A stretch of DNA of 64,000 nucleotides from Melampsora larici-populina 98AG31 (taxonomy: Eukaryota > Basidiomycota > Pucciniomycetes > Pucciniales > Melampsoraceae): positions 166,717 to 230,716 of the forward strand of contig NW_006768765.1 of assembly GCF_000204055.1 (NCBI RefSeq). The letters run 5' to 3'. The position numbers were made by a program, and so were the translations under genes. This document shows, one piece after another, positions 1 to 64,000 of this stretch; the first letter of the stretch is position 1; every line of letters starts with the position of its first letter. The notes beneath the pieces are model-generated. The model searched no databases. It saw only the letters and a program-made list of their open reading frames with translations, and was not told the DNA's origin.

Positions 1-1252
1 GTAGAGCAAAAACACTGAACCTGGTCAAGCGTAATTTCACTTGGGCAGGTCTGAAGGCTTATGTCAATCGATATGTCGACGGGTGCAACTTGTGCCAACG
101 TGTCAAACCAACATTGAAGAAGCCGTTTGGATCACTAGAGCCACTTCCAATACCAGCTGGACCGTGGACGGATATTAGCTATGATCTAATCACTGGCCTA
201 CCTGAATCAAATGGAAAAGATAGCATTTTGACTGTTATTGATAGACTAACCAAAATGGCGCATTTTATACCATGCAGGGAAACGGACGGATCAGAAGAAC
301 TAGCCGATACCATGTTGAAACACGTATGGAAACTCCACGGCACACCAAAGACGATAGTGTCTGACAGAGGCAGTATCTTTATATCAAAGATAACAACTCA
401 ATTGAACAAGAAACTGGGAATACGATTACTACCTTCCACAGCTTATCACCCGAGAACCGACGGACAATCTGAGATTGCCAACAAGGTGGTGGAGCAATAC
501 CTACGCCATTTTGTCACATATCACCAAGAGGATTGGGAGCCGTTACTAGCACCCGCCGAGTTTTCTTATAATAACAGTACACACACATCCACCGGAGTAT
601 CCCCTTTTAAGGCAAATTACGGTTATGATTTGAATCTAGGGTCGATACCTTCAAAGGACCAGTGTGTACCTGCAGTTGAAGAACGATTGAGAAGACTGGA
701 CGAAGTACAATCTGAATTACAGGAATGCTTAATGACGGCACAAGAATCAATGAAACTTCATTTTGACAAAGGAATACGGGAAACACCGTCGTGGGAAGTA
801 GGGCAACACGTGTGGCTTAGCAGTCGAAACATCTCTACAGCGCGACCTAGCCCAAAACTGGACCATCGATGGCTAGGCCCTTTTCGTATAGTTCAAAAGA
901 TATCACATTCTGCTTATAGATTGAATTTACCACTGACAATGAAGGGTATTCACCCGGTTTTCCATGTTTCGGTCCTGCGGTTGGCAGAGCCAGACACGAT
1001 CAAAGCTCGACAACAACCTAAACCACCGCCAATAACATTAGAAGGGGAAGAAGAATGGGAGGTAGAGTCAATACTTGACTGTCGAAAACGCTACAACAAA
1101 CTTGAATTCCTAGTAAGTTGGAAAGGATATGGAAGAGAGGACGACTCGTGGGAACCTCAAGCAAACTTAGAAAACTCGCAAGAATTGGTCCAATCTTTCC
1201 TCCAACGATTCCCAGAGGCAGCAAACCGACACAAGAGGTCAAGGAGAAAATG
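1..1252 (+). CDS. Ty3/gypsy chromovirus polyprotein, 3' part (integrase and chromodomain)
   Basis: This is the C-terminal part of a retrotransposon Pol protein; the reading frame is open from position 3, so the gene enters from outside the window. First comes the end of the zinc-binding region (CNLC, about 84-95). The integrase core follows with D in WTDISYDLITGLP (about 162-200), D in VSDRG (about 358-372) and E in DGQSE (about 460-474), which act in cDNA strand transfer. A GPF-type motif lies in HRWLGPFRI (about 867-893). A chromodomain closes the protein (WEVESILD to DSWEPQANL, about 1056-1170), and in this family it targets insertion to modified histones. The frame ends at a TGA just after a basic tail. 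No stop or frameshift is visible in this part, so the copy may be young. The ATG-less start is an effect of the window edge. Confidence 0.93.
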
Positions 1253-1336
1253 AAGGGAGGGTCAAGCTTTTTCCCACTGGGTTTTTTAACGCTGACCCGG
1301 GGAAGAGCGCAGAGCTGCAAGAGGAGCTTGGGCGTT

Positions 1337-1346
1337 AAAAGGGGGG
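1337..1346 (+). other. Polypurine tract of the chromovirus
   Basis: A run AAAAGGGGGG sits four bases before the start of the LTR. In LTR retrotransposons this tract primes plus-strand DNA synthesis next to the 3' LTR, and the position here is as expected. Confidence 0.75.
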
Positions 1347-1349
1347 TAC

Positions 1350-1517
1350 TGTTATGAGCCTTATACGGAGTTATGCTAGTAGAGAGGGTTGGGATCTGGA
1401 CTCTTTTCACATTCCACGATCACCCCTTGTATTGTTCCTCACACTGCAATCTAGTTAGTTTACGCTGAGAACCCTCATCATCACCAAACCTTGTCGCTGC
1501 GAGCTTCAGCCATAACA
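1350..1517 (+). repeat. 3' LTR of the chromovirus (168 bp)
   Basis: The segment begins TGTTATG and ends CATAACA, a perfect 7-bp inverted terminal repeat of the TG...CA type, and it lies directly after a polypurine tract. I therefore place the 3' LTR here. It is short for an LTR. The 5' LTR lies outside the window, so the two cannot be compared for age, and the target duplication cannot be checked. Confidence 0.75.
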
Positions 1518-3516
1518 TTTTGGCCCCGTCAGCTCAAATTTCAGAACCTTCAATCAGGTTGGATTCTGAAGTTTCATCCTAATCGTTCATTGCTCATTCA
1601 ACTCGAGCTTGGTTCACTGTTGCACATCCACGAGCCCTTGGGCTACACGTTGTGCTTCTCCTCAATTTGCCATGACAAAAATTCACGTAGATAAGATACA
1701 ATTGGTAGAAAAAAAGAAAAGAACAATGAATGATTGTTTTTCTCTAAAAAGATATGCAGGGATTGCTCCCGATGAGAGCATTCCAAAACTCCAAAAAAAA
1801 CTTGAAAAAGTTGATGTCTTGATATAGATATACTCTTTTGAAAAAAAGCGACCAAAAAGATATGCATGGAATGCTCTCGGTGAGAGCATTCCAGAACTTT
1901 GATCGGCTGGTGAATACGACAAGTTTTGTGGTCTAGCCATTGTTTCGGGCCTTGGTTTCAAATTGACAACGATTTGCCTCCACGCACTATACCCAGAAGA
2001 TTAGGACCCTTTTTGCCAAAAAAGGCCAATTCCTACATACCCAATAATGTTAGTTTTCCAGAGGAGGCACGACGGAGGTGGGCGGTGTCCACGATTACGA
2101 GTAATACAGTTTGATGAAGTACCTCGTAATATAATCCACATTTTATTATTATCTAAGATAGTTAATTCTTCAATTCTATCATCAATCTAAACCAGACCAA
2201 CAAAAGGGTCTAGACTAATCCCAAGTAAAAGATAGATGATATCCAGAATTGCCATGCGAGAAACATAATGAAATGTATCTAAGATTATATAACGAGAAAC
2301 AGATAGAAAGATTTAGGAACTTTCCTTCTTTATCCGTTTTTCTTCATCTTCCCGATTATCGTATTTTATCTTGAGAACAATAACAATAACCTATAAACAT
2401 CTTATTGTCCATCTGATTGTTCTTGATTAAATTCCAAATCTAGTTTCGTCATTAGGCTCAGGCTTTCAGCGCCGAGTAGAGGTGTAATAATCCTCAACCT
2501 AATTTCTTGATTCAATACCATGATTCTTATATTTTAGTAATCCATATAGTGTGTTCTTAAACCTCAGATCCTATTTCGTAAGTAATATAAGGATTTACTG
2601 GCCTACTACTGATTTAGGATTTATTCCAATCAGTAAAGGTACAAGTAAGAATTTACTGTTTATACGTTCTTCAGCTGAAACACAGCTGGTACGAATCTAA
2701 TCAGCTAAATAATCCTAATATACTTCGAGTTATTGGAAGATCTTCAATAACTCGGTAATCAACTTATAGGAAACATTCTGTTGTATTCATTTCTAATCTT
2801 ATAAGAGCATCTCCTATCGTTTGAGTAAATTTACAGTAAATTTTTGGTACATACTCACTCGGTACAGTATCATCAGATACAGAACAGTAGAAATCCACTA
2901 TCGTTGCATTATTTCGGACAAAGTACAGTCCGTACGGTACAGAAATGCCTCGTTCCCACTATCGTACATTCACAGAAAACTGCAAATCTCATACTTGAGG
3001 TTTCAAAAACTTATGATTGGAGGATGTTCTATCAGAAAACAATCATTTCAAGAACAAACAGCTTGAAAACAAAACAATTGATCTAATAATGAGTGATTTC
3101 AGAACAATTACTTTGAAATCGGCCGATTGATTTGATAACAATCGATTTGAAAACAAGAAGATTGGTTTCTGAACAATCGGGTTGAAAACAAGACGGATGA
3201 GTTGATAACAATCAATATGGAAACGATCGATCTGAAACTGATTGCTTTGAAGATGACTTTTCCAAAACCAAACAGAGTATCAAAATGACTGATCTGAAAA
3301 GATCAAGAATTGTACAAGATGTGATAGGTATTGTGATGTATGTACCTAGATACCGGTGTATGTGGTGGGACAGAGGGGAGAAGTCGAGCACATTTGCAGA
3401 TACAGACCTCTGCAGAATCGGTAGAGGTCCAGTAAATTTGCTGGACCTCTACAGAATTTTGACCGATTCTGTAGCTACCGATGTGTGTTTTTGACACGAT
3501 TGGGGATTTTGACCCT
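1518..3516. other. AT-rich non-coding region with small repeats
   Basis: No gene is supported. A 45-bp element occurs twice in direct orientation (about 1748-1792 and 1855-1899). Its second copy carries a perfect 12-bp inverted repeat with a 3-bp loop (TGGAATGCTCTC at 1867-1878 and its complement at 1882-1893). From about 2150 to 2810 the DNA is plain AT-rich. From about 2820 short motifs built on TAAATTTAC and GGTAC recur and resemble the palindrome at 3517-3541, so this may be an old MITE. Confidence 0.5.
3046..3260. repeat. Degenerate minisatellite
   Basis: A strongly decayed tandem array with a unit of about 18-21 bp, recognisable from recurring GATTGATTTGAAAACAA-like words. At least nine units can be made out by eye. 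No coding frame runs through it. Confidence 0.55.
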
Positions 3517-3541
3517 CGGTACGGTAAAATTTACCGTACCG
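3517..3541. repeat. Near-perfect 25-bp palindrome
   Basis: CGGTACGGTAAA at 3517-3528, one base, then its exact complement at 3530-3541. It stands 13 bp outside the left TIR of the hAT element. It could be the end of an older small element that the hAT entered. Confidence 0.75.
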
Positions 3542-3554
3542 AAGCCCTTTACCG

Positions 3555-6273
3555 TCAAGCTGTGGGCGCGTGTTTTGAAAAGTCAGGCGCACCTGTGCGC
3601 CTGTTTTCACCAAAAAAATTTGCCTCGCACCCGTGTGCGGCGGTGCTACGCACCCTTGTCTCGATTCGCTTTGTTTTAGATAAAAGCAGCGGAAAACATA
3701 TATTTCATCATATAAATCTTTTACATTTATATGGAGAAAACTTTGATTAGACAGGATAAGTTGAAATGTTGTAGGAAATCATTTGAAGAGATCATCGGCA
3801 CTCCAGGCCACTCCAGGACTGTCTGGAACATCCATAACATGCGACTCTTGAGCCAGACTAGATGAACAACTTTTCTCAAATACTCGGAAATCAAAGATAG
3901 AAGTGATGAATCCAGTTTCGTCTACATAAAGACTGGGATCGATAGGGTCCAGATGAGCGAATACACCTTCTTCAAAATATTCCAATTCTTCGGCCAGGCC
4001 CAATTCTTGCTCAGCGAGAGCTTCTTCAGTATCGAGATCGCTTTTCAAAGCTTGTTTTTTGTTCTGAGAGGTGTATCTTTTGTTAGGATCCTGTGATAAG
4101 AGATGCATCCGGACCTGTGAAGACATTTTTAGAGTGTTGGTCTTCATGCTACTACGGCGCTTCGTTTTCGTGGCCCCCATATCCGAAAAAAGACTTTCAA
4201 CACCAGCTGCATGTGGAACTACTTGGAGAACAGAAATCGCGAGTCTCTTGAGAGGGCTTTGATTGGCTGAAACCGGTAGACTGAGCCAATAAGTAAGGGG
4301 CTGAGAGCCTAGATCGACTCAAGCAAATGTCAGATGAGTCATGTAGGTATAGAGGTCTCAAGAAACTATAAAGGGACTTACTATTAGTGTCCGACTGAAA
4401 TGGCGACTGAGAGTTATAGAACCTAATAACTTCATCCTTTATTGTGTAACCTTCCCTTGCAGAGAATCCCCATCGATTAGCAAGGTTACATATCATCCAA
4501 TTCATCTTGCAAAGGTCAAACCGGCGAGATACAGCAGTAGTCCGAAACGAGGGATTCAAAAAGAAGGCTATAAAGTAGATGTCTTCATTGAAGACTTTGC
4601 TTCGCAGGTGTAGGACACTTTCGGAATATCTTTTGAATGGAAGATATCGACTGTAGACGTCGATCTTTGATAGAGCACAATAGACGTGCAGAACTTCTTT
4701 CCAGATGTCGGCAAGAGTTGTGTTGGCATGTTCCAATCGACCGATGGCATCAACCACTGATCTTAAAACAATTATGAGAGCTTGGTTTCCCGTGAAATGG
4801 TCGCGATCAGAGATTATTGATTGGACATTTGCATTGATTTTGGGTGAATCAAACAAAGGGTCATCATCGGCTTTGATTGCTTTCTTGAACCCACCCTCAT
4901 GTTCGGATACACTGATGCAGACTTTTGCCATCGAATACCAGCGAGTCTCACATGCAGTCATGAGACCATGTCCAATTTTGTTTTCTTTTCGCCAATCTTC
5001 AAGGAAGTCGGACCAAAAATGTGATTTTGTAAAGAAATTGACCAAGTTTTTGTTTGCTGAGACGACGTCGGTCATTGTTGGATGTGACAGTATATCTTTG
5101 GCAATAAGGTTGAATACGTGTAAACAACAATTGATTCCAATGACATGTGGATGCTGTAATGTGATGTTTTTCTAAAGAAGACAATCAGTACCTATCTAAA
5201 AAAACACAGATACAAGACTTACTCGTAAGGAAATCATTGGACTAGGCGAGTCTGTGACCACAGCACAAACTTGGGACCAATCAAGGGCCTTCTTTTCAAG
5301 TACTTTGTCCAATGCGGCATGAGTGTTTGCTGATGTGTGTCGTTTATGATGAAGATCAAGAACATCAATGAATTCCTTGATCTCAGTACCTTTGAGAACT
5401 AAGGTAGCGTAGATACTTGACTTGGAACAATCAGTCCAGCCATCGAGAGAGATTGTAAGAAACTTTGTGTCTTCTAAGAGCTCACTAACACGGAGCTCGT
5501 TTTTGGCGTGTAAAATAGGAAGAGTAGAATCACACATTGAGTAACGGGTGGGGACTGTGTAAGGGGTTCGGGAAAGAGTTTGTTGGTATTTGATGAAAAA
5601 ACGGTTTTGAAGAAATGAAAACGGAATGTGTCCAGAGATTATGGCTTTGAGTAACAGCTCGTGAAGTTTCTCGGTGGTTGATTTTGACATTGGCGTGAAG
5701 TGATGAAGCGTGCCTTGATTGTCGTTCTTTTTTTTTTTGAGGCAATGTTTACAACCAAACATTCATCATCAATTGACCGTTTTGAAGTATGAGTTTGGCT
5801 GTGATCCTCTGGAGATGAGTCTGAATGCTGTGTGTCGTGCTTGTCAACAACTTGCTGAAGGTAACTTGATTTCTGTTGAGCAGTCATCTTTGGACAAGAA
5901 TCTTTTACGTGAGCAAATAATTTGTGGGGTTTTCCATTGTACCATTCTTCCTTGCAGTATGTGCACTTTGCCTCTCGTCGCTTGCTCTTATTGTCTCGGA
6001 GTGCTGTTGTAAGAAAACCTTGCCATCGAGGCCCTTGTTTGGAGTTGGGCAGAATCCACTTGGAGCTGTTTGGACCGGACATTGAAGTATGTGAGAGGGA
6101 GCTGAAGAAAAAAATTCTGCCTGTTGTCACTGGGCAGCCTCAAGATCCCTTGCAGCTCAGCCCTGTCGCACCCCTCGCCCCCCCCCTTTTTTAGCTTCTC
6201 AGGTGCGAGAGGTGCGTCGCAGGGTGCGCCCGCACCCCTGTGCGGCGCACTCACCCTGGCGCCCACAGCTTGA
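3555..6273 (-). mobile_element. hAT DNA transposon, about 2.7 kb
   Basis: Perfect 15-bp inverted repeats bound the element: TCAAGCTGTGGGCGC at 3555-3569 and its complement at 6259-6273. Inside both ends lie GC-rich blocks of GCGCACC-like words in inverted order. A BED/hAT transposase gene fills the middle on the minus strand. I find no matching 8-bp target duplication (CTTTACCG on the left, TTCGAAGA on the right), so one flank may have been rearranged or the true ends may differ by a few bases. Confidence 0.75.
3779..6082 (-). pseudogene. hAT transposase (BED finger, RNase H-like core, dimerisation domain), frameshifted
   Basis: Read on the minus strand. The chosen start is the ATG at 6082, before MSGPNSSKW; an ATG at 6130 is also in frame. 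A BED-type zinc finger (CTYCKEEW...H...C) lies near 5930-6010. The RNase H-like core has SLDGWTD and VVTDSPSPM (about 5240-5460). The C-terminal hAT dimerisation motif, VPHAAGVESLFSDMG, is at about 4170-4220. Introns are placed at 5222-5172 and 4381-4309; both have GT-AG ends and restore the frame. The BED frame and the core frame disagree by one base across an 11-T run (5728-5738), so this copy is probably broken there unless the run is a sequencing slip. The family cuts and pastes the element through its TIRs. Confidence 0.8.
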
Positions 6274-6287
6274 TTCGAAGAGCTGGA

Positions 6288-7297
6288 ATTCTCGGTGGGG
6301 GATTGGCAGGCTATGCGAGATATGTTGGACATACTCACAGTAAGTTTCTTATTTTTTGCTATTATCTTACATCGTGACTCCTGACTGATTAGACATTTCC
6401 TGACCGGGTCTGGGGATAGCCATACAAGATTCTGACTCGACAAATGGAAGGCGATAAACCTACAGGGTGTATGGTTATCGCCAAGTATGTGGAGCTCAAG
6501 TCCTCGATGGAAAGCCGATTAAATAATATGCACATCAACGACCCGCTCTATCCTATGGTGGACGTCATGATTGGAAAGATCAAAACTTATCTGGAGGAAG
6601 CTATTGGATGCGACACCCTGGTTCTTGCTGCCGTCTTTCACCCAGGATTACGAGTCAGATTCTTTTCTCACGTTTTTGGAGAAGACTTGGCCAATCACCA
6701 GCGAGCCCAAGAAACACTACAATCTGTATTCACTTCGCAACGAGATGCAACTGACGTTCAAAATCAACCAGTCTCTCCACCTTTGGCAATCAAGACTTCA
6801 AACAAAGATGTTGGACCATCCTTCCTTCATCTCTATGACAAAGTAGTCACCTCAAGCAACCTCGATGAGCTCGACCGATACCTTCAGGGTATTGACCCAA
6901 TGGTATCGCCCGATGTGAACAACCCAGATCATGCTCTGGAGTGGTGGAGTGTAAGCAATTTCTCGTCTTTCATCTTTTGTATACTTCATTACCAAAGCTG
7001 ATCTCTGATCTCTTACAGACTCAAGAAGGTAAATACCCTGTCTTATCGACTTTGGCTCGGGACTACTTAGCAACACCTGCGGCATCCGGTGCCCCTGAAC
7101 GTTCCTTCTCAATCGCGGGACGTGTATGTACAGCAGAACGAGGAGGATTAGTCCCTCGCTTGATTGAAATGTTGGTTAGTTGTCAAATATGGGTAATCGA
7201 AGGAATACCTTTGACTGGTGACTTTGCAGAAGTGGGCAAAGTGATTGAATATGCCAAGAAGTTCCTGGTCAAGAAGACTAGACAAAATCGAAACTAA
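6288..7297 (+). pseudogene. 5'-truncated second hAT transposase
   Basis: A plus-strand hAT remnant that starts right after the first element. Three exon pieces are placed at 6288-6339, 6393-6950 and 7019-7297, with clear GT-AG introns between them. The second piece holds the usual MEGDKPTGCMV segment. The last holds the hAT dimerisation domain (WWS, YPVLSTLARDYLATP, SGAPERSFSIAGR). An in-frame TAG at 6417-6419 interrupts the second exon, and the BED and catalytic N-terminal half is missing. It is therefore a dead fragment. The stretch to its left (before 3555) does not contain the missing half, so it is not simply split by the other hAT. Confidence 0.8.
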
Positions 7298-8044
7298 CTT
7301 GATACTCTTACCTTCTATTTATCTTATCTTCATTACACTCCTTTAAAAAGTTTCTATATAATGTTTACAGTTCAATTGTTTTCCCTTTGTCTTTTACAGT
7401 ATTTCTCTACAGTCTTTACAGTACACTTTGTTTAAACATTGTCTCAGTCTCTTAATGTTTCTTTACGGTCTTTTCTTTACAGTTTTTTTACGTTCTCTTT
7501 TTAAGAAAATACAAAACCTTTTTTTTTGCCTGCAACGCTCCGAAGCGCTGCGAGAAAAAACTTCGCTTTTAGCTTCCCAAAACCCCCTGAACCCCAGACC
7601 CGCTGCCCTTAACGCTGCCGGCTTTGAGACACCCCGTTCTGCGCAGCGCTTTCCAAATATGGCCTAGCAGCGCTGCGAGCCAGACTTGCTCCGACCATAT
7701 GACAAACATTTGACAAGATTCCACATTCATCTGTAAGAAACATGGGTGCTGCACCGTACGATTGGACACAAAGCGGCAGGGTGTCAAGCCCACAATTGGC
7801 CTGGTAATACCACATATGTGATTGAATGTAACCTCATAACGCTGTGCAGCGGTAATTTTCTGGGCACTAGTAAAGCATACTTGAGAGACAATCAGTGTGA
7901 ACGTGAATAATTCTGTATGTTTAACAATACAATAATAGTGAAGGGAGCACAGAAGATACCAAACTATATCATCAAATCACAATAAATGGTGCACATTTAA
8001 TACTTGCATACTCACCACAAGCCTTACAAAAAATGAGAATTGAG
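7298..8044. other. 3' flank of the hAT remnant with GCGCTGC-rich patch
   Basis: A T-rich, TTTACAG-repeating stretch (7340-7500) is followed at 7530-7690 by a GC-rich patch with several GCGCTGCG and CGCAGCGC words. A similar patch lies at 25970-26160. Such patches resemble the subterminal regions of the hAT elements here. No gene seen. Confidence 0.4.
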
Positions 8045-9213
8045 TTAGGAATTTTGGGATGGAGGCAGTAGTGCAGAAATGGCAGTGACTGCATCATCAA
8101 GGTGTGAAGAGTTGGATTGGATCCCCAACATCACTTGTTGGACCTCCCCATATTGACTCAAAAAGGAACTATCATAGCAGCTTTCTGGGAGCTTAGTACA
8201 AACTTTAGCCAAAGGGTTGATTGTGTTCCCTGGCTCCCGGTGTGTGTCAAACCGTCTTGTTGCCTGATATCTTCGCATAACAGTGGATTGATGCTCATAG
8301 GAAAGCCTGTCCACAAGGTGAAGCCAGTTGCCATACTTCTCACTCCTCCAGCTGGGGCGGATCGACTTTTGAAGAGGTACATCAAGGTCTTCCTCCGTAT
8401 CCGAACAACAGTCTGCACTTGGAAGGAGGTCAAGGAATTGTTGAGCATATCGTGTGACTGTGACCTTCCGATATTCATGAAGCTGTTGGGTGAATGAAAT
8501 CAGCACAGAAGTGATTGTAAAGAAAAACTCTTTACTTACCTCTCGCCTTTTCCTAGTCCTATGCCTCTGGCAAACTTTGTGATCCTTTCGAAAACCATTC
8601 TTGACTTCTTCGATTCGCCCACACACCCAGTGTGACATGATTCCAATCTGGTATTTGTCTTCATTCCATTTGTCATCCAGTGCAAAGTTGGTGAAAGCAG
8701 AAGCCGTTTGTGCAAACCTCCAATGCTTGATGGTGAAGAATATCATGACTTGATTCCATTGGCTCATTTCACCATCATGAGCATACCAATCAAAGGTGTA
8801 TTGATGGATTCCATTTGCTGACAAGTCTGATTGAACAAGGGCCTTGAATGGCAACCAGTCTGTGGTGTCAAGATGGCTCAAAGAGTTGTAGGTGGTGAAG
8901 ACTGAGCGGTTGTGCAGGATGGCTTCTTTGGTCAACGGGGGAAGGCTGACAAGTTTGAGAATTGTTGGTGGATTGGGATAATCTGGGTTGTGCCTCGTAT
9001 GCCCTAGTAAGAATCGGGTGAATTCGGCAAACGATTTACAGTCCGCCTCATTTGATTTTGGTAGGTAAGTTGCCCAGAGTTTGTTCTTGGCTTTACGGCT
9101 TTTAGGTGGACCTCCATTGGGCCAAGAGCCAGCATCCTGCTGGGACAAAGATGCTGAAGGGATATGTTAATGATTTAACTCTTGCAGTATAGAAACAAGT
9201 GTGGCATACCCAT
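8045..9213 (-). CDS. Hypothetical protein, 351 aa, three exons
   Basis: I do not recognise the family. The model uses exons 9213-9210 (just ATG plus one base), 9153-8540 and 8482-8045, which sum to 1056 nt. The 57-bp second intron (GTAAGT...CAACAG) is a multiple of three, so it is invisible in a simple ORF. The protein is rich in aromatic residues (SHWVCGRIEEV, FDWYAHDGEMSQW) and basic in its centre, with no membrane segment. A TATA box lies 144 bp upstream. It is one of three unrecognised genes close to a Tnp2 transposase, so it may be element cargo; that is inference only. The 4-nt first coding exon is unusual, and a start inside exon 2 cannot be excluded. Confidence 0.6.
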
Positions 9214-9356
9214 TATTTGATTGGTGGAAGAGAGTAGACTCAAGAGAGGTGTGACAGCTGAGAAAGGCTGAAGTGTTCTTGGATGAGAACTGGTTTGTTG
9301 AATCAGAGTGGTTGAAGGGATGAAGCTGGGGGTAGTGAATCTTATCTCACTGGCGG

Positions 9357-9364
9357 TATTTATA
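9357..9364 (-). promoter_or_regulatory. TATA box of the 351-aa gene
   Basis: TATAAATA on the minus strand, 144 bp before the ATG at 9213. Confidence 0.5.
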
Positions 9365-9396
9365 CTCCCAAAGACACAAAGCATGCTACATGTAAC

Positions 9397-9452
9397 ATGT
9401 AGCAACATTGTACCTGTAGCATGTAGCAACATTGTACCTGTAGCATGTAGCA
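9397..9452. repeat. 24-bp tandem repeat (ATGTAGC units)
   Basis: A 24-bp unit beginning ATGTAGCAACATTG occurs twice without gap (9397-9420, 9421-9444), followed by a third partial copy. Further GTAGCATGTAG words extend on both sides (9380-9510). The repeats lie just upstream of the TATA box of the minus-strand gene and may be transposase-binding subterminal repeats or promoter elements. Confidence 0.7.
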
Positions 9453-9978
9453 TAAGCACACCACATGTTACGTGTAGCATGTAGTAGGGCAAGCATGTAA
9501 CCTGTAGGTCACAAAGTGGCAGATCAAACGTACAGTCTGTGCAAGGGCCAGTATTTTGACCCCTCTGATGCAGCTGTTTACATATCAGAGCAGGGTGACT
9601 CTAGCCCTGAACCTGGTAAACAATTAAAGGACTGTCCAAAGGCCCCATAAGCTCAAATCAATGGGGTTTTGAAGTTTCAACCAAAGCACTTTCTGCTCTT
9701 TGATGTATTTGTCAAATATCTGTCTCAAATATTTGTCTATGTTGGCCCGTCAAACAATGTCTGTCATTAACTCAAAAACTCACTGCATGGGGCGCTTGGT
9801 GGGGTTCTGGCCTCTGGTCCCCCTGATGGATAAACTGCACACTAGAAAAAATAATATCAACATAATATTGGGCAACCATGACAGTCAACCAGACACAAGA
9901 TAAAATTGTATGATAATTCTCTTTGAGGAAAACAAAACAACAAAAGAGAAGAAATTTTCTATCTAGCAAAAATGAACT

Positions 9979-12202
9979 TTAAACATTACTCATAGTGGCG
10001 GATGGCTTAAGCTTCTTCTTGAGGATTGCAATGGCATCCTTGATATTTATGACAGTATCTGATAACGCCAATCCTTCAACAGTCAGCTCATCCAATTCAT
10101 CAGTCAGGTAAGCCGGTTTGACTAAGCACTTGTAAAACTGGTAAGGAGGTGTTTGATCTTCAGGTGCAACTTTTGTAGTAGAATATTCAGATCTTAAAGC
10201 TACTCCCTCTTGAACCTTTGCCTTTTTGACAGGGTCTTTAATAGTTTTATAAGAATATTTGTCTTCAAGCGAAATCAATTCGTCTAGTTCAGCTGATCTC
10301 CAACCAACTTTGATTCTTTTAAGTCGAGCTGGCGAGTTTGGCGTTGGGGCAACCATCTCAGTATCAGAATGGATATCCACATCATCAAGAATGTTCTTTG
10401 TAGCTCGGCCATAGATCTTGAGATGGTCTTTAATGGCTTCGGAACGGGTTTTGGCAAGCTTGAAAAATCAAAAGTCAGCAGGAAGTATCACATTATAGAA
10501 TTGTGAATTAGAATCAAACACCCACTTTTTTCTTCAAGTCCTTCATTTTCTGTTTTTCTGCCGCAGTAATCTTTTTTTTCACCAGTTTCTCCCTCCCTCC
10601 TTCTTTGGCTACTATCTTTAGATCCCTGAGCTGCTGGCTGTAGACTGATCGCTTGGTCTGGAGCCACTGAGTAAGTATTTCTTTGGCGTACATTGGGACG
10701 TTGATCTTATTCGAGTCGATATAGTAGCTGGATGGTACCGCTCTAGCATTAAAACAGTTCAGCCAAGAGGAGACCAGGCTGTTGATGACAGCCATGTTCC
10801 ACTGGGTTGAAAGAGAACACCCCCATTGCAAGGTCAACCTGGGGAAGCCACATTGAGTGAGTGCAGCTTCAGCAAACGCCAATTGAGTCGGATCGTATGT
10901 GTAAACTGAGGCAGTGGCCTTTGCTACTCTAGAACTAAATTTGATCTTATGACTATCTACATATGCTTCCACAGCTCTCTTGGTGCACCTTATCTTGAGC
11001 TCTTTTCTTGTAGCTTCATTTGCTGAAGGGTTTTTAGCAAGGAGCTTTTCCATATTGGCTTCAACCTTCATATCGATGAAGGTCTCGCGTGAAGCTGAAT
11101 AGTTGATCCAAGCGTTGACTTCTGTGTCGATAGCTGTAGTTGGAAGTGTATTCTCCAGGAATTTAACCTTGGATGAGGTTGGGGAGTTGGATAGCCTGGG
11201 GAGGCCAAAAAGTGCCCTAGCCCATTCGTGAATAGCGGACTTGAGGCCAGAAGCACTTTCAGGAATGTTAATTTTCCTGGCGCGTTGCTCTCCCTTCTTG
11301 TTCTTGTACTGGATAGCTTTCTTGTCCCCGTCAACTGTCTTCCTGTACTTCAAGGCAACCCTCTCCTCATATCCAAGCTCATCCTCATCACCCCCATCAT
11401 CTGGATTGTCACAATATCATAAGCTGTGTTAGCTTACATATGTCAAAACATGGCATGTGTAGCTGAATCCTCACCCTCAAGGTCATCCATGAGTGCATCT
11501 CTCTCTGGAAGGGCATCACCTCCAGAGCCACCGCCAGCACCACCGCCAGCACCACCGCCAGCACCACCGCCAGCACCACCGCCAGCACCACCTCCTAGTC
11601 CCGCTTCTGAAATAAAAAAAATTAAAGATGAAAAGAAATGAAAAAAGTTAGGAAAGCGAATGAAGTTTGTGAGGGAATATGGAGATAAAGCAAAATTTCC
11701 AACAAACATGACATTAATATAGTCATGTACAGGTGTTGGATGGGTATTGGGGATATACGTGATGGATATTTGTATATGTATGTATTTGATAAACATGAGA
11801 AGATGGATGTTGATAGTGAAGATTACATAAAAATAGATATGTATGCACACATATATATTCAAATAAACATGCACAATTGAATATAGATGAGGATGCATGT
11901 ATTGAATATGTATGTATGTATATTCATACATTCATGTATTGGAGATGATCAGATCCATTACATGTTGGAAATGTATGTGTATATATAGATGGTAGTTACG
12001 TGAAAGAGTATGGAATACAGGGAAATGGAAATGAAGATTGAAGAAAAATTAATAAGTGGAGAGTAGGGTTAGTTGAAATATATTTGTAGTAGTTTCACGG
12101 TTTGGTATGTTGAAGAAGAAAGCAAGTCAGCAATTGTTAACGTGTGGGATTGAGTATATAAAGGTGCTGACCAAAATCTGAATTCAATTCAAAATCAGAC
12201 AT
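9979..12202 (-). CDS. Hypothetical protein, 505 aa, four exons, Gly/Ala-repeat N-terminus
   Basis: Not recognised. Exons are 12202-12172, 11606-11475, 11400-10526 and 10458-9979, together 1518 nt and in frame. The start MSDFELNSDF is chosen because it opens the frame that enters the second exon. Exon 2 encodes GGGA repeats from a CCACCGCCAGCA minisatellite, then an acidic stretch. The middle (exon 3) is a compact domain with QCGFPRLTLQWGCSLSTQWN and a Lys-rich end, KKKITAAEKQKMKDLKKK, that may be a coiled coil or nuclear signal. The C-terminal exon is acidic and charged. No transposase motif is visible. Its neighbours are other unknown genes and a Tnp2 transposase, so cargo or accessory function in an element is possible. 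Confidence 0.65.
11518..11594. repeat. 12-bp coding minisatellite
   Basis: About six copies of CCACCGCCAGCA, translated on the minus strand as Gly-Gly-Gly-Ala inside the 505-aa gene. An apparent Pro-rich ORF on the plus strand is only its shadow. Confidence 0.85.
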
Positions 12203-12378
12203 GTCTTGTTGAGCTATTAAAAAGGGCTGAGAAAGAAGGTATGTATCAACTTCAAATGAATGAGAAGTAGGATGAATCTGGATAATGTAACTAACCTGTT
12301 GAGATGGGCTCTGAATGGCCTTCAAAAGTGATGGTCAGGGAGAGAAAGAATGATGGGGGAAATGGATGGAAGGAATAG

Positions 12379-12386
12379 TTTATATA
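12379..12386 (-). promoter_or_regulatory. TATA box of the 505-aa gene
   Basis: TATATAAA on the minus strand, 177 bp before the ATG at 12202. Confidence 0.4.
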
Positions 12387-12643
12387 TCAGAATCCCCCTT
12401 TGTGGTCAAAAAATTTTTGGGAACAAAGGGATTCAGAAGTTGGATAAACCAACCAAACAAATAACCACTGGTTAATCCTTGGAAAGGTCAATGAGAACAG
12501 CCTGAACCTGGAAATGGCCCAAGGGATTGATTGATAACATTACCCCCATGATCTCAACACAAGCATTGGGGAATTTTATTTCTGGTGGACAAATAATCCT
12601 GATATGTACAAATGTATTGGAGTTTATCTTGAAATAATTACAT

Positions 12644-12960
12644 CTTGTATACAAACAGTACATGTCAAGTGTTCAAGGACATGTACTGTCTGTATACAAG
12701 TCTACAAGATGTGGTCGTTTAGGAAGAACAAAAATGGCCCCAAAAGGTCAGGCGGGGTCATTTATTCGGGGCCATCTTTGGTCTTCCTAAACGACCACTT
12801 GACTGTATACACACTGTACGTATACAGTCATGTGGTCGTTTAGCAACAACCAAAATGGCCCCAAAAGCTGAGTCGGGGTGATTTATGACCTCAGCTTATC
12901 ACTCGGGGCCATTTATCGACCTCCTAAACGACCACTTGACTGTATACATACAGTCTGTAT
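12644..12960. repeat. Cluster of nested palindromes
   Basis: Three hairpins follow each other. The first pairs 12644-12666 with 12678-12700 (23 bp, one mismatch, 11-base loop). The second pairs 12711-12741 with 12768-12798 (31 bp, two mismatches; arm begins GTGGTCGTTTAGGAAG). The third pairs 12832-12862 with 12905-12935 and uses a related arm. Short palindromes of GACTGTATAC type separate them. A further half arm at 12969-12998 has no partner. The block ends about 70 bp before the TATA box of the plus-strand 1238-aa gene. Confidence 0.85.
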
Positions 12961-13033
12961 ACAGTCTTGTGACCGTTCAGAAAGACTAAAAATGGCCCCG
13001 ATCACGGTCCGGAGGCCGGGTCGGAACATGCCA

Positions 13034-13039
13034 TATAAA
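13034..13039 (+). promoter_or_regulatory. TATA box upstream of the 1238-aa gene
   Basis: CATATAAACTAG on the plus strand, after the palindrome cluster. It is about 1.08 kb before the ATG, so it implies a long 5' leader, perhaps spliced. Confidence 0.3.
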
Positions 13040-13079
13040 CTAGCCTCCCGGGACCCTGGATTCCTTCTGTCGATCACTT

Positions 13080-14119
13080 TTTTTCAATTGATTTTACTCA
13101 ATTGAAAAGCTCAATTCACTCGTCCACGGCCATCATACTTATACCCTGTACACGACGATCAGCGACGATCATTGCCCACGAAACCTCCCTGGAACTCATT
13201 CGTCGATCATTTTCTCCTTCCAATTCACTGAAAACTCATTCTTCAAGATTACTTCAATATCATCAAATCAATCAAAAGAACTCATTCTTCAACATTACTT
13301 CAACACCATCAAAACAATCAAACAAAATTGAATGATAAACCTATGTTGGTTTATTCTGTTTTTTTTCCGTTTCAAGATCTGTACACGACGATCAGCGACG
13401 AACACTGCCCACGAAACATCCCTGGAACTCAATCGCCGATCATTGTCAATCTTGGAAACTTTTATTCTGTTTTTTTCTTCGTTTCAAGATCTGTACACAA
13501 CAATCAATCCATTATCAACAAACAGTCCATGATCAACGACTCAATCGTACGAAATGCTTTCTTCTAGATAAAAAGTGAGTCATGATTATATCTTTCTATA
13601 TACGTTCTATACAAAGACCAGATTGAATAATAAACTTACAGTGGTTTCATTGTGTTCTTTTCTTTAATTTCAAGATCTATCTCCAATCAATTGAAGATAG
13701 ATCCTTTCGGTCATATTATATTTTCTTTTCTTTTGTTAAAAGTCGTCTTAACTGCCATCGTTAGTTTTCAAAATAAAAAAACGTTTTTCTATTTAGAAGT
13801 GAGTAATTCAGACCTCGTCAATGATCTTGAGTATAAACTAACAGTCCGGGATTCTTTTTAGTTCTTTTTTGTTTGAAACGATCGTTTAGAATCGTTATTC
13901 TTTATCATTCTGCTACTTATCTTTCAAAAAGAAAGTATTGGAAGATTCACTCTAGCTTATCAAAGGGTATAAGCTGATCTTTTAAAAAGTAAGTATTCAA
14001 AGATTTACTTTCGCTTATTAGAGGGTCTAAGCTGATTTCTCTTGAATTATGTTGTCATATTCAAGTTATTCTCTTTTTATATCACCCTCCTCTCCGCTAC
14101 GATACCCATTCCGAGCGGA
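13080..14119 (+). repeat. Leader region with repeated blocks
   Basis: Blocks recur in direct order: one starting CTGTACACGACGATCAGCG at about 13146 and again at 13379, and one with TTTCAAGATCTGTACAC at about 13369, 13485 and (decayed) 13668. Pairs of AAGTATT...AGCTTAT lines also repeat near 13930-14030. No reading frame is supported. It is probably the 5' leader or promoter of the following gene. Confidence 0.5.
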
Positions 14120-17100
14120 ATGGCATCTTCCGACCAGCGCAAACGGCCGGAGGCTATGGCTCACGTAACTGGCAAGAAACGCAAACGCATTGCAGAGACG
14201 AGCTCAAAGGCGTCGAGTTCAGAAACTGATGACGCTTCTGTTTTGTCGGACGCCGACCCTGAGGCCTACGGGACACCATCCTCTTTACCCAATTTGGCCA
14301 ATCCAGGTCCTAGTGAGTCTCTTTTCAGTCAACTTCACTTCAAAAATTGTTAATTTGTACTAATGACAACTTTTCTATCCTTTAGGCCGATCAACTGGGT
14401 TCGTTCGCGGCGCCACCCCAATCCTCACCACACCGCAAGCAACCTTGCTGCAGGGAAAAAAACAATACATCGAAAGGACAGCCTACATAGCTCAGCTTGA
14501 GCGCAAGCTCAAGTGGATAACTGACACATTGGAAGAGGAGAAATGCTCCCCGTCTTTTTTTGATGCCCTTCAGGAAAGCGGGCGCCTAGCCGAAGTGGAT
14601 CTTATGAGTAAGTTTTTTTGGTTTCTCTATGTCTGTCAAGCACTAATCAAAATTTGCCCTTTTGTAGAACTCGCCAACGGAACCTTTCAAAACAACCTGA
14701 AGTCGTTGTTCCACGTTACTGGCCTTCTTCCCCCCCTCAAAAAGCCTATCTTCGACCCAAGCATCGAAGAAATCCACCAAAATGCGTCGTCTCAAGATGC
14801 AACCCAAGCTACATCCCGGACCTCGCCGCAGGCCAAGAAGCGCAAGGCCAACCCCGCACCCCCGCGTCCTCAACTCGACCGTGCCGCCAAGGGCAAAGCC
14901 ATTGACGAGGGCTCCTCTGCCGGCTCAACATCAACCCCACGTGCCAAACGCCGACCTCCCCGCACGCCTAGTCAAACTACCTCGGCCCAAGCACTTGGCG
15001 ACGGAGACGAGACCCCAAGTCCTGTGAATTCTCGAGCTTCCCCCCCAACTGGATCCCGAGGACCTACACCACGCCCACACTCTCCTACCCTCCCCCGCGG
15101 TCCACCCGATCCAACACCCCCTCGCCTTGACGTCAAGGCCATTGAAGAAGGGTATCACACCCTCATTAACGAAATAACCGACCTTTCTGCCCTCCCTTCG
15201 ACACTCAAACCCATGCGTGTCTCCCTGGACGACCCTTTTTTCGCCTTTTTTTCTTCCTCGATGGCGTTTCCAACAAAGAATTCCAACGCTCCTCTTTTGG
15301 CTTATTTGAACTACCAGTTCGACAAGAATTTCCCGCGACCACAATTCCGGGAGATGTTCCCACGTGGTGAGCGGGCGTACACCTTTGTCACACAATTTTT
15401 CAATATGGCTCGACTTCACGAGGATTGGACCCCCGTGGACACTATGGGCATTATGTCCCGAATCCAGGCCATCAGAGACAATCTGAAGCGGGCCGTCATT
15501 CGAGATCCTCCTGTCGCGCCCCTTCCCAAGCCACCTCTTGCCTCTCCCACCACCTCAGCCCCCGAGGACACTGCCAAGCACACTGCTTTGTTTCACGACA
15601 ATTCCACCAATCACCCTGACAACGACATGGACTTGGACGGTGATCCTGTGGTTCAGGATGATCATACCCTGGCCACAGGGGGCGAGAGTTTGTCTGATGC
15701 CAGCATTGGACCTGATCCACCCCTTCCTGCCGACCAGGAAGAACTCGTAGCTGCTATTGAAAAAGCTGGCAAGCTACCTTCAAATATTCCCTTGGGCCAT
15801 CCCGAGGATGTGTTGGCTAGGTACTTCAGTGGCACATTCTTCTTGCCTGAAGATGTGGAGCCTGACGATGCTTGGCCATATCTCGACGGCGAGCTCAACG
15901 TGAAGATTGGGAAGGACACCTTTGACACTCTACTGAGGGTTGGCCCACACGGCATCGATGGCCTAATACGTGGGTGGTTGGTCAGGTCCCACCGAAACCC
16001 TGCTTGGAATGTTACCTTTGATTGGGGTACCAATGTCAAGCTCGGCGGAATCAAGGAGTACATGGCCAAAAAGGTAAAGGTAATCATGCCGAACAACCAT
16101 GCTCCTCCTGCGACTCAATCAGTCACCACCCAGCTTACACCCTCCGCCTCTAACTCTGCTGGTCCATCTGACCTCGATGTCACTGAAGACTCCACAGACG
16201 CCACAACTGCGAGCACCTCTTTGCCGCTTGATGCACCGCCAACTTTTCCTGAGGCCGATCCTTCTCACTCTCAAGCTCAAGCTGACTCTCCTGCCACTCA
16301 ACCAAGACCTCTCCAGTCTACAGCCGAACGTGAAGACACCAATCTTTTAGATGAATTCTTGAATTTCATGGATTCCCCCAATGCCCAACCAAACTCGCCT
16401 CGACGCGACTCGTCTGCTCCGTCTGCGCTACCGGTGCAAGCAACTACCTTAGGTTCTGCTCTCCCACCCCCAAACCCTCCTACGGCGGATCCAAGACTGC
16501 CAGCATCTCTCTCTCCTGACCAGTCTATGACGATGGACCCTCGACTCGAAACTTTGACAGCTCTGCCTGCCCAGCCCCAAGCCTCTACCGGCACTGAGAC
16601 TATGGAAATTACCACCAGCACTCACTCACAGTCAGTTTCTGGCGTTGAGAAATCAGCTTCTCACCCACCTAGACCAGGCCAGACTCTAGGCTCACTTCCT
16701 ATCAATCCGGATGTACGCATTGTTGGACCCGTCGAGAAAGAGCCCACCACCACCATTTGGAAAGTATCCGATGCCTCGGGGGTCATGGCTCAATCTGTGA
16801 GATTGGGAAAGATTGTCAATGAAGACGTGCCTTCCATCTTCACTGCGGTTCTCAGGCTCCTTGCTCTTCGGCGTCGATCTTCTGGAAAGTCCATTGTTAC
16901 TGCGGAGACCCCAGTGGATGTGAATTTCAAGGTCGAGCCCGATTTGAACGCTGTCGAGTGGCTTTCGCACAAATCAAGTAAGTCTTATTCAATATTTCTT
17001 GTCCGTCTAATGTTTACTTATTTCAATTTCAATCTTTATAGACAAAGCAGTCTTGCTCCCCTCCGATTCCCTGGCCCATTGCCCAGAGATTTTCGACTTG

Positions 17101-18033
17101 ACCATGGCCATCCCTGGATTCAAAACTCCTCACCAAGAAGAAAAAAAGAGTTCGATGATCAGAGGGATGTTGACACAGTTTGTCAAACCCACTCCTCACA
17201 ACCTTGATCTCGCGCTCAAGTCCGTCCTTGCCGCCGTTGCCTATGCCAACATGGATTCTTCGGCCCTCATCACCACGACCAATACTTCCGATCTCGTCTT
17301 TCCAAGTAAAACCATCAAGAACGGCTTACAAGCAGCGGTTCACTTCCACAAATTGCAAGCCAAGGCTCCCGAGGAAGTGATGATTGCTTGCGTCAAGACT
17401 CTGTGGGAATTGCAAAACCAAATTTATGGTATGGTTGAAGCTATTGCAAGCATTCGCGCTCGAATTCGCCACAATCAACATGTCCTTACACTCCCTGTCG
17501 GTGATCGAGAAAGACTCAATGCAGAGTACGACGCCCTTATCAAACACCTTGGTACCGGAAGCCTCCCAGCTAAGACCCTTGGCCCTCTCGTGGGCTTCCT
17601 TGTCGGCGGGTTCAGAGGACTACTAGTCTTTTCTAAAAATGAAGGCAAGTTTGGTCCGGTCAAAGTCAGTTACTGTGCGGTGGTAATCAATGACCTTCAA
17701 GAAGACGGCCCTGTGGAAGAATCCATATGGAAGCACACCCAGTGCTTCATCATGGACTTGATCGAATCCAGCCTGTTTCCTCAAGGTTTTGAGAGTGCAC
17801 TTGGTGATCCTGACAATGTGGTAAATGAGGATCAATGGCAGCATGCCAACTGTAACAAGATGCAGCTAGCCAAGTGCATTCAGATGGATCTTGGCAATTT
17901 CTTCAAGAGCCACGCCCTCCTCCAGGCTGATGTGCCCTATAAGCTTCCGGAGTTTAAACTACCTACTACCACTGTCAATAAGCCTCTCCCACAAAAAAAG
18001 AAAAAGAAAACCCAAGCCGCAATCCAAAACTGA
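14120..18033 (+). CDS. Hypothetical protein, 1238 aa, four exons
   Basis: Not recognised. Exons 14120-14312, 14386-14607, 14668-16977 and 17042-18033 sum to 3717 nt; every intron has GT-AG ends, and the 60-bp second intron is a multiple of three. The N-terminus is Ser-rich with a basic patch, GKKRKRIAE (likely nuclear). A short coiled-coil-like stretch, QLERKLKWITDTLEEEK, follows. Then come Pro/Ser/Thr-rich low-complexity segments flanking a folded middle (FLPEDVEPDDAWPYLDGEL). The C-terminal exon is a helical domain (LDLALKSVLAAVAYANMD, WELQNQIYGMVEAIASIRAR) that ends in a poly-Lys tail. No catalytic motif is visible. GC content is higher than in the flanks. It may be an accessory gene of the nearby Tnp2 element, but that is only position-based. 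Confidence 0.7.
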
Positions 18034-18807
18034 AGTGGTTTTCCTATTCAATTTTTTTTATTTGTCTTTCAATACTTTTTATTTCAACTCTTGTTAGTTT
18101 TGTAGCCCTACTTGAGCTGGACTTTTTGATGGAACAGTTGTTGAAACTTTCTTCTTCACTGCTTACTATGTAATTCATTCTACAAACTCTTGTGCTTGCT
18201 TACTGTGTGATTCCTTATGCAAATGGATCTTCACATGTAAGTCATACTGTAGCTTGGGAAAACTGTAAATTCTTGTCTATAAACACAAGACTCAGTACCA
18301 TGATTGGTTGACTTTCAGTATCAAGTGTGTTTGAATTTTGCCAATCACTTTGTGAAAGCATTAATTCCTTACGTGTGAGTGAATTTGACGTATCACCTTG
18401 TGAGAGCACTCTGCAAATACCATGTTTCAAGAGGGTACATCTTGAGGAATTCAAAAGCCTTATAGCCATTTCTCTCCACTTGCCAGAAGATTGACACTAT
18501 ATTTCAATCTTCTGGAGAGTGGAGTTGTACCTGTTGAATCTTGGTGTATTGAGTATAGAGTATGTAGTGTATGTAGCCATGCCAAATATGTGAAGTGGAT
18601 GTGTAAGTTACATGTATGGAGAGACAACCCTAACCCTATGCCTCTACAAAGATAAATTGATTACATATGAGCATGACCATCAGAACCACAAGCTGGCCGT
18701 TGCCACTGCGGCCACCAGCTGAACACTTTACAAAGCATTGCGACTTATCCACTTTCTGCTACTCACCCCCTTTGAGTCCACAAACACCTTCATAGCACTT
18801 ACTAGTC
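18034..18807. other. Intergenic region with a hairpin
   Basis: No gene. A 21-bp inverted repeat with two mismatches (18474-18494 and 18504-18524, core CCAGAAGATTGA) forms a hairpin with a 9-base loop, CACTATATT. A second weaker palindrome around AGCTGGCCG lies at 18690-18720. A short CCCTAACCCTA word at about 18629 is not a telomere array. Confidence 0.5.
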
Positions 18808-21800
18808 ATGCCTCTCACATTGGGTCCACATGCCACCATGGTGGATAGCAATCATATTCTTTGTGCCTGTCCACAACACGGCTGCTCTGAAAAGACTATA
18901 GAATTTAGAGACAAGATACACAATGGCAGAATATTCAGTCGCAAGAATTATCCGTGTCACCTACAACAAGCTCCTAATGGTCAGCCATCAAATTTGAACA
19001 CTGCTTTGCCCGGGATTCAACCTGTTCCATCCACACAGCTGCCAAACGCCCAGGCTGGAGTGAGTTCCTTTTGTTGCCACTCAAAATTCATTCCCTGGCA
19101 CTAAATCTTCACACAGCCTTCAAATCAGGGCTCCACTATGGCCTCAACCAGCAGGCAGGTTATCACCCTTCCATCCATTGGGGCTGCGGTTCCAATGCGT
19201 CAACATCCACCCATCGGTGCAGCAGTGGCGGTTACCCAAGTTCTCCGCATTGGACCGGCAGAAGCAGCTACCAGCAAGAAACGTGGTAGAGATGATTCGA
19301 ATGCCAATTCAGATGATGATTCAAGTGATGACGCCTCAGGGACAAGACGGAGTAAGGCACCACGTCGTCAACACACCTCCACATTCCATACAACATCAGT
19401 GCCACACCAGTTCTTGCAGCACCCATTGTGTCTGAGAGAAATGCTCAAAGTCACATATGACCATCTGTTTCAAGGACGTGGTGAAACTGCTTGTCGAAAC
19501 AGTCTCCATTCTGCAGTGTTGACCAACAGCTCACAATGTCTGATGCAGTTGCCAAAAAGGCCATTGTGAAACAGATTCCGCTCAGCCTTCCAACACTTTT
19601 GAAAACTTGGCAACTCAATCCTGTGATACAATCTAAAATCTGCTGCCCCTACTGTTGCGCCTTACATCCATTACCTTTGTCCGAACCCAACATCAACCCA
19701 CTTCTATGTTGCAATTACCCAAGATTCACAACCAAATCATCTGCAAAGCTTGCACGTTTACCTTGCGAACGACCTCTCTATGAACAATCTTCTGAGACAA
19801 AAATAGGGAAACCATCTAGACTATTTTTCTATCAATCGGTCCACTCCTGGCTGGGTAAGATGCTCAAGTTCTCAGACTTTGAGACCGCTCTTGATGCATC
19901 TCTGAACCGCCAATCTCCTCCAAATCACCAAATGGACGACATCTGGGATGGAAAGTTGTGGAAAACATTCCGAAAGTCAGGCTATGTCTTTACAGCAACC
20001 TCTGGAAAGCTAGTCTTTGGCTTGTGGTGTGACTGGTTCAATCCTGCTGGCAAGAACGCGGCCCAGAAGACCTCCGTCGGTGTCATGCTTCTCACATGTT
20101 TCAATTTACCACCAACCATACGTTACAAAAAGGAAAACATCTGTCTTTATGGAATCATGCCAGGTCCTGGTGAACCGTCCACCACAGAAATGAATCACTT
20201 CCTACGCCCTCTTGTTGAGGAGATGAAGGATTTCTGGAACGGTATCACCTTCACCTCCACCTCTAGATTTCCTCAAGGGCGCCAAATTCAAGCTGCACTT
20301 TGGCCAATACATGGAGATGTTCCAGCCATGAAGAAGGTTACTGCGTTTACCTCACACTCATCAACTCATTTCTGTTCTTTATGTCACATAACTAGAGATG
20401 AATATCGCTCTCAATCCCCTGCACCCAAGTGCCAATGTCGAACGTCTGCTGAAGTCAAGGTCCAAGCTCTATCATGGGAACGTGCGGTTACCGCCAAAGA
20501 TCAATCTGTCCTGGCAGACTCTAATGGAGTGCAATACACAGTCCTTCAAGAGCTTCCCTATTGGAAATCAGTCGAATTCTATACAGTAGACATCATGCAC
20601 AATGGATTCCTGGGTATGTTCAAAGATTTTTCAACCCAGTATTTACAAGTGCCTGCTGCTGGAAAGGGTTTGGCAGCTGAAAAGGAAAGAAAGGAGTTCC
20701 GCCAGCGTCAGTACCATACTCGACTATCACCACCACCACCACCCAGTCCACCACCCAGCCAGCAAGCAGAGACATCAGAGATGCGACCCCCACCTAAACC
20801 TCTATCACACCGTTCTCACGATACTAGATCAGCAGCCCCATCAGATCTTCATAACTTACCGTCATCGTCAGGTGGATCTGACCGCACCCTCCGGGGAAAG
20901 AAGAGAGCAAGGGTGGAACAATCACCAACACCCCCACCCCCAGTACCTGCTATTGTTCCATCAGTCACCCCCTATGAACTGAGTTTGCTTCAGCACTGTC
21001 TTGAAAGTGCCATTGCTCCCTCTTGGACCACTCGACCTCAGCCAAACTTTGGGATGGCCAGCGCTGGCACACCTAAAGCAGCTGACTGGCACTATTTATT
21101 CAAAGTCTATATAGTCCTTGCTTGGGTACCTCATTTCAACACTGGCGAGCCTGGGTCCACCTCTGCCAAAATACTCAACTGCCTCCTGCAGCTCATTCAA
21201 ATTGGTAACATATGTACTTTGAGATCATTCAAAGATGGTGATGGTGAAAAGCTCACAAAGTTGGTGGAACAGCACCAAGCCAGCCTGGGAGATGGATGGC
21301 CTCATATAATGAAAAAGCCTAACCTGCATTTTGCTGAACACATTGGCTCCATCTCAACACTTCTTGGGCCACCTGCTTATATGGCTAGCTGGTCCGGGGA
21401 GCGGATAATTGGAAGCCTAGTTGCTGCGCACAAAAATGGAAATCAGAGTCTGTCCCTATCTCAATATTAGTCCTATAAACAATCAGCTGACATTCTTTTT
21501 CCATGACCAGAACGGGAGGGCGAGTCATTACTTCAGTACTATTCCAGGCGTAGCTTTTTCCAAGCCATGATGAATAACAATCATGTGGTGTTTGAAAATG
21601 ATCCAGTTCTTGGAAAATACATCTTCAGGAAGCGCTTGACAAAGTGGAGAGAAAAACAACTTAGTCCTATCACCTTTGAGATGCTTCGAAAGAATGGTCA
21701 TATAGGGGCAGAGTACACTGGACGCTCGAAATTTGATGTGACCACGAGCATCCTCATTTCGAGAAAGCCACATAGCACTTACAAGAAGATGCCTGGAAAT

Positions 21801-22220
21801 AGCTACATCTCGTATTTTCACAACTCATGTAAATGGAAGGGATGTATCACTGACATTATCAAGCTTCCCAATTCCAAACATCCACTACTTGTTGTCAATT
21901 CATTGATACCTCTTTCTGATGATGACAACAAACACAAAAATCTGTACTATTCGTTGCCAGACTTGCTGAACGCCTCAGTGCTATACGACAAGCATGGAGG
22001 ATATCATGTCATTGAGTGCGACAAGGTCATTGGGCAGCTAGTGGTCGTCAAGAACGAAACAGGCACTTTTGATATTCAACACCCAACAATCTCAACAGTT
22101 GAATTGATGAATCTGGTGAGTCTTTGTTGAAGATGAGTTTCTGATGTATACTGATTTTTTCAATTCATTCAGGGATTTGTACAAGCACTGGATGATGAGA
22201 TGGATATGGACGAATTATAG
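18808..22220 (+). pseudogene. Tnp2-type transposase (CACTA/EnSpm), with an apparent frameshift
   Basis: The N-terminal exon (18808-19059) has a Cys/His cluster (CACPQHGCSE). The second exon starts at 19117 and carries an acidic, basic-flanked linker. The main body (to 21447) has the hallmark Tnp2 order: DIWDGKLWKTF, LVFGLWCDWFNP, CFNLPPTIRYKKEN, IMPGPGEPS, FCSLCH and VDIMHNGFLG. Exons 21511-22115 and 22173-22220 complete it (EGESLLQYYSRRSFFQ, then an acidic end). The frame of exon 2 (through GRGETACRNSLHS) and that of the body differ by one base between 19485 and 19560, with no room for an intron, so the copy is probably inactive. Tnp2 proteins mobilise CACTA elements; I could not find the TIRs. 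A Pro-rich insertion (SPPPPPSPPPS) interrupts the conserved part. Confidence 0.8.
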
Positions 22221-25200
22221 TCTAGTTTACCAAAGACTTGAAATTCAATTGTAGAGGGAGTTGATCAAGGCACCATCTTTGTTCGAAAACACTTGTACAA
22301 TTGACAATGACATTATGGCTGTACCTCATTCAGGGGACTGCCTAAGAGCCTGACAGACATTTCCGAATTGTTCTTCATTACTTGCCACCTATCATGAATG
22401 TAATCTTGAGCTAATACTGACTGTTTAGTGTGGTAGTGACTGGTTCATAACTTAACAATTAACAGTTGTCATCTGTCCAATAAATACCTCACATAAGTTT
22501 AACAAACGTATTATACATGTTCAATAAAAGTCTCATTTTTGCCCAACGTCAGTTGGTCACCCTGGCCTGCCAGTGACCTGTGATTGGGGGCTGTGAATGT
22601 TATACTTCTCTTTCATATTCTAACCTTCTTGAACCTTCAAAACAATGAATATTAACCTAAAAACCATGTTCCAACTATTATACGTATATTTTCATTTTTT
22701 TTCAACTTCCCTAATTTTGTCCTTTTAATTGCATTCTTCTCATAACAGTTTCCATTCTTAATGACTCAAACTAAATTTTCTTCTCAATGGATCCTTTTCT
22801 TACTAATTCTTTTTAATTTATTTTCACTCATATACTATTGTTATAAAATTTTGTCTTGTAATTGTTCTTATCAAATGATATAATCAATATAAGATTAAAA
22901 TGTTAAGATACTATCTTGGTAATTGGTCAAAGATCATTATTCCTGTTTTGGCAATTGAAGATTATTTAGTGTAGGTTGTAGGAGCTCCTTTAGAAGGAAG
23001 ATTATGTGAGTGTTGAAGTTACGCGGTTGGTAAAATTGAGATGTATAAAGGGGTAATGATGAAGACTAATGCAAGGGCTATTTGGAAGGAACAATTTTTG
23101 GGTTCTCTTATATACTTTTGAAATTTGTCTTTCTCCTTTTCTGATTCTTTTTGTGTCAAAAAGAATCAGTAAGTTTTTCCTCCAGTGTCATTGTCAACTT
23201 TTTGTTCTGTTCACTTTACTAATATCTCTACTATTGGTCCAGTAACTTTTTATGTGTTCTAAATCTTTTCCTTTACGCATGCTCTGCAACAATTCCTTTC
23301 GAGCATTGCAGGTTAGTACTTCTTGTTCACAACAAGACTACCTTAGCTTTAGTCTCATCTGGAACCTGTGCCCTCAGGTTAGTACTTCTTGTTCTTGACA
23401 AGACTGCCTTAGCTACACAGTGCCCGTTGAAAGTGTCCTCAATGTCAAGGTCACACCTTGTGTGTAGTTTTTTTCACATTTTGTTCACACAAAAGAGTTA
23501 TCTGTCACACAGTTCTCTGAGACAACAAACAAAGGGGAGATTTTGCTCAGAGCTGAACGATAGTAACTTCACCCTTGGTCAACACCATTCAGCTCCTTCT
23601 CCCTGAGTGCTCACCTACCGTCAGTGACTCCAAGCCAAACTACTCACTTCCAACTCAAGTTTAAGTCTGATTCTAACTCAAGTTTGAGTTCAAAGTTGTG
23701 GAGATGTTTACTGAGTAAATACTTGTCTGTTTCACGCTATCCCATATCCAGTGAGGTTATACAATGTTCAACAGGCTATTTTAACTTGAATTCATCTTTC
23801 TTCTTGACCGTGATCAATCTAAGAACCTTTGACACCAATCAATTAAATCAATCAAAAAGTTCAATATCACAACTTCACATAGTATGGACTGTCTTCTTTG
23901 ATCTTCAATTTCAACGTTTGATAGTTCTCTCCCAATGATTTCCTCAAGCTCAGTTTCAAAGTCTCCAGGTTTAGTTTGAAGCCGTTCATACATTGTAGGG
24001 AATTCTCTTGAATTGTGGCCTGTGATTTGCATCGATTACTCAAGAAGGGTAAAAAAACACCTGCCCAAGAACTTTTACTGTCCGATCTTTTTGTCCAAGC
24101 TTTCAACGACAGAGAGAACTTTTCTCACTTGCACACCGGCATCTTCTGTACTCAGTTCTGTAACCATGAAGATCAACTCATTGTTCCCCTTTTACAATTG
24201 ATGATGAAGTTTGTCTGTCCTTAAACCTCAAGGCTAACTGCATCTCTATGAACGTTCTGAGCTTCTGAATCACTTGAGATCTCCAAGCTTCTTGTTTGCT
24301 TTGTTATCAAAATCCTGAGTTAATGTTATTAATGATGAAAGCTGTTAGTACTTATTGATCTGGATGTAAAGGAACATTAATGACTAGCTCATGTCATATA
24401 TGTCTTGACAATCTACAAGACATCGGAGTTGTCTGAGAGAAAGGAGGAAGAGATCCAACACTCAATGAGTTGATCTCCCTTGACTCAAACGGAAGGGAGT
24501 GTATGTGTTACCGACTGGTGGAAATCTGAATGAGTTTGCCTACGTGATTTACACCTTCATGAGCCTTCATGTCCATCAAGAGTTTCAAGCCCCATATTAC
24601 TCAGTAGATGTTGAGTTTCAGTCAAAGGCTAAGCCTTGACTGTATAAGCCATTATCCTCAGTTGGCTGATTCAATATTGTTTGGAAACAATTCAATTGCG
24701 AGCGAATCAAAAATTGGGTAAAATAATGTAAATGTCCAAAACTAATCAATAGAAGATTGAAGGGATGTGTAGTGCGCCTTCACAATAAGTAGATGGAACT
24801 ATTGAAAAATTGAAAGGTGAAACAATACGATTCAAAAAGATGACTGCATCTAACTTCTGTACCCTCACATTTCATAGGGTAATCCAGCCAAAACAGCTCC
24901 CAATCACCTTTTGGCTAGCTTTTTGTTTGATGAGTGTGGATTGATACCTATTGATACCTCTTCATGTGTCTTGACCTCAACTGATTTATCACACCCAATA
25001 TCAGATCACCTTCTAATTTATTACTTGCTTGTCCAAATCTCAAACATTTAACAATGGATTTTAGAAATCCAATTCCATTATGTTTAAAACCTCAAGCATT
25101 ACCAAATTTAAAATACTTTCATTCTTCTATTACAAAAGAAAACACCCAATGTATGGCCAATATATATGAAACAACTAAAAAAAACTTTAAAATTGATTGC

Positions 25201-26869
25201 TTATTTACTTCTTACTGAACCTGAAGAAGGAGCTGAGGTGATCTTTGAATTGATCCAGGACAGACTTGAAGGTAAGTGTGATTTTCAAGACCGTAGTGCA
25301 AGAGAAGATTACAAGCCACTAGAACAGTCAAGGGTAATTTATCAGGCTTCCAAAACTGAATCCAATGTCAATTTTGATGCATATAGGAATCATCCAAAAC
25401 CACAGCATAGTTGAAAAACCAAAGACTGTAAATCAGTATCAATTGGTTGTCAAACATCTAAGGCTATATGCCGGGATTGCAATTGGAAAAGAAAGATAGA
25501 AATTTGCCGTTGTGAGAAGCCCAAGTAGAATACTTGTCATTCGCTGGCTGTGGCTTTCAAAGATATCACTATGTGAGACTCAATATAAAGCTTGTTCAAG
25601 CAAATCTTGATCTTTGAGATCAGTCTCTGTTGGTGTCAAGAAATATCAAAGATATCATTAACTGTATGGGTACGTCAAGATTTCTCTCTTCGCTTGAAAT
25701 TGAAAAGAAGTTGAAATTTTTCTGAGAATCGATTTGTTTTGAAGAGGAACTTCTGAGAGTTGAATAAAGGTGAATCGGTTGCCTTTGAAACATGTAGCAC
25801 AATGCAAGGGACTTGTGCAAGAGGTAGATATCTTGAAAGAGTGGTGTCATCGTAATATTGAGACCAATCGAGATGAAATGTTGCTTCTTTTGGCAATATT
25901 CAGGGATATTTGATCAATGGTGAATGATATTTGACAGATTTCGCAGTGACATGAGGTGAAAACAGATGATAAGACGCTCCAGGCGCTGCAAGCGTCAAAG
26001 TGTGACCCTAGCGCCTGGGGCGCAGCGGAAGTAATTTCATCCAACAATACATTTGGAAAAGCGCTGCTCAGTTCACGCTTTGGGGTTTGAAAAACCCTGA
26101 AGCGGAACTGGCGGGCACCTCCGCAGTGCTGCCGCCAGCGCTTCAGCTTTTCCCTGTGCTGCTGGTCCACTGTTGGTTGCGGTGTCCAAGTCCACAACTT
26201 CCTTCAATCATGAATCTTGTTCACATTATGTTCACATCAGGTTCACATGTTACCCTTGAGCTGTACCATGCACAATATAGTATATACCACATAGATCAAC
26301 AGCTCACCGCAAAGTGCTTTGATGCAACCCTTCTGCCAGCTCTGCCAGTGAGCCTGGAGTCAAAGATGTTGAAAGACAATCAAGACCAACGTCAAGAGTG
26401 TAATCAAGTGTGAAAGGTGTAGAAGGACGGCAAGGTTCCCTTATTATTTCAATCTTGTCTATGAGTGATTTGATGTTATGTTTGCGATGCTTGTTTTGTT
26501 CTTTGTGTTTTCCCCAACCAATGTTAGCGCTGATCTTTCCCAATGATTTTTATTCAAGTTATTGAGATATATATGTTATCACTTTCCTCTCATCTGAATC
26601 TCTCTTTCCCCATCTATTGGAAAGAGAGTACGTCTTTTATCATACTTTAAACTCAAATCAGTACTAATGTTATCGCACTAAAAAGAATCCCATAGATCAC
26701 GAGCCCCTTTCATTAGCTCACTTCTATATTATTCTTGTTTTATTTTCCCTCCATAAAACTTAGGTTAGTTTCCCAGGTCTGCATACCTGCGTGTTGGAGA
26801 AGAGTGCTAAGCGTTCAAGCACTGTCTTACTAGGTACACGGTGTTGTTAGCCATTTACAAAAGACTAGC
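22221..26869. other. Long AT-rich region without a supported gene
   Basis: Only short unrelated ORFs occur. Visible structure includes an inverted GGTCAC...GTGACC pair near 22560, a 40-bp direct duplication at 23309-23348 and 23375-23414 (begins CAGGTTAGTACTTCTTG), a GCGCTG-rich patch at 25970-26160 like the one at 7530-7690, and repeat copy R1 at 26182-26268. Much of it is probably decayed element sequence. Confidence 0.4.
26182..26268 (+). repeat. Dispersed repeat R1 (GTGTCCA family)
   Basis: Shares the order GTGTCCAAGTC, ACTTCCTTCAAT, TTGTTCACA and TACCCTTGAG with three other copies at 28301-28384 (plus), 46005-46090 (minus) and 46866-46946 (minus). Confidence 0.6.
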
Positions 26870-27500
26870 ACAATTGGGCGGCGGGCGCCGCACTGACATT
26901 TTTGTCACAACCTGGAGAATAACTGTGGGGTGTGTCAGTAGATATTTTGAGAATTTGGTGCACTCCTAGGCGCGCGTGAACTTTGACACCCCTTTTTGTG
27001 CTTTTTGTGCCCCACCCTGAATGACTGCATGGTGAAAAATGTGTAGATAAAATTATATCCTGCCTCAGGATGAGCCCCAAGACCCGACAAATCGGGGATC
27101 CCCGCGGTCCACCCCGGCGAGTCAGGGGGTTGTTCTGGCCTCCGAATGGGCCCAGAACCGCGGGGAGAGTCGGGTCCGGGGGTTGTTCTGAGAGTTGAAA
27201 AAAAGCGATTCTCCTCGGGGACCCCAAGGAAAATATCTGTGTGAAAAGCAGACAAATCGATGTTGGGGAACGGTCGTGCGCTGCGGTATTTGCCGGGTAC
27301 TCAGGATCCCTGTGAATTCTCCGGGAAATTAGTGGCCCGTCGGGGGTCAGGGTACAGGTGCCGGGCTTGGTTTCAAGGAGAGAATAAGCTTGGGGAATGG
27401 CGGGGTTGGTCCTTGTTCTGCCTTTTGAAAAACATTGGTCGCCCGGGCAGCGCAATCCCTGGCATTTGCGGGTCGGGGCTCATCCTGAATCCTGCCCCAA
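26870..27500. other. GC-rich block next to telomere-like array
   Basis: Clearly richer in GC than its flanks. GGGGGTTGTTCTG occurs twice (about 27125-27137 and 27179-27191), and CCCGCGG-like words recur. ORFs on both strands are low-complexity and do not resemble known proteins. It resembles subtelomeric DNA in composition, but this is inference. Confidence 0.4.
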
Positions 27501-27507
27501 GCCTAAC

Positions 27508-27660
27508 CTTCTAATCCTAACACCCTAATCCTAACCCCTAATCCTAACACCCTGGTCCTAACACCCTAATCCTAACCACCTAATCCTAATGCCCAAATCC
27601 TAATCCCCTAATCCTAATGCCCTAACCCTTACCCCCTAACCCTAACCCCTAACCCTAACA
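27508..27660. repeat. Degenerate interstitial telomere-like array
   Basis: About 20 units of CCCTAA-like hexamers to octamers (CCTAATC, CCTAACAC, CCCTAACCC) on the plus strand, more regular toward the right end. The fungal telomere unit is TTAGGG, so this is its complement in decayed form. It lies inside the window with 36 kb beyond it, so it is interstitial. Confidence 0.8.
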
Positions 27661-28300
27661 TTTCCTAGCCAGTTTTTTCTTCTTCAGTCTCACCAGAAGT
27701 TCAGTGTGCTTATCTGGAATAGATTTTCTGGTGTGCAAAAATTACAAATATCCAATCAATGATGCCAAATGATAGTTATTTTGTATTTTCTTTCAATTTA
27801 TAACTTTTGTACTTTGCAAAAGGTTTGTGTTTCATAGCTATCTTGCAATGGTTTTCACAGTATTGCAAAGGATTTGGGTATGGCCCAAAGAGAAAAACCA
27901 TATGCCTTAATCTGGCACATATTGCACAGATTTTCCAGCAAGGAAACTGCTCCCCTCCATGAACAAAATTGCTTCAAAGTTTTGGCTTCAATAGTTGTAC
28001 ATGTAGACCACACATGTAACCACTGCAAATGGGAAGTTCCGGTGACACCACCGGAATCAATTAGTTTAAACCCCAATTGAACCAAATTCCACCACCAACA
28101 TATTTATCTTGGATTTTGTAATCTGAGGTATCCTCGGATGCAAAACCTCGGACAGAAGCTTCCCGAGGTTTTGATCTGAGGTAATTCTCAGGGCAAAAAA
28201 ATACCTTGGGCAAAAACCTCAGACAAGGTCTGTCCAAGGATTTGCCTCCGATGATGCCTTGGATTTCTCAACCCGAGGCATCTATGCTGGCAGTGTTCTG
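27661..28300. other. Non-coding, short palindromic CCTCGG words
   Basis: At 28125-28290 CCTCGG, CCGAGG, CCTTGG and CCAAGG words alternate, giving several possible small hairpins. No gene seen. Confidence 0.35.
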
Positions 28301-28384
28301 GTGTCCGGGTTTGAAATTTCCTTGAATCATGAAATTTGTTCACAACCTGTTTGCAATACGTTCGCCAATTTCCCTTGAGTGGTA
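28301..28384 (+). repeat. Dispersed repeat R2 (GTGTCCA family)
   Basis: Related to R1, R3 and R4; lies about 170 bp outside the 3' end of the Helitron. A CATACAACAACAAC word at about 28503 is also found near R3. Confidence 0.6.
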
Positions 28385-28555
28385 CTATGTTGGACCAGCG
28401 TATGTATGTACAAGTAAATGCAGAAATTATACACCACCCTGTAGTGATCTTTTGGCCCCAAGGTTTTTGTATCTGTTCTGCGTCTACTTGTACAGCTTTA
28501 TCATACAACAACAACCCCAATTCCAACCATTCGACCATCTTTCCTTTGTCATGCA

Positions 28556-28590
28556 CTAGAGCATCGGTGGGCGGCCAGCCGCCCCATCGG
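28556..28590 (-). other. Helitron 3' terminus: hairpin plus CTAG
   Basis: On the minus strand the element ends with GGGCGG, loop CTGG, CCGCCC (stem at 28569-28584), nine bases, then CTAG (28559-28556). The next flanking base is T. A direct CCGATG repeat flanks the stem. Confidence 0.8.
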
Positions 28591-28959
28591 GTCAGGCATC
28601 ACTATAGAAATGAAGCAACGTAACGTAGATGTAGACTTAAGCAACGCGCTTAGATACGGTGCAACCAGCAGCGGCACACAAACAAATACCCGGAGGTAAG
28701 GATTCCGCCTTTTTCTACAAATCCTTTAGTGAGAATTTCCATTGAGGTCATAACGGAGACCAAATTCTCCACGTGAGGCGAGGTTTTTGCTCAGCAAATT
28801 GTATGTGCAGCCATTGTCATTGAACACAGAAGAAATGTAATGATGACTTGGAGATCTGCTCCTCAAGGCTTTAGATATATAGAGCTAGCATTGTAAAGAG
28901 TGTATGGGTAACGCACATCGACTCAGTCGCAGTCTTTCAGCGATCAGCAAGACCGGCTG

Positions 28960-30086
28960 TTACATAGTATCATCGCCACAACCCTTCTGCTTCTTTCGAG
29001 ATGACACATCATCTGGAAACACATCCTGTGGTCCACCCACTCTCACAACTGATGTGAACGCCTGACGCGAAGTGCGCTTATTGCAAACCCCAATTTCCTG
29101 CTTGCCAATCACGTCCTTGATTCCTTCCTCAGGTCTAAAGGACAATATCAAAGTTAGCTGTTGATTTGCCACATCGACCAATCGAAGTCAAAAGGCTTAC
29201 ATCGGGCTCAAACCGTATCGAACCTTATGGTTCCTGAGCCGACCACGACATGATTGCATTACATTCACCTGCGTGAGAACCAATTTAATCATGGTCACAT
29301 TCAGCATGCAGGATGCGAAGAATACCTTGCTGATCCACATGGAGGACTCCACATCATATCCTGTGATGTCGCCTGATACGTAGACAATCACACCAATCTG
29401 CCACATAGACTTCGCGCTTTGCAATGTCGGCATCCTTTCAAGATGGTGCTTTGTCATCCACATGACAGGCCTTTGACTCTAGTAAACATACATCGTGGTC
29501 AGCCATGCTTATTAAATGAATGGAGTCTACATCGTAAACTGACTGTGGGATCGATATCAGTAGATTGTAGCGTAATCATGCAGCCATCGGATGCACCAGG
29601 CAGGGTCGGTGGCATTGTTTTGATCGCCATGACCATACCCCGAGTCGTGAATGACACTTTGTCGATGGTCGTGTTCAGGAAATTCTCACTGACCTCTGCC
29701 ATAGGACCGTGGTTGACACAGGTTGAATCATCGACGTGTAAGTAATCCGGCTTCGCATCATTGGATGCAATCAATTTGCACTTCATGGTGTATAGATTTC
29801 CGACCTTGATTCGACTTGCGGTTGATTTGGTGGTAATGAGGTTGACGTCGGTACTTCGGATACCTGCGTTGCCGACACCTGATGTTTCTATGGTGCCATG
29901 ATGAACAACAAAGCCATCATCATTCAGAGACATCCGCGGAATCTACACAGTGAAAGCATAATGAAAACATCAAATCAACCATAGTGCGTTATATAGATAG
30001 CTATTCACAGTCACCTCACGACCGGCACGCCCTATGAAATACACATCGATTGGGTGGATGCGACAGGTGGCTGTGTTAAGTGACAT
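28960..30086 (-). CDS. Helitron cargo paralog A (288 aa, putative OB-fold family)
   Basis: Exons 30086-30015, 29942-29544, 29478-29326, 29268-29201 and 29134-28960 sum to 867 nt. Exon 1 (24 codons) ends in the family motif YFIGRAGRE. Exon 2 (133 codons) carries STDVNL, CKLIASNDAKPDYLHVD and ITLQSTDIDPT. Exon 3 (51 codons) starts before VMWMTKHHLERMPTLQSA and ends in VSGDITGYDVESSMWISK, a beta-rich pattern like an OB-fold. The last exon has a basic tail (SSRKKQKG) that could be a nuclear signal. Function is not known from recognised motifs; ssDNA binding is my inference from the OB-like pattern and the Helitron context. It is the last gene before the Helitron 3' end, and a TATA box lies about 180 bp upstream. 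Confidence 0.75.
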
Positions 30087-30261
30087 GATCAAAGTCGAAA
30101 ATCAAGATACGACGGTCGGGTGACTTGGAAAGAGTGGATGCACTCGGATTGTGTGGTTCAGTCAGGAATGAAGCAATGAATGTCAGACGCGATCCAATCA
30201 GCGGGAGCGCAATGCAATCGATGAGAAATATATTATAACCACTCACGTCGTCTGTTGCTAC

Positions 30262-30269
30262 TATATATA
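30262..30269 (-). promoter_or_regulatory. TATA box of paralog A
   Basis: TATATATA, 176 bp before the ATG at 30086. Confidence 0.5.
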
Positions 30270-31002
30270 CACTATCCCCATCGCTGATGATTGTTCATGG
30301 TCGAAGTCACAGTGGGTCAGGCCCTGATCTCCGGTGAGCCTCCTACTACACCTACAGTGACAACTCCTTCTGTCTTAGCAATCCGTTGCCCACCCATTAG
30401 AATCAGATTTACACCTTTTTAGATAGCCAGTGTGTTGAATGAGCAATCCCATTCCTCAGCAGCCGATGACCCGGAACTTCTGCCACACCACATCAGCCAC
30501 GTTCCACAGAATCCGGAGTCCCACAGTTCATCTTTGCTCAATCGGTGTGTCCAGTCATGCCTTTGCCTGCCGACATTCCGATCTCAATGTCTCGTCGTGT
30601 TAAAAGGATGGAGTCGAAGCCGCGACAAATTCGGTCATTTGGAGGTATCCATTTATTACCCTAGCCCCAAGGAGAACACCAACCATACACAATTCAGGGG
30701 CTGTCACGCATCACTCTACTTAGCAGAAGACTGACCGAGTTCGCACGGGTGGCAAATTGCGGGCAGGCAGTGAATGGGACATAAATGCCTAAGAAAACCA
30801 TTCCATCACTCGCTTCACCAACTGCAAAACAAAGGAGGTGTTACCATATCCATACTGTGGTACATGCAAGCGATCACATGAGATAGTAACAACCCAAAAA
30901 ACCATTTCAACACATGCTGGAATAAACGCACGACACAGCCACCCTGACCTCATACTTCCAGGGCATCACATGAAGTACCCCATCAAGAGAACTCCGCACA
31001 CG
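30270..31002. other. Spacer between cargo genes A and B
   Basis: No gene is supported; short ORFs on the plus strand show no family features. Confidence 0.4.
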
Positions 31003-32122
31003 CTACATTATCGAATTGCGTCTGTAGAGCCTCTTGCGGGCCGCGTCACGACCTGAGCCCATGTGGCGAGCGCCATTACGCATACCAATGCGTGCCATGT
31101 TCCTACTGGCATAGGCACGTATCATTTGTTGCCAGATACCATCGTTGGCAGCAATCACCGCCCTGCAATGCGTCACAGCAGAAAGTTAGTCAGTCCACGT
31201 GTTGCACACATCAATAAACATAAAGTACTGACCCTTGTCTTATCTGACGTCGAGATCTACGAACACGTTGGACACCGTTGGCATCACCGGGACCGACAAC
31301 ACTAATGCAGTTGACCTGGTACAAAAAGTTGAATGTCAGTAGTGGAATCACAGGAGTCGAAACAAAGCGGCATACACTACTGATCCACATAAACGACACC
31401 GAATCGTATCCTACAACTACCCCAGAGATATGAACAATGGCACCTTCTTGCCACATCCTCGCAGCACTCTCTAAAGACGGCATAGGGCAAATATGGTGTT
31501 TGGTAAACCACACAACAGGACTCTTTGTCTGCCAATATAAACGGTCAATATTTACTCAAACCGCAAGAAGAGTAAAAGTCGCTTACGATCGGATCAATAT
31601 CCACAGATTTCAAGGTGATGGTACAGCCAGACGGATGGTCAGCATCGCCAGGAACGATCTCTTTACCAACTATGGTACCCAAAGCGGTGAGTGAGACTCT
31701 GTCGACAGCGCCACGGATCAAGTTCTCACCCACCGGGTAGACAGAGGTAACATCGAGAGAAGTGGCGCTGTCGAAGTGCAAATGATCCGCATTGGCGTCG
31801 TTTGAAGCAATCAATTTACAACTCATTGAGTACATGTCTCCGACATTGATTTCGTTTTGAGACCAATTGAAAGCAGTCAAGTTGACGTCGGTCGAAGTAA
31901 TGTGGTTACCCTTCAGACCTGAAGTGTTGATGCTGGCGGTATGAGAAACGAATCCTCGGTTGCGCAAAGAGGTCTGCACAAACTATCATTGGTAACATGA
32001 CATCAACATCACGAACAAAATAATTTGAAGGAGGATTTGAAAGTGGTTACCTCACGCCCAGCTCGACCAATGAATTGCAACTGAATAGGATGCTGTAGAA
32101 TGCTGGAATTGACTATTGACAT
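31003..32122 (-). CDS. Helitron cargo paralog B (284 aa, putative OB-fold family)
   Basis: Exons 32122-32051, 31973-31587, 31528-31376, 31315-31233 and 31162-31003 sum to 855 nt. Exon 1 has HPIQLQFIGRAGRE. Exon 2 (129 codons) has NTSGLKG, STDVNLTAF, INVGDMYSMSCKLIASNDA and TLKSVDIDPI. Exon 3 (51 codons) has VVWFTKHHICPMPSLESA and IVHISGVVVGYDSVSFMW. The C-terminal exons are Arg-rich (VRRSRRQIRQG, ARKRLYRRNSIM), which fits nucleic-acid binding or nuclear entry. It is the cleanest copy for defining the family. A TATA box lies about 120 bp upstream. The OB-fold and ssDNA-binding role are inferred, not shown. Confidence 0.78.
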
Positions 32123-32240
32123 TATTACGGATGAAAGAGTGACTTCGAGGTGATTAATTGTGAATGACAAAAGAGTGTGTTGTAGCAAAAGAATGCACGT
32201 CGTGGTTGCGGCCGGGAACCTAATTACCTGTTCGTGGCCA

Positions 32241-32250
32241 CCTTTTATAC
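32241..32250 (-). promoter_or_regulatory. TATA box of paralog B
   Basis: GTATAAAAGG on the minus strand, about 120 bp before the ATG at 32122. Confidence 0.6.
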
Positions 32251-33180
32251 CAAGGACCGTTAGCCAAATCATGACGGCCATCACTACTGAAAGAGGTTGT
32301 TGCCGGCAACGACAAAGTGACACCGGTAAGCTGAGTATTGTCATCAGGGTCTCACTAACGTGCAGCTCACAATTGCTTTGCTCCGAGATTACCCTGGGGC
32401 CTCTCCACCAGATTCCGAACGTTTTCCGATCAAAGGATTCTGTCCCAACTGATCCACATGGCGAGCCACGTAGTGTCATCGAGCCCAGGGTCCACCAACA
32501 TCGTCAATCAATATTCAGTCTTGGTGGCTTTGAATAACTTACTGCCGTCGAGGATGCCGATTCTCGTAACGGTGTTCTGCGGAGTTGATTGATCACGGAA
32601 AGTAAGTACCAAGGTTGGGGTCGCATTTTGAAACACTGGCTGACGCTTGCGCCCTTGGCGATGATTAAATATCTCCTGCCCAAACCCTTCACAATCAATG
32701 AACTTTGGGGGCCTTCTGTGAAATCCATGTGAAACGTACCGATGTCGTCATGTCACCTTTCATCAACGTTCATTGCACAGGGCCACAGCTTCGAATTTGG
32801 TAGATGGGCCTCCATCGCCGTCATGAACTCGTGTCAGCATGATCATGGAAAGTTGAACGATACTCATGACCTTTCCCGCTGTGACGGATGACTATAAATT
32901 GAGTCCACAAAGTTGTGTGTTGATCTCATTACCCCCAACCACATCATCAACAAAAAACGCGTTGATTATGCCTTCATCGCCAAATGCCGAGGTACTTTCA
33001 CCTACCTTCACCTCTTATCTCTTTCTTTCCTCGCCCAGAGCTGAAATCAACCTTGTTGTTACAATTTCATTCCACAGACAAATGACACCCACCAAACGAT
33101 GACTCCGCAGACACCATTTTGGCAGTCTTCTCCTCAGCGAATTCCACACAGATGCATCTTGCAAACACGTGAAGATTCAA
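32251..33180. other. Spacer, no gene supported
   Basis: Short ORFs only. The minus-strand ORF at 32504-32728 shows no match to the cargo family motifs. Confidence 0.35.
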
Positions 33181-33206
33181 ATGATGGCTCCTCGTCATGC
33201 CGATTC

Positions 33207-33290
33207 CGGTACTACGTTTGCACTGTGTCCTATGAATTTCAAAATCGTGGACCCCCTCATAGTCATTTTACAATCATTCCTATGTTCCAT
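33207..33290 (+). pseudogene. Relic of a Helitron Rep HUH motif, opposite strand
   Basis: The plus strand encodes YEFQNRGPPHSHFTIIPM, close to the intact HUH segment of the Rep gene in this window ([16 protein letters not shown]). It is on the opposite strand to that gene and has no other Rep motifs next to it, so it is a short relic of another, nested or older Helitron, or a rearranged piece. Confidence 0.55.
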
Positions 33291-33399
33291 TCGAGCCAAT
33301 GAGTGTTTCATTGTTTGTTTCCAGTCAGAGAAACATTTTCAGACATCATTGTAAATACCGCTGTTCACTCGCCATTGTTAGCATTGGAGTCTCCATAAC

Positions 33400-33790
33400 A
33401 TGTCATTAACCAACCATGAAAAGTTTTCAGCTCCATCTGAGGAAGAGTTCACCGTCACCCATCGCATACCGTTGTACTTATACCGTTGTACTCATACCTC
33501 TTAGAGGCCGGACTGTTTCATGCCGTGTGATCACAATTGCAGTGCCAAGTGCTTTTTCCTTCCACATAATTGTTAATAGCTTCTGTAGCGTCATGCTAGG
33601 TAAGCGCGTCACACGCATGCTCATGAGCCTCATCTTCACTTCATGCAAAGCACAATGAGAAACGTTCGGCATGTCTACAACTGAACCATTAATGCAAACC
33701 ACCCATAACTCCTCTCTGAAGCATCAAAGTTGACCTCGGTCTCGGTCATCACAAATTCTACCGCGTGGTTGACATGCAATGGAATTTACA
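33400..33790 (-). pseudogene. Degenerate sixth cargo paralog (relic F)
   Basis: Reading leftward: TETEVNFDASERSYG (compare STDVNLTAF), then after a stop a frame with LHEVKMRLMSMRVTRL and GTAIVITRHET (compare VVVTTKSTDYDPI), a GTATGAGT donor, an AG acceptor, and AENFSWLVNDML (compare PVSWLMKHF). Order and spacing match exons 2 and 3 of the cargo family, but stops break it. The similarity is weak and judged by eye. Confidence 0.35.
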
Positions 33791-33916
33791 GGTCAAGTTC
33801 AAATCCAAACCAAAACTTCCATCGCATTTGGAAATAACACAAAATCCCATTGAGCACGTCACACATTGACTAAATTATTGTTCAAAATCCAGAGGCTCAT
33901 TTTCTAAAACATGAAT

Positions 33917-34808
33917 TCAGACATCAAATAGAACACATGGTCTTGCCGGCAGCCCGCGTAAGTGTCGACTCCGACGCAAGTTGGGAACCAATCCGAACAG
34001 CAGGACCTCAGTTACCTATTGTAAACGAAGGACATGATGAGTGTAGTTAAGGTTTGAAAACGACGACGCAAACTGACGTTAACAACCCATTGAGCTTCAT
34101 GGGCATCCCCATGTATCACATTGCCGACAAATTGCACGACATTGTCACGCTTTAATGCATGCCTGTTGAGCCACGTCACCTCCAAGTTACATTCATATAT
34201 GATACGAAATTCAATCCAGGTCAATGTCTAAGAAAGATGGTCAGCCGATTAATAGAAAGATGGTCAGCTGATTAATGATTGATTTCGTCGTCGAGATCAA
34301 GGTTAGCTCACAGTTGGGTCCCAGTCTCTATGGATTGTAGTGATTGTCACCCCGTCAAAGACGCCTGCAGGTGTCACTCGACGGGCAGAGTCAATAATGC
34401 GGCCTACGCTAGTTACAGAGATCTTGTTTGCCAAGGATTTGACGCGGACTTCGGCGTCGTCAATGAAAATGGTGTTGTTGGGATTGACTAATAACACCGT
34501 GTCGGAACGGGCAGCCGTCATGATAACTGGACCTTCAATCCGGTAAGCATGTCGAGATTTGAGTACGGTCTCTGAAATCCCTTCGGCAAGCAAGAAGCGG
34601 AAAGATTCAAAATTTTCATGTTTTAACACGGTGTTGGTTTCGAAATACCGTTGCGCAACGTGTGCATACGGTGGGCCGTCGAACTAAATTAGGAAGTCAG
34701 TCTGTGTATTAAAACCAAAAAGTAGCATAGTCTACGCACTTTATCACCAACCCAGCAGATGCTGCTCCACCGCATTGGTAATCGACGGAGAATAAAGTCG
34801 CGGTCCAT
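33917..34808 (-). CDS. Helitron cargo paralog C (229 aa, divergent)
   Basis: Exons 34808-34740, 34683-34312, 34227-34078 and 34015-33917 sum to 690 nt. The plan follows the family but with four exons: exon 1 has 23 codons (RWSSICWVGDK in place of FIGRAGRE), exon 2 has 124 codons ending WDPT, and exon 3 has 50 codons with VVQFVGNVIHGDAHEAQWVVNV, which keeps the OB-like alternation. Exon 4 has NLRRSRHLRGLPARP, a basic tail. Many family residues are replaced, and I see no TATA box, so it may be specialised or losing function. The open frames and splice signals are intact. Confidence 0.6.
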
Positions 34809-36028
34809 GGCCGCAAATGTAAGAGAAGATGAGGTTGATAAGGTCAATGAGACCTTGGAGCGACAAAAGATGTGCAGTGGTTCGTGCAACGCAACACTAT
34901 TGACAGAATAATCTCAGAGATAGGAGAGGCCGAAATTGAATGTCGTTACAGCCATCTGTCGTATGGCGCTCTTATGTACGCATTTGCACCATAGAAAATT
35001 TCCTCGGCCACCATACTATCTCAGTAGGCGTGGCCAATTTCACCCAGTGAACCGTGTCAAATCTCAGTCGGTCTGCGATCAAACACCCTCAGCTACTTCA
35101 TTCTTTTGTGAGGCATGTTAACAAATCTATATCCGGTCATAATACAACGCTTAGTGGTCCTGGCGAATACCATGAAGATTACTGAATCACACGTCAGATG
35201 GTTTACCACGACATACAATCAGCTTCATTCTTGCGTGAAGCACGTCGCCAATCCTGCTCGAACATTCGGCATACAATACTCAACACTCTTTAGCCCTTGA
35301 CTTACCATCAGTGATACACCACTGGGACCGAGCAGATGTGTCACACATTTCCACTGATTCGGATCATCATTCTCGGTGCCTCGGCCTGTACCTGTCCTGA
35401 TGTGAGTATCACGTCATTACAAACTCAGCAGCTGTGACTTCAATGAACCATCCAACAATTATCGACGGCGATCGGGAGACACTTCGTGTCAGTATCAACT
35501 TGAGGCAATGTTCCACCCACCGGGTTACCCTCCACTGCACAGGTCCTGTCCTATACATATCTCAAAAGGATAGTGAACAGTCTCAAAATTTTGATTCACG
35601 ATTCAGGACTGAATCCGACCGCGTACAAAATAATGCGGTGCTTACCACCCAAGATACAGTTCCAGCCAATCCACAGGCAACATCAATAAAACGGCAATAT
35701 CTTGTCGCGATGTTATAGCGATGGATGATAAACAACAAAAGTCATGTATGAAACTTGATTAAGACAATGTCAAAATCAGGCTCCACAAACGTCATTACTT
35801 CCATCATTATAAATAAAATGAGTGTAAGGTACCAAAGCGAATGTAAAAGAATGACAAATTTTTGAACCGACAGAGACCTTTGACACATTGATCCAGTGGG
35901 AATGACTTCCCCGGCAAACACGGCACAACATCGAATCATGATACACATATGCGTTCATCATCACTATCAGATAATTGAGGCTTTGAACACGGGTGCTGCA
36001 ACAATCACATTATCGAGTTGCGACGACG
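34809..36028. other. Spacer with possible further decayed cargo sequence
   Basis: No intact gene. A minus-strand segment at about 35290-35480 reads AAEFVMT, stop, then GRGTENDDPNQWKC, up to a GTAAGT donor. The AEFVMT word also occurs in relic F, so another decayed copy is possible. Confidence 0.3.
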
Positions 36029-37113
36029 TTATTGCTTGCGCTCAACGATCTGTCGGCCTCGCCAGGCTCCCACTCCACCTTTGTTCATCAAGCGGATTCT
36101 TTGTGGATCCCCGTGCTTAGCATTGTAACGGCGTACAAATCCCTGGTACCTGTGCGCATTGAGAGCATTCCTACCCAGGATCAAGGTCAGGATCGGTGCT
36201 GACATTGATTATCTGTTGATGACGATGCTCACCGTGGGTTACGTTGGAACTCTCTCTCCATCATGACTCGGGCTCCAGGAATTTGACCCTTGCAGATAGC
36301 GATGGAAGAGACCTAGGATAAGAATCAATCAGTAAGTGTCGCATGATGAGATGTAATCTCGCGCTCACCTCCGAGTGCCACATGAAGTCAGTGTTGTCAT
36401 AACCCATCACCATTCCCGAAATCTGCACCTTCTGACCAACATTGAATATTTCATTTGGATTCTTTCCGTTTGGGCGTGGTAGCACATGATGCTTGCTAAG
36501 CCACTCAACGACGATTTGGCTCTAAGGAATTCCAGAGGTTCAGCGCAGTATTCCGAATGGAGTCAAGCGGAGGGGTGGAGTGGACAAAGAGAGCAGGGAC
36601 TAACCACCGGATCCATATCAGCTGATTTCAAAGTCACAATCAAAGGATATACACCCATACCCCAATCTTCATCGGTTTGAAATTTTGACACAATGGTACC
36701 GTAAGCCGTCACAGCAACCTTATTTACAAAGGTATCGTTGGACCTCTGCAGAAAATCATCGCCGTCACCGAGATGCATGCGCGCGGCGGATGTGAAGTGC
36801 AATTGATTTAATTCGGCTTTGTTTGATCCTATCATCTTGCAGTTGATTGTATAAACATCTCCTTCTTTGAGACTGTTTTCTTCCATGTCTACAGCAACCA
36901 GTTCGATTGGTGTCGAAGCATTAGAGAGACCTCTTGATCCAGACGTTTCAATGGAGGCAGCGTGCACCGCAAAACCACGCCAATTCAAAAGGTCCTTCGC
37001 CACCTACAATTCGAAAGAGTAAGAATATTTGCGCGTTCTGAGTGAAGTAATCAGTGGAGAAAATAGTAGTCACGAACTTGTTTGCCAACACGGCCTATGA
37101 ATTGAAACTGCAT
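36029..37113 (-). CDS. Helitron cargo paralog D (269 aa), C-terminal motif cut off by a stop
   Basis: Exons 37113-37078, 37003-36605, 36521-36369, 36312-36233 and 36170-36029 sum to 810 nt. The first ATG in frame starts MQFQFIGRVGKQ, shorter than in the other paralogs; the frame is open upstream but has no ATG. Exon 2 has 133 codons (ETSGSRGLSNAST, CKMIGSNKAELNQLHF, TLKSADMDPV). Exon 3 has 51 codons (VVEWLSKHHVLPRPNG, VQISGMVMGYDNTDFMW). The end is basic (RGRQIVERKQ). The TAA is directly followed, in the same frame, by RRRNSIM and a stop, matching the last residues of paralog B, so the copy has probably lost its tail by one nonsense change. The donor of intron 1 is GTTCGT, as in paralog E. 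Confidence 0.72.
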
Positions 37114-37237
37114 GTCTTGTAGGTCAAGGGGAACGTCTTGGATGGAGCAGAATGATAAGGAGTTATTCGCTTCAGAAGTGAAAAACGCAGTAAAGAATGT
37201 AGAGGCGAAAACAGTGCAATTCGCGATCCTACCACGG

Positions 37238-37245
37238 CTATATAG
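37238..37245 (-). promoter_or_regulatory. TATA-like box of paralog D
   Basis: CTATATAG on the minus strand, about 125 bp before the ATG at 37113. Confidence 0.45.
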
Positions 37246-37818
37246 ATCCTGTTACTGTCTCATCCTCCGCTTCAAAGATCAATACTATGCATGACAATGA
37301 AATCGGTTGCAAGGGTCCCCCTCCTCGCTCATCAACATAATGCTTCTGACGCCTTAAAACCCCAGGGTTTGCGCATTTGTAGTAGATCGGTCGCTCTTTG
37401 CGTACGACGCTTCGGACGGCACGATTCTTGCAATGCACCGCTGTGGTCTGCCTGGCTTTCACCTCTCGCGGCAATCATAGTAACCACCATGTATGGTTGC
37501 CATGAAGCCAACTTTCAAAGCCAAGTCTCACTGCCCCCAAATACGCATTCAGCCTCGCGATGATTCGCAAGCCTAGAGACACAACATATTCAATCTTGAC
37601 AGCGAACGCTGTTGAACCCTGTTTTTTGCACAATTGTTGTCTTTTGCGGAGCGCAGGGCCGCGTACATATCCACCAAATCTAAATTTGATTGCAGCAGAG
37701 GAACTCAAAATCATTAATAACGGTATCTCATCGTGATGTAGCTAGTAAACTCGGTAAGAAACATGACTTGTGACAATGATCTATGCGACTAATGCTCATT
37801 GCGACAAACTCCGCGGCA
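37246..37818. other. Spacer between Rep/helicase gene and paralog D
   Basis: No gene supported; it must hold the terminator of the helicase gene and the promoter of paralog D. Confidence 0.4.
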
Positions 37819-40800
37819 TCAACGGGTGCCACGTGTTAGTATATTCCTGAGGACAATGTTGACTGTGCTTCGAACGTCCTCCGATTTTGAAATACAAACA
37901 CTGATACCTCCCACGTCCGTGCATCTTGACAGAGCAACGTAAAGTTGTCCATGCGAGAACACAGGACTGGGAAGGAACACTAAGACTTTATTTAGACTTT
38001 GACCTTGAGACTTATTAATTGTCATACAAAAGGCAGAGGCTACTGGAAACTGAAATCGATAGAATGGTAATGGGCACATGGAATTACCCGGGTGACGTAG
38101 ATACATCCTTGGAATGCATACCTCCGTGCCCCTCCGCGGTCCAGTGATTATCCTACACGTTAACGTGGAATCACCGACTTTGACGGCTACCAATCTCGTC
38201 CCGTTGCAGAGCCCTTGTTTCAGATTCAAATTCCTGAGCAAGATGATTGGCATTCCAACCTTCAGCTTCAATATATGTGCCGGGAAGTTTGGTACGCAAA
38301 ATGAGTTCAGGACTTCGGGGGTCAAGGGCTCGCAAGTTGTTGCCGGATCATTCGAATCCAAAGACTTCCGTATCTTTTCTTCACTGATAAGACCACAGAT
38401 TACTTCTTCGTTGACCAACCTGACGGTTTTATTGAGAGGCGTGACAATGCACCTTGCAGCGTAGAAATCCGCGAGCGCGGTCCAATTCTGACGATGTATG
38501 TAATAATTTGCCTCCGCATAAAAATTGTTTGCCATCCGTTCGTCAAAAATGGATACTGGTGAGATCACCTTAATCTCAATGTGCTCTAAAGCTACCACTT
38601 CCGCAGTCGTATCTTGCAAGTCACCCGATCCAAGGGCCAATAACCACTTTGCATACTCGGCATTTCTTTGCGACGTGTCTCCAGGGCTTGCTTCACATCC
38701 TAATAATCGCACGTTCCGCGTTAAGGCGTATTGTTTGATAAGCCGCCAAAGATATGAGTTTTTCAGTGAAGCTTCTGCTTGCTCTTCAATTGTCAATCTT
38801 GGGATGACGGGTAGCGTCTGACGAAAATCCCCAGAGAAAAGCATTGTAATACCACCAAAAGGAGCGTCATTGCACCGAAGAGCTCTCAATGATCTATCGG
38901 CACAATGTATGTCAGCCTTGTTTTGCATGGATATCTCATCCCATACTATTACTCTACACTGTCGAAGTCTCTCTCCAAGTGAATCACAGGTAGAGAAAAG
39001 GCATATCGATTCCTCTGTGCTGTCAATTGGAATTTTTAACGCCGTATGCGCGGTAGCCCCCTTGTAGAGCAGCAGCGCGGCTATTCCTGAAGATGCCATC
39101 GCAAGGACCGGCGCGCCAACCACGTTACAATAATGCAAAACTGCATTTAACACAAAGGTTTTTCCTGTCCCACCCGGGCCGTCCAGAAAGAAAAGCCCGC
39201 CTTTCTGCTCTTGGATCGCCCGTTTGACATCCACAAACAACGCCAGTTGCTCGTCGTTCATTCTGTGGACCGCCGGTTCGAGATAAGCAAAGCTCTTGTC
39301 ACTCGTCATTTCATCGTCATTGTTACTGCCTATTAACGTACTATATCCCGTCAATAAAGTGAGATCCGGCCGTGGCAGTGCGGTCCCTTTGAGCGTCAAA
39401 CCAACTTCCTCTAAGGCGACAGACATTCGATAAAGCCCCAAGGTAAGCACCATCGCGGAGGTTGGTTCTTGCCGCGGTTGAACCTTCAACATAGAATGCC
39501 GACAGTCATCAGAGAGCGAGACCGAAAACATTTCCCACAATTGCAGAGGATCGCTCGGAGGGCCGAATTTGAGAATAAGGGCAAACATCGAGCGTAGTTG
39601 ATATGCACTCTGAACCAATGCACATTCTTTCATAGCCGCTATGTAATGATTGTTGTCCAGAAGCAATCCGTGGGCCCTGGCAGCCTCGTTGAATGTGGGA
39701 TAGATGACACCATCAACAGTCCTGAGGTGTTCGAATGATTCTGGACCCGGTACATGAAATAGCAGCAACCTCAGATAAAACCTTTCTCCCTGCGATATGC
39801 TGGCAAAATAAACTCTTGAGATAGTCTTCCAATCCTTTGTCCTGATTTTCCAGTGGTTGGTTTTTTTAACCCAACTGAAATACTTCACAATTTCAGGGTA
39901 CGTGAGAGTGTTGATTGTCGAATTGATCTTTGGAACCTCCACTTTATTCTTGCACATTTCGCAGAACTCAGTCAAGGGCGACCGTGCTGCTCTGCCAGAG
40001 TCGATTTGGCGACGCAGCGTCTCCGTGCAGTTAAAGTACAAAACGTTATCAAAAGGCAGATGAAGAGGTAGTCGAAAAACCGCCGGATATCTTGATGACA
40101 GTAAGAATTGGAACAATCTCCAACAACCTAAGAACTCAGGTTAGATCACATTTCTATCCGTTGAATGGAGATGGAAACTAACCTTCGGTGCCAGTTAAAC
40201 TGCGTCCATTTATGTGGACATCCAGCTCATTTTTTGCAACCATTGACAACGCAGCCCTGTCATGTCCCTTTGTAATGTACTTATAAAGGTACTTGAGAGC
40301 TTGCATACTGACAGCTACCTCAACATTGATATGACAGTTATATTTCATTAATAAATACGGATTATAAGGCACTACGTCTTGATTGGTATATGTATAGCCA
40401 TTCTTGGTGAAGGTTACACCGTTGTCGGAGCGTCGATATGTCGGATAGGCGTCATCCGTCATAGTGGTATGCTCATTGAATGGCTTTGGATAATCGAAAC
40501 AACATCTGTCGGTTTTCCAACACGGACTACCTTCCTTGCACGGACCGTGCAGCATGAAATTTGTCACCGCCTTGTATAGGTCAGGTTCTTTCACCCTATC
40601 GGGAATCTCAGCCCTGACCACCAAGTCAATATTATCTGGAGTTCGAGGAGCACCACCAGCTGCCATAATTGGTATGAAGTGTGCATGTGGGCGGCCACGG
40701 TTCTGAAACTTGATGGTATGGACATGCGAAATTCCAGGTCCCAGTCGTTCCTTATGATTTATATCCTCCATTAAGTCCCGCAACTTCAATTGAAAAACCC

Positions 40801-42319
40801 TAACTAAAATATCAGGTCTATTGATTGCAGTTTGACCATATCGGAGCTCGTCTTGTACTTCCTTCCAGTCGTCATTGGCTGTCATTGTAATGAAAAACAT
40901 CGGCTGGCCATAATGTTGCACTAACGCCATAGCGTCATGGTAAATTTGCACCATGTGCCTTGCACCTCCGGTATGAGACGCGGGAAGTATGACTGGTCTA
41001 CCGATCTGTTTAAAATCATTGCGGCCTAATGCTTCTACTGCGCCTGAGTACAATTCAGCACGTATTTCTTGTTGATGAAATCGGAACCAAGTGAGTCTTT
41101 GATTTTCAATGCAGGCGTAGAGATCCGTACACAACTCCTGGAGTAGCATGTGGGACGATAGGACGATTGAAAATTCTTGCGCGCGTTGGAAGAGCAGATA
41201 AGCAAACCATTGCAGAGTTGACACCGTCTTTCCAGTACCTGGTAATTATCGCCCAACAGAGTGTCATTAAAATAGCACATCAGCACCAATGTATTCAATC
41301 GCGCAAAGGGGATGCACTCACTGGGGACACGATAATATTCATCATATCCTGCCTGACCAAAGGGAAACAGAATTGGGTATCTCAAGGGGAGATATCCAGT
41401 GTGCAACTCCGAAATCCGCTTAAACTTCCCATCATTACTGTGCAAGATTATATCCCTATCACCCTCGCCTACGTCACCACCACCGCGAATCACCATCGCA
41501 ACCTCTGTAGCTGATGGTCGTGCGTAAGTCCGGATGTCATGGCCGGCTGAGTTCTCTGCTGTTGCCGGAATTGATTTGAGTCTCAGCGAGATTGTCTTGT
41601 ATTCCTTCATGATGTTGCCCGCGTGTTTAAATTGCTGTGCGTAGGGATTATACTTGTACATAAATCTCATGAATAGTTCCACCAGCTTAGGATCTATGGG
41701 GGATTGTGAGACCTTGACCCTGTGTAAAGCCTCAGCCGCTGGTGCGGCGTCCATCATATAAATCTGCGCAAATGCAGCCTTGCCTTTGGCGGGCTGCATT
41801 ATTGTACCGAGATCATGATATAATTCCCCATCAATCTTGAAGCATCGAATGCCGTAGGGGCCATTGACCAATTGATCAATCTCAGCTCCCAATGAAGTAA
41901 AGCTCAACGCATTGTTGTAGCCACGGATATGACTACGAAAGTGTTCCGCTTCTATGAGTGGCATATAGTCAGCTACGCCCGGCTGATAAAAAGCTAGCCA
42001 CAAACAACGCACGCGGTGTGTTCAGAGTCAACAGATCGATAAGGAACTGAGGAGCCGGTGGGAAATCAAAGTAATGTTCAGGTAGCTCGACCTTGCCACC
42101 CTGACAGCATATCGAGTACGCCAATCCTCCTGCAACCGCAGTAGTCCGATATTTTTCTCCCTTCCAATGGGAAGCATTACAACAGGCACAAAGCTGATCG
42201 CAAACGCCAAGCGAGTGGGGGATCTCTGACTTGAATTGGTGCTTGATGGAGAGTTCGTGGCCTTCAGCCGGAAATCGCACTGCTCGTTTGCCCATGGCAG
42301 TCACTCCATGGTATGTCAA
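37819..42319 (-). CDS. Helitron Rep/PIF1 helicase (about 1433 aa, four exons)
   Basis: Exons 42319-42013, 41951-41322, 41238-40183 and 40127-37819 sum to 4302 nt without internal stop. The N-terminal Cys cluster ([20 protein letters not shown]) and NIR-like [19 protein letters not shown] open the protein. The Rep nuclease has the HUH motif in [11 protein letters not shown] (about 40700) and a two-Tyr motif, YLYKYITKG (about 40270). The PIF1-type helicase has Walker [10 protein letters not shown] (about 39170), Walker B VIWDEIS (about 38935), [13 protein letters not shown], and at the end INKSQGQSL and YVALSRC. These enzymes nick, unwind and copy the element by a rolling-circle route. All key residues appear present, so the protein may be active. 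The codon at 42319 is not ATG; an upstream exon is likely, or the next ATG, 24 nt further in (MGKRAVRF). Confidence 0.93.
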
Positions 42320-43444
42320 ATCGCTGGGAAGCGCGAAGCAGAGAGTCCAAGTTACAGTTGTGAGGTTTCTCGGTCGTTTGATATCTTCAGCGTTACAATC
42401 CGCTTTGCGTTCGTAATGTCAAGATGTCGATAGAAGCAGGATGTGAGTTGTCTATTCTAACGAAGGACGATAAATCGTGAACAACTTGATGTAGGCCTTG
42501 AGTCTGACCAATCAGTTTGTGTTTAAAATTTTCCAATGTCTCACCCTCCAATACCGGTACGAAAACAGAGACTCCCGGTGAGCAATGGCATTGGGCCACG
42601 CATGGACGTGGGTCTCACTTGGCCAACAAATATCCATCCCACGCAGCACCTAGTGTGCCACTTTCATATTTTCTGTACTCGAGTCTCGAGCCAATGTGCG
42701 TTCATAAGTAACTCCCAAGAATTTTCAGCATTTCTGTCGGGACTAAGTTGAACAGATTGCATAAATCTCGTCAAAGTTTTTCACTGAGCATCACCATGTG
42801 GGGTATGATGATTACCGATAATTTGTCTCTGCAAGGGTTTCCAGCTATTGATCCACAGGCAGTGACCGAGTTGAGTGAAGTTGTGGCGGAGAACGTGAAG
42901 CGGAACACCCAATGTCTATAATTGGGGTCTTGCGGCTATAAGTGGCAATGCATGAAGTCAATAAGGTTTTTTACTCCTACCGCAGAAGACTGACAACATT
43001 GGCAATAATAGCCGCTGACTTATGACCGTTGCAAAGCTTCAATGAGGACCTCGACTGATATTTAAGCATTGTTGCCGAATTCTCCCTGGCATAAAACACA
43101 ATTGCACGCTAACCCAACAAATAACAAACGTATCAATTCAATTTGATTTCGGAATTCAAAGACTACATATAAAGGACCGCCTCGGATGGTACAACTCAAG
43201 AGGTGGAAGAACACCGATAAATCTAATGAGTGGAACGGTTGAGATGTTGTGATGGAACGTTGATTGCAGGAATGTGACTAACCTCACCAAGCAAGGGAAC
43301 AAACAGATAGAGAGAAATAGATGCAGAAGGGATTACAAAAGCGCAAACACAATTGACAACTTGTAACGGCACCGCACGCAGTCGAGAGCACTTGTTCACC
43401 CCAAGCTTGAGCGACACGCCTATTCCCGACGACGCCATTCACAC
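42320..43444. other. Region upstream of the Rep/helicase gene
   Basis: Probably promoter and N-terminal exon(s) of the Rep gene. A minus-strand frame at 42393-42599 (VFVPVLEGETLENFKHKLIG) is followed by GT and AG signals and could be such an exon, but no join was proven. Confidence 0.35.
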
Positions 43445-44626
43445 CTAACCACGACGGAGTCTCTTGCTCATGCCCAACACAGCACTGTCCTTCTCAAGAG
43501 CGTCGTTCTCAATCCCAGCGTTGGTATTGAGCCTGTTCTCAATGGCACCATCAACGCGTCTGCCCGGGCTGGATTCAACATCATCGAGCTTGAATTCATT
43601 GTTGTCAACAGCGTTAGTTGACGTACTGGCGACATTGGAAGCCAAACCACGTTTCCTGCCGGCAAAGCAATCAGCAATGCCCGCGATAATTCCAGATCGA
43701 GTAAAGCTCACCTTCCCAGCGGGATTTGGCCACCGTTTGGCATTCCAGGCTTGGTGGGGCTGGCGGCCGCACCAGTAAGGTGACCGCTGGTGACACTGAT
43801 CGCATTGACCTATACAAAAATCAATCATCAACCATAGTGATGATCGCATCCCTCGGAAATGAAACTTACTTCAATTTCCCACATGTGATTGTTGGTGTCG
43901 TAATCTTTGAAAACCCCGACCAACTGGAGCTCCCTCCCCAATTGACAGAGGTTCTGAGCTTTCTCCAAGTTTCGGAGCGGCGGAATGAAGTGTTTCATTA
44001 ACCAGCTGACAGGCCCCTTGGTCTAAAGAATGAGAGCCGTCAGTCATGGGAACGGTTGAGGGAATGCGGATTGCAAGACAATGAGTCGCTCACAATGGGA
44101 TCATAGTCAGTCGATTTCGTGGTCACCACTACCGTTGGCTTGCCCTTGTAAACAGGATCCTTGATGATATCACGGGCAACAACCGTACCCAATGCGACTA
44201 TGCTGACCTTGTCCATCAAGCTGTCACAAAAACTTTCCGGAAAATTCTCAGTAGGGCCCCAGTTGATGCGGTGGGCGTTTTCAAAATGTAAATGATCATC
44301 ACGTTCGTCGTTTGAACCGATGAATTTGCAACTCATTGAGTAAATGTGTTGCGGGATCAATGCTTCGGCAGTGGAGCCGTACGCAGTCACATTGATGGGG
44401 TTAGCAAAGTCTTCACCACCGTTCATGCCAGAAGTGGAGATCGATGCGTGATGAGATATAAAGCCCTTGTTCTTGGAGAGCAGAGCCGCAACCTAAAGAA
44501 ACATGTCAGGTAGTTGACACAAACAATGTCAGGGAACACATAAGGATGACGAACTTCAGCGCCAGCTTCGCCGGTGAAATAGACTCGGATTGGATGAGAA
44601 ATCGTGCGTGATTCAGAGCGAGACAT
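43445..44626 (-). CDS. Helitron cargo paralog E (310 aa, putative OB-fold family)
   Basis: Exons 44626-44555, 44492-44094, 44022-43870, 43809-43712 and 43655-43445 sum to 933 nt. Exon 1 has HPIRVYFTGEAGAE; exon 2 (133 codons) has STSGMNGG, IYSMSCKFIGSNDERDDHLHFE and TTKSTDYDPI; exon 3 (51 codons) has VSWLMKHFIPPLRNLEKA and LQLVGVFKDYDTNNHMWEIE. The C-terminal exon is longer than in its paralogs and ends SKRLRRG, a plausible nuclear signal. It is the only copy on the 5' side of the Rep gene; the others follow the Rep gene. A TATA box lies about 195 bp upstream. The OB-fold reading is inference. Confidence 0.76.
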
Positions 44627-44818
44627 GATTGACAATGAAAACAATGAGTAAACGTTATGGGTTTAAGTGCTGTTAGGGTACTGTGGAAGCGAGATACTGC
44701 AACTGGATATGCAATGTCAGTGTGATAATGAAAGGAATTATTATAAATGAGTGTGTAGTCCAGTGAATGTCTATCTGCAGCTGACTTCTCCTCCGCCAGA
44801 CTAAGAGGCCATGCAATG

Positions 44819-44829
44819 CCTTATATACG
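44819..44829 (-). promoter_or_regulatory. TATA box of paralog E
   Basis: GTATATAAGG on the minus strand, about 195 bp before the ATG at 44626. Just upstream, a 33-bp imperfect tandem pair (GCTTGCACCGGAACTTCGA and GCTTCCAACGGAACCTCGA, 44841-44905) may be a regulatory repeat. Confidence 0.5.
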
Positions 44830-45114
44830 CATGCTAATGCTTGCACCGGAACTTCGAAGACATTGGCTGATGCTTCCAACGGAACCTCGAAGACATCGCC
44901 TGGGGGGTCGCCCTGATTGGTTTGAACAACATTCCATGGGAAAGTGTATTCCGAATCGGTGGTGAAGACTTCGCCCCAGCTGAAACGTTTGCTGGAATGA
45001 AATTCCAGAAACGATTGTACGTACTGACTGCCGTGAATTGTGGGAGGAGACAACCTGCGGTCGTGCCAAACTCAGGCTGACAGATTATAGACGTCAGCAT
45101 CGAACCATCGCAGT

Positions 45115-45636
45115 AACATTCCGGGAGTAGTGTATAGCCATGATCTTTTTGAGCACATTGATCAGGAATGTTGTCCTGACGTGGGGAGGGTCCTCCCGGA
45201 AGCCACGCCAATGAAGACAGATGTCGTGGGTCCCGATCCCAGCCAGGTTGTTCGACGATTAAAATCGCTAACACCACTGCTTTTGACAGTCGATCCGGAT
45301 GGCGACGAACGCTATGATGGTGGTAGAAAGCTTAGGATTGTCTCGTAAGACCAAGATGAATACGTCGGTAATGGCAACATTCCGGGCGTAGTGTATAGCC
45401 ATGATCTTTTTGAGCACATTGATCAGGAATGTTGTCCTGACGTGGGGAGGGTCCTCCCGGAAGCAACGCCAATGAAGACAGATGTCGTGGGTCCCGATCC
45501 CAGGCAGGTTGTTCAACGATTAAAGTCGCTAACACCACTGCTTTTGACAGTCGATCCGGATGGCGACAAACGCTATGAGGGCAATAGGAAGTTTAGGATT
45601 GTCTCGTAAGACCAAGATGAACACGTCGGTAATGCC
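45115..45636. repeat. 261-bp tandem duplication
   Basis: Two adjacent copies with period 261 (45115-45375, 45376-45636) and only scattered differences. Each gives a 72-codon plus-strand ORF and a minus-strand ORF, but neither shows a known domain, so I treat them as chance frames in a repeat near the 5' end of the Helitron. Confidence 0.9.
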
Positions 45637-46004
45637 GCTTTCAAACGCTGATGCCTTGGTATGGAAATGATTGCATCATTGTGGCGGCGCCCTGCTATGC
45701 GAAGTATCGATATTCGACGGACAGAAAACAGCGATGGGTTCACAGAAGAATGGGATACGCCGAAGGCAAGCATGTATACAACGTGTGATGCTGAGGGCGA
45801 GTATCACACGCAGATCAGAGAGTCCGGGTTTGGGGCTAAGGTCACGGGGTACCGGGCAAAGGTCTCGACTGAGGAATGTATTTTTTTCAAAAACATCGGA
45901 TTTCCTTCTTTATGTGTGATCTTCAGTCTTGGTCCTTTGTACAATTGGTGACTCTGTGGTGACTGATGTTGAAAGGTGTTGTTGTTGTATGATGTGTGAG
46001 CAGA

Positions 46005-46090
46005 GTATTGCTTGAGGGAAATCAGCAAACATATTGCAAAGAAGTTGTGAACAAAATTCACAAGTCAAGGAAACTTCAAACCTGGACACC
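46005..46090 (-). repeat. Dispersed repeat R3 (GTGTCCA family)
   Basis: Minus-strand copy; reads GTGTCCAGGTTTG, TTTCCTTGA, TTGTTCACAA, CCCTCAAGCA. Inverted relative to R2 on the other side of the Helitron. Confidence 0.6.
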
Positions 46091-46865
46091 AAAATTTGGT
46101 TCAATTGGGTTCTGAACTGATTACTTCCCGTGGTGTGAGATTAGTTGATTTTGTTCATCTACTATCTGTGTAATAAGGGTGCTTTCCTTGATGAAAAAAT
46201 GTACAATATGTGCCTTATGTGGCTCATATTTTTTCTCTTCGGACCATGCCTGAATCCTTGGTGTGGAAACAGATAAAGGGGATTGAAGGATGCTCCCTGC
46301 AAAACCGGACGTTGTTAATATTATGAATCCTTGAGATTTTTAAGGAAAAAAATTATAATTTGATGTATTGATGTCAAAGTAACCATTACCTGTGTAGAAT
46401 AAGTTTGAGGACTGTAGATGATGATGATTTGAAGTGGATAAGAAAGTGATTGGATTAGTTTGATTAAAGATGATCAAACTTTGAAAGAAAAGACTTACAT
46501 TGGATGAGGTTTAGGTTGAGATTCAGCACGGGGAGTAGATTGAGTTTGCTTTGAAGGAGAAGAAGATTGTTGAAGTCAATATTGATAAAAAATCTTTGAT
46601 TAGGTGGTAGTCGGGAAATGAGTCATGACTGGCAAACCAAGTCAAATCTGTGATTGGGACTATGTACCATCATAAAAAGTCAGAAACATTAAGTACTCAA
46701 AACTATCAAATTTTTGAGCAGGTAAGGGGTTTTGCCTAGTTTTGTTCAAATTGATGGTTCTCCTTCAATGTTTATGATATGAATGGGTTTGATGATGGCT
46801 GATACTATGAAAGGGACTATTATGTGTGTATATATGCTTTGTACATACAGCAAATAGACAGGGCA

Positions 46866-46946
46866 TATCAAGGGTAACCTGTGAACCCATTGTGAACATA
46901 TTGTGAACCAAATCCACAATTGAAGGAAGTTGCAGACTTGGACACT
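46866..46946 (-). repeat. Dispersed repeat R4 (GTGTCCA family)
   Basis: Minus-strand copy, most like R1: GTGTCCAAGTC, CAACTTCCTTCAAT, GTTCACA repeated, TTACCCTTGA. Confidence 0.6.
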
Positions 46947-47508
46947 GCAACTTCCCTCAATATTTGGGTTTTGAACTAATCCTTTCTTGCGGTGTGACAA
47001 AACTCCTGACAACAGATACTGCGGCTTTCCACATTTCAAGTAAATTTCATCACATGTTGGTGTTGTGAAAGGCAGTGAAACATCTCAAGGACTTGTGATG
47101 AAACTCCAGACAGACAAAACAGGATAAAACCTGTCCTTGAGTTATGGGTGAAGCCGGGGACACACTTGGCGTTTTTTTTTTAGTGCTTTTTGCTTTTATT
47201 GCATACAACACTAGCTAAACAACTTAAATTAGAGAAAGACTATTTTACCTTGGAGAGACGGCCATATAGTCGGAGCAAGGGATTGTGTTGACTTTTTGGA
47301 CTTCAGATTATGAACTAGTTTTTTTTTTAAAAATTTATGACCACATTGTAATTTCCTCGTATTGAGAAACTTTTGTGTTGAAATGTGAATGTTATTATCT
47401 TTCCTTAAGGAATTGAGATAAATGAATCATTCAGAGTTGGAATATTGAATATTTGTAACTTTGTTGTTAATCATCTTTAGGCATTTAGCACCCGAAGGAG
47501 GCGATGAT

Positions 47509-47850
47509 AGGACCCCGGAAAGCTCCCCTTAAACCTCCCGACGTGTTTGGTATGATTTGAGTGGTCAAGATTTGGTCATGTTACCGACCAAACTGGTATG
47601 AAAATGGTTTGTTAGTCATTTATCTTACAGACGTGCCCGGTATGATTTTCAAAATCTCATCTTCATACCAACGTTTTTGGCACTGAATGGCACCAAAACA
47701 TAGCTTTGTAGCCCGGGGCTCACTTTTGGTACTGAAATGTTACCGACCAATTTGGTATGAAAGCTCCAAAAGTCCGGGATTTTTGGGTATGAAAATCCTC
47801 AAAATCCGGGTTTTACATCGGTTGGTTCAGGGGGAGCTTTCCGGGGTCCT
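47509..47850. mobile_element. 342-bp hAT-type MITE with perfect TIRs and target duplication
   Basis: Perfect 20-bp inverted repeats (47509-47528, 47831-47850; start AGGACCCCGGAAAG) extend with mismatches to about 32 bp. The 8-bp GCGATGAT stands directly outside both ends (47501-47508, 47851-47858). An 8-bp duplication is the sign of hAT-type insertion. The inside is non-coding and has two copies of GTTACCGACCAA followed by TTGGTATGA-like words. Confidence 0.95.
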
Positions 47851-48157
47851 GCGATGATCCTCTGCTTCTTTGCGTCTATGTGTGCACTAAGCACTCCCAG
47901 TTTTGGGATTCAGCGTTGAAGGTGCAAGTCATTTAGACTACAAAATTCTTCTGGTTTCACAACATTGCTGAGCAGGCATTTGGTCCTCCTTCCCAACCCC
48001 CTATCCTAGAGTCAACCGGAGTCACGGGGGAGAAGGGAAGTTGCTTGTGGTGTGAGGTAACAGAGATGAACCGTACCAAGTTATTGGATGGACCAAACAA
48101 GTACTTGTTTGAGCTAAGCATGGATCTGTCTCAGTGGAATTATCTCCACCGGACCCT

Positions 48158-48646
48158 TTAAATGGGATTGAACAGTCCGAGACCCTTGTTCTGCGGCTGT
48201 TCTCCTTGGTCTAGGTCCTGTATATAAGAATGGAAATGCATAAATCTTTTAGTTTCTAGTATGTAAGTAGCTAATAAAGGAAAAACTTTTGGAGTATCCA
48301 GCAATTTTGTTGTATTGTTCCAATTGACCTTGACACCCTCCTCTTTTATTCTTGTCCTTAGTCGTTTTCTTGCTTTCAAATATCTCCTGCAATAAAGTAA
48401 AAAGTGATGACTATTTTCGATCATTCCACACTTGGCACAATTTGGGGATTCAGTTAGGTTTCGTTTGAAGAGGTGAGCATTCAGCGGACTGTGGCCCGCT
48501 CTAAGTTGACAATTTGTGGCTGTTCCTCCTTTTTCAAGACCTGCAAGGCTTTCAGCAATCAATTTAAGGTTAGTAGTAAAGGCATTTTTCCCCGGTCTAA
48601 AAGGAAAGTCTTTAACATCGAAATTTTCTCTTGTTCTCTTTTTCAA
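48158..48646 (-). pseudogene. LINE 3' relic (C-terminal zinc motif of reverse transcriptase ORF)
   Basis: The minus-strand frame has TNCQLRAGHSPLNAHL followed by CAKCGMIENSHHFLLYC, the C-terminal Cys/His segment that ends the RT/RNase H ORF of many fungal non-LTR retrotransposons. A stop lies upstream and no RT core is present, so it is a 5'-truncated copy, which is usual for LINEs. I see no clear poly(A) end. Confidence 0.7.
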
Positions 48647-48955
48647 ACTACCAATGCTTGTGGGCAGGGGTGCAGGGTTGACTGGGTTACTTAGCGGTTT
48701 GCCAGGGGCTTATCTCCGCAGGAACTCAAAAGTCACTGTTGAGGTTCAATCAACACAAGCATACAAGTGCTGTTTCCTGGATTATGCTTATGGCAGATTC
48801 ACCCCAATCTTCTTACATATATATACAATAACAAACTATCTTCGATCAGTCTTCTTTTCCTCATCTATGAAAAGAAGACTGTGAGTGAACTCCTTTTCTT
48901 TATTCCTTATTCTTGATCTTTGTGACCTTATCTGACCTATGTTATCTTATCCTAG

Positions 48956-49113
48956 TCCTAGTTGTTATCTTTGTTAGACCCAAGATAAGGCTCTGAGATA
49001 TTCTGTTTCCCCAACTTTGGTATTTTTCATTATCTATGAAAAGAAGACTTCCTAGTTGTTATCTTTGTTAGACCCAAGATAAGGCTCTGAGATATTTTGT
49101 TTTCCCCAACTTA
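48956..49113. repeat. Duplicated 64-bp block
   Basis: TCCTAGTTGTTATCTTTG and what follows occur at 48956-49019 and 49050-49113 (period 94), nearly identical. Confidence 0.8.
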
Positions 49114-49372
49114 GACCGTGTTCCAAGACTTTCTCAGTCAAATTTTACATCAGTATTCCTTATAGGAGCATACCGGGGTCCTGATGGCGCCCAATTTACC
49201 CATCCTGCTGCACATATGTAGACTGGGTGCTATGGCTCAGGTGTGTAATGATCAATGCTTTATGACCAATTATACTTACAATCATTTTCCCGTGCTCAAT
49301 TGAAGAGTAGTTGAAAATGTCTACAAGACTTGGAATACGGTCTGTGATAAATGTTCCTGTGACAAAGAGGAA

Positions 49373-49833
49373 CTGATATGTGCTATAAGTTAGATAAGGA
49401 TCACTTGAAGTTCTCCTGTTATAGGAATGAACTCTGACCTGATATGCGCTATAAGTTAGATAAGGATCACTTGAAGTTCTCCTGTTATAGGAATGAACTC
49501 TGACCTATAATGTAGATAGATTTGATAAAGTAGAGCACACGATGTGAAGGTGAGCTCTCAGTGATCTAAGTGAAAGATAGGTTTCTCTTTCCAAAGATTA
49601 TTAATTACCTGATATGTGCTATAAGTTAGATAAGGATCACTTGAAGTTCTCCTGTTATAGGAATGAACTCTGACCTACAACAAGTAAGAGAAAAATACAA
49701 ATATAAATATGACAGATAAGTCTCGATTCTTCTATTATTGATAACAAAAGTAAATACCTATAATGTAGATAGATTTGATAAAGTAGAGCACACGATGTTA
49801 AGGTGAGCTCTCAGTGATCTAAGTGAAAGATAG
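49373..49833. repeat. Interleaved repeats of 66 and 77 bp
   Basis: A 66-bp unit (starts CTGATATGTGCTATAAG) is present at 49373, 49439 and 49609. A 77-bp unit (starts CCTATAATGTAGATAG) is present at 49504 and 49757. They alternate, and TTTCTCTTTCCAAAGAT follows twice (about 49582 and 49898), which points to stepwise segmental duplication. Confidence 0.85.
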
Positions 49834-51383
49834 CTACAATGTTATAACAGTTAGTTGGATACATAATATGAAAAGGTTCTAAGATAGGATACGTACGTTT
49901 CTCTTTCCAAAGATGAGGAAAGAGAAAACGTTACAAATGAAGAGTAACTATCTTATAAAGGCTTTCAGATACATTGACGTCATAGTAAGTGTTTTCATTT
50001 CGTCATAGCTTTCGTAACATGTAATTAGTTAATTGTGACTCCTCGCTTCTAATCTTCATCTTCTCATCCTGAGTCGATTGGACACCAACAGTAGTTGCTT
50101 GATGTTTGCAGTGAAGCCGAGAAAGTTTTGAAATCAAAGTGGCTATATTTCCCCGGTGGTTTTGATCAAAGTTCACGAGGAAGAGGAATTCAAGTGTCTG
50201 GAATCTGGATGCACTTAATTACTTGGACTGCTTTGATGGTGTTGAGTTGGGATTCAGTTGTTAACGACGAAACCAAAAGGACGGCATGGGCGTGACCAAA
50301 ATAAGTTTACTGAAATGTCTGACATGGCTCGTCACCCTCGACCATTTCAAAGACCCGCCAGATGTCCATCCCGCTGGGTCTGAGACCTCAGCTTTACATC
50401 TGCTTTGACTGAATGTGACTGATTCTAAAAAACCCTGAGTAGAGTAGACTAGTTCTCTATGGGTCGTTTGAGGACATGATCCCGCTCAGGCTCACGGGGT
50501 GCTCACGCGCCCTCGGCTCAAGAGGAGTTTTGTTAAGCCCATCCACAGGGTGCACATGGGTCTTGCGGCTCAGCCTAGAGCATCATACCAGCGCTTGGGT
50601 TCACTAAATCGGGACGCATGATGCGTTTCCGCTTGAGCGGTTGCAAAGGCAGTCCCGATAGTCATGTGGCCGGACGACACTGGCGTGATCAGGCCGAGAT
50701 TGACCGAATTCAGTTCAATCAAGACCCCACTCGCCGCCCGATGTAAGCTTATTAGGATGTTGAACCCCCGACAAACCCAACATAACTTTCTTCCTGGCAT
50801 GTCATGTTTGTTTTCCTTCACAAACCCCAGTGTGCCTTTTCTCCCTTGAAATAACGTGTTGTAAGCGCTGTTGAGAAACTCCTTATCAAGTTCGACAAAG
50901 ATGGACCCTCATTCCAAAGCTTCCCTCGTGCCTGCGCGTCCACTGCAAGGGTTCTTTTTTGTATATCGCTCAGGAAGATTTGAAATGCATACATTGTTCA
51001 ATTTGGACCCCTCTATTATTCTCTCAAGTAAAGGTCTTGACCCCATGAGTAGTCGCAACGCTGTCAGGACTAGCAGCCCGGAGACGAACCAGACCCTCGG
51101 TAATCCTTGTGATCCCGGGTTTCTTTTATCTCACCCTAGCCCAATATATTGTGCGAGATTGTAGAGGAATATAAAATGTCTGTTAAACTAACCCTTGAAA
51201 TCTCGACATAATTTCCTACCCAGTGCCTATCAATAGCCGGATCTCAAAATCCAAAAATCTTAACCCTCTGTGTAAAGCTTCATATACCATTTTTTTTTCT
51301 CGTTATTCTTTTGAAAACGCCATCAACATCATATAATCTCAGAGCAATAGTTCAAAAATTCCATCAAACCACTTCAGAAAAAC

Positions 51384-52609
51384 ATGTTTAAATCCTTTTT
51401 TGCCGTAGTCCTCTGTGTAGTCTTCGCCAGTGTCTCTCAGATCGCAGCCGACAGGGATCCATCGGGAGCGTACATTAGTTCTGGGAGTAAGTTTCCTTTC
51501 CTCTTCTTGACAACGAGGCTTCATGAAGTCAACCGGCTTGATATGAAATTAACAGATTCGTTCACATCTACGTAGAGACGTGCTCACAAGCCTGGCTTCC
51601 ACCACTGCCGAGAAGCCACGACAGAGGAATTAGTAAGAACCCTCTGTGATGTGTGACTATGTACCTCAAAAAGATTTATCCCAAATCTCATGACGCGTCT
51701 CAATTCTTCCGGTCTTTTGCTCGACAGACTGCATCGGCGGTGGTAACTGGTACGTGTGTCAAAGAAGCGGAGTTGCTCAGGAGTACGGTCGAAAAGCACC
51801 TAGTTGAGTGCTTTCTAATACACACATAAGCGGGTTGAGCGTGGAATCTCGGGTTTCTCACCTTCACCTGTTTCACCACTTCCTCTCTGTCTTCACAATC
51901 ACAAAGGACTGATTGATTTTGTTATTTGTGCTCTTTGCTTTGACTTACTTCAGATGGTAAGGTTTGTACCAGTAATGGGGCCAGTATCAAGGACCAAGTG
52001 TGCATTGGAGGCTTTCAAAGCTTTAATGGCTTTGGTAAGTCAGGTTTTCTATCAGTTTTAATCCCATCTCACTTGATCTATAAGATTTCTTTTGGGTTGT
52101 TATTTTGACTTTTTATGGAATTCTTTTCAACAGTCGAATGTTTTCCGGACGCCGACAGAAGCCGAACCGTCCGTTGCAAAAGTGTAGAAGCAATGTGTAT
52201 GTTATGATTCCGTCTTGAAAACCCTGATTCAAAGCCCTTTTTGAGATTTGATCTGGTGACTGATATGTACTGGTTTGGTTTGATCTCTTGATAATCAAAG
52301 TTGCTGCGGGGGGTGATTGTGATAAATGAGGAATAATTTCTTGACTTTCAACATACGCACATGTCTATTGTGTTTGATTGCCTGTTTTCTTTCTTTCTTT
52401 GAATAATATTTGTACCAGATTTTAGTTCTTCCCTGTGGAAAGGCATGTTGCGATCTGAAGGCGGGTTTCTTTTCCTTACTCTTCCTTCCAATCAAGCAAA
52501 GACTTGTCTCTTTCCATCTGATTCCTACCTTGTGATTGTAAAATAAATCCATCTCATTGTGTTTTCAGACTCGAAGGCTTGTGTGGGTCCGACCTATCTG
52601 TCACAGTAA
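51384..52609 (+). CDS. Small secreted cysteine-rich protein (95 aa, four exons)
   Basis: Exons 51384-51486, 51954-52034, 52134-52196 and 52569-52609 sum to 288 nt, with canonical GT-AG introns (GTAAGT, GTAAGT, GTATGT). The first 22 residues form a clear signal peptide (MFKSFFAVVLCVVFASVSQI, cut near AADR). The mature part is about 73 residues with five Cys, in KVCTS, QVCIG, VECFP, VRCKS and KACVG, spaced as in disulphide-bonded extracellular proteins. No known domain is recognised. In a rust-like fungus such genes are often effector candidates, but nothing here shows that. The introns are long for this window (467, 99 and 372 bp). Confidence 0.75.
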
Positions 52610-53058
52610 GCCTCGATGGTAAATAAGCTTGAGGTCCAACTGGCAATGTATTCACGGCCGGCAACCAGTTGGCTTTCTCAGCTTTCTCAGCTTTGCTCAA
52701 AGAGATCGACTGAAACTCTAACAGCCTGAATGGTCAACAACTGGACAAATCACTGTGCAAAAAAGAGAAGGGTTTTTTTCACACCTCTTCAAACTTATCC
52801 AAAAAGTAAAATCCGTGATTATAATCCTCGATTCTTCTACATATGTGATGAAAGAATCATGATGAATATAAATTCAAAATCATCTAACCCAAGAGTTTCC
52901 AAAAATAGATTTTAGAAACGATGATATCTAACCGGTGATGATGACAATCCGAATCAGAAGAAGACCTGACAAACCAATACATATATACCAACAAGATCAT
53001 CCGAAAAAGAACCTTCATGCAAAAAAATACAACAAGAAATATCATTGAACAAAACAGT
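52610..53058. other. Intergenic, convergent 3' ends
   Basis: Lies between the 3' ends of the plus-strand secreted protein gene and the minus-strand ChaC-like gene. No gene or clear terminator structure seen. Confidence 0.4.
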
Positions 53059-54236
53059 TCATGAATCTAAACTTGAGACTAATTCAGTTAATCTTTCCAA
53101 GTAAGGATCTTTAACACCTTCCCAAAGTTTATGAACTTCAGTATTCAAATTGTACAAGTAATCCTACAAGATCCAATAGAAAGAAAATGATCAATCAATC
53201 ATCAAGAAGATCGATTCCAAAGATAAATGAGACTTTACCTTATTAGGTCCTGAAGGTCCTACACTTTTATAAATCAACTCTGATAATTCATCTAAAGGAG
53301 TCACACCAGCAAAACTAGGATTATCAGTATGACCAACATAAACTGAAGCCTGCAAAAACAATCCAATCAATCCGATCAGCTTCATCCTTGATCAAAAGAA
53401 ACAAGATTCCAAACCTTTGTAAGAAGACTCTCGTTTCCATCTGTTTGATTGTATACAGAGACTTCAATCATTTCATATCCATCCTTTTCTCTTTCATCTA
53501 AATACTCTTTGACTTCTTTTTCATAAATCGGATTGATGGTATATACTACTCCCCAGACTACATTTGATACAAACAAATCTGAATCTGTTAAGCTTGTCCA
53601 TTCTTCTGTTGGTACTAAGGTGACTACTCTACCAGGTTTCTTTTTTTCATAAAGTCAAAGGTAAACATCTTTGATCAGTTGTTGTATACAATTGGTTTTG
53701 GACCATAGCTGAATGTGATATTGGATCCTTACCTCGATTGTACCTCTATGATCATGTGAAGATTCTTTACATCAAAAAATTAGATTCATCGAATTGTGCA
53801 ATCAAAAGAAACACAGAACCAAACAGAACCAACAAAGAATAACCAAATCAAATAAATTACTGAATTCAAATCAAACCCAAATCCTAATCAATGAGAAAGT
53901 TTGTGAGTATGATAGACTTACGAGCAAACCGACGAACAAAGCCTTTAATAAATCCAATCTGACGATCAACAAAATGAGGTGGAGGTTTCCAAATCAAAGC
54001 TAATCGATCCAAACCCCCATCAACACCATCGTTTTAAAAATAATCAAAACCATCATTCACAGTCATATCAAAAAGATGACTTACATCCATACCTAATCTT
54101 TCGAAATTATTACATGTGTATCAGTTCAATTGAAATCAAAAACAGACCAAAAAAAAACAAGAAAGACTTACCCAAAGATTTTGAATGGATTCGAATGCTG
54201 AGCCTTACTTTCTAGGTTATAATCTTCATTAATCAT
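53059..54236 (-). CDS. ChaC-type gamma-glutamylcyclotransferase (207 aa, seven exons)
   Basis: Exons 54236-54172, 54092-54085, 53999-53922, 53764-53733, 53639-53415, 53349-53239 and 53163-53059 sum to 624 nt. The protein begins with FGYGSLIWKPPPHF, the substrate-loop motif of the family, then HDHRGTIEKPGRVVTLVP, VWGVVYTI, YLDEREKDGYE with the likely catalytic Glu, and YVGHTDNPSF and GPSGPNKDYL. ChaC enzymes split glutathione into 5-oxoproline and Cys-Gly in the cytosol. The length is usual for the family. Exon 2 has only 8 nt, and leaving it out would break the frame and the FGYGS motif. Intron 5 uses the weaker donor GTTTGG. All splice joins restore conserved motifs, so the model is firm. 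Confidence 0.9.
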
Positions 54237-54395
54237 TTCGTTAATTTATCGTTCGTTCATCAACTGTTTCTTTTGGATAATCCCTGTGTTCTTTTTGATC
54301 GATATGATATGTAAAATATCTCTGATCAACTGCGGCACAGTCATCTCCCCATCGCTTATTAGGGCGTCTCAAGTTGAAAGTTTTTGACTTTCATT

Positions 54396-54415
54396 TCACA
54401 CTTGGACCCTGTTCG
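54396..54415 (+). repeat. Left subterminal 20-bp motif of the Harbinger element
   Basis: TCACACTTGGACCCTGTTCG, 21 bp inside the left TIR; identical copy at 61206-61225. Confidence 0.85.
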
Positions 54416-54523
54416 TATTTTTCATTTACTAGCTCCAAGTGATCGAATCAAACAGAGGCTTAGGGCCTCTGAGCTCAGGTAACGATAAGCGGCTCGTGAT
54501 GCTGGAACACGAGGCCCCAGAGG

Positions 54524-54546
54524 AATGGCCCTTTTTGGGCCATTCT
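54524..54546. other. Perfect 9-bp hairpin in the 5' region of the 632-aa gene
   Basis: GAATGGCCC, loop TTTTT, GGGCCATTC. It lies about 160 bp before the ATG at 54707. Confidence 0.7.
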
Positions 54547-54706
54547 AAACCCATGATATATGCTGAGACTTATGTTATGTACACGATTTATTATGTGGTA
54601 CTTAGCGTAATCTGTGGTACCCCTTTTCCTTCTCTTCTCAGCCATTTTCCATCTTTCCATCTCATCTGTCTATTCAACTTCAATTGCACCAACATGTGCG
54701 TTCACT

Positions 54707-56756
54707 ATGCATATGCAACGCTCTCAATCCTCTCAATCAACCTCCGAGTCACATTCTCCCTCTTTCCCTTACAACAATACTCAAACCAACAACTACAGCC
54801 AGGCACCCTACATATTCACCCGATATACGAGCTCTCCTTTGCTCCATCAACGTGAGCCGACTCCAACTGGTACCTCTTCTCACAATCACTCTTTCGATCG
54901 GCGTGGCCCAACTCCGACCGGTACCTACCTTTCTCCCTCTCCCAATGTTCATCAACAATCGTTTACTGCCCAACCGGCACCGACACCGACGAATTTCATA
55001 CATCACAGTAACCATCAATCAATTGCCCCGATCATATTGCCCAGGCCATTGCTTAATCTCAATCCCTTGTTAAATCAATCCCAACCTCCTCCAATTACTT
55101 TCAGCCGCTACGTCCATCAAAGTCAGAGCAAGAGCAATCATTATCAACCATCTGATCTGATCATATCGCCAAGCCCATCAGTCAAGTCCCTTCCATCTCG
55201 CGGCGAGTCACAGCCAAATTTAACGCATAGCCCATGTTTTGAAAGACAAGATTATCTGAACATAATCGATTATCTCTCAAATCCAAAGAACTACAACATA
55301 TTGTTTGGAGCTGGAAAGAAAACGGAGATCAAGGGTCAATCATTGAGTTCTACTGGGTCTTGGGATGTCTTCGCCACTCACATCAATTCACTGTACAATC
55401 AACGCATGAAAAATCCTTCAAACTCAATGGCACTAAGCGGAAGTGATCTTTGGCAACGTTTCATCAGATACCGCCGCGCGTACGCAGTCGCAAAGGCCAA
55501 GGCCAAACGCACCGGCTCAGGTGTCACTGACAAAGACCGATTGGAAGGGATCAACACAACGACACTCAAAGGAGAGGCTAATTGCCCTTGTTTCGATGAG
55601 ATGGATGCGCTTTTTGGTGAGAAAGCTAATATCACTGTGTTAGGTACAATGGACAGTAGCCTAATTACAACAGATGTGGAGGATTCGGGCTCAGAAGACT
55701 CTGACATCGAATCTTTGACTGAGCTCAACAAGGACAAGCAACAACGTGAGTTACAGAGTTACCCATTCAATCGGCGATTTCTGACATCAACTCATTTATT
55801 ATTTATCTTTATTCTCATAGAATCAAATACTAAAGTTCTCCCAACTGTGATGAGTCGCACTTCGACTTTGGCCAGAGTCATCGACAAAGGAAATGGTCAT
55901 CAGTCATCGGGGGTAGTCCAAACTCCAGGTTGGTTGACTAACTATCAACTCATCAGTTTGATCTAACTTCTATTTTTGGTTGGATCACTGACTTTTTTCT
56001 CTAGGTCTCATTTCTGATCTCGATGAAGTCTTTCAACCTCTTCGATTGACGGTAGAAAACTTGAACAGTTTAATGGACGATCCTCCGAGTGTTTGGGATA
56101 ACATCCCTATCGCTAAAAACCTGTCACCGGCCAGTAATCCTTCCAACGTCCTTCCGCTGCCCTCTGAAGATCCCATTCCAGGCAACTCGCAATCAGTCAG
56201 CGAATCTCGTTCGTCCGTCCCCAAAAATGATCAACCTAAACGTCAAATTGCAACTACGCGTCAGTCAAAGACCAAAGAGAAGCCAGATTCAGATTCAGCT
56301 CTTGCAGCAAATCCTAAACCTCCCATTGTAGCACCCCCGAAATCAGAATCAAAGAATCCGTTGGCACAAGCCCTCTTAGCAATCAGCCAGTCGAAGGCAC
56401 AAATGTACGAAGTCACAAATAAGCGGGAGCTAGACCTGGAGGAACGTATGATAGAGAATGAAGCAAAAAAATTGAAGAATGAAGACTATCGAATGTTGCA
56501 AGAGATCGCCGCTGACAAACATAAGCAGGAACAACAAGAAAAGAAGGAGAAGCAAGAAGAACTTGCGGTCAGCTTACAACTTGCTTGGGATAAAGAAAAA
56601 TTTCTCCATGAAAAACAGGAAAGAGTTCAAGACAAACGTATTGAACAGATGAATAGGTGGTTAGCTGAAGGGAAGTCGGTCGCAGACGTAGGACTGCTTT
56701 TGGAGATGAGTGGTTTGGCTCATCCCAAGGAGCCAAGCAGTTTGGCTCAGCCATAA
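54707..56756 (+). CDS. Harbinger-associated protein 1 (632 aa, three exons)
   Basis: Exons 54707-55745, 55821-55928 and 56005-56756 sum to 1899 nt. I chose the ATG at 54707; the frame is open further up (to 54614) but with no ATG, so an apparent hydrophobic N-terminus is leader sequence. The first 180 residues are Pro/Ser/Thr/Asn-rich. A conserved-looking domain follows (YLNIIDYLSNPKNYNILFG, WDVFATHINSLYN, LWQRFIRYRRAY), of a kind that resembles SANT/trihelix DNA-binding regions. Acidic segments come next, then a long coiled coil (about residues 490-600: ERMIENEAKKLKNEDYRML and onward). It probably binds element DNA or the DDE protein; that is inference from its place inside the TIRs. Confidence 0.8.
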
Positions 56757-57756
56757 AGTTGGATCATTTCATATCTTTTTTCTGTCATGTTTTTGCTCGA
56801 TTGATTTTCCACTTGTCCTTATCCTTGTCTCTTTTTTTTCCCAGTTTATGTTTAATTCACTTCTGTCTGTCATTCATCAATATCTCGTTCCTCTTGTCTT
56901 ATCCTTATCCTCATCTGTTTTTTCTGTCATGTTTTTGATTTTCCTGGTTTATGTTATTTCATTCACTTCACTCATTAATAACTCCAGTTTGATGCTGTGT
57001 CGCCAGTTTGTATCCTCATCTCACAATTCATCTCACGATATGTTTTTTTATTTAATTGCTTTATGTTTTATTCACTTCACTCATTCTTTTGATGATGTGT
57101 AACCCCTTTTTGTTCTATTCTCTCGTTTAGTCTTGTATTCATTGTATCCAATTTCACTACACTCGTTAATCAATACCTTACACTTGTTGATACATTTTTT
57201 TGGCCCCATCGTTTCCCAGCTCGCCTCGGTCATAATCTTATATTTCCAAGAGTTGATTGGATCAAGGTGCCTTGATTGCGCACACCCCTTCAATGAGTAG
57301 ATTTCCCCAAGGAGTTCTTGATTGCGCGCGCTGTAAACTTGAATTGATACCTTTTGAAAAAGCTTGATCAGGAAACTCGATCAAAGGCTGAAAGTTGAAT
57401 ATCGATCACGAACTTGATAATCAAACTAAATCAAAGGCCAAACAACACCATGGAATCAAGCTGTATGTCCACCTATCCACCTTTCCACCTCAAGATCAAC
57501 CGTCTATTGATGATGTCATCAAAATATCTTGGCACTGATGTAATTCACTATTTAAGTCAACATCATCACTTATCTGCTTTTTCGTCACCTTCACCTTCAT
57601 AGTCTGTCTCTATTTTTGTTATACTTGAGTTTCACTTTCTACTCACTCTATTCACATCAAGTCTGTCTCTCTATATTTTCTACTCGAGTTTCACTTACAA
57701 CCTATTCTATCTCGATCTTCATCTACCTTCAAATTCTCTATCTAACTATTTCAGCG
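56757..57756. other. Spacer inside the Harbinger element
   Basis: T-rich with repeated TTCTGTCATG, TTATCCTTATCC and TTCACTTCACTCATT words. No gene. The last 150 bp are pyrimidine-rich leader of the Myb-like gene. Confidence 0.5.
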
Positions 57757-58903
57757 ATGAATAAATATGAGTCTCGCAGTCGATACCTTGTGGGCATCAT
57801 CTCAGATGAACTCGAGGGCAACACCAAGTTGCCTCGCTCGAGTTGGAACAAGATAACCAAGCAGTTTAACAGCAAGTACCCTGGCGGGTTCTCCGTTTCG
57901 TTGTTGAGACACCATTTTGATCGTGTAAGTTGCTGTGCTCGTTATTTGATCTCATCCAATCAATTGAAGAGATTTTTGCTTGAATGTAGCTTGAATTGCA
58001 TTGCGACATTCTTCGGAGCTTTGAAAGTCATCCTGAGTTCAACTTGATTGAAGAGATAGGCTGGGTAACCGCATCCGAGGAAGCATGGAAAAAACATCTC
58101 CAGGTTGGTCAGGCTGGTCGACTTCTTATTGTCCATATTTTTTCATATGTGTCTCTCATCATTCTCATAATGTCTTTTGTTCATCATTTCCAGCTTCATC
58201 CTGAGGCACAGCTTGTACGAGGTCGTGAATTTCCTTTATTCAACACCATGAAAGAACTCAACGTTACACAACCGGGTCGTAAAGCAGCAGCATTTAATCG
58301 TGAACTTGTTAAACCAAACTGCGATGTTAAAGAAGCCCTTGAAGACTACACAACTCTGCAGAGCCATGAAGAGATGCTGAGTGGGGTTTTAGGTAACTTT
58401 TTTTTATTTACATCTTACTTTGGGATTGTAGTCTCCACTGTGTTGACCAGAAATTTCCTGCTCGGGCTTGGTGTTAGATCTAGATAATCCACTTGTCACC
58501 CCCAGCATTGTATACGAGCTCATCGTCAACAAGTTCAGGTATTGGTACTAGATCATCCACCACTAGATCTAGTACCAAGAGATCGAAACAACAATCCAAG
58601 CCAGTAGTGAAGAAGGCGAAAATTACGCACAAAATCTCCTTCTCCTTCTCTGAGATAGCATTGAAACTAATCGAACGAGAAGGAGAAACCAGAATTCCAT
58701 CTCGGGTAATTTGTCTTAGGGCCCCTCGTGTGATGCGATCTGAGAAAGCGAGCCTTCTATTCTTACACCTTGCTGATGATATAAGATGGGCCTGGCTTGC
58801 TGATGAGGCTGAGAAGGAGCAGTACGATGCTCGATCAAGCCAAGTTTTGGCTGGTGACAACGATTTTTTCCACTCTTATTTGACCAGTATGATGCTTGAG
58901 TAG
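57757..58903 (+). CDS. Myb/SANT-like DNA-binding protein of the Harbinger element (292 aa)
   Basis: Exons 57757-57924, 57990-58103, 58194-58392 and 58506-58903 sum to 879 nt. The start is the ATG before NKYESRSRYLVG. Residues 10-120 match the Myb_DNA-bind_3 type: WNKITKQFNSKYPGGFSV, LRHHFDRLELHCDIL, IGWVTASEEAWKKHLQLHPEA and FPLFNTMKELN. Such proteins are the usual second gene of Harbinger elements and bring the nuclease to the ends and to the nucleus. The C-terminal half has a Ser/Thr/Lys-rich basic segment (RSSTKRSKQQ, VVKKAKITHK) and an acidic helical end. Exon 4 uses the acceptor CCCCCAG at 58499-58505, the only one that keeps the frame. Confidence 0.85.
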
Positions 58904-58954
58904 CCCAACACTTCGCGTGTGATCCTTTCATCTGAATTTTAGATCATTAATCTA

Positions 58955-59255
58955 TTATCTTTCATTCCTTGGATTCTCTTTCACTCGTTTACGTTGGATT
59001 CTCGGAACAGAAATGATTACCTTTCTTCTCAATCAAACTTTTTTTAATACGTCTTTCACTATCACTATTTTCGATTTTACTTTGTGTAGCAGGTAATCTT
59101 AATCCTATTATGTTTCATTCCTTGGATTCTCTTTCACTCGTTTACGTTGGATTCTCGGAACAAGAAATATTACCTTTCTTCTCAATCAAACTTTTTTAAT
59201 CCGTCTTTTGCTATTTTCTATTTTACTTTTTGTCAACCTGGTAATCTTAATCCAT
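58955..59255. repeat. Tandem duplication of about 150 bp
   Basis: TTCATTCCTTGGATTCTC and what follows occurs at 58961 and 59114 (period 153) with small indels, in the T-rich spacer after the Myb-like gene. Confidence 0.85.
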
Positions 59256-59526
59256 ATTTTGTAATTTTAATGTTTGATGTATGTTCAACACCTTATACGT
59301 AATTCATTTAAAATCCAAATTGTTGTCGAACAAACTAGAGTTTACAAATCTAAACATCAATCTAAATCTCAAACAAAAAAAGGTCCAAAAAAACCGTTGG
59401 CAATGTACAAAGCATAAGCATGATGATTGAGAAAGTAAAACAAAATGACAAAGTAGGAATGAAAATAAATTTTAAGAAAAGAAACAAAATATTAAAAGAA
59501 AAACTTGACAAAAAGAAGTCACCAGC

Positions 59527-60925
59527 TTAGGCCTTTATTGGAAGGACACCGGTATGATAATTGAAGGGTACTGCATAATCTCGGACGGCCTCACGTTTCT
59601 TAGAACCAAGTTGACCCGGTCTAAGCAAACTCCTTGTTGTAATTCTAGGGATTACAAAATTATCCTCAATATCATCCTGAATGAACTCCCATGCATTACC
59701 AAGACCGGCGAGCATGTTATGTAGTATCACACACGCTAGGATCCAATCAAGATAATAGCGCATATGACTTGCTTCATACAGGATTAATCAAAGGCACTGC
59801 AGCGACATCCAGCGTGTCTTGAGGACCCCAATGGAGTGTTCATTGACAACTCGCACTTTGGCAACGCAATAGTTAAAATCTCGATTTTCGGGTTGCAATG
59901 CCGCTTGGCCCTTGAAGCTGGGAACTACGGTCTCCTCACACATGTACGCAGAGTCGGCGATTAGATATTCGCCTATGCAATCAGAGACAGTATAGTCAGT
60001 TCGTATACCAAGCTGAAAACAGATCGTGCTCACCTTCTGAAAAGAATTTGGATGGCTCTATTGCTAAAGCCATTTTACTAAATACTGAAACATCAGCACA
60101 TGATCCAGGCCAGCCCGCATAAATTGCAGTAATACGTCTGTCACAATCACAAATAATCTGGGCATTGATCGAGTATCGTTTTTTGCGATCGAAAAAAACT
60201 TCGCCGTCCTTTCCGGGGCGTTGAAAGATTGGAAAAGTCGTCCCATCCACGAATCCAACACATCCAGGGAATCCTTCTTGAGCCATCACAGCCGAGATGG
60301 ATTTTTGACGCTCCTCGCATGGCCAGACTAGATATTCCTTTCCTCGATCAATGATAGCTTTAATTACCCGACGAGTACATATAACTACAGATCCTTCTCC
60401 CATCTTGTAGTTGCGCGCTAATCGGCGTATCGAGGTAGAATTACCGTGAGATCCCAATCGCTCAAGTGTGACAGCGAGCTGACGATCAACATGGGGGGGT
60501 TGATTGTTGCTAGTCGAATGGAATACCGGATGATCACTGATAAGATGCAAAAGTGCCTGGAATCCGCTGTGGTCAGTCCGCATAGCCTGCCTAAACTCGG
60601 TTTCGCGGGAGCGAAGCATGTCCGTGAGTTCGAATGGATTATGATGGGGTTCTTTCCACCGAGCATTGATGTACCGCAGATTCGTTGCAACCTCTAATAT
60701 TTCCAAAATCATAGCTTCTTCACTGAATTCCATTTCCATCCATCGGGCCAAGCGCCTTTTCCTACGGAACCTTACAACTTCCATGAGACTCATGGACCCC
60801 ATCGAGTGTTGATATCGCCTGGTACGCAAACGGCGAGCGAGTCCATCGTTGGAATCGACAGTTGCAAAAATCCCCAACCAGGTAAGGTCACGAATGACCT
60901 GTTGACGTTGTGATGTTCGAGGCAT
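59527..60925 (-). pseudogene. PIF/Harbinger DDE nuclease (HARBI1-like), with one in-frame stop
   Basis: Exons 60925-60034 and 59972-59527 sum to 1338 nt (445 codons plus stop). The N-terminus is basic (RRLRTRRYQ, RFRRKRRLARW). The catalytic domain shows the first Asp in VGFVDGTTFPIFQRPG, AGWPGSCADVSVF, the second Asp in YLIADSAY, and the Glu in VVNEHSIGVLKTRW. The C-terminal DWILACVILHNMLAGLG is usual for the family. One TGA at 59790-59788 breaks the frame after RWMSLQCL, but the frame goes on with family-like LILYEASHMRYYLDW. The catalytic triad lies before the stop, so a shortened protein could still form, but loss of the end would probably inactivate it. The gene points opposite to the two other genes of the element. 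Confidence 0.88.
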
Positions 60926-61246
60926 ATGATATCTTTGAAGAATGAATGATAATGAATGATAAGGTGAAATGGCGAGAAGATCAAGGAAGGAAAGATGACA
61001 AGGTGAATCGAAGACAACTGGTGTATCTGTCTAATCCCATACTTAAGTCCCACTCGGACAGCAGACACGGCCATTTCATCTCAATAACTCTCATGTTGAG
61101 GTGTGAGAACGGAACCCGTGCTGAAAACAAACAGAACTCACAGGGCGCTTAGCTATGGTATCAAGAGGGTCGTGGCTCAGCATGGCTCTCAGATAGCTGT
61201 TTGAATCACACTTGGACCCTGTTCGAAAATCACCAAAAAAACGTCT
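60926..61246. other. Promoter side of the DDE gene and right subterminal region
   Basis: No further gene. Contains the right copy of the 20-bp subterminal motif at 61206-61225 and an ATGAATGATAATGA repeat just before the DDE start. Confidence 0.5.
61206..61225 (+). repeat. Right subterminal 20-bp motif of the Harbinger element
   Basis: Identical to 54396-54415 and in the same orientation, 21 bp inside the right TIR. Confidence 0.85.
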
Positions 61247-61263
61247 ACTTGAGACGCCCTAAT

Positions 61264-61938
61264 CTCGTCACTTTGAAATGAAATTTGAATTGGCACCCCC
61301 TGAATCGGCTACTTACCGATTGCAAAGATCATCAACTTATTAAACGATTTCCAAATGGTAAAAAAGGTCATAGTGTTGATCGGTAGATTACCCGACGATC
61401 GGTCTGTTAATCAACTCCATAGAATCATCGAATAATCATGTACGGTTGACCCCTTATCTGAGACGGTGGGACCCCTTTATATGATTTCAAGAATAAGGAC
61501 ATGAAAAGTATCAAGTACTAAAGTTTTGGTGTTGGTGTTCATGGTACCACTCCTGATCGTTTGGGGTCTTTTGCTGATGAGAATGATATTGAAGGAGAAG
61601 TTTGTTTGAAAGAAATTGTACAAAAGAGTTTAATTTCTTACTTGGATTAAAGTTGGAAGTTCAACTCTTGCAAGCCTGATGAAAGGTTGAGATAAATAAA
61701 CCAAAAGTATGGATGGAATATGATCGATAGATAGTTTTCTTCAAGTAGGTAGGTCCTAGGGGTATGAGATAGTTTGATTAAAATTTTGGTCAATTCATTT
61801 TTGTTTCCGAGGTTCATATCCAAATCAAAAGATCATTTCTTGATCACTTTCAAGTTTCGATCCATCCTTCCCATCGATTGATTTCGATTTCGATTTCGAT
61901 CCAACTTCTTTTTCTTATTATCTCTTTCTTCATTCATC
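61264..61938 (+). promoter_or_regulatory. Upstream region of the desaturase gene
   Basis: CCCTTTATATGATTTC at about 61473-61488 is a weak TATA-like site. A GATTTC microsatellite (61876-61897) and a pyrimidine-rich stretch (61905-61935) precede the ATG, as is common for fungal core promoters. Confidence 0.4.
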
Positions 61939-63693
61939 ATGACTGATTCTACACTCCATCAACGTATTCCTCATTCTCAATCAAATCCTCCCATCATTCA
62001 TCTTTCTAGATCTTCATCTTCATCTTCTCTATCAAATCAAGATACACTTTCAAGCTTTACTCCACCTGATTTTACTATCAAAGAACTTTTGGCTGCAATT
62101 CCTTCTCATTGTTTTGAAAGATCAGCTATTAAAAGTTTTAGTTATTTGATTTGGGATCTCTTTTTATCTAGCGTTTTGATTTATGCAGCTAGTTTTATTG
62201 ATACCAAATTTGGTGGATCGGGTTCAATTATCAATGGTCATTTAGGTCGATTGGTTTCATTGGCTGCTTGGTCTCTTTACGCTTATTCAATCGGTTTGGT
62301 TTGGACAGGTAATTGTCGTTCTAAAAAACTTTTCAACTTTTTAAAAACTTCTTGTTGATCTGATAATCTTGATTCTTTTTTGAATTTGAAACAAATCATA
62401 ATATAGGTATTTGGGTCCTTGCACACGAATGTGGTCATCAATCCTTTTCAACTTCAAAGACTCTTAATAATACAGTTGGATGGTTCTTACATTCGGCTCT
62501 CTTGGTGCCTTATCATTCTTGGAGAATCACTCATTCTCAACATCATGCTGCTACTGGTCATATGTCTCGTGATCAAGTCTTTGTTCCTAAGACTCGTACT
62601 CAACGTGGTGTTAAACCTCTTCCAGAGAATGCTACCAAACGAGAACGTGATGGTGCACTCGATCAAAGTTTGTAAGTTTTAATCTTTAGTTTTTATATCA
62701 AACTCGATGGTATGCTAAGCGATGAAGTCTTCTTTTAGGTATGAGAAGATGGATGATTTGCTTGAAGATGCTCCGATCTACGCTCTTATTAACTTGACTA
62801 TCCAACAATTGGTCGGATGGCCTGCATATATCTTGATGAATGCGTCTGGTCAAGCTCGTTATCCATCATGGACTAACCGTTGAGTCAAGCTTTCCTTTCT
62901 GTTTGTTTGCCGTTGTGCTTCCTTCAGGATCACTAATTTAGTTAAGCTTTCGATCATTATAGACTTCAACCCTCAATCGATCATGTTCGATAAACGACAC
63001 CGATCTCAAGTCCTCTTATCTGATCTCGGTATCGGTATCATGTTCACCATCCTTTTCCTCTTCGGTTTACGTACTAGCTTTCTCAATGTTGTCAAGTACT
63101 ATGTCGTGCCTTATTTCTGGGTCAACGTTAGTTTTTCAGGTTCAGTTTTGATTACACTAGTTGACTGATTTATCTGTTATTCTGTAGCACTGGCTAGTCT
63201 TGATTACCTACCTTCAACACACCGATCCTAATCTTCCACATTACCGAGAAGGCGCTTTCAACTTTCAACGAGGAGCCTTATGTACCATTGATCGAAAGAT
63301 TCATGGGTTCTTCTTTCATGGAATTGCTGAGACTCATGTAGCTCATCATCTTTGTTCCAAGATCCCACATTACAATGCTTGGGATGCTACTGAAGCTCTT
63401 AAGAAGAAACTTGGAGATCATTATATGTCTACCGACGAAAACTTCTGGTACAGCTTATGGAAGAGTTACACCCAATGCAGAGTATGTTGTTTTTTTGCCC
63501 CTTGGGTTGGTTTCTTGGGTTAAGTTGAATGCTTACAACTCTTGTTTTGGTTCTACTTGATGTATAGTTTGTTGAAGATGAAGGAGATGTAGTGTTTTAC
63601 AAGAACGCTAAAGGGAAAGCGATGAGAAGAGTAGTGATTTCAGATAAAAAGGATCAATTGAGTGATTCAGGTGTAGATGTGGGAGAGAAGTAG
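61939..63693 (+). CDS. FAD2: Delta-12 fatty acid desaturase (oleate desaturase, 452 aa)
   Basis: Exons 61939-62308, 62407-62671, 62739-62878, 62963-63126, 63188-63481 and 63568-63693 sum to 1359 nt. The three His boxes that hold the di-iron centre are present: HECGH (130-134), HSQHH (166-170) and HVAHH (363-367). Hydrophobic segments lie at about 75-125, 145-160, 225-245, 280-320, as in membrane desaturases of the ER. The enzyme puts the second double bond into oleoyl lipids to give linoleoyl lipids. Tyr-Lys-rich and hydrophilic ends face the cytosol. Length and motif order match fungal FAD2. An omega-3 desaturase is possible from motifs alone, but HECGH and the N-terminal part fit delta-12 better. 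The gene looks intact. Confidence 0.92.
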
Positions 63694-64000
63694 TAACATC
63701 TATTTGACTGCTTCGAATCACTTTATGATTTTGTTAGATTGATCCTCAAATCGTTTTATCCTGTTTTTCTTTCTGTTTGCTCTTTATACTATTTTTTTAC
63801 TCCGATTTATATTAGATAGATGAAGAGGGTGGGTGAGGAAGGGTTTTTAATTCTTGTTGAATTTAGAAGATGAATGATGGACTGAGTTGGGCAAGCTAAA
63901 AATCATGAGTAAATGATCATGACTCGTGTGTTAGATTTATGAAGTTTTAGAATTAGACAGTTTGTCTTGAAAAGTTGTATTGATCAGGCTATAGTAGCCT
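63694..64000 (+). other. 3' flank of the desaturase gene
   Basis: T-rich 3' region with no further gene in the window. Confidence 0.4.

What the first reader, a model, noticed from the sequence alone, without database searches (positions are those of the whole stretch)
28556..45814. Helitron carrying a tandem family of five paralogous genes
Seen: five minus-strand genes (E 43445-44626, D 36029-37113, C 33917-34808, B 31003-32122, A 28960-30086) around a complete Rep/helicase gene, all inside the inferred element. Known: Helitrons often capture unrelated gene pieces; plant Helitrons can carry RPA70-like genes. Inference: here a dedicated accessory family has been amplified within the element, all in the transcription direction of Rep. 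I do not recognise the family, so it may be undescribed.
Basis: partly seen in the sequence, partly recalled or inferred. Interest (0 to 1): 0.88.

Follow-up and report, generated by a model that had tools for sequence, protein, structure and literature searches.

The report
Rust Helitron with five SSB-like genes
A 17-kb jumping gene (Helitron) in the poplar rust fungus carries, next to its Rep/helicase gene, five related genes whose products are predicted to fold like bacterial single-stranded-DNA-binding proteins and would likely coat the element's own DNA while it copies itself; relatives of these genes sit beside most of the Helitron Rep genes found in this genome.

Summary
Confirmed and sharpened. 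The window is poplar rust (Melampsora larici-populina). The five minus-strand genes are open, spliced and paralogous. Rep/helicase reads as one 1,425-residue frame over three predicted introns. The family is tied to Helitrons: 136 of 199 members lie within 10 kb of a Rep hit, 129 of these on the same strand; 2.8% of the genome lies that close, and 5 of 150 Copia hits. 95 of 139 Rep places have a member, 91 upstream; only this one has five. No Pfam, NCBIfam or PHROG family fits. AlphaFold2 models of gene B and of one relative show two tandem OB folds; for the relative, two-OB Deinococcus/Thermus SSBs and an editosome protein match far best. Upstream-type genes are under strong purifying selection. 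Most likely: element-encoded ssDNA-binding proteins serving rolling-circle transposition, a counterpart of plant Helitron RPA. The paralogs are old, not a recent tandem burst. Binding, expression and need for transposition are untested; protein searches found relatives only in Melampsora and two metagenome clusters.

The parts
28556..45919 (-). whole Helitron, 17,364 bp, 5'-TC...CTAG-3', inserted between A (45920) and T (28555)
   Evidence: second copy on contig C31 shares both ends; four paralogous empty sites
45918..45919 (-). 5' terminus TC
   Evidence: C31 homology begins at 45920; empty sites join at 45920|28555
28556..28559 (-). 3' terminus CTAG
   Evidence: homology to C31 copy ends at 28553, host repeat begins at 28555
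28569..28584 (-). GC-rich hairpin, 13 nt from the 3' end (GGGCGG-CTGG-CCGCCC)
   Evidence: -7.3 kcal/mol, z -0.43; 62 of 200 shuffles fold as well, so not exceptional by energy; C31 copy lacks one arm
45115..45634 (-). two tandem 259-bp copies (95%) in the 5' leader
43445..44626 (-). gene E, upstream of Rep; exons 44626-44555, 44492-44094, 44022-43870, 43809-43712, 43655-43445; 310 aa predicted
   Evidence: an upstream member is found at 91 of 139 Rep places
37819..42295 (-). Rep/helicase gene, predicted introns 42012-41952, 41321-41239, 40182-40128; 1,425 aa; Helitron_like_N and PIF1 domains
36029..37113 (-). gene D; exons 37113-37078, 37003-36605, 36521-36369, 36312-36233, 36170-36029; 269 aa predicted
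33917..34808 (-). gene C, divergent paralog; exons 34808-34740, 34683-34312, 34227-34078, 34015-33917; 229 aa predicted
31003..32122 (-). gene B; exons 32122-32051, 31973-31587, 31528-31376, 31315-31233, 31162-31003; 284 aa predicted; NCBI MELLADRAFT_123950 (287 aa)
   Evidence: structure model
28960..30086 (-). gene A; exons 30086-30015, 29942-29544, 29478-29326, 29268-29201, 29134-28960; 288 aa predicted
   Evidence: 98% copy in the C31 element

Best explanation
This is a 17.4-kb Helitron that carries a Rep/helicase gene and five paralogous genes whose products are predicted to be double-OB-fold proteins like bacterial SSB, and these would likely bind the single-stranded DNA that rolling-circle transposition exposes. 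Shown: the element's ends, the gene set, the shared gene structure, the genome-wide link of the family to Rep genes, and purifying selection on upstream-type copies. Predicted: two tandem SSB/PriB-type OB folds with a low-confidence, net basic tail (modelled for B and for a relative; carried over to E, D and A by homology, least surely to C). Inferred: after Rep nicks at the TC end and its helicase peels off the strand, the element's own SSB-like protein (E type, encoded upstream of Rep in most Melampsora Helitrons found here) coats the strand, protects it and keeps it open until it is closed or inserted. D, C, B and A would be diverged extra subunits or regulators of the same step. The role is that of plant Helitron RPA, played by a different OB family.
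Confidence: 0.68

Rival explanations
1. The genes are a rust counterpart of plant Helitron RPA: captured from host RPA and diverged past sequence recognition, binding ssDNA as RPA does.
Confidence: 0.16
2. The genes are OB-fold proteins with another role: RNA binding, a Rep-binding loader or regulator (PriB-like), or an anti-silencing factor, rather than bulk ssDNA coating.
Against: In P0003 both OB domains together match ssDNA-binding SSBs over 180-190 residues; the link is to rolling-circle Rep genes while Copia hits show none to speak of (5 of 150).
Confidence: 0.12
3. Ordinary Helitron gene capture: host genes picked up by chance and carried as passengers.
For: Helitrons capture gene pieces often (PMC6431247, passages); extra copies vary in place and number.
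Against: A member at 95 of 139 Rep places, 91 of these 95 upstream, and 129 of 136 near members on the Rep strand; intact spliced frames and dN/dS 0.02-0.09 at high dS; the protein searches found no relative outside Melampsora that could be the captured host gene.
Confidence: 0.04

Closest known systems
Plant Helitron RPA-like genes (PHRPA; PMC4683698, abstract and passages)
   Same: Accessory gene inside Helitrons for an OB-fold ssDNA-binding protein
   Different: RPA family recognisable by sequence, plants (the same passages mention zebrafish, sea anemone and Drosophila); here no RPA profile match and the best fold match of the better model is two-OB SSB
Two-OB SSB of Deinococcus/Thermus (3udg, 1se8, 2fxq, 2ihf, 2ihe, 2cwa)
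   Different: 7-12% identity; no PF00436 match; tails net positive, no acidic tip; encoded by a eukaryotic transposon with introns
PriB / mitochondrial SSB
   Same: Second OB of gene B superposes on PriB at rmsd 2.3-2.7, on mitochondrial SSB at 2.6-4.2
   Different: single OB per chain; no sequence match
Extra ORF of Fusarium FoHeli elements (PMC5148889, passages)
   Same: additional ORF upstream of the transposase, no known domain, only in Helitrons
   Different: opposite orientation to the transposase; sequence not compared here; the authors found no RPA-like genes
TET/JBP genes on Puccinia graminis Helitron1 (PMC12730594, passages)
   Same: accessory gene on a rust Helitron
   Different: dioxygenase, unrelated; the passages seen name Melampsora only for Dileera elements

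Membership tests
Helitron (canonical type) | Rep (HUH, Helitron_like_N) fused to a PIF1 helicase | tested here: met
   HUH and Tyr motifs read by eye (recalled motifs)
Helitron (canonical type) | 5'-TC and 3'-CTRR ends, insertion between A and T without target duplication | tested here: met
   TC at 45919-45918, CTAG at 28559-28556; empty sites A|T; C31 copy with the same ends
Helitron (canonical type) | hairpin about 10 nt before the 3' end | tested here: inconclusive
   16-nt GC hairpin at 28569-28584, 13 nt from the end, energy ordinary against shuffles; one arm missing in the C31 copy
SSB family (PF00436) | sequence profile match | tested here: not met
   PF00436 is not among the 12 Pfam families matched by any of 30 members at E<=1; one member, gene C, has a sub-threshold hit to another model, Ssb-like_OB, E 0.022-0.067; NCBIfam none of 10. 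PF00436 found nothing at all in this genome exon by exon, not even a mitochondrial SSB, so that search is a weak test
SSB family (PF00436) | OB fold of SSB/PriB topology | tested here: met
   predicted models only, of gene B and of the relative P0003
SSB family (PF00436) | acidic C-terminal tip (recalled) | tested here: not met
   tails of all five genes net positive, +2 to +14, last ten residues without an acidic tip
SSB family (PF00436) | binds ssDNA | not testable with these tools
   needs biochemistry
Helitron RPA-like proteins | sequence homology to RPA | tested here: not met
   no RPA family among the 12 Pfam families matched by any of 30 members at E<=1
Helitron RPA-like proteins | RPA-type DNA-binding OB domains | tested here: inconclusive

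The most novel reading that the evidence does not exclude
Melampsora Helitrons run on their own bacterial-type, double-OB SSB instead of RPA: an SSB-like gene became the standard second gene of rolling-circle transposons in a fungal lineage, and one element evolved a five-member set that works as a specialised or heteromeric ssDNA-binding complex.
Probability: 0.37. Interest if true: 0.78.

Novelty: new variant of a known kind. Interest (0 to 1): 0.64.

Why it matters
Helitron transposition must handle long single strands, yet beyond Rep/helicase an element-encoded ssDNA-binding protein was reported only as RPA in plant and some animal elements; [quoted passage not shown] A Rep-linked SSB-like family under purifying selection makes the need for such a protein directly testable and suggests that OB proteins were recruited more than once. 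It also marks 199 gene or gene-fragment places in this genome as likely transposon genes; the 22 M. larici-populina proteins that the searches returned are all annotated just as uncharacterised.

Full report
What it is in. Gene B of the window is 99% identical over its full length to the NCBI protein MELLADRAFT_123950 of Melampsora larici-populina 98AG31, whose contig of 4,071,029 bases has the length of the window's contig C1.

The genes. Each of the five reads as an open frame with GT-AG introns: E 310, D 269, C 229, B 284, A 288 residues. Four have five exons with a similar second exon (387-399 nt), the same 153-nt third exon and a fourth, phase-2 intron; C lacks that intron and has 372- and 150-nt exons. 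NCBI's model of B has three extra residues at the first acceptor. E, D, C and A are 35, 35, 20 and 39% identical to B. For C, a profile of 13 C-type exons aligned to a profile of 18 other members over 100 columns with probability 96% and E 4e-9, so C is a true but old relative; that test covers exon 2 only.

The element. The 3' end is exact: homology to a second copy on contig C31 stops at 28553 and a host repeat begins at 28555. The 5' end is not 45814: a query that crossed it matched the C31 copy through the supposed border, and homology begins at 45920. The four host-repeat copies that I examined (L011-L014, of 37 matches of the flank listed) run from the right flank into the left flank at 45920|28555, with small differences. 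The element is therefore A|TC...CTAG|T, 28556-45919, 17,364 bp, in the direction of the minus strand, and it landed in an older repeat with inverted arms. A 16-nt GC hairpin lies 13 nt from the end, but 62 of 200 shuffles fold as well and the C31 copy lacks one arm. Rep has the Helitron_like_N and PIF1 domains; three GT-AG introns give one frame of 1,425 residues with a single stop at its end, so the element looks complete.

The second copy. C31 shares 45920-39444 and 30603-28553 at 98.1% each, thus both ends, E, the first part of Rep and A. Between them lie about 39 kb with assembly gaps; no blastn match over 150 bp to B, C, D or the PIF1 part of Rep was found there. So movement with the element is shown for E and A, not for B, C and D.

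The family in the genome. Exon 2 of each of the five genes was searched and merged to 137 places. The Rep domain gave 147 matches (150 of 168 candidates scored), merged to 139 places. 93 of 137 lie within 10 kb of a Rep place, 86 of 93 on the same strand; 2.8% of the genome lies that close. As a control, 5 of the 150 Copia-type reverse transcriptase hits scored (of 522 candidates) lie that close. A sixth query from the distant upstream group (P0003; 120 of 245 candidates scored) raised the set to 199 gene or fragment places: 136 within 10 kb, 129 of 136 on the same strand, 108 of 129 upstream. 95 of 139 Rep places have at least one same-strand member within 12 kb, 91 an upstream one, 31 two or more, 3 three or more, and only this window five. 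These are lower bounds. 63 of 199 are not within 10 kb of a Rep hit and 44 of 139 Rep places show none.

History. In a tree of 80 of 116 loci a 41-row clade holds 37 genes upstream of Rep and 4 away from Rep (support 95), and the small clades near E hold upstream genes and genes away from Rep but none downstream. A, B and D fall in a 14-row group (7 downstream, 4 upstream, 3 away) with genes from other loci (support 92). With eight rows left out, A, B and D form one side of a branch at support 93, not starred, but three of the rows left out stood among them. The simplest reading is one old upstream gene per Helitron, with later, still old, extra copies downstream. Of 27 gene pairs tested, 18 were saturated at synonymous sites, one could not be computed, 6 with dS 0.9-3.0 gave dN/dS 0.02-0.09, and two very young pairs gave 0.28 and 0.41 on 8 and 12 changes. 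This is strong purifying selection for upstream-type genes; it could not be measured for D, C, B and A, apart from their open frames.

How it most likely works. Rolling-circle transposition exposes a long single strand after Rep nicks and the helicase unwinds (recalled). An element-encoded ssDNA-binding protein at a set place beside Rep, kept by selection, fits that step, the role presumed for plant RPA-like genes (PMC4683698, passages). Shown: anatomy, linkage, selection on the upstream type. Predicted: fold. Inferred: ssDNA binding and the role. The extra four paralogs may be subunits, dosage or interference variants; nothing here decides.

What is known. Plant Helitron RPA is the closest in role; a survey of Fusarium Helitrons found no RPA-like genes and one of Pleurotus no RPA domain in RepHel; the Fusarium extra ORF is upstream but opposite in direction. 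[quoted passage not shown] A rust transposon survey mentions Helitrons only as 0.2-2.6% of genomes in the passages seen. I rate this a new variant of a known kind.

Noticed in passing
window 28045-28389 and 46001-46136: Inverted arms (80-84% complementary) on both sides of the Helitron; they belong to a repeat present elsewhere without the Helitron (L011-L014), so the element landed inside an older inverted-repeat element.
   Followed up: partly
window 27495-27660: Degenerate array of about 14-bp CCCTAATCCTAAC-like units next to the element, telomere-like, also present in L013.
   Followed up: no
window 45115-45634: Two 259-bp tandem copies (95%) in the 5' leader of the Helitron, kept in the C31 copy.
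   Followed up: no
G000:C31:322442-369820 (L057-L061): Second copy of the element spans about 47 kb, with some 39 kb of other sequence and assembly gaps in place of the Rep helicase part and genes D, C, B.
   Followed up: partly
L112 (C33:716616), L040 (C3:900984): Family members with an open exon 2 and no Rep hit within hundreds of kb or on the contig; possible element remnants or genes kept by the host.
   Followed up: no
P0014 and P0027: Two metagenome clusters on short contigs encode relatives of the family, so the source organisms are unknown.
   Followed up: no
Rep places on C11, C16, C19, C29 (748390), C34 (54959), C79, C99; also C24 and C84 (220551): Two kinds of member stand upstream of one Rep on its strand: in seven a C-type gene lies outside an E-type gene, in C24 and C84 the order is reversed. 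This hints at a two-gene module.
   Followed up: partly
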